Source: a virus
Length of the DNA stretch: 44,557 bases
Strand: one strand, 5' to 3'
IMG/VR virus record: IMGVR_UViG_3300048536_000095
Coordinates: 1-44,557 of that record
Below are positions 1-44,557 of the stretch, piece after piece. Position 1 is the stretch's first letter. The number at the start of each line of letters is the position of its first letter. The translations under genes were made by a program, and so were the position numbers. The notes below the pieces were generated by a model, which was given only the letters and a program-made list of their open reading frames with translations, did no database searches and was not told where the DNA came from.

Positions 1-1
1 C

Positions 2-2056
2 ACCGAGGCTGTAGTACGGTTCCAAGCGCAGGCTATGAGTGAACTTATGCCTGCATCTGGCCCTGTTAAGTCAAAAATCATCGGTAAGATGACACCTGAG
101 AAATTAAAGCAATCTAAACGTGTAGAGACAGAACTTAATTACCTTATAACGGAAGAAATGCCCGACTACAGGGACGAAATGGAGCAGATGCTGTTCAAAC
201 TTCCGTTGGCTGGCTCTGCGTTTAAGAAAATTTACTACGACCCGATCTTAGAACGCCCTGTGTCTGTATTCGTACCTGCTGAAGACTTTGTAGCGTCCTA
301 CGGTGCGTCTAATTTACGTACTTGTCCGCGCTACACACACGTTATGAAGAAAACTCACGAAGAAATTCGCGCATTGCAGGTAAATGGGTTCTACGCAGAC
401 GTAGAATTACCGGAACCAACGCGTGATATCACGGACATTGAAGAAAAATACAACGAAATGGACGGGACAGAGCCTGTTTACAGTGATGACCCACGCCACA
501 CATTGTTAGAAATGCATGTAGATATCCTACTACCCGAACCATTTGATGATCCTGACGGTCTGGCACTTCCGTTTGTAATTACTATGGATAAATCTTCACG
601 TACAATCCTAGCAATTCGTAGAAATTGGTACGAAGAAGACAAAAAGAGGCGGAAACGTAGTCATTTTGTACATTATCCATACCTGCCGGGGATGGGGTTC
701 TACGGGACAGGCTTAATTCACACTATAGGTGGGCTGGCAAAGTCCGCTACGTCCATTATGCGGCAGCTTATCGACGCTGGGACACTATCTAACCTACCAG
801 CAGGGTTAAAATCCCGTGGTATGCGGATCAAAGGGGATAATACACCTCTGATGCCCGGAGAATTTAGGGATGTTGACGTTCCGGGCGGGGCAATTAAGGA
901 TTCTATTACCTTCCTACCGTATAAAGAGCCGTCACAGGTGTTGTATACCCTCTTAAACAACGTGGTTGAGGAAGGACGGCGCATTGGCTCTGTAGGGGAC
1001 ATGCAGGTAGGAGATATGAACGCACAGGCTCCTGTGGGCACTACATTGGCGCTTATGGAACGGTCTATGAAGGTCATGTCGGGCGTACAAGCGCGTCTAC
1101 ATGCAGCTATGAAGGAAGAACTACGTATCCTAGCACGTATCGTGCATGATTATATGCCGTCTGAGTACGCGTATGAGATGGACGAGCCTGCAGATCGTGC
1201 AGCCGACTTTGATGGACGTGTAGACGTAGTACCCGTGTCTGACCCTAACGCCGCTACTATGGCGCAGCGTATTATGCAGTACCAAGCAGCCTTACAAATG
1301 TCGCAGCAGGCACCACAGTTGTATGATCTAGGTAAACTACACCGTCAAATGCTTGAGGTTCTGGGTATTCCAGACGCAGAAGACATTATAAAACTGCCTG
1401 ATGATATCAAACCTGCTGATCCTGTGTCTGAGAATATGTCGATAATGAAGCAAGAGCCTGTAAAAGCGTTCTCGTATCAAGATCACGAAGCACATATTAT
1501 GACTCACATGGCGGCGCTACAAGACCCCAAGATACAGCAGATTGTAGGTCAGTCGCCGTTTGCAGGGGCCATACAAGCCGCTATGCAGTCTCACGTTACA
1601 GAACACATAGCACTACAGTATCGCAAAGAGATCGAAGCACAGCTAGGCACAGAGCTACCTAATCAGGACGAGCCGCTGCCCGAGTCTGTAGAGCTTGAAT
1701 TGTCTAAGGTGGTCGCACAGGCGGCAGGACAGCTACTCAAGAAGGATCAGGCCGAGGTAGCCGCTGAAGAGAACGCCAAACAACAGGCGGACCCTTTGAC
1801 GCAGCTACAGCAGCGTGAGATGGCTATTAAAGAGCAGGAACTGCAGCACAAGATGCAGATGGATCAGGCTAAACTAAAGCTGGACATGGAGAATAAACGG
1901 GCGAACATTGGGGTTCAGGAGGACCGTTTAGAGGCTGAGAATATAAAATCAGCAGCAAACATACAGCTAAAAGTAGCTGAACTGCAGGCAGACGAAGACA
2001 CTACAGCCATTAAATTAGCTATGGAAGCAGCTAAAGAAATTAACGATAGGGACTAA
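2..2056 (+). CDS. Portal protein (5' partial)
   Basis: Head portal, the dodecameric ring through which DNA is packaged and ejected. The reading frame is open from base 2 through the ATG at 35, so the true start lies left of the window and at least 684 residues are visible. Counting from that ATG, residues 190-380 hold a portal-like core, including LPYKEPSQVL, then VVEEGRRIG and GTTLALMERS. The last 110 residues are a Gln/Glu/Lys-rich helix, like the C-terminal barrel of P22-type portals. It lies directly before GroES, scaffold and capsid genes, the usual place for a portal. The portal call is recognition of family pattern plus gene order; the P22-like subtype is inference. Confidence 0.85.
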   Translation, partial: TEAVVRFQAQAMSELMPASGPVKSKIIGKMTPEKLKQSKRVETELNYLITEEMPDYRDEMEQMLFKLPLAGSAFKKIYYDPILERPVSVFVPAEDFVASYGASNLRTCPRYTHVMKKTHEEIRALQVNGFYADVELPEPTRDITDIEEKYNEMDGTEPVYSDDPRHTLLEMHVDILLPEPFDDPDGLALPFVITMDKSSRTILAIRRNWYEEDKKRRKRSHFVHYPYLPGMGFYGTGLIHTIGGLAKSATSIMRQLIDAGTLSNLPAGLKSRGMRIKGDNTPLMPGEFRDVDVPGGAIKDSITFLPYKEPSQVLYTLLNNVVEEGRRIGSVGDMQVGDMNAQAPVGTTLALMERSMKVMSGVQARLHAAMKEELRILARIVHDYMPSEYAYEMDEPADRAADFDGRVDVVPVSDPNAATMAQRIMQYQAALQMSQQAPQLYDLGKLHRQMLEVLGIPDAEDIIKLPDDIKPADPVSENMSIMKQEPVKAFSYQDHEAHIMTHMAALQDPKIQQIVGQSPFAGAIQAAMQSHVTEHIALQYRKEIEAQLGTELPNQDEPLPESVELELSKVVAQAAGQLLKKDQAEVAAEENAKQQADPLTQLQQREMAIKEQELQHKMQMDQAKLKLDMENKRANIGVQEDRLEAENIKSAANIQLKVAELQADEDTTAIKLAMEAAKEINDRD

Positions 2057-2059
2057 TAC

Positions 2060-2248
2060 GTGGAGCAGAGCATATTCCTAACGGTGCTGAACCGTGTAGA
2101 AGAACAACGTAGCGCAATACGTCACCATCTAGCAGGTGGTGGCGCTACAAATGATAGGGAATACTGGAAGTTTGTAGGTGAGTACGAGGCGTTGGGCAAC
2201 ATAGTTACAGAAATCAAAGAAGTTGAACAACGATATATTGATACATAG
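2060..2248 (+). CDS. Small conserved phage protein, unknown function
   Basis: A 62-residue protein with a GTG start three bases after the portal stop, so it is probably translationally coupled to it. It is mostly helical and charged, with segments NRVEEQRSAIRHHL and YWKFVGEYEALGNI and a run of Glu/Lys at the end. There are no membrane segments or cysteines. Similar small proteins sit after the portal in marine phages as I recall them, but no function is known to me. Position suggests a head-associated or packaging-accessory role; that is inference. Confidence 0.6.
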   Translation: MEQSIFLTVLNRVEEQRSAIRHHLAGGGATNDREYWKFVGEYEALGNIVTEIKEVEQRYIDT

Positions 2249-2273
2249 AACTTTTAGTTGTATGGAAAAAATA

Positions 2274-2288
2274 CGTGGATGATCCACG
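2274..2288. repeat. Perfect inverted repeat CGTGGA-tga-TCCACG
   Basis: Six-base arms with a three-base spacer lie in the 81-base gap upstream of the GroES-like gene. No T-run follows, so it is not a standard terminator. It could be an operator or an RNA hairpin that stabilises or attenuates the chaperonin-scaffold-capsid message. The GroES ribosome-binding site (taggag) lies about 30 bases downstream. Confidence 0.4.
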
Positions 2289-2329
2289 CTAGGGCGCTGT
2301 GAGCCTTCAATCACTGCTAGGAGACTAAA

Positions 2330-2698
2330 ATGTACGCGGCCAACAAAGTAGAAGATAGCGAACTGCAAGCTAAACTTCCCGAACCCAAAGGCTTTAAAGT
2401 CTTAATTGCAGTCCCAGAACTAGATGGAAAGACAGAAGGCGGTGTTATCATGCCTGATGCTCTTAAATCTATGGAAGAGACTGCATCTATAATTGGGTTT
2501 GTTATAAAAACCGGACCCGAGGCTTACACAGATAAAGAACGGTTCCCCAGTGGACCCTACTGTGAGGAGGGAGATTTTGTAATCTTCCGTTCTTACTCAG
2601 GCACTAGATTTAAAGTGATGGGTAAAGAGTTTCGTATTATCAACGATGACACTGTAGAAGCAGTGGTAGAAGACCCACGGGGGTATAGTAGAGCATGA
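2330..2698 (+). CDS. GroES-like co-chaperonin
   Basis: A 122-residue Cpn10-family protein expected to cap the host GroEL and help fold phage proteins, most plausibly the capsid protein encoded just downstream. Residues 22-112 follow the GroES beta-barrel. FKVLIAVPELDGKTEGGVIMPD matches the first strand and mobile loop (given here as key positions: E37-G38-G38 region then V39-I40-M41, the hydrophobic tripeptide that contacts GroEL). GDFVIFRSYSGTRF and a terminal DDTVEAVV match the later strands. It is somewhat longer than bacterial GroES (about 97 aa), with an N-terminal extension. A strong taggag site precedes the ATG, and the stop overlaps the scaffold start (ATGA). T4 gp31 and relatives set the precedent for phage co-chaperonins. 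Confidence 0.85.
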   Translation: MYAANKVEDSELQAKLPEPKGFKVLIAVPELDGKTEGGVIMPDALKSMEETASIIGFVIKTGPEAYTDKERFPSGPYCEEGDFVIFRSYSGTRFKVMGKEFRIINDDTVEAVVEDPRGYSRA

Positions 2699-3627
2699 GT
2701 GGCGCAGAGCAAGCCGTAGAAGATACGGACACCGTAGAAGTCAACATGGATTCGTCCGAAGACATTATTGTAGAAATCGAAGACGATACTCCCGAAGAGG
2801 ATAAAGGTAGGCCACGCCGAGCCAAAGGCGAAGAAGCTGATATTCCTGAAGATGATGACCTTGAGAAACATAGCGAGTCCGTACAAAAACGGATTAAAAA
2901 GCTAAAGTTTGAGTTTCACGAAGAGCGTAGACGCAAAGAAGAAGCAGAACGTGAACGCGAAGCTGCCGTGCAGTACGCACAAAATGCTAAAAGTGAGGCT
3001 GATAAACTACGTAAAAACCTGTCTGAGGGCGAGGGCGTTCTCATTACACAGGCAAAAGCACGTAATGAGTCTGAACTTGCACAGGCAAAAGCAGCTTATA
3101 AACAGGCGTATGATGCGGGTGATTCTGACGCGGTTATCGAAGCACAGTCAGCTATGGTTAAACTACAGACCGAAGCTGACCGCATCGAAAATTGGAAACC
3201 TCGTTCTGCCGAAGCACCTGAACAACCTGCCCCTGCACCTAAACCTCATGTACCTGAGCCTGATAAAAAAGCGCAAGAATGGGTAGCTCGTAATCCTTGG
3301 TTTACTGAGGATAAGGCTATGGAGCGATATGCTATGCTTGTGCATCAGGAGCTAGTAGAAGAAGGAGTTGATTCTTCTTCCGATACATACTATAGTCGAA
3401 TTGATGTTGCCATGAGGCAACGTTATCCAGATAGGTTTGACGATGTTGAAGAGGACAGAAAACCGCAACGTCAGGCTGGCTCCGTGGTGGCCCCGAGTGG
3501 TAGAAATACTGCTACATCACGCAACACGGTTAAACTGACCTCCTCTGAAGCTGCTATCGCCAAGCGGCTTGGAGTATCACTAAAAGACTATGCGGCGCAA
3601 AAATTGAAGGAATTAAACAATGGCTGA
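2695..3627 (+). CDS. Capsid scaffolding protein
   Basis: A 310-residue protein with scaffold architecture. It has a strongly acidic N-terminus (about residues 1-60), a long Glu/Lys/Ala-rich coiled coil (about 60-165), a Pro-rich linker near 170-190 (QPAPAPKP), then a globular segment and a basic C-terminal region (SSEAAIAKRLGVSLKDYAAQK), where scaffolds usually bind the coat protein. It starts with an ATGA overlap on the GroES-like gene and lies two genes before the capsid gene. The call rests on composition and position rather than a catalytic motif. No protease domain is evident. Confidence 0.75.
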   Translation: MSGAEQAVEDTDTVEVNMDSSEDIIVEIEDDTPEEDKGRPRRAKGEEADIPEDDDLEKHSESVQKRIKKLKFEFHEERRRKEEAEREREAAVQYAQNAKSEADKLRKNLSEGEGVLITQAKARNESELAQAKAAYKQAYDAGDSDAVIEAQSAMVKLQTEADRIENWKPRSAEAPEQPAPAPKPHVPEPDKKAQEWVARNPWFTEDKAMERYAMLVHQELVEEGVDSSSDTYYSRIDVAMRQRYPDRFDDVEEDRKPQRQAGSVVAPSGRNTATSRNTVKLTSSEAAIAKRLGVSLKDYAAQKLKELNNG

Positions 3628-4063
3628 TCGCAAACCCCGCTCTTTGAACACTCGTGAAACAGGTGAACGCAGAAAACCGTGGAAGCGATCCTCTATGCTA
3701 CCTACCCCCGAACCGCGTGACGGACTTGCGTTTCGCTGGATTCGCACAGCTACCTTGGGTACAGGTGACATGACCAATGTTTCGCAAAGGTTCCGAGATG
3801 GGTACGTAGCTGTGAAAGCAGAAGACTATCCTGAACTACAGATTATGTCCGATATTGACTCGCGCTTTAAGGACAATATTGAAGTCGGCGGGTTATTGCT
3901 CTGTGCAATACCTAAAGAATTGCAAGAAGACCGAGAATACGGTCAGTTGGAGACTGCACAACATCAGTCCGACGCCGTAGATAGGAATTTCATGCGGGAA
4001 TCCGACCCCCGTATGCCCGTAATGCCTTCTGAACGGTCTACTCGTACCTCGTTTGGTAAGTAG
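3620..4063 (+). CDS. Head-region structural protein, unknown role
   Basis: A 147-residue soluble protein starting 8 bases inside the scaffold gene, with an aaggaa site in the scaffold's last codons. The N-terminus is basic and disordered (RKPRSLNTRETGERRKPWKR). The centre is compact (GLAFRWIRTATLGTGDMTNV, then a basic and acidic stretch ending LLLCAIPKEL). The tail is Arg/Ser-rich (PSERSTRTSFGK). The position between scaffold and capsid suggests a minor head or assembly protein. I recall similar proteins in marine phage head modules but no assigned function. Confidence 0.65.
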   Translation: MADRKPRSLNTRETGERRKPWKRSSMLPTPEPRDGLAFRWIRTATLGTGDMTNVSQRFRDGYVAVKAEDYPELQIMSDIDSRFKDNIEVGGLLLCAIPKELQEDREYGQLETAQHQSDAVDRNFMRESDPRMPVMPSERSTRTSFGK

Positions 4064-4111
4064 CCTTCTGGCGCTTACTGTAAATAAAATCGTAATAGAG
4101 GAGAGACTTAA

Positions 4112-4705
4112 ATGGCTCTTACATCTACTCCATACGGTTTGCGCCCGATTAACGCTATTGGGGGTCGTTCCTTTGCAGGATCAACTCGTCAGTTACCGAT
4201 TACTTCTGGGTACAATACCGCTATCGCCAACGGCGACATTGTGCAGGTAGCCGCAAATGGCACTATCACAAAGGTCACTGAGGTTGGCACAAACGCCGCT
4301 GCGTTCCCTGCTGGGACTGTTGGCGTCTTTCTTGGCTGTTCGTACACTGATTCACTTCGGGGTTTTACTCAGAATAATCAGTGGCCTGCAGGTCAAGTTG
4401 CTACCGATGCTAAGGCTTACATTTGTGATGACCCCAACGCGTTGTTCCAAATCCAAGCTGACGCTGCCGTGGCGCAAACTTTGATGCACAGCAACTGCGC
4501 TGTTAATCAGACCGCACCTGACACAGCCAACGGCAATTCCAGAATTTCTCTGGACGTAGCTACTGCTGCTGTCACCGCCACAATCGCTTTTAAGATTGTA
4601 GATTTTGTAGACGCACCCGGATCAACCGTGGGTGACGCATATACCGATGTGATTGTTAAGTTCAATCCTTCGTCACATGCGTACACCGCTGGTCTTGGCC
4701 TGTAA
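4112..4705 (+). CDS. Capsid-associated beta-rich protein (decoration candidate)
   Basis: A 197-residue Ala/Thr/Gly-rich protein with a strong gaggag site before the ATG. It reads like a beta-structured virion protein (ANGDIVQVAANGTITKV, FPAGTVGVFLGC), with no enzyme motif. It lies immediately before the major capsid gene and both have strong ribosome sites, consistent with a product made in many copies, such as a capsid cement/decoration or capsid-stabilising protein. That role is inference from position. The start MALTSTPYGLRPIN is typical of abundant structural proteins in marine phages as I remember them. Confidence 0.65.
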   Translation: MALTSTPYGLRPINAIGGRSFAGSTRQLPITSGYNTAIANGDIVQVAANGTITKVTEVGTNAAAFPAGTVGVFLGCSYTDSLRGFTQNNQWPAGQVATDAKAYICDDPNALFQIQADAAVAQTLMHSNCAVNQTAPDTANGNSRISLDVATAAVTATIAFKIVDFVDAPGSTVGDAYTDVIVKFNPSSHAYTAGLGL

Positions 4706-4716
4706 GGAGATAATCA

Positions 4717-5622
4717 ATGGCTATTTCTCGCGCACAGGCGCTAAAAGAGCTTCTTCCGGGCCTTAACGCCCTGTTTGGTTTAGAGTACGACAAGTACGAA
4801 AACGAACACGAAGCCATCTACGAAACCGAGTCTTCGGAGCGTAGTTTTGAAGAGGAAGTGAAACTTTCAGGTTTTGGCGCTGCGCCAACTAAAGCTGAAG
4901 GTGCTGCTATCTCGTATGATAACGCGCAGGAATCATTCACTGCCCGTTACAATCATGAAACTGTGGCTATGGGTTTCTCTATCACTGAAGAAGCGATGGA
5001 AGATAACCTGTATGATTCACTGTCCACCCGCTACACTAAAGCACTAGCTCGCGCTATGGCTTATACTAAGCAGGTTAAGGCAGCGGATTTGCTGAACACA
5101 GGCTTCGCCACCTTTAACTCAGGTGATGGCGTTACGCTGTTCAACACTGCACACCCCACAGTATCGGGCGCTACAAACGGCAACCGCCCTGCGGTAGCTG
5201 CTGACCTGAATGAAACCTCGCTTGAGCAAGCAGTAATTGATATTGCAGCCTACGTCGATGAACGTGGTCTTCTTATCGCTGCGCGTCCACGCAAGCTCAT
5301 CATTCCTACAGGTCTTATGTTCGTGGCAACACGCTTGCTGGAAACCACAAACCGAGTGGGTACAGCCGATAATGACATTAACGCTCTTAACTCAAACGGT
5401 TCTATTCCGGGCGGTTATACGGTTAACCATTATCTGACTGATGCAGATGCGTTCTTTATCACTACTGATATTCCGAATGGCATGAAGCATTTTGAGCGTA
5501 CCGCGATGACAACATCTATGGATGGTGACTTCGATACAGGTAACGTGCGCTATAAAGCGCGTGAGCGTTATTCGTTTGGTGTCTCTGATCCGCTGGGTAT
5601 CTACGGTTCCCCCGGAGCCTAA
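4717..5622 (+). CDS. Major capsid protein (HK97-fold type)
   Basis: A 301-residue coat protein that builds the icosahedral head. It has an acidic N-arm (YENEHEAIYETESSERSFEE), then the pattern typical of Mu gpT-like/HK97-fold coats: TARYNHETVAMGFSITEEA, a long helix of Ala/Lys/Tyr (TKALARAMAYTKQVKAADLL), LFNTAHPT, and RPRKLIIPTGLMFVATRLL. It ends in RYSFGVSDPLGIYGS. A strong aaggag site lies 8 bases upstream of the ATG. There is no obvious N-terminal delta domain, consistent with a separate scaffold gene. A terminator follows directly, as expected for a highly expressed coat gene at the end of a unit. Confidence 0.88.
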   Translation: MAISRAQALKELLPGLNALFGLEYDKYENEHEAIYETESSERSFEEEVKLSGFGAAPTKAEGAAISYDNAQESFTARYNHETVAMGFSITEEAMEDNLYDSLSTRYTKALARAMAYTKQVKAADLLNTGFATFNSGDGVTLFNTAHPTVSGATNGNRPAVAADLNETSLEQAVIDIAAYVDERGLLIAARPRKLIIPTGLMFVATRLLETTNRVGTADNDINALNSNGSIPGGYTVNHYLTDADAFFITTDIPNGMKHFERTAMTTSMDGDFDTGNVRYKARERYSFGVSDPLGIYGSPGA

Positions 5623-5646
5623 TTTAGGCACTAACGATAGTTTGAG

Positions 5647-5677
5647 AGGGGTGACTTCGGTTGCCCCTTTCTTTTTG
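5647..5677 (+). terminator. Intrinsic terminator after the capsid gene
   Basis: A nine-pair stem, AGGGGTGAC with GTTGCCCCT (two G-U pairs), is closed by a TTCG tetraloop and followed by TTTCTTTTT. It lies 25 bases after the capsid stop. It probably cuts capsid-level transcription before the downstream minor-protein genes. The rest of the gap to 5794 contains a weak CAGGT/ACCTG dyad (about 5730-5750) and no convincing promoter that I can identify. Confidence 0.8.
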
Positions 5678-5794
5678 TAGATACATGATATATGGTTAAC
5701 CTAACGGGTATAACATTAGCTTTGTAGACAGGTACATTTACCCACCTGACGTTGCATAGACTACAAGGCGAATCCTTATGCAAAGGGTACTAAA

Positions 5795-6019
5795 ATGGCT
5801 TCCACTACATTTTCAGGTCCAGTGACCTCAACCGCTGGTTTTGTTGGCGATATTAAAGTTCCAACATACACAGTCGCAAGCGCACCTTCCGCTGCTACAG
5901 CAGGCGCGGGTACTCTTGTATTCGTTTCAAATGGTGCAGCAGGCGCAGCAATCTTAGCTTTCTCTGACGGAACAAACTGGAAGCGTTCTGACACAGGCGG
6001 CACAATAGCAGCATCATAG
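5795..6019 (+). CDS. Small beta-rich virion protein
   Basis: A 74-residue Ala/Thr/Gly-rich protein. Its pattern (TSTAGFVGDI, VFVSNGAAGAAILAFSDGTNWKR) resembles the head-fibre or fibre-tip short repeats in which a 'FSDGTNWKR'-type turn recurs. No membrane segment, charge cluster or cysteine is present. It is the first gene after the capsid terminator. Head-fibre or capsid-spike protein is possible; function is not established. Confidence 0.6.
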   Translation: MASTTFSGPVTSTAGFVGDIKVPTYTVASAPSAATAGAGTLVFVSNGAAGAAILAFSDGTNWKRSDTGGTIAAS

Positions 6020-6029
6020 AGGGCATATA

Positions 6030-6176
6030 ATGAGTAGGTTTACACCACCCTCTAAAGAAGAACTCGCCTGTCGGGGTTTAAATCCTGATGGTACAGAAAT
6101 CAAGAAAGCGGCTGCTAAACCCGCCTTGGCTAAGAAAAAGGCACCCAAGAAGGCTGCTTCTAAGAAAAAGGACTAG
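6030..6176 (+). CDS. 48-aa Lys/Ala-rich basic protein
   Basis: The ATG at 6030 opens a 48-codon frame ending in TAG at 6174-6176, three bases before the next gene. It begins MSRFTPPSKEELACRGLNPD and ends in an Ala/Lys/Pro repeat (KKAPKKAASKKKD) resembling the tails of bacterial histone-like proteins. It is the first of six basic mini-proteins here. Tight packing against both neighbours (10 and 3 bases) supports it as real. DNA or RNA binding inside the head is plausible but inferred from charge only. Confidence 0.65.
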   Translation: MSRFTPPSKEELACRGLNPDGTEIKKAAAKPALAKKKAPKKAASKKKD

Positions 6177-6179
6177 AGC

Positions 6180-6467
6180 ATGGCTGGTCAAGAAGTTAGA
6201 GCTTACAATGTGTCTGTGTCAGGCTTTAGTGCAGGACTTGTAGGACCATCACGGGGCAGGTTGCAGGGTGTTTTAGTTAATGCCGCCGCAGCTTGTGCGT
6301 TTACCATACGTAGTGGTAGCGCCACAGGGGAGGTTCTACTTGACCTTACACTCCCTACAGGTTGGAATGATGTGTATATCCCTAATGATGGTATACTTGC
6401 CGATAACGGTTGTTTTGTCTCTGCCTTTACAGGTAGCGGCAATGTAATAACCTTATTAATAGAGTAA
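6180..6467 (+). CDS. Small beta-rich virion protein
   Basis: A 95-residue neutral protein (MAGQEVRAYNVSVSGFSAGL...) with alternating hydrophobic residues typical of a beta sandwich: RGRLQGVLVNAAAACAFTIR, then EVLLDLTLPTGWNDVYIPND, then GCFVSAFTGSGNVITLLIE. It has no enzyme motif or transmembrane segment. It lies amid basic mini-proteins in the minor virion block. Probably a decoration or fibre-associated virion protein; a firmer call is not possible. Confidence 0.6.
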   Translation: MAGQEVRAYNVSVSGFSAGLVGPSRGRLQGVLVNAAAACAFTIRSGSATGEVLLDLTLPTGWNDVYIPNDGILADNGCFVSAFTGSGNVITLLIE

Positions 6468-6473
6468 ACCGCT

Positions 6474-6755
6474 ATGGCGTCAAAAGGTGAAATGCCGAAG
6501 CGCAACAAAAAGAATTTCCGCTCTACTAAGTCAGGGGCGGGGATGACAAAGGCGGGTGTCGCTGCTTATAGGCGCAAAAATCCCGGCTCTAAGTTAAAAA
6601 CCGCTGTTACGGGTAAGGTCAAAAAAGGCAGTAAAGATGCCAAGCGGCGCAAGTCGTTCTGCGCTCGTTCTGCTGGACAGATGAAGCAGTTTCCCAAAGC
6701 AGCAAAAAACCCTAATAGCCGTCTACGACAGGCTAGAAGACGCTGGAAGTGTTAG
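6474..6755 (+). CDS. Basic Arg/Lys-rich protein (DUF6321-like)
   Basis: A 93-residue, very basic protein with the pattern SGAGMTKAGVAAYRRKNPGS followed by LKTAVTGKVKKGSKDAKRRK, SFCARSAGQMK and a final PNSRLRQARRRWKC. I recognise this signature from small proteins of marine T4-like and podovirus-like phages, annotated from memory as DUF6321. Function is unknown. The two Cys (the SFCARS site and the C-terminal residue) are retained in relatives as I recall. The charge suggests nucleic-acid contact inside the virion. Confidence 0.7.
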   Translation: MASKGEMPKRNKKNFRSTKSGAGMTKAGVAAYRRKNPGSKLKTAVTGKVKKGSKDAKRRKSFCARSAGQMKQFPKAAKNPNSRLRQARRRWKC

Positions 6756-6763
6756 GATAGATT

Positions 6764-6985
6764 ATGAAAAACGAAGATGCAGTTACAAAGTATAAACGGG
6801 AAGAGAAAAAGCTATTAGCAGACTCTAAAGCGTTTCAAAAAAACAAAAATAAAAAACGCAAGACTGATCCTTCTAACTTAGATAGACCATCTATGATGAA
6901 TAAAGGTGGTATCCTTAAAATGCGTAGTGGCGGCAAAATAGATGGCTGCGCCATGCGGGGTAAAACTAAGGGGCGATATGTCTAA
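6764..6985 (+). CDS. Small basic protein with GG-box motif
   Basis: A 73-residue protein in two parts. The first (about residues 1-42) is a Lys/Glu-rich helical segment. The second has MNKGGILKMRSGG (residues 45-57) followed by KIDGCAMRGKTKGR. The GG-flanked motif recurs in other virion proteins of this window (27108, 29396, and loosely at 8385-8816). The stop overlaps the next start by 8 bases. Function is unknown; I recall the 'GGKIDGCAxRGKTKG' ending from other marine phage proteins. Confidence 0.6.
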   Translation: MKNEDAVTKYKREEKKLLADSKAFQKNKNKKRKTDPSNLDRPSMMNKGGILKMRSGGKIDGCAMRGKTKGRYV

Positions 6986-7169
6986 AGCAAAACCTTCAAA
7001 TGCAGCATTGTGGTCGAAAGCTAAGTCTGCGGCCAAGGCTAAGTTCAAGGTCTACCCTTCCGCTTATGCAAATGCTTGGGCTTCTAAATGGTACAAGTCC
7101 AAGGGCGGTGGTTGGTCAGGCGGCAACAACAAGGTAGCTAAACGTGGCAAAAGCACCAAAAAAGGGTAA
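6978..7169 (+). CDS. 63-aa basic conserved protein
   Basis: I chose the ATG at 6978 (a ggggcgat site precedes it, with an 8-base overlap on the upstream gene) rather than an in-frame upstream ATG at 6942 that would run deeper into that gene. Residues 1-40 (KPSNAALWSKAKSAAKAKFK, then VYPSAYANAWASKWYKSKGG) match a family of small phage proteins I recall with the core 'YPSAYANAW...YK..GG'. The tail is Gly/Lys-rich. Function is unknown. Part of the basic mini-protein cluster. Confidence 0.65.
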   Translation: MSKAKPSNAALWSKAKSAAKAKFKVYPSAYANAWASKWYKSKGGGWSGGNNKVAKRGKSTKKG

Positions 7170-7389
7170 AGGCGGTCTTGGCAAATGGTTTGGCGAAGAT
7201 TGGAGAGATGTTAAGACAGGTAAAGCCTGTGGACGTAAATCTGCTAAAGGTAAGTCCAAGCGTCCCTACCCCGCCTGTCGCCCTAAGAAAGTGGCGTCTA
7301 AGATAACTAAGTCCGAGGCCACAAAGAAAACTGGGCCTAAGCGGGTAAAATGGTCTACTACTGCTAGTGGTAAGAAGAGGACTAAATAA
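7144..7389 (+). CDS. Basic Cys-containing protein (DUF5872-like)
   Basis: An 81-residue protein with a GTG start, overlapping the previous gene by 26 bases. The signature GGLGKWFGEDWRDVKTGKAC, then GRKSAKGKSKRPYPACRPKK, matches the small phage family I recall as DUF5872: a W-F-x-E-x-W box and two Cys in CGRKS and YPACRP. It is strongly basic, with a Lys/Ser/Thr tail. The two Cys could pair or bind metal, but nothing in the sequence proves it. The stop overlaps the next ATG (TAATG at 7387-7391). Confidence 0.65.
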   Translation: MAKAPKKGKGGLGKWFGEDWRDVKTGKACGRKSAKGKSKRPYPACRPKKVASKITKSEATKKTGPKRVKWSTTASGKKRTK

Positions 7390-8075
7390 TGGCTACAGTC
7401 GTACCTGACCTACCTGAGTTGTTTGAGGAAGCCTATGAACGTGCTGGCCTGCAGATGCAGACAGGGTATGACTTACGTACTATACGTCGTAGCCTTAACA
7501 TATTAACCCTAGAGTGGCAGAACAGGGGTCTTAACCTATTTACTATTGACTCTGGAACAGTTGGTCTAGTTGCGGGGCAGGCTACACATACTATGCCTGC
7601 GGACACAATTGATCTTATTGAACATCAACTACGTACTGGTACAGGTACAAGTCAGGTAGACACAGCATTGCAGCGTGTTAGTGTGTCTACATACGCACAG
7701 CAGACTAACAAGAACACTGTAGGACGGCCCACGCAAATATATGTGCAGCGGCTACCCACAGAAGTAAAGTTTACACTGTGGCCTACACCGGATACTACAC
7801 AGGCTTACCAACTACTATACTTCCGCCTCAAGGGTATTGACGGTCTTGCATCAGGTGTGGGGGGAGAAACAAGTAACATACCTCCACGGTTTGTGCCTGC
7901 ACTCGTATCAGGACTAGCGTTTCATGTAGCTATGAAGAAACCCGAAGCTGCGGCTAGAGCAGTGCCTCTTAGAGAAGAATATGAATATCAGTTTAAGTTA
8001 GCCGCGTATGAGGATCAAGATCGCGCATCTTCTATGTTTGTACCCTTTCAAACTTTTCACGGTGGTATGAGATGA
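7389..8075 (+). CDS. Head-tail adaptor / tail accessory factor
   Basis: A 228-residue protein resembling head-completion adaptors that sit under the portal (P22 gp4-like, T7 gp11-like). The N-terminus is a helical bundle with a Leu/Trp/Gln motif (RRSLNILTLEWQNRGLNLFT). A beta region follows (GQATHTMPADTIDLIEHQLR; VKFTLWPTPDTTQAYQLLYF), and the C-terminal part is helical (AMKKPEAAARAVPLREEYEY). It occupies the usual adaptor position downstream of the capsid gene. A second adaptor-like gene lies at 8822. Role is inferred from pattern and context. Confidence 0.65.
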   Translation: MATVVPDLPELFEEAYERAGLQMQTGYDLRTIRRSLNILTLEWQNRGLNLFTIDSGTVGLVAGQATHTMPADTIDLIEHQLRTGTGTSQVDTALQRVSVSTYAQQTNKNTVGRPTQIYVQRLPTEVKFTLWPTPDTTQAYQLLYFRLKGIDGLASGVGGETSNIPPRFVPALVSGLAFHVAMKKPEAAARAVPLREEYEYQFKLAAYEDQDRASSMFVPFQTFHGGMR

Positions 8076-8380
8076 GCTACGCGTCTGGTAAATACGCATA
8101 CGGTATATGTGACCGGACGGGGTTTAGATACCCACTAGAAGACCTTGTATGGGAATTTCAAGACGGACATAGAACTGGTTTCCGTGTTGGTAAAGATGTA
8201 GTTGATCCAGATCAACCACAGAATTTCTTGGGGCGTATTCGGGTTGTTGACCCACAGTCCCTTTTTAACCCTAGACCGGACTATGCGCCGGGACGGGGGC
8301 TTTGGGGTTGGAACCCTGTAGGCCATGAACTTGTCCGCTTAACTGGACAGGTTGGAACTGTAACTATAGAGATAGGATAA
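8072..8380 (+). CDS. Conserved small virion protein
   Basis: A 102-residue protein with an ATGA overlap on the adaptor gene. Aromatic and Gly residues are frequent: YASGKYAYGICDRTGFRYPL, WEFQDGHRTGFRVGKDV, DPQSLFNPRPDYAPGRGLWG. The ICDRTGFRYP stretch looks like a short loop of a beta-rich fold. Only one Cys is present, so a zinc ribbon is unlikely. I recall this family from phage structural modules next to the adaptor. A connector or tail-knob component is plausible but unproven. Confidence 0.6.
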   Translation: MSYASGKYAYGICDRTGFRYPLEDLVWEFQDGHRTGFRVGKDVVDPDQPQNFLGRIRVVDPQSLFNPRPDYAPGRGLWGWNPVGHELVRLTGQVGTVTIEIG

Positions 8381-8384
8381 GATT

Positions 8385-8816
8385 ATGCCAAGTGGACCCG
8401 GAACATATGGAAGTAAACGTGGACGCCCCCCTATGAAGATGAAACCCGGAGGGCGCGTTGGCAGTAAAAAACCTGACAACAGCGCGGCTAAGAAAAAATA
8501 TACTTTGGATACTCACCAAGGCGGCAAACGTATTCGTAGCGATAAACAAGCTAAAATGATACCTATGGACCTTTCAGGAAAGGCTAGTTCTAGTGGCTAT
8601 AACCGCCCACACAAAACCTTATATGAAATGGACAGTGGACCTACTCCTAACAAAAAACGGGTTGGTCGCGCTGGCGCTAGCTTAACCAAGAAGAAGGCTG
8701 GCGGTAAAGTAACCAAGAAGAAGGCTGGCGGTAAAGTTATGAAGAAGATGGGTGGTGGTACACTTGCTCGCGGTAGCGGTGCAGCGCGACCTCAAAAATT
8801 CCGCAAAAACGGGTAA
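8385..8816 (+). CDS. Very basic protein with KKKAGGKV repeats
   Basis: A 143-residue protein dominated by Lys, Arg and Gly. It opens with a GG-box-like element (MKMKPGGRVGSKK). The C-terminal third carries tandem KKKAGGKVTKKKAGGKVMKKMGGG elements, encoded by a perfect 27-base tandem duplication. No globular domain is apparent. The charge suggests DNA condensation or ejection-linked DNA contact, with the GG boxes possibly a docking element. Both ideas are inference. It ends just before the second adaptor-like gene. Confidence 0.6.
   Translation: MPSGPGTYGSKRGRPPMKMKPGGRVGSKKPDNSAAKKKYTLDTHQGGKRIRSDKQAKMIPMDLSGKASSSGYNRPHKTLYEMDSGPTPNKKRVGRAGASLTKKKAGGKVTKKKAGGKVMKKMGGGTLARGSGAARPQKFRKNG
8684..8737 (+). 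repeat. Perfect 27-bp tandem repeat (x2)
   Basis: Two identical 27-base units at 8684-8710 and 8711-8737 encode two copies of a 9-residue TKKKAGGKV element. The unit is exactly nine codons, so gain or loss of copies would keep the frame. A diverged third partial copy (GTTATGAAGAAGATGGGTGG) follows. Confidence 0.9.
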
Positions 8817-8821
8817 ACTAG

Positions 8822-9484
8822 ATGAATTATACTGAGCTTACGCAAGCAATAAAGGACTATACAGAGAACACAGAGGCAACGTTTGTCTCTATGATCCCTA
8901 CGTTTGTTCAGCAAGCGGAGCAACGTATATTTCGTACTGTTACCATACCTGAAGTTAGGTCCAATAGTACGGGCATACTAGCGCAGGGTAATCAATACTT
9001 AGAACGGCCTTCAGACTTTTTGGCCGTTTTTTCCCTAGCAATAGTTGACCCTACTACTAACGCTTACTCTTACCTGTTAGAGAAAGAAGCTAGCTTTATG
9101 AGAGAGGCGTACCCTATAGCTGCTACACAAGGAACTCCTAAGTATTATGGACAGTTTGATGGTGATTTAGTAGCCACAGGGGAGCATGGACACTTTATAG
9201 TAGGGCCAACACCTAACGCTAACTATGTAGTAGAACTGCACTATTACTATGAACCACCTTCGATAGTTACTAGCAGCACATCTTGGTTAGGTGAGAACGC
9301 CGATACAGTCCTCCTATATGGATGCCTTGTAGAGGCTTATACTTTTATGAAAGGTGATCCTGATGTAATGCGGGAGTATCTTGATAGGTATAATTCTGCA
9401 CTTTCTCAGTTGTCTATACTTGATGCCGCTAACAAACGTGAGGTATCTTACGGAGATAGCTATAGGGACGGTGATGCACGATGA
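8822..9484 (+). CDS. Second head-tail adaptor-like protein
   Basis: A 220-residue protein with the pattern of phage adaptor proteins (SU10-adaptor/T7 gp11-like, from memory). A helical start (LTQAIKDYTENTEATFVSMI) leads to FVQQAEQRIFRTV, a beta segment with LERPSDFLAVFSLAIV, the characteristic GTPKYYGQF, and a C-terminal helical part with EAYTFMKGDPDVMREYLDRY. It probably joins the portal ring to the tail nozzle (candidate at 24006). The stop overlaps the next start (ATGA). Adaptor class moderately sure; which of the two adaptor-like genes touches the portal is unknown. Confidence 0.72.
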   Translation: MNYTELTQAIKDYTENTEATFVSMIPTFVQQAEQRIFRTVTIPEVRSNSTGILAQGNQYLERPSDFLAVFSLAIVDPTTNAYSYLLEKEASFMREAYPIAATQGTPKYYGQFDGDLVATGEHGHFIVGPTPNANYVVELHYYYEPPSIVTSSTSWLGENADTVLLYGCLVEAYTFMKGDPDVMREYLDRYNSALSQLSILDAANKREVSYGDSYRDGDAR

Positions 9485-9771
9485 ACCTTAATTTGCCTGA
9501 AATAAAAGTAGGTAATGTATCTGTTTCAACTACGAACAATCGTGGTTTTACGCCAGAAGAAGTAGCGCAGAGATGCACAGATAAGTTACTTAACATTGCA
9601 GACAGTACACCGCCTGCCATTAGGGATCAGGCCATAGCCTACAAAAAAAGTATGGAAGCTGTCATAGCCTTGTATATGAAAGAGGCTATTAAAACGGACA
9701 GAACTACTGTATACAACGCAATTAAGGACGCTGGGCAACCTAAGCTAGCAGAATATATAAGGAAAATGTAG
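9481..9771 (+). CDS. Conserved phage protein, tail/head unknown
   Basis: A 96-residue mixed helical protein starting with an ATGA overlap on the adaptor-like gene. The pattern RGFTPEEVAQRCTDKLLNIA, then TPPAIRDQAIAYKKSM, is one I recall in many marine phages beside tail genes. Function is unknown to me. It has no membrane segment and one Cys. Coupled translation with the adaptor suggests a tail-connector or assembly role. Confidence 0.65.
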   Translation: MNLNLPEIKVGNVSVSTTNNRGFTPEEVAQRCTDKLLNIADSTPPAIRDQAIAYKKSMEAVIALYMKEAIKTDRTTVYNAIKDAGQPKLAEYIRKM

Positions 9772-9772
9772 C

Positions 9773-10228
9773 ATGGCATTCTCAGGCAACTATATGTGTA
9801 CTTCTTTTAAGACCGAAATTATGGTAGGGGTCCATAATTTTACTACTGCTAGTAATGTGTTTAAATTAGCCTTGTTTACCGACAGCGCAACGTTGGATGC
9901 TACTACGGTAAGTTATACTGCGTCTGCAGCGGCTGGGGGAGAAGTTACTGGGACGAACTACACTGCTGCGGGTAACTCTATGACAAGTGTAACCCCTGCA
10001 GCCATAGGGACAACCGCACTGGTTGACTTTAGTGATGTGACGTTTTCCAACGTTACTATAACGGGCGTCAGAGGCGCACTTCTGTATAATAACGCTCCCG
10101 TATCTGGGGGCGGCACACCTGCAGTTTGTGTTTTAGACTTTGGCGTTGATAAAGCGGCTAACCAAGGCGACTTCACGGTGGTCATGCCCACAGCAGACGC
10201 TTCCAACGCGCTAATTCGCATAGCGTAA
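9773..10228 (+). CDS. Beta-rich virion protein, paralog A
   Basis: A 151-residue Thr/Ala-rich protein with a beta-sandwich pattern: FKTEIMVGVHNFTTASNVFK, LVDFSDVTFSNVTITGVRGA, LLYNNAP, VCVLDFGVDKAANQGDFTVV and a final LIRIA. It shares this order of elements with the next gene (VDF/IDL-Q-D-x-F-x-NVT-x-T, L-YN, DFG, GDFT, LRxA), so the two are paralogs from a tandem duplication. Probably a virion surface or tail-associated protein; exact role unknown. Confidence 0.65.
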   Translation: MAFSGNYMCTSFKTEIMVGVHNFTTASNVFKLALFTDSATLDATTVSYTASAAAGGEVTGTNYTAAGNSMTSVTPAAIGTTALVDFSDVTFSNVTITGVRGALLYNNAPVSGGGTPAVCVLDFGVDKAANQGDFTVVMPTADASNALIRIA

Positions 10229-10247
10229 AACAAGAAGGAATTAAGAT

Positions 10248-10763
10248 ATGACTAATGTGACCACTGGGCTGTCGGAAAAGTTTAAACTAGAGCTTTTAAA
10301 GGGTAATCACGATTTTGATGCTCACCAAATGCGGGTTTCTTTAATAAAAGAAAATTCTTCTACTGTTGACTCTACCACTACTAACTGGACTACGTTCAAC
10401 GCTGCGGGTCAACAGCCAACAGGCAATAACTACGATGGCAGTGGTGGCGGCACTACCTTTAATACATTCGCTACTGGCGCACCCGCTAATATTGCTAGTG
10501 ACGATGTAGGAGCTTCAAATACACCGTATCCCAAGCTGGTCAGCGGCGTAGCTATTATAGACCTTCAAGATGCAGTGTTCCAGAACGTCACTGTAACGGC
10601 AGACGGTTGCATACTATACAACCAACAACATCCTGCAGGGGCTGATACAGACAACATAATAGCAATATTTGACTTTGGCGGTACAGTCAGTGCTACTGCA
10701 GGTGATTTTACAATCCAGTTCCCAGCCGCAGGTTCTACTACAAGTATCCTAAGATTGGCTTAA
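10248..10763 (+). CDS. Beta-rich virion protein, paralog B
   Basis: A 171-residue paralog of the preceding gene. Conserved elements in order: FKLELLKGNHDFDAHQMRVS, AIIDLQDAVFQNVTVTADGC, ILYNQQHPAG, IAIFDFGGTVSATAGDFTIQ and a terminal ILRLA. An aaggaa site precedes the ATG. It is longer than copy A mainly by a Gly/Thr/Asn insert in the middle (NNYDGSGGGTTFNTFATG). Likely a structural protein feeding the fibre complex that follows. Confidence 0.65.
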   Translation: MTNVTTGLSEKFKLELLKGNHDFDAHQMRVSLIKENSSTVDSTTTNWTTFNAAGQQPTGNNYDGSGGGTTFNTFATGAPANIASDDVGASNTPYPKLVSGVAIIDLQDAVFQNVTVTADGCILYNQQHPAGADTDNIIAIFDFGGTVSATAGDFTIQFPAAGSTTSILRLA

Positions 10764-10780
10764 TATGAGGGTCGGTCTAA

Positions 10781-12400
10781 ATGGCAAAGTTCTTTAACCG
10801 TGTAAAGGTAGCAATAACATCTACTGGGACAGGTAGTGTTACCTGCGGAACTGCTTTAGCAGGTTTTCAAAGCCTAGCAGATGCTTCTGTGGCTAATGGT
10901 GATGTTGTTCGTTACACCATTATTGATGGCAACTCTTATGAATCTGGCACTGGCACGGTAACATTATCTGGTTCCACTTATAGCATAAGCCGTGGGCCTT
11001 CTGTGTCCTCTGAGTCAAACAATTCTGCTATTGATGTTACGTCAAGCGCAAATTTGTTTCTGACTATGCTTGCCCAAGATGTTAAGCAGGTTCTTTCCGA
11101 TTTAGATAATGTATCGACTACTGCGCCTGCTGGCGGTCAAGTGTTATCTTATGACACGAACTCAGCCTCGTGGGTTCCTAGCTCCCCCTCTGGTGGGATT
11201 GTAAGCGTAGCTAACTATGCAGCTTTACCAGCAAGTCCCAGTGCTACAGACCTAGCTTGGACCGAAGATACCAAGTCCCTATACATATATGATGGTACAG
11301 AGTGGGACAGGTTCTACACAGATACAAACGCCACACCTGATTGGACAACAGAGCCGCCCAGTACAACCGTAAAACTGGCGATAGATGGGACTGCAACAGT
11401 TCAAACAGTTGTTGCATCTGATCCAGAGGGGTTTCCTATTGAGTACTCGTATGACACTAACCCATCAAATCAGACACAGGCAACTATTAGTCAAAGCAAC
11501 AATGTCTTTACTATAACGCCATCAACAAATACGTCTAATGAGGGAAGTTTTACTTTAAGGTATAGGGCATCAGACGGGATACACTCAACCTCTAGGTCTA
11601 CAGCATACAACCTCGTTTTCTACACCAATCCCGATATTGCTAATATGACTTATGACACGGGTAAGGATTTTTCTATCTCGTCGCAAGACGGTGACCCGCA
11701 GGGTATGTGGATGAACCCCTCTGGGACGAAATTATTCGTTTTAGGGGCAACTAACGATACAGTATATGAGTATAACCTGTCCACCGCAGATGATGTAAGC
11801 ACAGCATCTTATACTAATGTTTCTCTTTCCATCTCTGGTCAAGAAGCATATCCTACTGGACTGTGTTTTAGTCCAGACGGGTATAATATGTATGTAGTTG
11901 GTCGATCATCTGACAAAGTGCATCAATATAGTTTGACTACTGCTTATGATTTAAGCACAGCATCTTATGCTAATAAAGAATTTAGTGTTGTATCTCAAGA
12001 AGCTAATCCGGCAGAGGTGCGCTTTAATAACGATGGCACTAGAATGTTTGTCGTGGGTTATAGCAGCGATCACGTTAATCAATACGATTTGAGTACCGCC
12101 TATGATGTAAGCACAGCATCTTATAACAATGTTAGATTTTCCATAGGTAGTCAGGAGATTTCTCCGTATGGCTTGCATTTTAATCCCCAAGGCACAAAAA
12201 TGTATGTGACAGGCGGGAGTACAGATGACGTATTTGAGTACGATTTAACCACTGGGTTTGATCTAAGTACAGCCTCTTATAACAATGTCACCATCAACCT
12301 ACCCAACTATAATCCTAGGGCTATTTTTGTTAACGATGACGGGACTAAGTTTTACGTTATAGCCAACACTAATCCCATCAGACGTTACACTTGTAATTAG
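10781..12400 (+). CDS. Tail fibre with Ig-like and beta-propeller repeats
   Basis: A 539-residue receptor-facing fibre candidate. Residues 1-135 form the attachment part seen in marine phage fibres (MAKFFNRVKVAITSTGTGSV; later LSDLDNV). Residues 141-182 hold a YIYDGTEWDRFY turn of the kind common in virion tips. Residues 186-280 resemble an Ig/cadherin-like domain (VVASDPEGFPIEYSYDT; LRYRASDG). Residues 285-539 are repeated blades with the pattern SxxxxDxxxMYVxGxSxDxVxxYxLxTAxDxSTASY. Four anchors recur at exactly 156-base spacing. It ends in TAG at 12398-12400, immediately followed in frame by the ATG of the next gene. Confidence 0.75.
   Translation: MAKFFNRVKVAITSTGTGSVTCGTALAGFQSLADASVANGDVVRYTIIDGNSYESGTGTVTLSGSTYSISRGPSVSSESNNSAIDVTSSANLFLTMLAQDVKQVLSDLDNVSTTAPAGGQVLSYDTNSASWVPSSPSGGIVSVANYAALPASPSATDLAWTEDTKSLYIYDGTEWDRFYTDTNATPDWTTEPPSTTVKLAIDGTATVQTVVASDPEGFPIEYSYDTNPSNQTQATISQSNNVFTITPSTNTSNEGSFTLRYRASDGIHSTSRSTAYNLVFYTNPDIANMTYDTGKDFSISSQDGDPQGMWMNPSGTKLFVLGATNDTVYEYNLSTADDVSTASYTNVSLSISGQEAYPTGLCFSPDGYNMYVVGRSSDKVHQYSLTTAYDLSTASYANKEFSVVSQEANPAEVRFNNDGTRMFVVGYSSDHVNQYDLSTAYDVSTASYNNVRFSIGSQEISPYGLHFNPQGTKMYVTGGSTDDVFEYDLTTGFDLSTASYNNVTINLPNYNPRAIFVNDDGTKFYVIANTNPIRRYTCN
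11792..12280 (+). repeat. Four propeller-blade repeats, 156-bp period
   Basis: The anchor sequence 'gatgtaagcacagcatctta' and close variants begin at 11792, 11948, 12104 and 12260, each exactly 156 bases (52 codons) apart, encoding D-[VL]-STASY. An earlier degenerate blade precedes the first anchor. The lack of indels between units indicates a propeller fold under tight length constraint. Confidence 0.85.
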
Positions 12401-14893
12401 ATGCTAGGCTTTGCACCCATAGCATCTGCCACTCTAGCAGATGAAGGCCGTGTTGCACCTATTACAATCGCTGGTGTTGGGGAAGGAATTACTACACCTG
12501 ATTGGATGAACAACGGTTTAGAGGTTACAGCCTCTTTAGCCCCGTTTTCTCCATCAGGGGTTACAGTAAAAGTTTCATCGACTATTTCTACTGACCCAGT
12601 AAGAAAACCTGAAACTATGGTTTTCTCTAATACTTACGGTTGGATTCGTATAGAAGGCCGTACAAACTACGATTGGGATAACGTTCTCATGCTAGGCATG
12701 AGAGATAAAAACACTAATACAAGTCTTAGCAATTATGACGGATTAGGTTCACCCCCCGTCTGGGATGAGGCGGGGTCAGCAACTTACTTAGACGATTCAG
12801 GCAGAACCATATCTAAAAACCTGTCGTTTCAAACTAAAGTTACATCAGAGATTAACACTGCACCTATAGTGTCGCAGGATGCTTTCGCGCCTGTATCAAA
12901 CGGTGAATACACGTACCCTGCTACTACTGATATAACCCTTAACTCTGCCAGTGGAACTACTTACTTACAGGCACCAAAACTATACCACTTGCCGTCTGAA
13001 ACAATTAGCAGTAACGCAGCAACCATAACATCTTTAAGTGATTCGCTGTCATTAACACTTGAGTTCCCTCCTGCCTCTGATTCTACTTATTTAGGTGTCA
13101 TAGTTGGACAGTTTCAAACGTTAAATACATTTGACCCATCTAACACAGATACATATTTTGGGGAAAGCCTGATAACGGCGTCTGTGCAAAGACTTCTGGG
13201 GTCTATGCATGGTGTTGATAAATATAGAGTCTTACAAAGATTTGATGAAGAAAAAGGCTTCTTTGTAGGGACATTATCAACCAATACATTTGGTACAGAT
13301 AAAACAAACACAGAGGTTGGCGCGGCTCTGGTTGGGTATAAATATATTATACCAGATAGTGATTCTCAGTCGCTAACGCTCAATTTGAATGGCGCACTTT
13401 CCGTCCCGGCTACATTATCTGTTCAAGGATTTAACGTAGCCGTTTCTTTAGAAGATATAACCCTAGAGGGTACAGCAGATCATGACGTTAATGGTAAGGT
13501 TTTTGTCACCAAGACCATGACCGTTGATGGGTTTAGCGTAGGGACGGTTGGTTCCTTTGACCCAGAGTGGCATCTAAATACAGCAGAAGCACGGCTCGTA
13601 GCAGAGCCGAATGAAGCAGCCAACAGTAACGTATACCCTTACCCAGCTAGAAGCCCTGTATTCGATTACACCGTAACAGTGGATTCAGGCACCAACTCTT
13701 ACGGTTCGGGTAACAAATTCTATATGCAAACGGGGTACGACTACACAGTGTCCCCCACACTACGTCTTTCCGAAGGTAAAACTTATAAGTTTGACCAATC
13801 TGATTCTAGCAATAGCTCTCATCCACTCAGGTTCAGCACTACAGCTAATGGCACTCATGGCAGTGGTTCTGAGTATACTACAGGTGTTACAACATCAGGA
13901 ACTCCCGGTCAGGCTGGGGCGTATACGCAAATTGTGGTAGCTAGTGGTGCGCCCACACTGCACTATTACTGCACGAACCATAGCGGCATGGGTGGTCAGG
14001 CTAATATAAGCACTCCACAACACGACTTCGATCTAACTCTTGCTTTGGGCGCATTTGACGCTCCGATAGCTGCTACGCAAATTATAAATAACACTGATGC
14101 GACTAACTCAGGCAGGTTTGTTACGGACGGAGTTGTAATATCTAGTCCAAGCGACACTACCTACTTTAGTGAAAGCCAAATAACTCTTACACTAGGAAGT
14201 GGGCTAACGGCTAAATCTGTTAATGTACTTCCTGTAACATCTCAGTTGGTTACATCTAGCCTTGGAAACATCCAACTAAACGTAACTGAAATAATTCCTG
14301 ACTCTGCTACTTTTAGCGGGTCTGTTATCTTAGGTGATGGCACAACTGAACCTGCGCGTGGTTTGACGGTAACAGCGGAATCAAAAGCAACCTGCACTTC
14401 ACGGTTGTTCAACGTTTTTGTTGATAATGTTACATTCTCAGCAGATGCTAACGTTAGTGTCGCAGGGTTTAATTGGAATGCCCAACACGGCAATATTAAC
14501 TTTAGGGTTGACTGTGACGTAGATGCAGCAAGCCTAAGTGCTGACGGTCTTGTGACAGGGCAAGTGGTAAATACTACCTCTACAGCGAACATACCCGCGA
14601 CAGGAGTTTTAGGTACAACAAGCCTAGATGATGGTGTAGCCACAACATTCTCATACTATGCGACAGGAGTTCAGGGGACCACTGCGGTTATACCACCTGA
14701 AGCAATATCGTTGGCGTTTAGGTATTACGTTACAGGGGTTGTAGGGATTAACGAGGTAGGGGTTCCTCTGGTTTGGACTAAAATATATCCGTCTTCCACA
14801 GCAAACTGGACACCAGAATTACCTAGTGTACCGAATAATTGGACGCCTGTAGTGCCAGTAGCCGAGGATAACTGGAAAAAGATTGCGTCTTAA
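12401..14893 (+). CDS. Large virion protein with cupredoxin-like domain
   Basis: An 830-residue beta-rich protein starting directly after the previous TAG and in the same frame. The start MLGFAPIASATLADEG matches a short head motif common to marine phage structural proteins as I recall, which supports a real start here, though no clear ribosome site precedes it. Around residues 450-540 lies a blue-copper-like segment: SHPLRF with H474, then HYYCTNHSGMGG with C524, H527 and M530. That is the ligand order of type-1 copper proteins, with a shortened Cys-x2-His-x2-Met. Near residues 715-790 are three TGV-LGT/QGT/VGI repeats. The C-terminal 45 residues hold evenly spaced NWTP/NWKK boxes. Fibre or baseplate-like adhesin is the best guess. 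Confidence 0.65.
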   Translation: MLGFAPIASATLADEGRVAPITIAGVGEGITTPDWMNNGLEVTASLAPFSPSGVTVKVSSTISTDPVRKPETMVFSNTYGWIRIEGRTNYDWDNVLMLGMRDKNTNTSLSNYDGLGSPPVWDEAGSATYLDDSGRTISKNLSFQTKVTSEINTAPIVSQDAFAPVSNGEYTYPATTDITLNSASGTTYLQAPKLYHLPSETISSNAATITSLSDSLSLTLEFPPASDSTYLGVIVGQFQTLNTFDPSNTDTYFGESLITASVQRLLGSMHGVDKYRVLQRFDEEKGFFVGTLSTNTFGTDKTNTEVGAALVGYKYIIPDSDSQSLTLNLNGALSVPATLSVQGFNVAVSLEDITLEGTADHDVNGKVFVTKTMTVDGFSVGTVGSFDPEWHLNTAEARLVAEPNEAANSNVYPYPARSPVFDYTVTVDSGTNSYGSGNKFYMQTGYDYTVSPTLRLSEGKTYKFDQSDSSNSSHPLRFSTTANGTHGSGSEYTTGVTTSGTPGQAGAYTQIVVASGAPTLHYYCTNHSGMGGQANISTPQHDFDLTLALGAFDAPIAATQIINNTDATNSGRFVTDGVVISSPSDTTYFSESQITLTLGSGLTAKSVNVLPVTSQLVTSSLGNIQLNVTEIIPDSATFSGSVILGDGTTEPARGLTVTAESKATCTSRLFNVFVDNVTFSADANVSVAGFNWNAQHGNINFRVDCDVDAASLSADGLVTGQVVNTTSTANIPATGVLGTTSLDDGVATTFSYYATGVQGTTAVIPPEAISLAFRYYVTGVVGINEVGVPLVWTKIYPSSTANWTPELPSVPNNWTPVVPVAEDNWKKIAS

Positions 14894-14938
14894 CGTCATG
14901 CGGGATATAAATCTTGTAACTTAGCTTAGGAGCCTAAC

Positions 14939-15445
14939 ATGGCTAGTACATATGAGAACGGCCTGCGGCTAGAAGAAATAGGCAATGGTGAGCAATCTGG
15001 TACTTGGGGTACTACTACAAATACAAACCTAGAGCTTATTGCTGAAGCATTTGGGTATGGCACCGAGGCTATAGCTACTAACGCAGATACACACACTACG
15101 ACTCTCAGTGACGGGGCTACCGCGCAAGGTAGGTCTATGTTCCTAAAATACACAGGAGCTTTAGACTCTACATGCACGATTACTATTGGTCCTTCGCAAG
15201 TTAGTAAACTATGGTTTGTGCAAAATTCTACTACTGGTGGTCAAAATATTATAGTGAAGCAAGGATCAGGGGCGACAATAACCGTCCCGAATGGTCAGGT
15301 TAAAGCTATATTTTCTGATGGCGCAGGCGCTTCTGCGGCAATGACAGATGCGTTCACAGGTCTAAGCGTCCCAAGCCTGTTTGTAGCGGGGTCTGCCCCA
15401 GCGGGAATTGGTGACGTTTTGGCATTAAGTATAGCGTTAGGATAA
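14939..15445 (+). CDS. Tail-fibre-associated protein (MASTYENGLRLE type)
   Basis: A 168-residue protein. The N-terminus ENGLRLEEIGNGEQSGTWGT is a motif I recall at the start of numerous phage fibre or trimerisation proteins. The rest is a beta-rich, Thr/Gly-rich body (SMFLKYTGALDSTCTITIGP; GGQNIIVKQGSGATITVPNG) typical of proteins that lie along or cap fibres. It has a taggag ribosome site. It opens the second fibre block after the 830-aa gene. Confidence 0.7.
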   Translation: MASTYENGLRLEEIGNGEQSGTWGTTTNTNLELIAEAFGYGTEAIATNADTHTTTLSDGATAQGRSMFLKYTGALDSTCTITIGPSQVSKLWFVQNSTTGGQNIIVKQGSGATITVPNGQVKAIFSDGAGASAAMTDAFTGLSVPSLFVAGSAPAGIGDVLALSIALG

Positions 15446-15448
15446 ACG

Positions 15449-15769
15449 ATGGCTAATACATTCAAGAGTTACTTAGCTAGTGCAACGGGAACTTCAGCGG
15501 CTACCGTTGTTACAGTGGCTGCAAATACACAAACGGTGGCAGTAGGTATTAACCTAGCTAACATTCTGACAAGTCAGATAAAGGCTAGTGTTTACATTAC
15601 TAGAAGCAGCACAGATTACTACATAGTAAAAGATGCTCCGATACCTGCACAGGGCGCACTGTCTGTGCTGGATGGTAAAATTATCTTAGAGGCTGCTGAT
15701 GTTGTAAAAGTTGTATGTGATACAGCTAGTGGCGTAGATACTATATTGTCGGTCTTGGAGATTACCTAA
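15449..15769 (+). CDS. Small fibre-module protein
   Basis: A 106-residue beta-rich protein (MANTFKSYLASATGTSAATV; KASVYITRSSTDYYIVKDAP; KIILEAADVVKVVCDTASGV). I recall similar proteins upstream of marine phage fibre genes, and the fold resembles a small virion surface domain. The stop overlaps the next fibre start (TAATG), which suggests the two products are made in similar amounts and possibly assemble together. Function otherwise unknown. Confidence 0.65.
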   Translation: MANTFKSYLASATGTSAATVVTVAANTQTVAVGINLANILTSQIKASVYITRSSTDYYIVKDAPIPAQGALSVLDGKIILEAADVVKVVCDTASGVDTILSVLEIT

Positions 15770-17637
15770 TGGCTGGATATATCGGCACGGGCGCAGTCCC
15801 GCAGGCTACACAGAAGCGTCAGGCTTTTACTGCTACGGCAGGGCAGACCACCTTTGCTACAAGCGGGTATAGCGTAGGTTTTGTGGATGTATATATGAAC
15901 GGCGTAAAGCTGGCTGCTGCCGATTACACCGCGATCAACGGCTCTGACGTTGTGTTAGCTACCGCTGCTTTGGTTAATGACATTATAGAGATTGTAGCGT
16001 TTACATCCTTTACTGTTGATGGGGGTTTATCTGCCGCAAACAATTTGTCGGACGTAGCAAGTGCATCTACATCAAGAACAAACTTAGGTATAACTTTACC
16101 AAATCTTGGCGTTACCAGCACGGCGGCTGAACTAAACACGTTAGATGCAGTGCCTCGCGGCTCTATCATTTACGGTAATAGCAGTGCAGCCACAGCAAGA
16201 CTAAGCAAAGGCGCAACGGGTACAGTACTGACCGCTGGTGCTGATGACATTAGCTGGGTAGAAGCATCAGGCGGCGGCGAACAGACGTTTACAGCTACAG
16301 GCGCGATTACAGCGGGTCATCCCGTAGGCTTGAACTCAGACGGAACGATTAGTTCTCTGATTTCGCCTTTTGGCCCTTTTGGGTCTCAAAGCTCTCCGTT
16401 TCTAACAGAATATAATAACGTAGACTATAACTCATCAAACAACACAATTACTGGCATAGTTTACGACAACCCCAATCGTAAGTTGCAGGTCGCATCTATT
16501 GACGCAAGTTTAAACATTACGTTTGGCACTGCGGTTAACATTCCCGGTGCAGATAGAACCGTTTATACGGCGAAAGCTCAAACTGCAAGAGATTTGAGTA
16601 CAGGTAAATATTTGTGTATCTTTGAAGAAACAAATCCCGGTGTTAATCTGAGGGCCGCTGTTGCTACCGTCAGCGGTACAAGTGTAAGTTTTGGAAGCGA
16701 ACAACAATTAGGTTCTTCAAGCGAGGGCAACAATTACGAACTAGTCTACAGCGGCACAGCAAACAAATTTATATCGTTTTATATATCTAGCAGTAACTAC
16801 ATTTATGCTCGTATTTATACTGTTTCTGGCAACAGTGTTAGCGTATCCAGTCCAATTACTGTCGTAAGCAGTAGCATAAATAGGTTTGACGTAAGGCTTG
16901 ACCCTAGCACCAGCAAAATTATTTTGGCGTATTCCGACGGTTCTGATGGCTTGAAACTAAAGAGTAAGATTTGCTACCTTAATGGTTCTACAGTTTCATC
17001 AGGTGCTGTAGTTACGGTAGATTCAGCGGCTCTTAAAGCTGCACAAGAAATATATTTAACTCAGGACACTAACGCAAATAAAATTGTAGTTTCTTATGAG
17101 CGTAATAGTCCAACATTAAATTACATTGCTATTGGTACTGTTAGTGCTGGCGACAACACTGTGTCTTACGGTACACCTAAAAAGGGAGCCGATGGTGCAA
17201 GCACAACAGCAGTCCCATTTTTTATATCAACTGACAACACAATAGGTCTGAGTATAAATAATAACTTATATCCCATTAAAATAAACGGAACGTCTTTTGA
17301 CTATGGAGATACAATTACAGCTTTTAATGCAACTTTAGTGTATGTCTCTGGTCGGGATGGTTTTTATAGTGGCGGTACGCTCCCACAAATGAAAAAACCA
17401 GTCTTTCCTAAATACGTTGGTTTAGCTGCCGAAAGTATCTCTGACGGTGCGGCTGGAAAAGTGACAGTTATTGGTGGAATTAATACTCAGCAGTCTGGTT
17501 TAGTCGCTGGTCTGCCGTATGGTATGCCTTTTCTATCAGAAAATTCAACTACACTTACCCTAACCAACAGTACAGTCAACAAGGTCGGAAATGCCATGTC
17601 TTCTACAAGCATCTATGTCCAAGCAGGTGAAGTATAA
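15769..17637 (+). CDS. Tail fibre, propeller cassette copy 1
   Basis: A 622-residue fibre. The N-terminus (about 1-90) has the tail-attachment pattern GYIGTGAVPQATQKRQAFTA then VGFVDVYMNGVKLAAADYTA. A middle connector (AARLSKGATGTVLTAGADDI; EQTFTATGAITAGHPVGLNS) is shared with the fibre at 17901. About residues 190-560 contain repeated blades ending TVSGTSVSFGSE, TVSGNSVSVSSP, LNGSTVSSG and INGTSFDYGD, read as a beta-propeller. The C-terminal GKVTVIGGINTQQSGLVAG cap is also shared. The stop overlaps the small partner gene. Likely host-receptor binding; domain reading is inference from repeats. Confidence 0.75.
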   Translation: MAGYIGTGAVPQATQKRQAFTATAGQTTFATSGYSVGFVDVYMNGVKLAAADYTAINGSDVVLATAALVNDIIEIVAFTSFTVDGGLSAANNLSDVASASTSRTNLGITLPNLGVTSTAAELNTLDAVPRGSIIYGNSSAATARLSKGATGTVLTAGADDISWVEASGGGEQTFTATGAITAGHPVGLNSDGTISSLISPFGPFGSQSSPFLTEYNNVDYNSSNNTITGIVYDNPNRKLQVASIDASLNITFGTAVNIPGADRTVYTAKAQTARDLSTGKYLCIFEETNPGVNLRAAVATVSGTSVSFGSEQQLGSSSEGNNYELVYSGTANKFISFYISSSNYIYARIYTVSGNSVSVSSPITVVSSSINRFDVRLDPSTSKIILAYSDGSDGLKLKSKICYLNGSTVSSGAVVTVDSAALKAAQEIYLTQDTNANKIVVSYERNSPTLNYIAIGTVSAGDNTVSYGTPKKGADGASTTAVPFFISTDNTIGLSINNNLYPIKINGTSFDYGDTITAFNATLVYVSGRDGFYSGGTLPQMKKPVFPKYVGLAAESISDGAAGKVTVIGGINTQQSGLVAGLPYGMPFLSENSTTLTLTNSTVNKVGNAMSSTSIYVQAGEV

Positions 17638-17897
17638 TGAAAACTCTAGTAAAGGGCGGCGTATCAATTTACATTTTTGAAGACGCTGAAGTTGTAAACA
17701 TTGGCAGTGACAGCATTACTGTTGGAGACCCTTTAACACTAACAATCGCTGATTGCAGTAGTTCAGACACTGTAATGCACACAAGCGTTACACCACCTGA
17801 CGATTGGGATGGGTGTAAATATTTATTTGACGGCACAACTTGGGCTGACAACCCAGCATGGGTAGCGATGCCCGAAGAAGAAGAAGAAGCGGAGTAA
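17637..17897 (+). CDS. Small fibre partner, copy 1
   Basis: An 86-residue protein whose ATG overlaps the fibre stop (TAATG). Paralogous to the 85-aa gene at 19613: both start MKTL and share VGDP, an acidic turn, a T-x-P near the middle, then FDGTTW and NPxWV. The small size, the overlap and the acidic tail (PEEEEEAE) fit a fibre-assembly or fibre-tip partner protein, but no chaperone activity can be shown from sequence. Probably co-translated with the fibre. Confidence 0.65.
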   Translation: MKTLVKGGVSIYIFEDAEVVNIGSDSITVGDPLTLTIADCSSSDTVMHTSVTPPDDWDGCKYLFDGTTWADNPAWVAMPEEEEEAE

Positions 17898-17900
17898 GAT

Positions 17901-19613
17901 ATGACCAAAGCTAGAGACCTTGCAGGGTTCGCGTCATCCTCTGTAACAACCACAGCCTCTGATGGCTTGGTTCTCAAGGGCGATGGTAGCACTACAGACG
18001 TTGTAATTAAGAACGGCGCTAACGCTACAGTGGCTACGGTGGCTGATGGCAGCACAGACTTGTCTAAGATACTTACGCGAGGCTCTATAGACGTAGGAAA
18101 TGCTTCAGGTGTGTCCGCCCCTCTTGCGAAAGGTGCAGCAGGTACAGTTCTTACTGCTGGTGCTAGTGACATTAGCTGGGCGGAAGCTGGCGGCGGTGGC
18201 GGTGAGCAAGAGTTTACGGCAACAGGCGCGATTACGGCGGGTCAACCTGTCGGTATTAACCCTAACGGAACCATTAGCGCAAGGTCAGCAAATCAAAGTA
18301 GTTTATTAAGTGGTGGCTCATCAAATACAAGTACCAAGCCTAGGATGGATTATGACACTAACGCAAATAAATTAGTAATTTGTACGCAGGGGCCACCTAG
18401 CGGGTATTCGTCTTATGTAGAAATTGTAGATCCAGCGGCAGATTTAACCGCAACATTTGGAACGCCTGTAGTGTCAAGGTCTGCAAACACAGATAGCGCG
18501 TATCCAGCTTTTGACCCTGCCACCGGTAGAACAAATATTTTATTTGTTGCAGCAAGAAGTAATACACAACAGCTTTTCGCTGTTTCGGGAATTGTAAGCG
18601 GCACGTCAATGACCTTTGGGTCGGAAGCAACTGGAACCTATCAAAACAATGGCGATATAACTAATCCTGCTTTTATAAATGCGGGGTCTAATAAGTCGGT
18701 AGCTGTGGCTAGGCAATACCAAAGTGGCAATTATCAAAGTCATGTATACGTACTGACAACAAGCGGAACGTCTATTAGTTTTGGTAGTCCCGTTCTTCTT
18801 GATTCTTCGGGAGGTTTTGATACCGCGCACCGTCACGGTGCTGTTTATGATAGCAATGCTAATAAGGTTGTTATCTTTTATCAAGAACCTAACCAAGCTA
18901 GTTATGCTAAAGTTGGAACAATAAGCGGAACGTCTATAAGTTTTGGTTCAAGAGTTACACTATCTTCAAGCACATTTAGAACAGCAAATGAGCAATATTA
19001 CCCTTGCTTTGATACGAACAGCAATAAAGTTGTTCTAGCAACAACCAACTCTATTACTAATAAGCCTTCTGTAATAGTGGGTACAGTAAGCGGCACAAGC
19101 ATAAGTTTTGGCACACCCGTTGTTATTAATGATGCTGCTGCTGATGCTAGTCTTATGTACGCAGCGTTTGATAGTAGTACCAACACTGTATTAATTTCTT
19201 ATTATGTCTCATCAGGTGATCCGGGTTATTGGCTGCAAAAAGTTAAGGTAAACGGCACATCCGTTGATGTTGGTGATAAAATTTCTCTATCTTCAAACTC
19301 TGTAGTTGGGCCAGTACGGTACGCAGATGACATAGATAGGATGCTTGTTCTAAAGACATATAGCGGTGGATCACTTGCCATAACCAATCCAAGCGCGCCC
19401 GTCTATGTTGGACTTGCTAAAGAAAATATTTCCAACGGTGCAACCGGAAAAGTTACAGTAGCTGGCGGCATAAACGAAAGTCAATCAAGCCTAGTTGCGG
19501 GGTTTCCATACGGACTGTCTCCGACAAGTTCAACAATTTCTGTTGGGCCTTCAAACAAGATTGGCACAGCTTTATCGGCTACTAAAATTTATTTATCGGA
19601 GGGTTCAATTTAA
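17901..19613 (+). CDS. Tail fibre, propeller cassette copy 2
   Basis: A 570-residue paralog of the fibre at 15769, with a different N-terminus (MTKARDLAGFASSSVTTTAS) but the same connector (LAKGAAGTVLTAGASDISWA; FTATGAITAGQPVGINPNGT) and the same C-terminal cap (GKVTVAGGINESQSSLVAGF). In between, blades end in SGTSMTFGSE, SGTSISFGSP, SGTSISFGSR, SGTSISFGTP and NGTSVDVGD. The blade sequences differ strongly from copy 1, consistent with two receptor specificities. The stop overlaps the second small partner. Confidence 0.75.
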   Translation: MTKARDLAGFASSSVTTTASDGLVLKGDGSTTDVVIKNGANATVATVADGSTDLSKILTRGSIDVGNASGVSAPLAKGAAGTVLTAGASDISWAEAGGGGGEQEFTATGAITAGQPVGINPNGTISARSANQSSLLSGGSSNTSTKPRMDYDTNANKLVICTQGPPSGYSSYVEIVDPAADLTATFGTPVVSRSANTDSAYPAFDPATGRTNILFVAARSNTQQLFAVSGIVSGTSMTFGSEATGTYQNNGDITNPAFINAGSNKSVAVARQYQSGNYQSHVYVLTTSGTSISFGSPVLLDSSGGFDTAHRHGAVYDSNANKVVIFYQEPNQASYAKVGTISGTSISFGSRVTLSSSTFRTANEQYYPCFDTNSNKVVLATTNSITNKPSVIVGTVSGTSISFGTPVVINDAAADASLMYAAFDSSTNTVLISYYVSSGDPGYWLQKVKVNGTSVDVGDKISLSSNSVVGPVRYADDIDRMLVLKTYSGGSLAITNPSAPVYVGLAKENISNGATGKVTVAGGINESQSSLVAGFPYGLSPTSSTISVGPSNKIGTALSATKIYLSEGSI

Positions 19614-19870
19614 TGAAAACTTTGTGCAGAGATAATATTTCCTACCACATGTTTGCAGACAACAAGCCTGTGACAATTAATAGTGTAAACGTTTCTGTGG
19701 GCGATCCAGTAGAATATTACATTGGCGATCTTAACAGTTCTAATTGCGTTTTACACACGGGTGTAACAGAGCCTAGCGGCTACGTTGCAGGGGGTAAGCA
19801 CATGTTTGATGGCACAACATGGTCTATAAATCCTAATTGGGTTGGCCCCCGCGCAGAAGAAACGGAGTAA
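19613..19870 (+). CDS. Small fibre partner, copy 2
   Basis: An 85-residue paralog of the protein at 17637, with MKTL, VGDPVEYYIGDL, a Val-x-Thr-Gly region, FDGTTWSINPNWVG and an acidic end. It overlaps the upstream fibre by one base. The fibre-partner order is preserved in both cassettes, so the pair was probably duplicated together and the partner may recognise its own fibre's C-terminal cap. Confidence 0.65.
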   Translation: MKTLCRDNISYHMFADNKPVTINSVNVSVGDPVEYYIGDLNSSNCVLHTGVTEPSGYVAGGKHMFDGTTWSINPNWVGPRAEETE

Positions 19871-19876
19871 GAACAG

Positions 19877-20710
19877 ATGGCAGGATATATCGGCAGCAAA
19901 GGCTCTGGAATTATTTCAGGTATTGATGCGTCTATAGCAGACCTCAACTTGACGGATAAGGCTTCAGCCAACGGCACCACAGAAGCCAACAAAGTCCTTA
20001 CTGCTGACGGTAATAAGGACGTTACCGCGATCCGCAACTTGACTGCTACAGGTACTGTGCAAGGGCTTAATCTAACCGCTACAGGCGTTGTTCAAGGTGC
20101 CAGCGCAACTATCACAGGCGTTACTACAACAGCAGGATTGACGTTAGGTTCAACAGCCATAACCGCTACTGGGGCTGATATAAACGCACTAAAAGTGCAG
20201 GGTAAAGAAACCATCTATGTCCCAGCTTCTGCTATGTACCCCAACACTACTAATGGCTCCTCTGGGGTAGAGCAGGTAGAGCTTGCCAATGGGCCAGAAC
20301 TTAAAGTACTTGATTTTGATCCTAGTACTGCTGAGTATGCACAGTTTAGCGTTGTCTTCCCTAAAAGTTGGAATGAAGGCACTGTAACCTTCCAAGCGTT
20401 TTTTACTGTCAATGGTACTGATACAGGTACGGTTGGTTGGGGATTGTCTGGTGTAAGCATTGCAGATGATGCAAGCACAGATACCGCTTTTGGCACTAAT
20501 GTTTTAGCTACAGCCAAGGCTCATAGCGGAGTTGCTAATGACTTGGACGTAACAGCGGAGAGTGGGCCTGTGACCATAGCTAGTGCTGCTGAAGACTGCT
20601 ACACCTTTTTTCAGATTATGAGAGATGCCACTAACGATACTCAGACAGCAGATGCTAGACTAATGGGTATAAAACTGTTCTTCACAACAAACGCAAAGAA
20701 TGACGCATAA
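19877..20710 (+). CDS. Virion fibre/adhesin-like protein
   Basis: A 277-residue protein starting MAGYIGSKGSGIISGIDASI, a fibre-family opening. About residues 50-110 form a Thr/Ala/Gly-rich repeat (NLTATGTVQGLNLTATGVVQ and GASATITGVTT) like a beta-helical stem. The C-terminal part (KVLDFDPSTAEYAQFSVVFP; TVTFQAFFTVNGTDTGTVGW) resembles a jelly-roll virion domain I recall from marine phages. The stop overlaps the next gene (TAATG). It may be a branch or base for the glycine-rich adhesin that follows. Confidence 0.65.
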   Translation: MAGYIGSKGSGIISGIDASIADLNLTDKASANGTTEANKVLTADGNKDVTAIRNLTATGTVQGLNLTATGVVQGASATITGVTTTAGLTLGSTAITATGADINALKVQGKETIYVPASAMYPNTTNGSSGVEQVELANGPELKVLDFDPSTAEYAQFSVVFPKSWNEGTVTFQAFFTVNGTDTGTVGWGLSGVSIADDASTDTAFGTNVLATAKAHSGVANDLDVTAESGPVTIASAAEDCYTFFQIMRDATNDTQTADARLMGIKLFFTTNAKNDA

Positions 20711-21450
20711 TGACTGGGTTTGGATATAACATAAACGGGTTTGGTGCGAGTTCTGGTGCGTTACCTGACGTAATTATTTCTTCTAACGTTGCAAATGTAA
20801 ATTTGAGGTCATTGGCAGTCTCCCAAGGTTGGAATCAAACCAAAAAGTTGATTGTTTTAATTGAATCTGGAGTTTATGTTTTTTCTAACTCAACGGGGTC
20901 TGCAGCTTTAACAATAAATGGAACTTATCCTAGCGGTGTAGAGTTAATTAACCAAGGCTTTATTGTTGGTGATGGAGGAAACGGTGGAAACAGAGGAAGG
21001 ATGGCACCCTTTGCTAGCTACGGGAGTATCGCAGGTACAGGTGGCACCGCTGGAGGATTAGCTTTAAGTGTTTCAAGTGCAGTAACCCTAGACAATCAAG
21101 GAACAATTGGCGGTGGTGGCGGCGGCGGTGGGGGTGGTTTTGGTGGTCCCAATGGCCCACCTAGCGGCTTTTTTCCTATCAATGGCGGCGGCGGTGGCGG
21201 CGGTCAAGGCGGCGGGTCTGGGGGTGCAGGTGGAGCAGGAAGCGGTTGGGGTGATGGTGCTACACCTAACGGGCAGAATGGAACTCTTACTGCAGCAGGT
21301 GCAGGTGGTGCTAATGGAGGTAGCGGCGGTACTTATGGAGTTGCTGGCGGTGCAGGTGGCTATGGATCAGGGGCAGCGGGTCCAGCTATATCAGGAAATA
21401 GCTACATTACATACATAACTACAGGCACAAGATTAGGGTCAGTTTCATGA
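20710..21450 (+). CDS. Glycine-rich adhesin (T4 gp38-like)
   Basis: A 246-residue protein. About residues 1-95 form the attachment half (MTGFGYNINGFGASSGALPD; VINQGFIVGDGGNGGNRGRM-like start of the rich part). From about 95 onwards it is dominated by glycine tracts (GGGGGGGGGFGG; GGGGGGGQGGGSGGAGGAG; GGANGGSGG). This looks like the polyglycine-sandwich adhesins (T4 gp38 / S16 type) that cap fibres and set host range. The gene shadows a high-GC frame, so alternate-frame ORFs here are artefacts. Confidence rests on composition and location at the end of the fibre block. Confidence 0.65.
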   Translation: MTGFGYNINGFGASSGALPDVIISSNVANVNLRSLAVSQGWNQTKKLIVLIESGVYVFSNSTGSAALTINGTYPSGVELINQGFIVGDGGNGGNRGRMAPFASYGSIAGTGGTAGGLALSVSSAVTLDNQGTIGGGGGGGGGGFGGPNGPPSGFFPINGGGGGGGQGGGSGGAGGAGSGWGDGATPNGQNGTLTAAGAGGANGGSGGTYGVAGGAGGYGSGAAGPAISGNSYITYITTGTRLGSVS

Positions 21451-21734
21451 ACAAATTAGTAAACTATAATTATAACGAAAGCGCTTACAGCACAGAAAAA
21501 GAAGCCCAAGATGCAGCTACTCAAAGGTTGTTAGGTTTTACCGAAGAGATCAAAGAGGCTTATATTGTTTCTACTGTGACCAAAGAGTTACATGATAAGT
21601 TTGCATTAGAGCATGAACCTAACATTATTGTAAAAATTACAACCCATGTCCCTGAGGATGGGGGCATATCAAATGGTACTGCATTAGTTAATATTAACAC
21701 AACAGCAGACTTTTCTTTTGGTGCATTAGTATAA
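21447..21734 (+). CDS. Small protein after adhesin, unknown
   Basis: A 95-residue protein overlapping the adhesin stop (ATGA). It has a Tyr/Asn-rich N-terminus (MNKLVNYNYNESAYSTEKEA), a helical, charged middle (LLGFTEEIKEAYIVSTVTKE) and a beta-rich end (IIVKITTHVPEDGG). No membrane or zinc motif is seen. Its position suggests an adhesin-assembly or tip-associated partner. No recognised family. Confidence 0.5.
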   Translation: MNKLVNYNYNESAYSTEKEAQDAATQRLLGFTEEIKEAYIVSTVTKELHDKFALEHEPNIIVKITTHVPEDGGISNGTALVNINTTADFSFGALV

Positions 21735-21746
21735 GGGTAGAAATAT

Positions 21747-21926
21747 ATGCCAGATATAGATGAACGTGTATCCGCGTTAGAAAGGGATGTTGTGGCTTTA
21801 CAAACGGAAGTACGTATACAGTTTAAAGAGGTTTTTACTAGGATCAAACGTCTTGAAGCCGTGCTTATAGCTACATCTGGCGCAACTATTATTATGCTGT
21901 TAACAATTCTTAGTCGTATGGGGTAA
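21747..21926 (+). CDS. XhlA-like holin/lysis protein
   Basis: The ATG at 21747 opens a 59-residue frame ending at 21924-21926. A coiled-coil N-terminal part (DERVSALERDVVALQTEVRI) runs through RIKRLEAVL to a single C-terminal membrane helix (LIATSGATIIMLLTILSRMG). This heptad-then-membrane layout is that of XhlA-family (hemolysin XhlA) proteins linked to cell lysis. It is the first gene of the lysis cassette. Both neighbours are only a few bases away. Confidence 0.65.
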   Translation: MPDIDERVSALERDVVALQTEVRIQFKEVFTRIKRLEAVLIATSGATIIMLLTILSRMG

Positions 21927-21930
21927 GCAT

Positions 21931-22143
21931 GTGGTACACGTTTTTGTTCTTATACTGTATATAGGCGTAGGGTCAGAACGTGTTGCAATAAGCACTGATC
22001 TGTACTTTAAAAGATTAGACATATGCAATTGGTACGCTGAACACTTAGTTAGGCGCTTCGGGTATCCTGAAACAAGGGATTACGGTACAGCTTACTGTGT
22101 ACCCAAGTCAGTTAACCCTAACGAGGTAACAGTATATGATTGA
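21931..22143 (+). CDS. Small exported protein, unknown
   Basis: A 70-residue frame with GTG start (VVHVFVLILYIGV). An ATG two bases upstream in another frame dies after 11 codons, so GTG is preferred. The hydrophobic N-terminal 12-13 residues look like a signal or anchor. The rest is mixed, with two Cys (LDICNWYAEHL and TAYCVPK) that could form a disulphide in the periplasm. It overlaps the next gene by 8 bases. I recall similar small proteins in marine phage lysis regions; function unknown. Confidence 0.5.
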   Translation: MVHVFVLILYIGVGSERVAISTDLYFKRLDICNWYAEHLVRRFGYPETRDYGTAYCVPKSVNPNEVTVYD

Positions 22144-22615
22144 CCCTGTTACAGCTTTTGCCGCAGCTAACGCAGCGTTTAAAGGCGTGAAGATGTTAGT
22201 CGGCGCTGGGCGCGAAATGCAGGATGTAAGCCAGCAATTAGGTAAATGGTACAGTGCAGTTGCTGATATTAGCCGTGCGGAAACTCAGCGTAAACAGCCA
22301 ACATGGTTAGATAAAGTAAGCCAAGGCTCTGAAAATATAGAACAACAAGCTATGGATATTGTTGTTCGTAAAAAAACGCTTATTGAGAAAGAAAAAGAAA
22401 TTAAGTTTATGTTAGACTTTCGCTTTGGTCCGGGAACGTATGATGAAATGTTAAACATGCGCCGTCAAATACGTAAAGAACGTGAAGAAACAGTGTACCG
22501 TGCGATGGAATCAAAACGTCAGATTCAGAATAATATGGCTATAGGTGGGTTAAGTTTGGGTATATTGTGTATGTTAGGTGGCGGTGTGTATTTAATAATG
22601 TTGGCTACACAGTGA
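22136..22615 (+). CDS. Membrane-anchored virion/lysis-region protein
   Basis: A 159-residue protein with an Ala-rich N-terminus (DPVTAFAAANAAFKGVKMLV), a long charged helical middle (KKTLIEKEKEIKFMLDF; MRRQIRKEREETVYRAMESK) and one C-terminal membrane helix (IGGLSLGILCMLGGGVYLIM). Its position between an XhlA-like gene and holin-like genes suggests a lysis accessory or inner-membrane role. No recognised catalytic motif. The GTGA overlap with the next gene indicates coupled translation. Confidence 0.55.
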   Translation: MIDPVTAFAAANAAFKGVKMLVGAGREMQDVSQQLGKWYSAVADISRAETQRKQPTWLDKVSQGSENIEQQAMDIVVRKKTLIEKEKEIKFMLDFRFGPGTYDEMLNMRRQIRKEREETVYRAMESKRQIQNNMAIGGLSLGILCMLGGGVYLIMLATQ

Positions 22616-22878
22616 TAAATGCGTTAATACTATCAGTAACGCTTGCGGGGGTCGCTAATCCGACCCATGTGCAGTGCCACCTGTGGAAGAGGTTTACAGA
22701 TGCAAACGACCAAAAAGTTTGTGTGTATAGATTTACAGCAGGGTATGGTGGGTTGGGGTATCACTACCCCACAAAAAGTTTTTCTGAGTGCCCTAAAGTG
22801 TTTAGTTGTCTTTATGAGAAGAAGGACAAACGTCCTAGTTTGTCAGAAATATTAGATGGCCTAAAAGGAGAGTTCTAA
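22612..22878 (+). CDS. Small exported Cys-rich protein
   Basis: I place the start at the GTG at 22612, in the GTGA overlap with the upstream stop, rather than further upstream in frame. It then has 88 residues. A hydrophobic N-terminus with a VA-NP-like cleavage region (ALILSVTLAGVANPTHVQC) looks like a signal peptide. Four Cys follow (QCHLW, VCVYRF, SECPK and FSCLYEK), suggesting a disulphide-stabilised periplasmic product. A spanin-like role is conceivable because the gene sits in a lysis cassette, but no lipobox is seen and the family is unknown to me. Confidence 0.55.
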   Translation: MINALILSVTLAGVANPTHVQCHLWKRFTDANDQKVCVYRFTAGYGGLGYHYPTKSFSECPKVFSCLYEKKDKRPSLSEILDGLKGEF

Positions 22879-23084
22879 TGACTGTAGCGATGGAAAAGAT
22901 ATTGGCATGGAAACTTATGCCTCGATTAATGATGCTAGTAATGACAGTTATGTATATCCGAGTAATTGAGTGGTTCATGTCTTTACCTCAAGACGTTGTT
23001 AGTACGCAGGCAACTGCACTTACAGCAACTGTTACAGGGGCGCTTACGGGAGCCTTTGCGGTTTGGGTAGGTCACGAAAAATGA
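22878..23084 (+). CDS. Holin-like small membrane protein
   Basis: A 68-residue protein overlapping the previous stop by one base (TAATG). It has two hydrophobic segments: MPRLMMLVMTVMYIRVIEWF and a Gly/Ala/Thr-rich one ending TGALTGAFAVWVG. The size and two-membrane-segment layout fit small holins, which form pores that release or activate the endolysin. The stop overlaps the 3TM holin start. I recall this small family in marine phage lysis cassettes. Confidence 0.65.
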   Translation: MTVAMEKILAWKLMPRLMMLVMTVMYIRVIEWFMSLPQDVVSTQATALTATVTGALTGAFAVWVGHEK

Positions 23085-23536
23085 TGGCATTACTGGGAAG
23101 CCTGCTAGGTTTTGGGAGTTCTTTTCTTCCCGAGGTTCTTAGCTATTTTAAAGCAAACCAAGCGCAGAAGCATCGTATGGAAATGATGCAGCTAGAGACG
23201 GAGCTTGCTCAAAAACGTTCTGAGATGAAGCTGGTCGAGCTAGATAAAAAAGCTGACATTGAAGAAACAAGAGGGTTGTATGAGCATGACCGATCTATTG
23301 ACGCTGGAGGATTTATCAACGCTCTCAGGGGTAGTGTTCGTCCTGTTGTTACTTATGCCTTTTTCGGATTGTTCGTAGCCACAAAAGTTGTGATTATGGT
23401 TAAGGTTACACAGGCAGGTGGTAATTGGATGCAAGCTGTTGACTTGATGTGGGATGGCGAAACGTCAGGTTTGTTCAGTGCAGTGTTAGCGTTTTGGTTT
23501 GGAAATAGAGCAATCTCTAAATATGCGGGGAAGTAG
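23081..23536 (+). CDS. 3TM-type holin (GTA_holin_3TM-like)
   Basis: A 151-residue protein. I chose the ATG at 23081 (ATGA overlap with the preceding holin-like gene). It has a short hydrophobic start (LLGSLLGFGSSFLPEVLSYF), a charged helical stretch (QKHRMEMMQLETELAQKRSE), then RGSVRPVVTYAFFGLFVATK and a final segment (TSGLFSAVLAFWFGNRA). The S-V-R-P-V-V-T-Y and FWFGxR signatures are those of the GTA/phage 3TM holin family. It ends two bases before the endolysin. A strong local case for lysis function. Confidence 0.75.
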   Translation: MMALLGSLLGFGSSFLPEVLSYFKANQAQKHRMEMMQLETELAQKRSEMKLVELDKKADIEETRGLYEHDRSIDAGGFINALRGSVRPVVTYAFFGLFVATKVVIMVKVTQAGGNWMQAVDLMWDGETSGLFSAVLAFWFGNRAISKYAGK

Positions 23537-23538
23537 TT

Positions 23539-23994
23539 ATGGGCTACAAGTTAGGAAAACGAAGCCTGTCAAGGCTAGAAGGTGTAGACGAAAGTCTGGT
23601 AACTGTCGTGAAGTACGCTATCGGCGTTACGAAACAGGACTTCAGCGTGATTTGCGGCTTGAGGACGGTAGACGAGCAACGTGCGTTAGTAGCAAAGGGT
23701 GCATCGCAGACCATGAAATCAAAACACATTGATGGTAACGCTGTGGACCTAATGGCCTACTGTAATGGTGGAGGTCGATGGGAACTTAACCTGTATGATG
23801 AGATTGCCGATGCCATGAAAGAAGGCGCAGAGGCTGCAGGTGTTAAGTTACGGTGGGGTGCTGCGTGGACTATTGACGATTTAGGCGCTTACGATGGCAC
23901 AGCAGAACATGCTATGTGCTCGTACATAGACACACGTAGATCACAGGCGCGTAGGCCGTTTATTGATGCGCCCCACTTTGAGCTAATGTTTTAG
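23539..23994 (+). CDS. Peptidase M15 endolysin
   Basis: A 151-residue cell-wall hydrolase of the L-alanyl-D-glutamate endopeptidase type (T5 endolysin family, M15). The zinc site is visible: K62-H63 in SKHIDGNAVDL with D70, and H146 in APHFEL. CGLRT at about 39-43 and EQRALVAKGASQT match the substrate-side motif of M15C enzymes. It has no signal peptide, so export depends on the holins directly upstream (2-base gap). Length is usual for a single-domain M15 endolysin. Confidence 0.88.
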   Translation: MGYKLGKRSLSRLEGVDESLVTVVKYAIGVTKQDFSVICGLRTVDEQRALVAKGASQTMKSKHIDGNAVDLMAYCNGGGRWELNLYDEIADAMKEGAEAAGVKLRWGAAWTIDDLGAYDGTAEHAMCSYIDTRRSQARRPFIDAPHFELMF

Positions 23995-24005
23995 GAGAGT
24001 TATCT

Positions 24006-25868
24006 ATGGCCTATACAAAACTGCAGTTCAAACCGGGCATTGTGCGTGATATTACGCGGTACAGTAATAATGGCGGCTGGTTTGATAGTAACCGCATTAG
24101 GTTTCGTATGGGCTTTCCTGAAACTATTGGGGGGTGGGTCAGATTAACTAACACCACAATTTTAGGGACGTGTAGATCACTACATAATTGGAGCAATCTA
24201 TCAGGAACATCGTTTATAGGCGCGGGTACAAACTTAAAATTTTACGTACTAGCAGGTAACTTTCCCGAAGACATTACTCCTATTAGGGCCAGCAACAGGC
24301 CCGTTACGTTCACAGCCACAGATGGCTCCGACGTTATACGTGTAAATGATATAGGGCATGGCGCGTTACTAAATGACTTTGTTACTTTTTCGGGAGCAAC
24401 TAGTTTAGGAGGCGCAATAACGGCTGATGTACTTAACAAAGAGTATCAAATTACTGGGTATATTAGTGCTTCCGCGTATGAAATTACCTCGGCTGTAACC
24501 GCAAATGCTAGTGATACTGGCAATGGTGGAGCTAATGCTAAAGGTGAGTACCAAATAAACGTAGGGCTAGACACTGTTGTACTTGGCGGTGGTTGGGGTG
24601 CAGGGGCATGGTCTCGCCTAGGTTGGGGGTCCGAAGCAAACGTACAGATTGCAGGTGCAGCGTTACGCATATGGTCGCAGGACAACTTTGGAGAAGACCT
24701 TGTTATAGCCCTTCGTGGAGGCGGTATATATTACTGGGATTTATCTGGTGGTGTACTTAATCGCGCTGTTGAACTGTCTACGTTACCTAATGCCCAATCT
24801 GCGCCTACAGTAACTAATATAATTCTAGTGTCCGAGAAAGATAGACATTTAATAGCTTTTGGGTGTGATCCAGAAAACGATCCGGGGGTACAGAACCCAT
24901 TAACTATACGGTTTTCTAATCAAGAATCAGCTACAGAATGGCGTACCTTAGATACTACTACGGCAGGTGAGTTACAGCTTAGTACAGGCAGTAGTATTGT
25001 TGCAGCAGTTCAAACTAAACAACAAATTCTTGTGCTCACAGACGTATCTGCACACGCCATGCAGTACGTAGGCGCTCCGTTTACCTACGGATTGTCCGAG
25101 ATATCTACAAACATATCTATTGCAGGGCAAAACGCTGCTGTAGCGGTAGGTGATTCTGTTTATTGGATGGGTAAAGGGCAGTTCTATATCTATAATGGTA
25201 ATATAACAGAAATACCTTGCGCGGTAAAAGAGTATGTTTTTGCTGATATTAACCTAGCTCAGTCTGCTAAAGTTATGGCTTCTAGCAACTCTGCGTTTTC
25301 AGAAGTCTGGTGGTTCTACCCATCTAAAAACTCTGCCAATAATGATAAATATGTTATTTTTAACTATACCGAAAACATATGGTATTACGGTTCGTTACCC
25401 AGAACTGCGTGGACGGATAATACTAACAGCGGATTACCTATTGCTGCTAGCACAGACGGGTACTTGTATACGCATGAATTTGGTAATGATGATGGTAGCA
25501 CAGACCCTGTGTCTGATATAGGAGCATTTATTGAGTCTAGCCCAATTGAGTTAGGGGACGGTAATCAATTTATGTTTGGGCGTAGACTACTACCGGATAT
25601 ATCTTTTAGGAACTCTACAAGTGGCGCTACAGCATCTGCTGAACTTAGCATATCTGCGAGAAACAACCCCGGTGGGAGTGCATTTGGTACAGAAAACAAC
25701 AATGTGGTAGGTCAACCAATACCTGTAGGTACGTTTACTGAAGAGATAGACATACGTATTAGGGGCAGATCGGTAGCTCTAAAACTAAGTTCTATATCAG
25801 GCGTATCTGGTGTATCGTGGAGACTCGGCACCCCTAGAATAGATGTGCGTCCAGATGGGAGACGATAA
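24006..25868 (+). CDS. Tail nozzle / DNA-stabilisation protein (P22 gp10-like)
   Basis: A 620-residue tail protein. The N-terminal LQFKPGIVRDITRYSNNGGW, followed by SNRIRFRMGFPETIGGWVRL, is the opening typical of the P22 gp10 packaged-DNA-stabilisation family. The bulk is beta-rich (LVSEKDRHLIAFGCDPENDP; MGKGQFYIYNGNITEIP). It probably forms the nozzle that seals the tail after packaging, below the adaptors. A taggag site precedes the ATG. Confidence 0.72.
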   Translation: MAYTKLQFKPGIVRDITRYSNNGGWFDSNRIRFRMGFPETIGGWVRLTNTTILGTCRSLHNWSNLSGTSFIGAGTNLKFYVLAGNFPEDITPIRASNRPVTFTATDGSDVIRVNDIGHGALLNDFVTFSGATSLGGAITADVLNKEYQITGYISASAYEITSAVTANASDTGNGGANAKGEYQINVGLDTVVLGGGWGAGAWSRLGWGSEANVQIAGAALRIWSQDNFGEDLVIALRGGGIYYWDLSGGVLNRAVELSTLPNAQSAPTVTNIILVSEKDRHLIAFGCDPENDPGVQNPLTIRFSNQESATEWRTLDTTTAGELQLSTGSSIVAAVQTKQQILVLTDVSAHAMQYVGAPFTYGLSEISTNISIAGQNAAVAVGDSVYWMGKGQFYIYNGNITEIPCAVKEYVFADINLAQSAKVMASSNSAFSEVWWFYPSKNSANNDKYVIFNYTENIWYYGSLPRTAWTDNTNSGLPIAASTDGYLYTHEFGNDDGSTDPVSDIGAFIESSPIELGDGNQFMFGRRLLPDISFRNSTSGATASAELSISARNNPGGSAFGTENNNVVGQPIPVGTFTEEIDIRIRGRSVALKLSSISGVSGVSWRLGTPRIDVRPDGRR

Positions 25869-26119
25869 TGACTACTGAAGTACCCATACCTTATTTTGGG
25901 GATGCTCCACCGGAATACTCTCCCTCGTACTTCACACAAGTTGTACGTAACTTTTCGTTGTTTGCCCAACAGACAAACAATCCCGGCCCTATGCGGGGTA
26001 CAACTCTAGTGATGACTAATCTTCCTGTGTTTGCTAATAACACAGCAGCGGTATCTGGCGGACTAGCCGTTAACAGTGTCTACAAGACTTCTGGCGGTGA
26101 ACTGAGGATAGTAGTATGA
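25868..26119 (+). CDS. Small tail protein
   Basis: An 83-residue protein overlapping the nozzle stop by one base (TAATG). Pattern: PYFGDAPPEYSPSYFTQVVR, then NFSLFAQQTNNPG, then beta-rich VFANNTAAVSGGLAVNSVYK. I recall a similar small family after the nozzle in marine phages. Likely a nozzle- or tail-tip-associated protein; not otherwise recognised. Confidence 0.6.
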   Translation: MTTEVPIPYFGDAPPEYSPSYFTQVVRNFSLFAQQTNNPGPMRGTTLVMTNLPVFANNTAAVSGGLAVNSVYKTSGGELRIVV

Positions 26120-26132
26120 AGGATATTTTCTA

Positions 26133-27560
26133 ATGGGTTTTTGGTCTAGCACATTTGGCGGCGGCAACAGCTTTTCTGAAAGCGTAGCAAACGTAACTAC
26201 TCCGGGAGACAACTACGAGTACCGTGGGGGTACGTTATATGAAGGCGATTCCAACGTACCTTACATGGGTCCAAATGTTAAAACAAACTACGGAACATTA
26301 GGACAAGCTGATTCTGAAAGTACGGGTGGCAAAAATTTCTATCAAAATGTTACAAGTAGCGGAGATACACGCAGTTCTACCGCACAATCAGGGCCATCAA
26401 ATGTACCTCCTGCAGAACGAGGTACTAGAACTACTACAATGCAAAAAGTTATTCCCGGTATTGCACTTGGCGCGGCTGGGTTTGGACCTATTGTGGCAGG
26501 TGCTGCTTTATATAGAGGACTAGGTTCTAACCAATATGGTGTACCTCAGTTTCAAAATCCTAGCGGGGAGTTTACTACTACACAAGATAAAATAGATCGT
26601 GCTGTAGCAAGAGCAACTGCCACAAAGAAAGGAACTGCAGGAACAGGGGACGGCAAGTCTTTTTTTGGTGGTGAACGTAGTTCAGAAGGTTATACAAGCG
26701 ATATAAGAAAAGCGGGTGTAAAACATCCAAGAATTGAAGGGGCATTTTTTAAGAAAGATGATCCTAGTGGTCGAGCTTATAAAATCAATGCTTTTGGTAA
26801 CAGCTATGAAGTTGATACTTTTGGACCAAACATAGGTAATTCTTCTCAGATTCGTAGAGATGCCGAAGCTGCTATGATGCCTGATGATGGTGGTATTGCT
26901 ATGGTACGTCGCGCTGCTCCCATAACACAGGCTACCGTACCTACTGATGGTCTACCTGCTGCGAGTGCTATGTCCCAAGAGGCTGCGGCGGGTCAGTTTA
27001 TGCCTATACCTAATCCCGACTATGATCCTACAGACCCGTTATCTCCAAGATATATTATTAACCCAACATACGATCAGCTTGTTGAGTATAAAAAATCTGT
27101 AACAGGTATGGCAAGAGGTGGTGAGGTTGAGTCGGCGCTGGGCGGTAATGAGAAAGACCTGATTAACGATGCTGAAAAAGCCATACGTGGTGAGTTAGAC
27201 GAGACTAGAGCCGCTATTATCCTTGCTCAATACGTGCAGCAGTACGGAGAAGGTGCGTTAATGAATCTAGTAGATAGTGTACGTACTGGTGAGGCCGACG
27301 AAACTCGCGCACAATTTGCAAGTGGTAAAAACGGCATGGTACGCGGTAACGGTGACGGGTCTGGTGTAGATGATATGGTGACGGCCCAGCTTAAAGACGG
27401 TGATTCTACGCAAGACGTGCTACTGGCAGACGGTGAATTTGTAATGCGTAAAGATGCAACAGATTCATTACAGAAAGCATATGGTGATGGTATGCTTGAT
27501 AAAATAAACGATGCTGGCCCTAACGCCGCCGCAGCTCTTAAAAAGTATCTTACCGCATGA
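26133..27560 (+). CDS. Virion/ejection protein with GG-box and DGEFV motif
   Basis: A 475-residue protein. The N-terminus is Ser/Gly/Asn-rich (MGFWSSTFGGGNSFSESVAN). A hydrophobic stretch around 108-133 (IPGIALGAAGFGPIVAGAAL) may contact membrane. The GG-box MARGGEVESALGG starts at residue 326. The end has GNGDGSGVDDMVTAQLKDGD, then LLADGEFVMRKDATD, a motif recurring in phage tail/ejection proteins as I recall. The stop overlaps the GNAT-like gene (ATGA). Probably an ejection or tail-tip protein. Confidence 0.65.
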   Translation: MGFWSSTFGGGNSFSESVANVTTPGDNYEYRGGTLYEGDSNVPYMGPNVKTNYGTLGQADSESTGGKNFYQNVTSSGDTRSSTAQSGPSNVPPAERGTRTTTMQKVIPGIALGAAGFGPIVAGAALYRGLGSNQYGVPQFQNPSGEFTTTQDKIDRAVARATATKKGTAGTGDGKSFFGGERSSEGYTSDIRKAGVKHPRIEGAFFKKDDPSGRAYKINAFGNSYEVDTFGPNIGNSSQIRRDAEAAMMPDDGGIAMVRRAAPITQATVPTDGLPAASAMSQEAAAGQFMPIPNPDYDPTDPLSPRYIINPTYDQLVEYKKSVTGMARGGEVESALGGNEKDLINDAEKAIRGELDETRAAIILAQYVQQYGEGALMNLVDSVRTGEADETRAQFASGKNGMVRGNGDGSGVDDMVTAQLKDGDSTQDVLLADGEFVMRKDATDSLQKAYGDGMLDKINDAGPNAAAALKKYLTA

Positions 27561-28006
27561 AGGATGTAATCGTAGAAAGCAACCCTGTCATAACACCTGT
27601 ACCTGTTGAGTACCTAGATACGGTGTGGCCTCAAGTTGAGGAGTTTATGGCTCGTGCGGTGCGAACTACAAATGACAAGTTTACTACTCAAAGCGTTTAT
27701 GATGATATAAAACGTGGTTTTTATACGTTGTGGATTATTGTTAAAGATGATGTTATTGTGACTGCACTTACAACTCGCATACTAGAATACCCCAATAAAC
27801 GTGGGTTAGCAGTTGATTGGGTTGGTGGTGGCAATATGGTAGAGGTCTTAGCTTTGTCTCAGTCTACACTACGCAAATACGCTAAAGATAATAACTGTGA
27901 CCATCTTGAAGGTTACGGACGTAAGGCATGGGGGCGATGCCTAAAAAAGTATGGCTGGAAGCCAGAATACATTGCTTACAAAATGGAGTTATCCGATGGG
28001 CGGTAG
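27557..28006 (+). CDS. GNAT-like acetyltransferase-fold protein
   Basis: A 149-residue protein with a GNAT-like order of strands and helices: YDDIKRGFYTLWIIVKDDVI, VTALTTRILEYPNKRGLAVD, then NMVEVLALSQSTLRKYAKDN and LEGYGRKAWGRCLKKYGWKP, ending AYKMEL. The acetyl-CoA-binding R/Q-x-x-G-x-G/A loop expected before the helix is not recognisable (the local sequence is VGGGNMVEV), so activity is doubtful. Such proteins recur among tail/ejection genes of aquatic phages as I recall. Start overlaps the previous gene (ATGA). Confidence 0.6.
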   Translation: MKDVIVESNPVITPVPVEYLDTVWPQVEEFMARAVRTTNDKFTTQSVYDDIKRGFYTLWIIVKDDVIVTALTTRILEYPNKRGLAVDWVGGGNMVEVLALSQSTLRKYAKDNNCDHLEGYGRKAWGRCLKKYGWKPEYIAYKMELSDGR

Positions 28007-29057
28007 TACAACATACAACAGCACAACTACTCAGGCGGGTTCTTCTGTTGCAGACTTACCTGCATGGGCTAAACCTTACTTTGAACGTAACTTAGCTAAA
28101 GCTGAAGCCGAGTACGGTAAACCGTATGAAGCCTACACAGGTGATCGAATTGCAGATCAAAGCCAAGACACGCTTGATGCCATATCGGGTACGCGTGATC
28201 TTGCTAACCGAGAGGTGGGAATAACAGGTCTTTCTGGCGCACAAGATTACATGACAGGCGGTATGGAAACAGCGCAGGGGTTAGCAGATTACAGCCCTAA
28301 CTCGTTTAGTCAATTTGGATATAACGATGCGGCTAAATTTACAGGAGACGCTGTAGGGCAATATATGAATCCCTACACACAGAATGTTGTAGATCGGCAG
28401 AAAGCCGAAGCCATGCGGGACTTTCAACGAACTCAAGGCGCTAGAAATGCACAAGCAGTACAAGCAGGTGCGTTTGGTGGGTCACGCGGCGCGGTGCGTA
28501 ACTTCTTAGCTGAAGATGCTATGATGGATCGTATGGGCATGATCCAAGATAAAGGACTGCGCGATGCCTATAAAGATGCGACCACACAGTTTACTGCTTC
28601 TCGTAAAGCAGACATGGATGTTGATAAAGCTCGCGCTGCAGAACTTGCACGGTTTGAAAAGTCCACAGAAGATGCAGACCAATTTGCTGCTAAACAAGGA
28701 CTTGCCGCATTAGGTGTAGGAGCAGGGCTTGCTAAAGATTCGGTGGCTTTGGGTGAGTTAGGTCGTCAAACTGACATACAAAACTTGCAGTTGCTAGAAG
28801 GTATCGGCGCTGCTGCAGAAGGCAGAGACCAGCAACAACTTGACTTAGACTACAATGAGTTTTTAGCCAAAAAAGGCTACACTGCTGAACAGATTGGTAA
28901 CATGACGGGTATCTTATCGGGTATGCCGATTGCTGCTACAGGTACAAATACGTATCAGGGTACGTCTACTACTCCTCAAGAAAGGCCGGGAACGCTACAA
29001 CAGCTAGCGGGTGCAGGGCTTACGGGGCTATCTCTCTACAAAGCCTACGGGAGTTAA
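27996..29057 (+). CDS. Internal virion / DNA-ejection protein
   Basis: A 353-residue protein. I chose the ATG at 27996 (a good ggag site upstream, 11-base overlap) rather than the longer frame from 27951. It is Ala/Gln/Asp-rich and largely helical, with VGQYMNPYTQNVVDRQKAEA, MRDFQRTQGARNAQAVQAGA and FGGSRGAVRN as its recognisable core. I associate that core with phage internal or ejection proteins. No membrane helix is evident. It lies upstream of the two giant ejection proteins. Confidence 0.65.
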   Translation: MGGSTTYNSTTTQAGSSVADLPAWAKPYFERNLAKAEAEYGKPYEAYTGDRIADQSQDTLDAISGTRDLANREVGITGLSGAQDYMTGGMETAQGLADYSPNSFSQFGYNDAAKFTGDAVGQYMNPYTQNVVDRQKAEAMRDFQRTQGARNAQAVQAGAFGGSRGAVRNFLAEDAMMDRMGMIQDKGLRDAYKDATTQFTASRKADMDVDKARAAELARFEKSTEDADQFAAKQGLAALGVGAGLAKDSVALGELGRQTDIQNLQLLEGIGAAAEGRDQQQLDLDYNEFLAKKGYTAEQIGNMTGILSGMPIAATGTNTYQGTSTTPQERPGTLQQLAGAGLTGLSLYKAYGS

Positions 29058-29059
29058 TT

Positions 29060-32000
29060 ATGCAGAACCTGTTAGAAATACAAAACGCACTTCGTAGCGC
29101 ACCAGATCAACAGCTAATGGCTCTTATGCAAGGGGCTAACCCTGCAGTGCCACAATGGGCTGTTGCTTCTGAGTTAAACAATCGCAGAGAAATGCGTATG
29201 GAGCAGACACGGCAAGAAGGGCTAGGTCAGCCTACTGTTCTTGCACAATTAACAGGCGCAGCCTCAGCCCCTACACCACAGACTAACGTAGCAGGTATGC
29301 CTCAAGGTGTTGCTAGTGGTATGGCACAGTCTATGGCCCCTAAGACTAACGTAAATCAAAATACAGGCATAGCCTCTGTCGCACCTGTAGCTACTATGGC
29401 TAGTGGCGGTATTTTAAAGATGCAAAAGGGCGGTGATCCCGCTGAAAAAACATATACATTTATATATCCAGAAGGAATGAACACACCACCATTTGAGTTA
29501 GGCATCTCTGATCTTGACGAGTACGATGCTGTAATCAAAGCTATCCGTAAGTTAGGTGGTACGATTGTAGAAACAGATACAGGTAGAGTCATGCAAAGTG
29601 ACACTGCTAAAGAAATTTTACAAGAGTCATCTGATGTTGCTGAAGCAGATGCGCGTGTGCCTAAGTATGTGCCGTCTGCTTCCGATTTATATGCTACAGA
29701 AGCTGGTAGATTTAAATCAGAAAACGCAACACCCGAAAATTATGTTGTGTCTGCAGGCTTACCCCCCGCTGGCGGCGCTATGTATTCATCTCCTACAGGT
29801 GCTAGAGGTGGCAATACAGACTCTTCTGGTTTAGGTTTACCTACTAGTGAATTTAGCGAAGTCCCTTTATCTGCTATACCTAGGCTCAAAGGCTTGGCTA
29901 CACTTGGTGCTGCTGGTGATGCTGATATGCTTGATGAAACTGTAGGTGTTCAGACTGCTCCTACAACACCATCGTCACCCGGCATTGCTGCAGGTACTCC
30001 GTTTGATACTACAAAATACACGCCACGGCTTCCTGAAACGTCTGCTAAGGCAATTCAAACAGGTGTTGATGATAAAGGGCGTGGTATATTTATACCTTCT
30101 TTAGAAGAAACACAGTTAGATAATTTGCGTGGGCGTAGTGGTGTAGGTGCGTTTAGTAAAGTTCCATTTAATGCGACTTCTGATGAAGCGGCTAAAGAAA
30201 GCGTAAACCAAGCAACTCTTGCTAATAACGCTAGAGATGAACGTGTAGCTCGCGTTACTTCTGATGAACCCGGAACAGAGCTTGCAGAGACTGTAGAGAC
30301 TGCAGGGCGTATAGCACCTAAAGCTGACGAACCTCAACAACTTAGATTTATAAATGATATATTAAATAGGGATGCTGGTGAAGCCGCTGCCGACGTTGCT
30401 AAAGCTACTACCAATGAAAATTATCCTGTAAGTCCTGTTGAAGTGCGTAAACGGTTACGCGCAATGGAAGAAAAAGACGCTGATGCTGATGAAAGATTTG
30501 ATCTCGCAGAAGCAAGACTAGACGCGGAAAGAGCCGCAGGATTGACTGCAGGAAAGAATGCTTTTGTAGCCCCTAGTAGTGCGGACCCAACATCAAATGC
30601 TGCGCTAACTGCAAAACTTGTAGAACAGATGGAGGAAAAAGATGCCCCCGTTAGTGATAGTACAAGGCTTGACTCTTATCTTAATGCAGCAGGGCAGCAA
30701 GGTAGAGCTATAGGGGCTGCTGCTAACTATACACCTAAACTTAACCTTCCATCTTACGAAGCACAGCTTGATGGCGAATTTGATAAACGTGTAATAGAAA
30801 TGCGTGAATTAGCTGATGGAATAGCTAGCGGTGAGTACACAGGTAATGGCTTAAAAATAGCGCAAGATAGAATTAAATACTTAAATAGTGTTATGGAGGC
30901 TACGGGCGGCGCAGAAACTCTTTTTGAATATTTAGATGATGGCGCAAAAAAAGTAGTGCAAAAAATTATTGCCCCTGCTGCAGTTAACATGGCTGATTTT
31001 ATTCTTGGTGGCGGCGCACAAGTCGCCTTGCCTGAAGTATTAGGTGGCGGTGTTGCTAACACTGCTGCTACTCAAGATTATTTGGATATACTGCAAAGAG
31101 AAACAGACGGTAAACCCAATATACCTACTAAGCCTTCGGTACTTGAGTCTAATTCTATTTTAGATGCTATGATTACTAACGACGCGCAAACTAAAGCTGG
31201 GTCTGCTGCTAAAGTAGATGATAGCCTAGGCGCGCTTATAACAGATGGAAAAGCACAAATAGAAGCTGTTCCGGGTCCGCTACTTACTCCTGAACTTAAC
31301 AATAAACTTGCGGCAGGACTAGAAACCGTAGTGCAGGATAGAACAAAAGAAATATCTAAAGATGGCGCTTTAATAAATAAAATGTGGGGGGAATCTAAAC
31401 TTCAACCCGGAACAAATGTAGAAAGTCAAATTGTAAACGCAGAAGGTCTTACGGCTGCAGAGCAATTAGATGCGGACAGAGCTGCAGGATTGACTGCAGG
31501 AGAAAATGCTTTTGTAGCCACTACAAATCAAGATGCAGGAGGGGGTGGGAAAGACAAACCTAAAGGTATAGCTACCATTAATCCTACGGCTAACCGTGCT
31601 AGTGACTCTCCATCGTCCTACGAGCAGAAGCTGTTGGATATTTTAGCAGAGCGTGAGAAGTCGGCAGATCAAGATAAGTGGTTAGGTTTAGCTGAGATGG
31701 GTATGCGGCTTATGGCTAGTAGTAACCCTAACATGCTTAGTGCTATAGGTGAGGCAGGACTTGGTGCCAGCCAGACGTTCTTGGGTAACAAGCGGAAAGC
31801 TGAAGCGCAGGAAATGGACATACTTACTAAGTTGTCTGCATTAGAATCACGTAAGCAGATAGCCGATGACGCTAATCGCACAAGATTAGAAGCTGCAAGA
31901 ATATCAAGGAGTGGTAGGTCTCCAGCAGGAAGTTATGCAAGTGTTAACGCTGCATTATCAGGTATAAAAGCACAAATAACTGCTATAGAAGGGAGTATGC

Positions 32001-32173
32001 CTGCCACCCCACCAACAGACTCCCGAGCATTAGATGCGTACAATAAACAACTAGAAACTTTAAGTTCATTGCGCGAACAGGAAAAACGATTAATGTCTAC
32101 AAATCCTATTGTCGCTAGTATTTTTGCTAATGTAGACGGGACGAATACACCTGCTGCTGTAGATTTAAGCTAA
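29060..32173 (+). CDS. Internal virion protein with GG-box
   Basis: A 1037-residue protein starting three bases after the previous stop. The start (QNALRSAPDQQLMALMQGAN; VPQWAVASELNNRREMR) matches the head of ejection proteins I recall in marine phages. MASGGILKMQKGG begins at residue 113. A 17-residue element (D-A-[ED]-R-A-A-G-L-T-A-G-x-N-A-F-V-A) occurs twice, at 30521-30571 and 31469-31519. The rest is Ala/Asp/Glu-rich and low complexity, with a helical C-terminus (RKAEAQEMDILTKLSALESR). Probably carried in the capsid and ejected with the DNA, by analogy with T7 gp14-16. Confidence 0.65.
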   Translation: MQNLLEIQNALRSAPDQQLMALMQGANPAVPQWAVASELNNRREMRMEQTRQEGLGQPTVLAQLTGAASAPTPQTNVAGMPQGVASGMAQSMAPKTNVNQNTGIASVAPVATMASGGILKMQKGGDPAEKTYTFIYPEGMNTPPFELGISDLDEYDAVIKAIRKLGGTIVETDTGRVMQSDTAKEILQESSDVAEADARVPKYVPSASDLYATEAGRFKSENATPENYVVSAGLPPAGGAMYSSPTGARGGNTDSSGLGLPTSEFSEVPLSAIPRLKGLATLGAAGDADMLDETVGVQTAPTTPSSPGIAAGTPFDTTKYTPRLPETSAKAIQTGVDDKGRGIFIPSLEETQLDNLRGRSGVGAFSKVPFNATSDEAAKESVNQATLANNARDERVARVTSDEPGTELAETVETAGRIAPKADEPQQLRFINDILNRDAGEAAADVAKATTNENYPVSPVEVRKRLRAMEEKDADADERFDLAEARLDAERAAGLTAGKNAFVAPSSADPTSNAALTAKLVEQMEEKDAPVSDSTRLDSYLNAAGQQGRAIGAAANYTPKLNLPSYEAQLDGEFDKRVIEMRELADGIASGEYTGNGLKIAQDRIKYLNSVMEATGGAETLFEYLDDGAKKVVQKIIAPAAVNMADFILGGGAQVALPEVLGGGVANTAATQDYLDILQRETDGKPNIPTKPSVLESNSILDAMITNDAQTKAGSAAKVDDSLGALITDGKAQIEAVPGPLLTPELNNKLAAGLETVVQDRTKEISKDGALINKMWGESKLQPGTNVESQIVNAEGLTAAEQLDADRAAGLTAGENAFVATTNQDAGGGGKDKPKGIATINPTANRASDSPSSYEQKLLDILAEREKSADQDKWLGLAEMGMRLMASSNPNMLSAIGEAGLGASQTFLGNKRKAEAQEMDILTKLSALESRKQIADDANRTRLEAARISRSGRSPAGSYASVNAALSGIKAQITAIEGSMPATPPTDSRALDAYNKQLETLSSLREQEKRLMSTNPIVASIFANVDGTNTPAAVDLS

Positions 32174-32188
32174 GTAAGGATACGATAA

Positions 32189-35100
32189 ATGGGTCAAATA
32201 TCTGTTCCGGGTCCGTATAGCGGTAGAAGCTACCCTATAATTATTGCAGGTGACGTACCTACTGATGAAGAATATGGACGCATATCTGAATATATCCGTA
32301 CTCAAGAAGCCGCTGTTAAGGCTGATCTTGAAAGCAAGTACGGAGATGTAGAAGGGCCAGATGACGGCACTGCTATTGGTCGTGCTTATCGCAGAGCTAA
32401 AGGCAGTGGTTCTCAGGCTATTGGCGACTTAATAGAAACTGTTGGTCAAAAAACTGGAATTGCTGCACTAGCCGATTACGGTACAGATTACGCAGAAGAA
32501 GCCCGACAAGAGCTTGGCGATGAACTTATTCTACAATCTATAGCACAACGTCCTGTGGGTCGTTATCAAGATGTAAATGACTTTAGTACCGGACTTGAGT
32601 ACCTAGGAGGATTAGTAGGTGGTACAGGCTCATCCCTTGAGAGTGGTTTAAAAGGCGGTATAGCTGGTGGTATTGCAGGATCGGTAATTCCCGGTGCAGG
32701 TACATTGTCAGGGTTTGGCGCAGGCTTTACTGCAGGATTAGTTCCTGAGTTTGCAGGTAAGAATATACAGGCGCAAGAAGCTGTTAAAGGTAAAGACAAT
32801 GTAAGCCTTACTACGGCAGTTGGCACCGCTGTTGCTCAAGCCTTAGCTGAACGTCTGGGCCTCAAAGCTATGGCAGCTATGGGTATTAGCCCTAATGCTG
32901 TTGGCAAGAAGGTTACACAACGTATCCTTAGTGGAGCGTTTAAAGGTGGTGGGACCGAAGCCCTTACCGAAACATTCCAAACCGCTGCTGAACGCATACA
33001 GTCTGGTGCGCCTATGGATCAAGTGTTTGATGAAGAGGGCATAGATCAGCTAAAGAACGCTTTTGTCGGCGGTGCATTGCTTGGTACTGGAGCAGGTGGT
33101 GTTGCTGGTGGTATTCGCGGCCCAAGACCCGAACCTATAGTAAATGTAGACCCTGATGCCGTACCTCCTGCAGGAGAGCCGCAAGGAGAATTAGATTTAG
33201 ATGGGGCTACTCAACCTGCAACAACTAGCGGATTAACAACTGACTACGCTACAGACGCTGAAAAGCTGGCCGAATACGAAGCACTTATGGCTCCGTTACG
33301 AGAAGAAAGAATAAAATCAGAAAGTCCTTTAGAAAAAGAAAGACGTGAATCTATAGAGTCTATGCCTAAACCTAAACCTGTTAAGGCTCCAAAAGAAACA
33401 CAGCTTGATTTGTTTGCCGAAAACAAAGCAAAATCCCCTACTACTGCCGCAGAACGTGCAGACAACAGAGTTTTTGCTGAAGCAGACAAAGCTAATACTG
33501 AATTTGACAATGCTGCGAGAGCGGCAGATATAGAAGCTAAAAAACTTAAAGAACGCGAAGATGCAGCTCAAGCACGGGCTGACAAAACTAAAGCAACTAA
33601 AGATTTAAAAGCTGCAGAGGAAGCAAAAAAGGAAGCCGACAAAGCTGCATTAGCTGCTAAAAAAGTTCAAGAACGCGCTGACAAAGCAAAAGCCAAAACT
33701 GAGTCGCGCACCGCTGGACCCACGGTTGAAGAAGATACTAGCGAGATTGATCTTGCCGCTAACCTTGCTGCTAGTAAAGCTCAGACAGAAACAGATCAAA
33801 AACGTGATGTTGAAGACGTTGAGACAAGCACAGGCACTGTCGAAGTAGAAGAAACTAACCCTGTTGATCCTGTTACTGTAGACTCTACAAAGCTACGTAC
33901 TTTTAAAGACTACTTAGTTGATAAAATAGACGCTAACGATGTTAAGGCTGCGGAGTTTATACAATCTGTAGCTAGTCCTGAAGACATAGCCACTGCTAGA
34001 ACATTAGGTTTTGATATACCTAATGACAATGCTACATACGCTGACATTGTTAGAGCTATTACACCCAATGCTGAACCTGTTGTTGAGCCACGCACCGCTG
34101 GAGATAAGGTCAAGGCTACGCCTGTTGTTGAGCCGCGCACCGCTGGAGATAAGGTTGAGGCCGCGCCTGTTGTACCTGATACTGTAGAAGCAAGCCTTGA
34201 CCGAAATGCTTCAGGTGTAGGCGCAGCAGGTAGAGGGTTAAGACCAGAAAATGTACCTGCGGGTATAGAAGGTGTAGCTAGAACTCCTAAACCTGTAGGG
34301 CCTACTACAGAGACTATAGCTGATGTTGAAGCGAGAGATAACGCCACTAAAGCCGAGAACAAAGCTCTACAAGAACGTATACGTAATATTATAATTAACA
34401 AATACATACCTAAAACGTACAAGTCTGCAGCCGTTGACCGTAAAACATATGGCAAACTTCTTATCGCTGCCGCATATGTTATAGACCCTGAGACGGGCAA
34501 TCGCAGCTTAAACTATATGGACCCGACAAGCATTGCGGATAAAGAACAAATTATATTCTTGTTAGAAGCCACGCCTAAAGAATTAAAAGCAAAGTTTACC
34601 GATCCAGAATTATACAAAAGTGCGCTAGCGGCTAAGAAATATTTTAAGGTCTCTTTAAATGCGGGGTTAGCTATAGATGAATTAGCACACGACATAGCAT
34701 ATGGTAATGCCAAGTCTTCTTTTGAAGCAGGCATGTCAGTCGAGCAACAGGTGTTTAACGCGGGAAGAAATAAACCTGCTGCATTTGCGGCTAAAGATTG
34801 GTTAGAAGAGTTTTTAGAACCTGAAACTTTTAAATACTACAAAGATAGAGTTAGAGCTGAAATACAAGTTCAAGCAGGCACTAAAGCTGCGGCTAGACGT
34901 AGGGCTACAGCAGATACAGAAAGAAGCAAGCAAGCAGGTTTTGAAGAAGCATTTGCTGATGATAATGTAGCAAAGGGGTCTAATAAATCTCAAGCAGCGG
35001 CTTTTAGAAAGGCTCAAGAAGACCTTGAAGCGCAAGCAGAAGCAGATCGCCAGCGAGCTAGTGCGGAAAGCATAACGTTGGGTGCAGGGGTAAGCGCAGT

Positions 35101-38100
35101 ACCCGAACGACAAGGCCCATCTAAAGCAGGGTTTACAGCTAATAAAAAAGCTCAAGCACAAGCCGCATTTAATAAGTTTGTAGAAGAAAGTGGACTGTTT
35201 AAACCACTACCTGCTGAGAGTGTAGTATACCTAGATGATCCTATGTCGCCTAGCGCGATGGGTTTCTTAGGTTCGGGTATGTTAAAAGAAACACTGTATG
35301 CTATTGCTCAAGGTACGAACTACCCTAAATTGGCTAAGATCGCTAACAAGCTGGCAGACATGGCGGGTACTACCAAGATAGTGTTCGTGCCAGACCTTGT
35401 GGACATGGACGGTGCGCCCTCGGCAGGGCAGTTTGATCCTAGGACAAACACTATTTCTATAAACCCTAAATCAGGTATGAACACGCACACTGTTTTGCAT
35501 GAAATGGTACATGCCGCTGTTTCTGCATCCTTGGCTAAGAACTCTGCTAGCACATTGGCGCTGCGTAATGTGTTCAACGATGTGAAAGACGTACTAGATA
35601 CTGAGTATGGGTCTACAAACCTAGACGAGTTTATTTCTGAAGCGTTAACCAATCCAGCGTTTCAAGAGAAGCTAGGACAGCTAGTGTATAAGGGCGACCT
35701 GCATAAAGGTAAGACCGCCCTACAACGTCTATATAATGCTATCACTAACTTTGTGCGGCGCATGATCGGCTTGCAGCCCAAGCCTTTGACCTCTGCCCTA
35801 TCGGAGATAGACTATCTGATAGAAGGTATGTTGGCCCCTGCCCCACAGTTCCGTGATGCGGATTCTCTTGCGTTGATGACACCCGCCGCCGCTAACGGCT
35901 TCCTAAACACTGCCATTACAAATGGGCCTATCTTCAACAACGCAGGTAAGACGCGATATCTAGCTTGGATCGAAGATGCTACAAAGAACGTAAGCCTCGG
36001 GCTGTTTGGCGGGGCAAATAAATTCTTAATGCAAGCTACGCCTCTGCACTACCTAGCTGACATATCTGAGAAAGACTTTGGTGATTTAGGGGCTAAATTA
36101 AACACTACCGTTAATGAAGCTAACGGAGCCTATGGTAAGCAGATTGACGAGTTGAAGAACACCCTGCTACCTATAGTACAATGGGGCAAAGATAACAAAG
36201 GACTGCAGGATCAGTTCAATAGAATGGTGAACGAGGCCACGCGCCGTGAAGTTGACCCTGTGCTTGACCGTCCCGCCGCAGTCAAAAAGTACGGCAAAGA
36301 CCCTGAGAAAATGGCTAATTGGGAGCAGGTTAGAAGCGACTACGAAGCCTTAGTGAACGCTAGTCCCGCAGTCGTGCGTATATATGCCACCATGCGTAAC
36401 CTATTTCGTGGCCTACGAAACGACATTAGAAACGCTGTAGACGAGCGGCTTACTATAGCCATACCTGATGGTGCTGTACGCGCTAGGGTTATGAAGAGTT
36501 TTTATGACAAGCTGACTTCCAAAGGCACCATAGAACCCTACACCCCCTTGGAGCGTGAAGGAGACTTGTGGCTATACTATAATGCTATTGATCCGCTTAC
36601 GGGTAATCTTGAGCGGTATGCCGAATCTTTCACCACACCTGCTGCTAGAGCTAGAGCATGGTCTGAAATTCAAGGTAAAGTGCGTGATGATATACGGGGC
36701 AATCAGAAACTTATGTCTAGTATGACTGAGTTGGTTCGACAAAAGAAACACGCCAATATAGAAGAGGCTATAGACGCACAGGTAGGCGTCACTGAGGCAG
36801 CATCTATATCCGAAGTAAACTTTAACAACGCGCCCCCCGCATCTTTTATCGCGCAGCTTACAAAACAGATACGTGATAACAGCCCTAGCGACACTAAAGA
36901 ACAGCGAGAAACTACCAACAAAATAATAAACGAAATTGGTGAGTTGGTTCTTAACACTATCCCAGAGACCTCCTACATGCAGTCGTTTCGCACTCGTAAG
37001 GGCACATTAGGTAATATAGAGGACGCTATACGTGCCACCACAAAACGTGCGACCTTGCTGGGTAGGCAAGCTGTGCAAATGAAGTACGGCAATAAGTTCG
37101 ACGCAATAAAAGTAGAACTGAAAGCGGCTTATGACAAAGCGGGTGGAGAGGGTAACACAACCCCCGCCATGAGAGATATGTACGACACTTTGGTATCTTT
37201 TGCTGACAGTGGAACTGGCGTCAACAGAAGTAACTTTTCTAAATTCCTTACCAATCTTGGCTTTAACATGACGCTAGGATTTAACGTGTCTGGTGCTTTG
37301 GTTAACCTTTCGCAGATACCCCTTACAGTATTCCCTGTATACGGTGCTAAGTATGGGTACGACAAAACATCCTCTGCTATAGGTGAGGCCATGCGCCTTA
37401 TTCATAACAGTGGCCGCAAGCGTATGGTTGAAGTATACGGCGATAAGGTTGACGCAGAGGGCAACCCTATCAAGGAAATGCAAGAAGTAACTGGAACTCC
37501 CGCAGACAGGTCTGTAAGCAATTACGACTATGCAAACGAGACCGATCCCCGAAAGAAGCGTATGCAGTTTGCAGTGGGTGTAGGTGAACGACTAGGTTTG
37601 TTCAAACGCACACTAGCTTACGACATGCTAGACATAGACGGTACTAACGGCGGTATGGAAAAGTTTAACGCCGCATCGGGCTTTATGCTGCACCACGGAG
37701 AGCGGATTAACCGTGAGGTAGCCTTTACCGCTGCGTATAACCTTGAGGCAGATATACTAGATGCTCAAGCCGCCAAGGATAACCGTACTGTAAGTGATGC
37801 TGAGTATGAGCAAGCGGCTGAAAAAGCGTTCTACATGGTCGAAATGACCAACGGTGGTAGCGCATCGGCGGCTTCACCCCAGATAATGCAGGGGTCTATC
37901 GGATCGGTGGTCTTTATGTATAAGCGTTACGGTGTGTCTATGCTGTCCCTGCTACATAAACTGGCAAAAGAGGGAATGGTCGGTCAGTCTGCTGAAGCTA
38001 AAAAACTAGCCGCTTATCAACTCGCGGGTATATACGGATCGGCTGCGCTTATGTCAGGTGTGCGCGGTGTGCCTTTCTTTGGCGCGGCGGCTATGGTTTA

Positions 38101-38854
38101 CAACCTACTCAAAGACGATGATGAAGAATCCATGCAATCCATAGTGCGTAGGGTTACGGGCGAAGGATATTACTCGGGTGCTGTAAACTACGTAACAGGT
38201 ACTAACGTGGCTACACGTATCCAGTTGTCCGATCTGCTGTTTAGAGACACACTGATAGATCGTGACCAACCCGCCATATGGACTGCCGTAGAGATGTTGG
38301 GTGGACCTGCTATAGGTATTGCGTTGCAGATGGATCGGGCGGCTGATTTGTTTGCAGCGGGTGAATTTGCTAGAGGAGCAGAAGCCTTTGCGCCATCGGC
38401 AGCGCGTAACGTGATGAAGAGTGTGCGGTTCTATAAAGACGGTGGGGCCGAAACCTTAGCAGGCGATATCATCGCTCCTGTGCATCCTCTACACGCAGTC
38501 ACACAAGCCCTAGGGTTCATCCCCGCAGAGTTGGCTCGGGCCTACGAATTAAATGCTGAAATAAAAAGCATGGAAAAAGGTACTAAGGCCAGACGCAAGC
38601 GTATCCTAGATGAAATCGCTAGGGCCAGAGCAGACGGTGACAATGCAGCCGAACAAGCGGCCTATGACAAAATACCTGCGTACAACGCGGATCATCCTGA
38701 TTGGCCTATAAACGGCAAGTCTATAGAGAAATCCATGAACAGCCGTGCTGAGACTACATCTAAAAAGTTCCAAGGCATATCCATACACCCCAAACTACGG
38801 GATACATACATGGACTTTGCGGATCAGTTTAGTGGTAAAGCTACTATGTTTTAG
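32189..38854 (+). CDS. Large polyvalent ejection protein with HExxH motif
   Basis: A 2221-residue protein. About residues 140-200 are Gly/Ala-rich and hydrophobic (GGIAGGIAGSVIPGAGTLSG), possibly membrane-penetrating. About 290-312 hold a second Gly-rich segment. About 390-520 are charged and coiled. Near 630-660 a 15-residue element (PVVEPRTAGDKV) is duplicated. A zinc-metalloprotease motif HEMVH is at H1104-E1105-H1108, with a possible third ligand E1147 or E1151 in NLDEFISEAL. The C-terminal half has RTRKGTLGNIEDAIRATTKR and a hydrophobic segment near 1944-1975. This fits the phage 'polyvalent protein' type; the internal virion role and cleavage target are inference. Confidence 0.7.
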   Translation: MGQISVPGPYSGRSYPIIIAGDVPTDEEYGRISEYIRTQEAAVKADLESKYGDVEGPDDGTAIGRAYRRAKGSGSQAIGDLIETVGQKTGIAALADYGTDYAEEARQELGDELILQSIAQRPVGRYQDVNDFSTGLEYLGGLVGGTGSSLESGLKGGIAGGIAGSVIPGAGTLSGFGAGFTAGLVPEFAGKNIQAQEAVKGKDNVSLTTAVGTAVAQALAERLGLKAMAAMGISPNAVGKKVTQRILSGAFKGGGTEALTETFQTAAERIQSGAPMDQVFDEEGIDQLKNAFVGGALLGTGAGGVAGGIRGPRPEPIVNVDPDAVPPAGEPQGELDLDGATQPATTSGLTTDYATDAEKLAEYEALMAPLREERIKSESPLEKERRESIESMPKPKPVKAPKETQLDLFAENKAKSPTTAAERADNRVFAEADKANTEFDNAARAADIEAKKLKEREDAAQARADKTKATKDLKAAEEAKKEADKAALAAKKVQERADKAKAKTESRTAGPTVEEDTSEIDLAANLAASKAQTETDQKRDVEDVETSTGTVEVEETNPVDPVTVDSTKLRTFKDYLVDKIDANDVKAAEFIQSVASPEDIATARTLGFDIPNDNATYADIVRAITPNAEPVVEPRTAGDKVKATPVVEPRTAGDKVEAAPVVPDTVEASLDRNASGVGAAGRGLRPENVPAGIEGVARTPKPVGPTTETIADVEARDNATKAENKALQERIRNIIINKYIPKTYKSAAVDRKTYGKLLIAAAYVIDPETGNRSLNYMDPTSIADKEQIIFLLEATPKELKAKFTDPELYKSALAAKKYFKVSLNAGLAIDELAHDIAYGNAKSSFEAGMSVEQQVFNAGRNKPAAFAAKDWLEEFLEPETFKYYKDRVRAEIQVQAGTKAAARRRATADTERSKQAGFEEAFADDNVAKGSNKSQAAAFRKAQEDLEAQAEADRQRASAESITLGAGVSAVPERQGPSKAGFTANKKAQAQAAFNKFVEESGLFKPLPAESVVYLDDPMSPSAMGFLGSGMLKETLYAIAQGTNYPKLAKIANKLADMAGTTKIVFVPDLVDMDGAPSAGQFDPRTNTISINPKSGMNTHTVLHEMVHAAVSASLAKNSASTLALRNVFNDVKDVLDTEYGSTNLDEFISEALTNPAFQEKLGQLVYKGDLHKGKTALQRLYNAITNFVRRMIGLQPKPLTSALSEIDYLIEGMLAPAPQFRDADSLALMTPAAANGFLNTAITNGPIFNNAGKTRYLAWIEDATKNVSLGLFGGANKFLMQATPLHYLADISEKDFGDLGAKLNTTVNEANGAYGKQIDELKNTLLPIVQWGKDNKGLQDQFNRMVNEATRREVDPVLDRPAAVKKYGKDPEKMANWEQVRSDYEALVNASPAVVRIYATMRNLFRGLRNDIRNAVDERLTIAIPDGAVRARVMKSFYDKLTSKGTIEPYTPLEREGDLWLYYNAIDPLTGNLERYAESFTTPAARARAWSEIQGKVRDDIRGNQKLMSSMTELVRQKKHANIEEAIDAQVGVTEAASISEVNFNNAPPASFIAQLTKQIRDNSPSDTKEQRETTNKIINEIGELVLNTIPETSYMQSFRTRKGTLGNIEDAIRATTKRATLLGRQAVQMKYGNKFDAIKVELKAAYDKAGGEGNTTPAMRDMYDTLVSFADSGTGVNRSNFSKFLTNLGFNMTLGFNVSGALVNLSQIPLTVFPVYGAKYGYDKTSSAIGEAMRLIHNSGRKRMVEVYGDKVDAEGNPIKEMQEVTGTPADRSVSNYDYANETDPRKKRMQFAVGVGERLGLFKRTLAYDMLDIDGTNGGMEKFNAASGFMLHHGERINREVAFTAAYNLEADILDAQAAKDNRTVSDAEYEQAAEKAFYMVEMTNGGSASAASPQIMQGSIGSVVFMYKRYGVSMLSLLHKLAKEGMVGQSAEAKKLAAYQLAGIYGSAALMSGVRGVPFFGAAAMVYNLLKDDDEESMQSIVRRVTGEGYYSGAVNYVTGTNVATRIQLSDLLFRDTLIDRDQPAIWTAVEMLGGPAIGIALQMDRAADLFAAGEFARGAEAFAPSAARNVMKSVRFYKDGGAETLAGDIIAPVHPLHAVTQALGFIPAELARAYELNAEIKSMEKGTKARRKRILDEIARARADGDNAAEQAAYDKIPAYNADHPDWPINGKSIEKSMNSRAETTSKKFQGISIHPKLRDTYMDFADQFSGKATMF
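34076..34165 (+). repeat. 45-bp tandem repeat (x2) inside polyvalent gene
   Basis: Two 45-base units (34076-34120 and 34121-34165) differ by five bases and encode two copies of P-V-V-E-P-R-T-A-G-D-K-V-x-A-x. A related RTAG element lies near 33707. The unit is 15 codons, so copy-number change keeps frame. It lies in a low-complexity linker between the coiled and catalytic parts. Confidence 0.85.
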
Positions 38855-38855
38855 T

Positions 38856-38899
38856 AAAAAACCCCCGCTATCGCAGTGCGAAACCTAGCCAAGCGGGGG
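38856..38899 (-). terminator. Minus-strand terminator of the replication operon
   Basis: The arms CCCCCGCT (38862-38869) and AGCGGGGG (38892-38899) form an eight-pair GC-rich stem around a 22-base loop. Read on the minus strand it is followed by six U (38861-38856). No T-run follows on the plus strand. It therefore ends the minus-strand replication operon between the converging units, and may also impede plus-strand transcription. Confidence 0.85.
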
Positions 38900-38913
38900 A
38901 AGTAGAGAGGAGA

Positions 38914-38929
38914 ACAACTGATAAGTTGT
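38914..38929. repeat. Inverted repeat ACAACT-gata-AGTTGT
   Basis: Perfect six-base arms with a four-base loop lie between the replication operon's last gene and its terminator. No T-run follows on either strand, so it is probably a second 3' hairpin on the minus transcript or a protein-binding dyad. Confidence 0.35.
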
Positions 38930-38943
38930 CGAGCAGGACAGTA

Positions 38944-39171
38944 TCACGTTATTCTCCAGAGGCGTACACCTAATTTAGCATTTTCGACACGGACTTGCAT
39001 TTTTATTGTCCATTTTTTCCGCTTTTCTACATTTTTTACCTGTTGGTGTGCTTTTTCGGTATTTATGCAAGGTATAAAAGCGGAACCGCCGACTTCTAAA
39101 TTACCCCAATCAACGGTTATTTTAATTCCGTCAGGGTCTAAATCATCAATCATCAACACTTTGCGGTTCAT
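38944..39171 (-). CDS. Small conserved protein, end of replication operon
   Basis: A 75-residue protein whose start overlaps the primase gene's end by 26 bases. Pattern: KITVDWGNLEVGGSAFIPCI, then QQVKNVEKRKKWTIKMQVRV and a final LGVRLWRIT. The VGxSxFIPC and G-[VI]-R-[LV]-W-R elements recur in small phage proteins I recall, with no known function. It is last before the operon's terminator. Confidence 0.6.
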   Translation of the reverse strand: MNRKVLMIDDLDPDGIKITVDWGNLEVGGSAFIPCINTEKAHQQVKNVEKRKKWTIKMQVRVENAKLGVRLWRIT

Positions 39172-42001
39172 CTAGTACTCCTTCTGAGTAGTCCACCACT
39201 ATACACCGCGATGGAGGTAGGTTTAGGTGAGTACCTTTACTCAACCGCATCTGCACCTTCCTTGCGCCCATAGTATCAGTCATGTCTTGCACAAGATTGT
39301 CGAAACTTATCTGGTGATCTGTGCAGTATTTTTTCAACGGCTTTGGCAGTAAGAATAGTTTTTGCGTATCTATCTCGTACCGTGCAACAAAGTGATTGCG
39401 TGGTGTGGCCTCGGGAACTGCACCGCCGTAGTCTAAAGCATTGCCATTCACAGAAGCCCGTAGATCAGCGGTGCTTTTGATCTGCAAAATATTATTGTTG
39501 TTCTCAAACACGTAGTTGTTAAGTGTCTCAGACACAGAAGAACCTACATCGCTTACTATGTTCTTACGTATAGTGACCTGTTGCACCACCCACTTAAACA
39601 ACGCAGCGGTATCCCAATCTACTATACCCAACTTCTTGGCTACAACTACACCCGCCAAAATAGCCCCACACCCTGCCGACCAGAACCTATGCTCGGGTTC
39701 CAATGCCGCAGCTTTATCTATACGTGCCTGTATACCCAACACTAAAGCTGCTACCTCGTCACGGTTGTTTATAACATGCTGCACAAACTTGGTGGCAAAC
39801 CAACCGTGATTAGATTTTATGTCGGTGAATATCTTGTCGGTTATCGGCTTGATGCTTGGGTCTTTAAGCGACTTGTCTACTTTTATCTCTAACATCCTAA
39901 GCATTTCTGCGTGAGGTATCTCTTTGTTTCGGGTCAGCAATTCCCACAGGCTTATGTTAGCAGAGGTGACACCAATCAACTCCCAAGGATCACCCCTATG
40001 TCTTTCTGTATTACCGTCACTAGACATACGGTTCTTCTGCATACCACCCGACAGTTCGTACACGTATTTAGAAGCCCAATCTGGCGTTATGTTTGTCATT
40101 TCATCAGAACTTAGCGGTAGGTTACGCATCAATTCGGCCCTGTTCATTCGGGCGTTATGCGTGTCTGCGTGATGGTTCATCAAGGCTTCGGGTCTGCCGT
40201 ATATACCCAATGCCGCCCTCATAGCCGTGGTCTTACCCACACCCGATCCACCAAACAGATGAACACCCATACTGTTTTGTCCTGTAAAGGGCATGAGTAT
40301 AGAGCCAAACCCAGAGCCTATAACAAACTGATGTAGTTGAAAATTCTCACGGTTATAAAACGCAAACATTTCTAACTGCCTAGCCTCTGATCCTTTAGGT
40401 TCAAAGGTAGAAAACAACCCTGCTGTCTTTTTAGATGGGGGGTTATATTCAACACTGCCACCTAATATAAGCCTGTCTCCTAGTACAAAGGCTTCTTGTT
40501 TATCATTAGTCCACCCAAATTGTAGGTGCGCTTCGTCAGACGCTGCCGCCGACTGCAATTCATCTATCCACTTAGTTGTGTAAGCCATTAGCTGATCCAA
40601 TTTGTTGCCCCATGTGGTAATACCGTTCATAGCCACAATTTTACGGAACTCTTCTTTTGAAGTTATCGCAGACATAGGCGCAGTAAACTCCCGCACTCCG
40701 TCCTGTGGTAAGTGTAATCTAAACACCACTACATAACCTCCCAGTGAAGCGTCGTGTAGTAATCGTGTTACGTAGAAGTCGTTGTGGTAGATTACCTCTT
40801 CTTCTACGTCCCCGTCAGCGTTCTTCTTACGTACATACACGCCGCCGTGTGCACCTCGCACGTAGGGCTTAGGGTAAGGGGGTATCATGTGTTTGGTAGA
40901 CGATGCCGAGAACGGATCATCCTCTACTTCATCCTCACTTAGGGCTTCTTTTAACCGTTCACCCAGAACCTTCGGACTTTTTATTTTACCCCAATTAGGG
41001 CAATCCATACAGATATCAGGGTTGTTATCGTCAAAGGTAGCGCACTTGTAAGCTATATCTCTAACACCTAACTCCGCAGCCTTGCCTTCTATGTAGTCCC
41101 ATTTCTTATCTGTTTCCTGCTCCGAATAACCTTCGTAGCCCTTAGATATTTTGTGAGCCTTGGCCCTGCTACCATCCTTACAGGCTTGCAGTACGCTAAG
41201 GACACCGCGCCATGTAGGTTCAGATACTTCGTCTTTCGCTTTTATAGCATGTAGTATCTGAGCACAGCCGCGCCCTGCTCGGGTCTTTTCTATAATGTCC
41301 TTAAAGACGTACTCTTTGTTGCTGTTGAGCGTGTCCCACACTGCGCTGCTATCCCTGCTCTCATGGGGGGATAATGTCGGTTCGGGTCGCTCACCAAACA
41401 GGCCCATGAACTCGTCTAGTATAACGGGTTCAGGTATATCAACGCCATACAGTTCCACAGGTGCAGGTGGATCGGACTTGTAGTTATGTGTATTAGGTAC
41501 GCGTAGCACTCTGGCTGCATCAGCGGTTACTACAGGATCGGCTTTAAGCCCACTGCTAACACATATTTGCTTTACACGCTCTGCTACAGGTATCCAATCA
41601 TCCACAGCTAGGGCTTCGGATAAAAACCAGTAAACATGCACACCGTTACCCGAGTTTACCATTAGCGGCTTAGGCAACTCGTACTGTTTGCAGAACTTAC
41701 GCAGTGCCGATACAGCTTCGGTTTTAGATGGATAATCCTTACTAGGCCCACAGTCTAAGTCTAAGAATATAGACCTTAATTGGTGGACGTTATCTGCTTT
41801 CCTGTTTTCGGTTGTCTTAAAGGTAGCCAGTGCAAAGTACACATCGTACCCGTCAGCGTCCAAGTCTTGAGCGGCAGCTTCTACTTCATCTACTGTGTCA
41901 TAAAATTTCTGTACTCTGCGGTTATCTCTGCTCCGAGCCGCAAACACACAATAGTTACCCTCACTCCCCAGAACCCTGCTTAGAAACGTTTTTATTATCA
42001 T
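39146..42001 (-). CDS. Primase-helicase: AEP-type primase fused to DUF927-type helicase
   Basis: A 951-residue replication protein. The N-terminal domain has archaeo-eukaryotic primase marks: the D81-x-D83 metal site in FLDLDCG, the SGNGVHVYW box (H122), and D161 in ADAARVLRVPN. Middle region: C246, then C320, C331 and C334, possibly zinc-binding. The C-terminal helicase has Walker A GGSGVGKTT (K590), Walker B-like D633-E634 in LPLSSDEMTN, and the ELSGGMQKNRMSSDGN loop of DUF927-type ATPases. It would prime and unwind DNA in one chain. It overlaps the 75-aa gene downstream; an agagg site precedes the ATG. Confidence 0.85.
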   Translation of the reverse strand: MIIKTFLSRVLGSEGNYCVFAARSRDNRRVQKFYDTVDEVEAAAQDLDADGYDVYFALATFKTTENRKADNVHQLRSIFLDLDCGPSKDYPSKTEAVSALRKFCKQYELPKPLMVNSGNGVHVYWFLSEALAVDDWIPVAERVKQICVSSGLKADPVVTADAARVLRVPNTHNYKSDPPAPVELYGVDIPEPVILDEFMGLFGERPEPTLSPHESRDSSAVWDTLNSNKEYVFKDIIEKTRAGRGCAQILHAIKAKDEVSEPTWRGVLSVLQACKDGSRAKAHKISKGYEGYSEQETDKKWDYIEGKAAELGVRDIAYKCATFDDNNPDICMDCPNWGKIKSPKVLGERLKEALSEDEVEDDPFSASSTKHMIPPYPKPYVRGAHGGVYVRKKNADGDVEEEVIYHNDFYVTRLLHDASLGGYVVVFRLHLPQDGVREFTAPMSAITSKEEFRKIVAMNGITTWGNKLDQLMAYTTKWIDELQSAAASDEAHLQFGWTNDKQEAFVLGDRLILGGSVEYNPPSKKTAGLFSTFEPKGSEARQLEMFAFYNRENFQLHQFVIGSGFGSILMPFTGQNSMGVHLFGGSGVGKTTAMRAALGIYGRPEALMNHHADTHNARMNRAELMRNLPLSSDEMTNITPDWASKYVYELSGGMQKNRMSSDGNTERHRGDPWELIGVTSANISLWELLTRNKEIPHAEMLRMLEIKVDKSLKDPSIKPITDKIFTDIKSNHGWFATKFVQHVINNRDEVAALVLGIQARIDKAAALEPEHRFWSAGCGAILAGVVVAKKLGIVDWDTAALFKWVVQQVTIRKNIVSDVGSSVSETLNNYVFENNNNILQIKSTADLRASVNGNALDYGGAVPEATPRNHFVARYEIDTQKLFLLPKPLKKYCTDHQISFDNLVQDMTDTMGARKVQMRLSKGTHLNLPPSRCIVVDYSEGVLDEPQSVDD

Positions 42002-42034
42002 AGCCTCTTTCCCACAAGGTCACTGCGAGACGCT

Positions 42035-42052
42035 ACTAGGACACGTCCTAGT
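42035..42052. promoter_or_regulatory. Dyad ACTAGGAC-ac-GTCCTAGT between SSB and primase genes
   Basis: Perfect 8-base arms with a two-base centre lie in the only sizeable intergenic gap (42002-42079) of the replication operon. An outer CTGCG/CGCAG pair (42023-42027 and 42061-42065) can extend the structure. It could be an operator, or an RNA structure setting primase level below SSB. No T-run follows on the minus strand. Confidence 0.45.
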
Positions 42053-42079
42053 TAACACCCCGCAGTAAGTTATATGTTT

Positions 42080-42805
42080 TTACTCCCAATCAGATAGGAT
42101 ATCTCCCAGATCGTCACCGTCTGTGGGCGGCGGTGCTTTCTTGGTAGCCTTCTTCACAGGCTCGGGGGCTTCCTCAGAACGAGTATCAGGTGCTACATCA
42201 ACGTCATCGGGAGTATCATCAATCTCAAACCCCGAAATCATAGCGGGGGCTTCATCAATGGAAAACCCATCTTCTGTATCAAAGGGAGAGTAATCTTCCA
42301 TAGGCTTGAGGTCGATAACTTGTATGGCGCGTAGGCGCAAAGAGACACCGTGATCGCGCATACTATAAGGAACAAACGTAACCTGTAGGTGTATCTTGCT
42401 GCCTGTAGTAAGCATAAAATCATCGTCTAGTTTCTTGTTCTTGGCGTCATACTGAGCAGGCTTTGTAGTAAGCTGTTCCCCATACGCACCCTTCAGTACG
42501 GCTTTACCAATATACGTACCGTCTTCTTGCTTACTGAATACCTCCGCAGGTGCAGGTATTTTTGTGGGCCACTTAGCTTGCTTTTTCTCTTTGTAAGCCG
42601 CAGCCATAGCTTTATACAAGTCCTCGGCTTGTGCCTTAGTCATGCGAAAACTGGTTTCGTACTTTGCGCCATCGTCGGATGGATCGCACGGCACAGACTT
42701 ACCCCGTTCCCCTGCGGTAGGGTCATATCGATAGGTGCGGTTAACTCGGGGGTACTGCGCGATAACACCAAGTATAATGTGGCTCATAGAGTTGGCGATA
42801 GCCAT
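42080..42805 (-). CDS. ssDNA-binding protein (T7 gp2.5-like)
   Basis: A 241-residue protein expected to coat single-stranded DNA at the fork. About residues 1-170 read as an OB-type domain (ILGVIAQYPRVNRTYRYDPT; RMTKAQAEDLYKAMAAAY; KIHLQVTFVPYSMRDHGVSL). The last 65 residues are disordered and Asp/Glu-rich, ending GDDLGDILSDWE. This is the acidic tail with a near-terminal aromatic typical of T7 gp2.5 and other phage SSBs, which docks polymerase and helicase. A taggag site supports the ATG at 42805. Confidence 0.8.
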   Translation of the reverse strand: MAIANSMSHIILGVIAQYPRVNRTYRYDPTAGERGKSVPCDPSDDGAKYETSFRMTKAQAEDLYKAMAAAYKEKKQAKWPTKIPAPAEVFSKQEDGTYIGKAVLKGAYGEQLTTKPAQYDAKNKKLDDDFMLTTGSKIHLQVTFVPYSMRDHGVSLRLRAIQVIDLKPMEDYSPFDTEDGFSIDEAPAMISGFEIDDTPDDVDVAPDTRSEEAPEPVKKATKKAPPPTDGDDLGDILSDWE

Positions 42806-42836
42806 GTCGTTCTCCTAGGTTTTTGTTTTAAGGTAG

Positions 42837-43484
42837 TTAAAGACCGCTCTCGTCTGAGAACGGGGATTTAGAATTGATATGGGCAGAAAGTATAGCCGTG
42901 TTTATCGCTTCTAAAGTATCTGGATGGTCAATCATACCGTCCACGTCCTGCATTTCGGCTACGTTTAAAGACCTTTTCGGCCTAAAAAATAACTTTGGTA
43001 CAGGGCTATCTACATCAAAGTAGATGTTAGTGACCACAGACGCAAACCGCGTGTTGTGACTACTTAAATGCTTTGCATAGGATTGAAGAGGAGTATTACC
43101 ATTCTGGGGTTTCCCAAATATAGATGTAGCAGACACTTGTAGCTGATACGCTTTATCTAGTTCACCTTCTAGTAACACCGCTATGCGTTGATGGAACCTA
43201 CACGCCCTGCCCATACCCGAACCAGAACCACGTATGTTTTGGGTGCAGTCCATACACCGTACCGATTGCACATCTTCAGTGGGTACGTCTTTATCAGGAC
43301 GATCTGTGTCTGAGGACCAACAGGTAGGTGCAGTAGGGTTATCACTATCGTACACGCCTTCATAATACGAGCGAGATATTTCCGCTGCGTTTACTATGAC
43401 TGCATCAAGTGATGTAGCCGTACCGCCATCAGGAAGCGTGAATACGTTGCCCCCTGTACTGATACGACTAAAGCGTTCCGACAT
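42837..43484 (-). CDS. Zinc-ribbon protein of replication operon
   Basis: A 215-residue protein. Four Cys in the pattern C55, C77-x2-C80, C95 (with H98 nearby) form a probable zinc site (RCMDCTQN; GRACRFHQR). The C-terminal half is beta-rich (SVVTNIYFDVDSPVPKLFFR). I recall phage proteins with a CxxC...C ribbon in this position between regulator and SSB. A replication-accessory or ssDNA-binding role is plausible. The start overlaps the upstream HTH gene by one base (TAATG). Confidence 0.65.
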   Translation of the reverse strand: MSERFSRISTGGNVFTLPDGGTATSLDAVIVNAAEISRSYYEGVYDSDNPTAPTCWSSDTDRPDKDVPTEDVQSVRCMDCTQNIRGSGSGMGRACRFHQRIAVLLEGELDKAYQLQVSATSIFGKPQNGNTPLQSYAKHLSSHNTRFASVVTNIYFDVDSPVPKLFFRPKRSLNVAEMQDVDGMIDHPDTLEAINTAILSAHINSKSPFSDESGL

Positions 43485-43720
43485 TACCGTGGCCCCATTT
43501 CTTCGGGAGTAAACATTTCAAGCTGCTCCCCGTCACCATCATTATACTTCTCGGCCAACAATGCGTCTTGCAGCCTAGAAATGTTAAACCTGTAAGTATC
43601 GTTTAACTTAATGAACGTACTGTCAGGGATACGTCCCTGTCTAAGCCACGCCCGTACTGTGGACACAGACACTTGAAAGTGCTTTGCCACATCTTCAATC
43701 TTACTCAAATCTTGGGTCAT
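43484..43720 (-). CDS. Small HTH DNA-binding protein (excisionase/MerR-like)
   Basis: A 78-residue protein. About residues 5-50 form a winged HTH of the HTH_17/MerR-like type: LSKIEDVAKHFQVSVSTVRA, then WLRQGRIPDSTFIKLNDTYR and FNISRLQDALL. The short size without an effector domain resembles excisionase or AlpA-like proteins. No integrase is in the window, so a transcription regulator of the replication operon is the simplest reading. The start overlaps the previous gene (ATGA). Confidence 0.75.
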   Translation of the reverse strand: MTQDLSKIEDVAKHFQVSVSTVRAWLRQGRIPDSTFIKLNDTYRFNISRLQDALLAEKYNDGDGEQLEMFTPEEMGPR

Positions 43721-44106
43721 TTTTTCCTCACAGCTACGGTGTATTCCGAATCCACGTTCAACCCTTTGGGTACGAGGTCGGGGTTTTCTTCCAAGAATTG
43801 TTTTACGTTAGCTTGGTTAAGCCGCTTTTCATAAAAGTGCGGTACGTCATGCTCCATGATAAAAGCGTTCATGCTTTCCCAATCGCTAGTCCAATACCGC
43901 TGCTTAACAGACCTGTAAAATAATCCTTCGGAAGTCCTAACACTATCCACTGCGTGTTCCTTGCAGTGAGATAGCAGAGCCTGTTTAATCTTATCTAGTT
44001 GAGCAGACAGTGTACCGTCCTGCTCCTTAAATTCTTTAGATAATTCGGCTCGTTTCTCACGTATTTTTATATACGTTTTCGTCAACTTATCCACAGTTAC
44101 AGTCAT
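43717..44106 (-). CDS. Conserved phage protein, unknown function
   Basis: A 129-residue protein. The first half is a charged coiled coil (IKIREKRAELSKEFKEQDGT; LDKIKQALLSHCKEH). The second half has a conserved-looking core (GLFYRSVKQRYWTSDWESMN; EKRLNQANVKQFLEENPDLV; GLNVDSEYTVAVRKK). I recall this family beside SNF2 helicase genes in many phages. It resembles host-nuclease-inhibitor (Gam-like) helical proteins in layout, but that is speculative. A ggagg site precedes the ATG. Confidence 0.65.
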   Translation of the reverse strand: MTVTVDKLTKTYIKIREKRAELSKEFKEQDGTLSAQLDKIKQALLSHCKEHAVDSVRTSEGLFYRSVKQRYWTSDWESMNAFIMEHDVPHFYEKRLNQANVKQFLEENPDLVPKGLNVDSEYTVAVRKK

Positions 44107-44158
44107 TGCATCCTCCGTCTTTTATTATTGATCTGTTGTATATATTAACAATGTGTGT

Positions 44159-44557
44159 CTAGTCAAGCAAATCTTTGTACAAATCAATTATTTTAGTGTG
44201 AATGTTTATACGGGCATCTAACAAACTGTATATACGTTTCTCAGCACTAGAACCTGCTAGTTGCACCACAGTGCATTTGTGAGTTTGCCCTGCGCGGTGA
44301 ACCCTTGCGTTAGCTTGGGCGTAGGTTTCCAGTGAAGGTGTCGGCCCCCACCACACGACTGTGTTCGCTGCGGTCAGTGTCACCCCATGTGCAGCGGCGG
44401 CGGGTTGGATAACCAAAATCTTAGGGTCATCTTCTGTTTGAAACTTTTGAAAAATCTCAGTGCGTTTGTGTACTGGTACGTCTCCACGTATTACCTCTGC
44501 GGATATCTTGTCTGCTCGTAGCTTTTCGGTAAGCAAATCTATAGTGTGTTTGAACGG
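44159..44557 (-). CDS. SNF2-family helicase, C-terminal part (5' partial)
   Basis: An open frame running off the right edge; 132 codons are visible and the TTG at 44536 is not a real start. Helicase C-terminal motifs are clear: VIQPAAAAHGVTLTAANTVV (motif V), then WWGPTPSLETYAQANARVHR with QANARVHRAGQ (motif VI, two arginines for ATP hydrolysis). The missing N-terminal half should hold Walker A and the DExx box. It heads the visible replication operon. Confidence 0.88.
   Translation of the reverse strand, partial: PFKHTIDLLTEKLRADKISAEVIRGDVPVHKRTEIFQKFQTEDDPKILVIQPAAAAHGVTLTAANTVVWWGPTPSLETYAQANARVHRAGQTHKCTVVQLAGSSAEKRIYSLLDARINIHTKIIDLYKDLLD

Follow-up and report, generated by a model that had tools for sequence, protein, structure and literature searches.

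A mosaic cassette of small basic proteins beside phage head genes: candidates for virion-internal proteins

Why would a phage keep a series of separate, very basic small proteins beside its capsid gene? The question is raised by the window, by which we mean the whole 44,557-nucleotide stretch of viral DNA analysed here, in which six such genes lie near those for the major capsid protein (MCP) and a head-tail adaptor (Table 1). The original prediction placed the six in a single cluster between capsid and adaptor and suggested that they form a nucleic-acid-binding set inside the virion. The six ORFs and their strongly basic character were confirmed, as were two gene overlaps, one of 8 nt (6978-6985) and one of 26 nt (7144-7169), and the internal duplication; for the 63-aa ORF, the start was taken as the ATG at 6978 (the ORF list prints an upstream ATG at 6942). 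The isoelectric points computed from the sequences are 10.2-12.0, and the net charges sum to +124 at one copy of each protein. The surrounding and intervening proteins, from MCP through a 220-aa virion protein, are neutral or acidic. The single cluster stood for five of the six genes, although an acidic ORF interrupts them. Before the remaining basic gene, that of 143 aa, come the adaptor gene and a 102-aa ORF.

Table 1. Features of the cassette and its borders
Feature	Coordinates	Strand	Net charge	Remarks
MCP	4717..5622	+		phrog_371 major head protein, E 2.8e-22; left border of cassette
48-aa basic ORF	6030..6176	+	+9	no match in family profile searches
95-aa acidic ORF within cassette	6180..6467	+		pI 4.5; weak phrog_28102 match, E 0.06; outside basic set
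93-aa DUF6321 protein	6474..6755	+	+29	C-terminal W-K-C; PF19846 E 1.4e-13
73-aa basic ORF	6764..6985	+	+14	C-terminal motif GGKIDGCAMRGKTKGRYV
63-aa DUF5872 N-part	6978..7169	+	+16	PF19197 positions 1-43, E 4.7e-4, below cut-off
81-aa DUF5872 C-part	7144..7389	+	+24	GTG start; PF19197 positions 50-111, E 3e-5, below cut-off
SU10-type head-tail adaptor	7389..8075	+		PF24175 E 7.3e-12; right border of main cassette
143-aa basic ORF	8385..8816	+	+32	C-terminal motif GGTLARGSGAARPQKFRKNG
Tandem 27-nt duplication inside 143-aa ORF	8683..8737	+		28-nt word identical at 8683 and 8710

Synteny in related phages, which had been put forward as a check, held for the charge and the location of the cassette but not for its gene content. 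Comparison with 81 other distinct MCP-adaptor intervals showed a mosaic: gene content shifts, and differs strongly even among phages with MCPs more than 80% identical, whereas basic charge and position stay. In the 82 distinct intervals, 352 of 517 small ORFs had a pI above 9.5, compared with 156 of 516 in other parts of these contigs (Fisher p 1e-34, from non-independent contigs and a crude home-made ORF caller that, in the window, swapped the 63-aa gene for an out-of-frame ORF). The reading frames themselves are conserved, with dN/dS far from the value near 1 that would have spoken against the original prediction. In the three best-sampled genes the ratio was 0.027 (DUF6321), 0.046 (DUF5872 N-part) and 0.056 (DUF5872 C-part), as low as that of the capsid gene; it was 0.12-0.29 in the remaining basic genes, for which there were few pairs (0.28 from 5 pairs for the 143-aa ORF and 0.29 from one usable pair for the 48-aa ORF).

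One interpretation of this turnover is that the locus is an insertion hot-spot for genes expressed late, whose products work within the cell in host takeover or anti-defence, the charge being that of DNA- or RNA-binding regulators rather than of virion parts. The variation in gene content among phages with closely similar MCPs fits such a hot-spot, and T4 IPI is itself an anti-restriction protein (PMC9026906). However, DUF6321 and the DUF5872 pair persist under constraint as strong as that on the capsid gene, they turn up alongside head or packaging genes in unrelated phages as well, and one DUF6321 protein has been detected in virions, as described below. We consider the hot-spot explanation quite improbable.

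DUF6321 is the best-defined member of the set. The window protein matched PF19846 with 51.7 bits against a curated cut-off of 28.5, and its predicted structure consists of four helices (pLDDT 80), for which a PDB fold search returned no match of note; PDB searches by sequence, for which MCP, adaptor, DUF6321 and DUF5872-C served as queries, yielded none that was convincing. The family was found in 314 of 50,697 phage records (E <= 0.01), mainly in phages of Synechococcus, Prochlorococcus and Pelagibacter. We examined 13 annotated records, and in 12 of them the gene was only a few genes away from those for MCP, scaffold, adaptor or terminase, the exception being HTVC010P. Two isolates, HTVC023P and P-SCSP2, carry DUF6321, DUF5872-N and DUF5872-C together, and in the T7-like P-SCSP2 the three are sited between scaffold and MCP; all three recur next to head or packaging genes of unrelated phages. 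Whereas the window copy is a free-standing protein of 93 aa, in cyanomyoviruses and elsewhere the domain makes up the last ~72 residues of far longer proteins, with matches extending to proteins of 1143 aa. Because it is also present in very large proteins, DUF6321 does not have to work as a polycation on its own.

Published proteomics provides the link to the particle. ORF137 of S-CREM2 (108049-109521) was detected in CsCl-purified virions by 4 unique peptides (PMC10665884 Table 3), and we located DUF6321 at residues 415-488 of its 490; the peptide coverage is 4.1% (PMC10665884), so the peptides may fall outside the domain. S-SCSM1 gp029, which also bears DUF6321, is annotated as a 'virion protein' in its record. 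On the other side, the 165-aa DUF6321 protein S-SZBM1_192 is not one of the 30 that were detected in particles of S-SZBM1, and our literature searches found no virion proteome for any member of the window phage's own family. The predicted placement of the whole set inside the virion has thus fared unevenly. For DUF6321 it is supported by published mass spectrometry, alongside the head or packaging location and T4-type N-termini in one subfamily, and for the other five proteins linkage suggests a virion location. Proteins related to those of the window stand at the same position in many marine phages, and the six are probably carried in the head.

The same genomic neighbourhoods could be read differently, with the proteins serving as packaging accessories, that is, DNA- or terminase-binding factors for DNA pumping or portal retention that are not stable virion cargo. 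In P-HM2, S-CREM2, S-CRM01 and S-SZBM1, DUF6321 is flanked by the genes for the small and large terminase subunits; in S-TIP28 and CRP-7 it directly precedes the gene for the large subunit. CRP-2 and HMO-2011 have DUF5872 genes on the upstream side of terminase. Yet S-CREM2 ORF137 was detected in finished virions, while the flanking terminase ORFs, ORF135 and ORF138, are not listed with it among the structural proteins from ORF134 to ORF139 (PMC10665884 Table 3), and the mosaic turnover of the cassette is ill-suited to an essential motor part. We regard packaging accessories as unlikely.

The DUF names proposed earlier proved sound for DUF6321; for DUF5872 the family was right, although each match fell below the cut-off. 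A single Pfam family, PF19197, is here divided over two genes, which scored 21.2 bits (N-part) and 25.0 bits (C-part) against a cut-off of 27.5, neither giving a whole-domain match above it; CRP-2 gp70, a homologue of the N-part, scored 44 bits. In the window the C-part gene overlaps the N-part gene in the +1 frame, a layout seen in many contigs, whereas related phages also have fused forms (6 distinct cases). Among overlapping pairs, 37 of 85 were in the +1 and 48 of 85 in the +2 frame, counts that may be too high since the C-gene starts were set by rule; separated genes also occur. Because the halves occur overlapping in both frames, separated and fused across many contigs, we rejected a programmed frameshift or a sequencing error as the origin of the split. 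A model of one fused protein (from L144) had a pLDDT of 69, was confident in the N-part alone and gave no match of note in a PDB fold search. In a survey of 57 proteins at 20 of 71 eligible loci, the neighbours of DUF5872 included portal, MCP, terminase and adaptor families, and these 20 loci had no match to the MCP, adaptor, t220 or DUF6321 proteins of the window. Searches of phages by tblastn, in which the queries were DUF5872-N and two tag-bearing proteins, gave no match. In the literature searched, DUF6321 was named by no paper and DUF5872 by one (PMC12085832), and the searches found no paper on the cassette.

A known system with a similar combination of properties is that of the T4 internal proteins. 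IPI, IPII and IPIII are small, basic, variable among relatives and DNA-binding at low salt, and their different bodies have a common short terminal address sequence (PMC9026906). The window set resembles these proteins (and Alt) in size, charge, variability and terminal sequences common to different bodies, although we saw no sequence relation and the shared motifs differ. With moderate confidence, we propose that basic proteins of the virion interior are encoded here at a hypervariable locus, and that they function like, but are not homologous to, those of T4. The small basic proteins would be made late, together with the capsid, enter the prohead, be held against the packaged DNA, which they may bind, and probably be delivered into the host along with it. 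The families involved (DUF6321, the two-gene DUF5872 and tag-bearing K/G-rich proteins) would be unrelated to those of T4. The chlorovirus PBCV-1, a eukaryotic virus, likewise carries several different basic DNA-binding proteins in its virion (PMC3281028).

The T4 address itself is not found at the cassette, since the capsid-targeting N-terminus (M..[FY]..F[LI].E; T4 IPII/IPIII start MKTYQEFIAE in NC_000866) was absent from all six ORF starts of the window. A T4-like start did appear in one DUF6321 subfamily: when sampling was biased towards the N-terminus, 18 of 69 DUF6321 ORFs had it, compared with 25 of 1523 ORFs of the background. A less biased rescan, whose query lacked its first 35 residues yet came from a subfamily member (L153), gave 3 of 69 against 15 of 1314 (p 0.057) and weakened the idea that this N-terminus is a general property of DUF6321. 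Homologues of gp21 and gp23 were seen on 3 of 20 DUF6321 contigs, and where a locus carried T4-like markers, the T4-like start was found in none of the DUF6321 ORFs in the rescan (0 of 6). Among the head-gene proteins of the window that were scanned, no protease family gave a match, other than MCP/protease fusion families through their MCP portion.

Short terminal motifs are common to several unrelated basic bodies: ISRxxMxxQL at the N-terminus, and [IR]DGxAxRGKTKGRxV and RGxGAAxxGxxF at the C-terminus. Of 309 interval ORFs 15 had motif C1, compared with 0 of 531 other ORFs, an enrichment that is descriptive because the patterns were composed after inspection of the interval proteins. Judged by sequence, the motifs resemble interchangeable address tags and may act as such. 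A more ambitious version, which we hold to be doubtful, is that marine podovirus-type phages without the T4-like address use their own terminal tags and a C-terminal DUF6321 to bring basic proteins, interchangeable with one another, into the head or neck, as a cargo-loading code common to several cargo families. The AT-hook, with its RGRP core, is a DNA-binding motif; the 143-aa ORF has such a core, as do 3 of 309 interval ORFs, too few to weigh. Three longer relatives of the 48-aa ORF end in KKRGRPKK or KKRGRPSK, and its own tail is rich in A, K and P and may be histone-H1-like.

That putative likeness, together with the total charge, could point to genome condensation in the manner of adenovirus or baculovirus core proteins. 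With a summed net charge of +124, simple arithmetic suggests that about 72 copies of each protein would be needed for 10% of the phosphates of the 44.6-kb genome. Against condensation, DUF6321 and the DUF5872 N-part are predicted to be folded and are highly conserved, unlike simple protamines; small cations are generally used in phage heads, and evidence for any large contribution of basic proteins to the neutralisation of phage DNA is stated to be lacking (PMC3281028). We think condensation very unlikely.

If the proteins are indeed carried in the head as cargo, abundant ocean phages would deliver a set of basic proteins together with their DNA, and such cargo could be predicted by a testable rule drawn from the terminal motifs that the proteins share.

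Six small basic reading frames had been predicted to form one cluster between the genes for the major capsid protein (MCP) and the head-tail adaptor, and all six are present, with the sizes (63 aa for the start at 6978), overlaps and duplication that had been described. They do not form an unbroken run, given that a 95-aa acidic gene intervenes and that the adaptor and a 102-aa gene precede the last frame. The two halves of a single Pfam family, DUF5872, match two separate basic ORFs. The window is a virus record of 44,557 bases. Its first 10 kb contain genes for the portal, a GroES-like protein, a scaffold-like protein (so labelled from its place), the capsid, the adaptor and other virion proteins, and no near match to its first 25 kb was found in the phage collection. 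HTVC023P and DSL-LC04 carry a GroES-like gene at an equivalent place. Conservation of the reading frames, which would be questionable at dN/dS near 1, was borne out by medians of 0.027-0.056 for the three best-sampled genes, the other three giving 0.12-0.29 on few pairs.

Features of the window and related phages. dN/dS: pairwise NG86 against relatives of at least 70% identity, overlap codons excluded, pairs non-independent; usable pairs in brackets.
Feature	Location	dN/dS	Remark
GroES-like co-chaperonin	window 2330-2698		portal and scaffold-like genes on either side; phrog_3188, E 1.2e-12
MCP	window 4717-5622	0.083	comparison gene
48-aa ORF	window, from 6030	0.29 (1/2, few)	
DUF6321 gene, 93 aa	window, from 6474	median 0.027 (22/48)	
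73-aa ORF	window, from 6764	0.12 (3 pairs, few)	
DUF5872-N gene	window, from 6978	median 0.046 (26/67)	
DUF5872-C gene, 81 aa	window, from 7144	median 0.056 (22/83)	
Adaptor, SU10-type	window 7389-8075	0.060	comparison gene
143-aa ORF	window, from 8385	0.28 (5 pairs, few)	
2221-aa ORF	window 32189-38854		Pfam search at E 0.001 without a match; may be a giant virion protein
DUF927-domain protein, 951 aa	window 39146-42001 (-)		opposite strand, right end; E 1.7e-25
HTVC023P gp50-gp52	HTVC023P locus 11242-12056		window's DUF5872 pair and tag-like termini repeated ~5 kb after capsid gene, adjoining peptidase M15 gene
DUF5872-C-like frame	DSL-LC04 locus, about 4722-4972		unannotated, between annotated genes
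S-CREM2 ORF137	S-CREM2 108049-109521		final domain DUF6321

A capsid-protein scan of viral contigs yielded 80 loci. At least three small basic ORFs occurred in 75 of the 82 distinct MCP-adaptor intervals from the loci gathered, the window included. The capsids are ~80-90% identical, yet the gene content of the intervals differs, and DUF6321 and the DUF5872-type pair are the most recurrent genes. The cassette is mosaic. The DUF5872 N- and C-parts overlapped in 85 distinct cases, were adjacent in 5, lay 61-400 nt apart in 25 and farther in 12, and were fused in 6; 15 distinct N-parts had no C-part nearby. Because this two-gene protein is fused in some cases, the arrangement argues that the parts act together.

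At E <= 0.01, DUF6321 had matches in 314 of the 50,697 phage records. Among 13 annotated records inspected, with assignment by domain calls and tblastn matches, head or packaging genes lie no more than a few genes away from it in 12 (HTVC023P, P-HM2, DSL-LC04, S-CREM2, S-SCSM1, P-SCSP1k, P-SCSP2, CRP-7, S-TIP28, S-CRM01, RB11-B and S-SZBM1), HTVC010P being the sole exception. The P-SCSP1k gene lies between those for the MCP and the gp11 adaptor, and the scaffold-MCP gap of P-SCSP2 holds DUF5872-N-like, DUF5872-C and DUF6321 genes. HTVC023P has in a row a protein starting ITRGQISKQV, a DUF5872-N-like protein with a C-terminal GGGAAVRGMGF-type motif, and DUF5872-C (N-like and C-like labels by motif reading). 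Genome contigs, mostly metagenome- or single-cell-derived assemblies, gave 79 DUF6321 loci, of which 37 were taken as viral, having a homologue of the window head/tail genes or of T4-type genes no more than 5 kb away. One contig binned with a Porticoccaceae MAG (NYWV01000005.1, 62.5 kb) has the same head genes as the window (MCP 90%, DUF6321 97-98%); its bin may point to a host of these phages.

That the basic proteins are carried in the virion, as originally predicted, is plausible, and outside support exists for one family: Table 3 of PMC10665884 lists S-CREM2 ORF137 (4 unique peptides; coverage 4.1%). S-SCSM1 gp029 is labelled 'virion protein' in its record; 45 S-SCSM1 proteins were detected, gp029 being unnamed in the available part of that account (PMC9602691). 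S-SZBM1_192, which carries DUF6321, is missing from the 30 detected S-SZBM1 proteins (PMC9146016 Table 1), which counts against a virion location. The P-HM2 DUF6321 protein is assigned to cluster T4-GC119, which appears in the accessible text of PMC3037559 solely as a gene-cassette member.

By sequence, the N-terminus of one DUF6321 subfamily resembles the T4 capsid-targeting sequence, in which residues 4 and 7 are described as targeting and 8 and 10 as governing processing (PMC9026906, in part). Such N-termini occurred in 18/69 DUF6321 ORFs vs 25/1523 background ORFs when the query itself had an N-terminus of this kind, and in 3/69 vs 15/1314 when fetched without the N-terminus; because of this fall, we regard the likeness as a feature of that subfamily rather than of DUF6321 in general.

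Other short motifs mark the protein ends. W-x-C closes the DUF6321 proteins in 87 of 97 distinct ORFs, and two DUF6321 proteins have a C1-like tail beyond it. In 41 capsid-fetched intervals, C1 ([IR]DGxAxRGKTKGRxV) was found in 15/309 interval ORFs vs 0/531 others, and 14 of the 15 have it no more than 5 residues from the C-terminus. Five loci, of which three are near-identical, have two C1 proteins each; in the set they come from, the window's own C1 protein had served as query for some of the loci. C2 (RGxGAAx..F) occurred in 1/309 interval ORFs and 14/531 outside ORFs, all 14 within 6 residues of the C-terminus and several encoded just past the adaptor gene, the position seen in the window too. 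N1 (SRxxMxxQ) occurred in 14/309 interval ORFs, 13 of them 2-3 residues past the start, and in 2/531 others, both internal. Borne by different bodies, such terminal tags are candidate address signals.

The basic genes are real, constrained, mosaic and head-gene-linked, their products are basic, and one relative is found in virions. The proteins would be taken up as the prohead assembles, would touch the packaged DNA, and would be delivered. One set of six has a net charge of +124, and by arithmetic ~72 copies of each balance 10% of the phosphates; condensation would therefore need T4-like copy numbers, T4 being credited with about 360 copies of each internal protein (PMC9026906, in part). The cassette resembles the T4 internal proteins by likely function, not by descent, and is a new version of that theme, with a specific role that is as yet putative.
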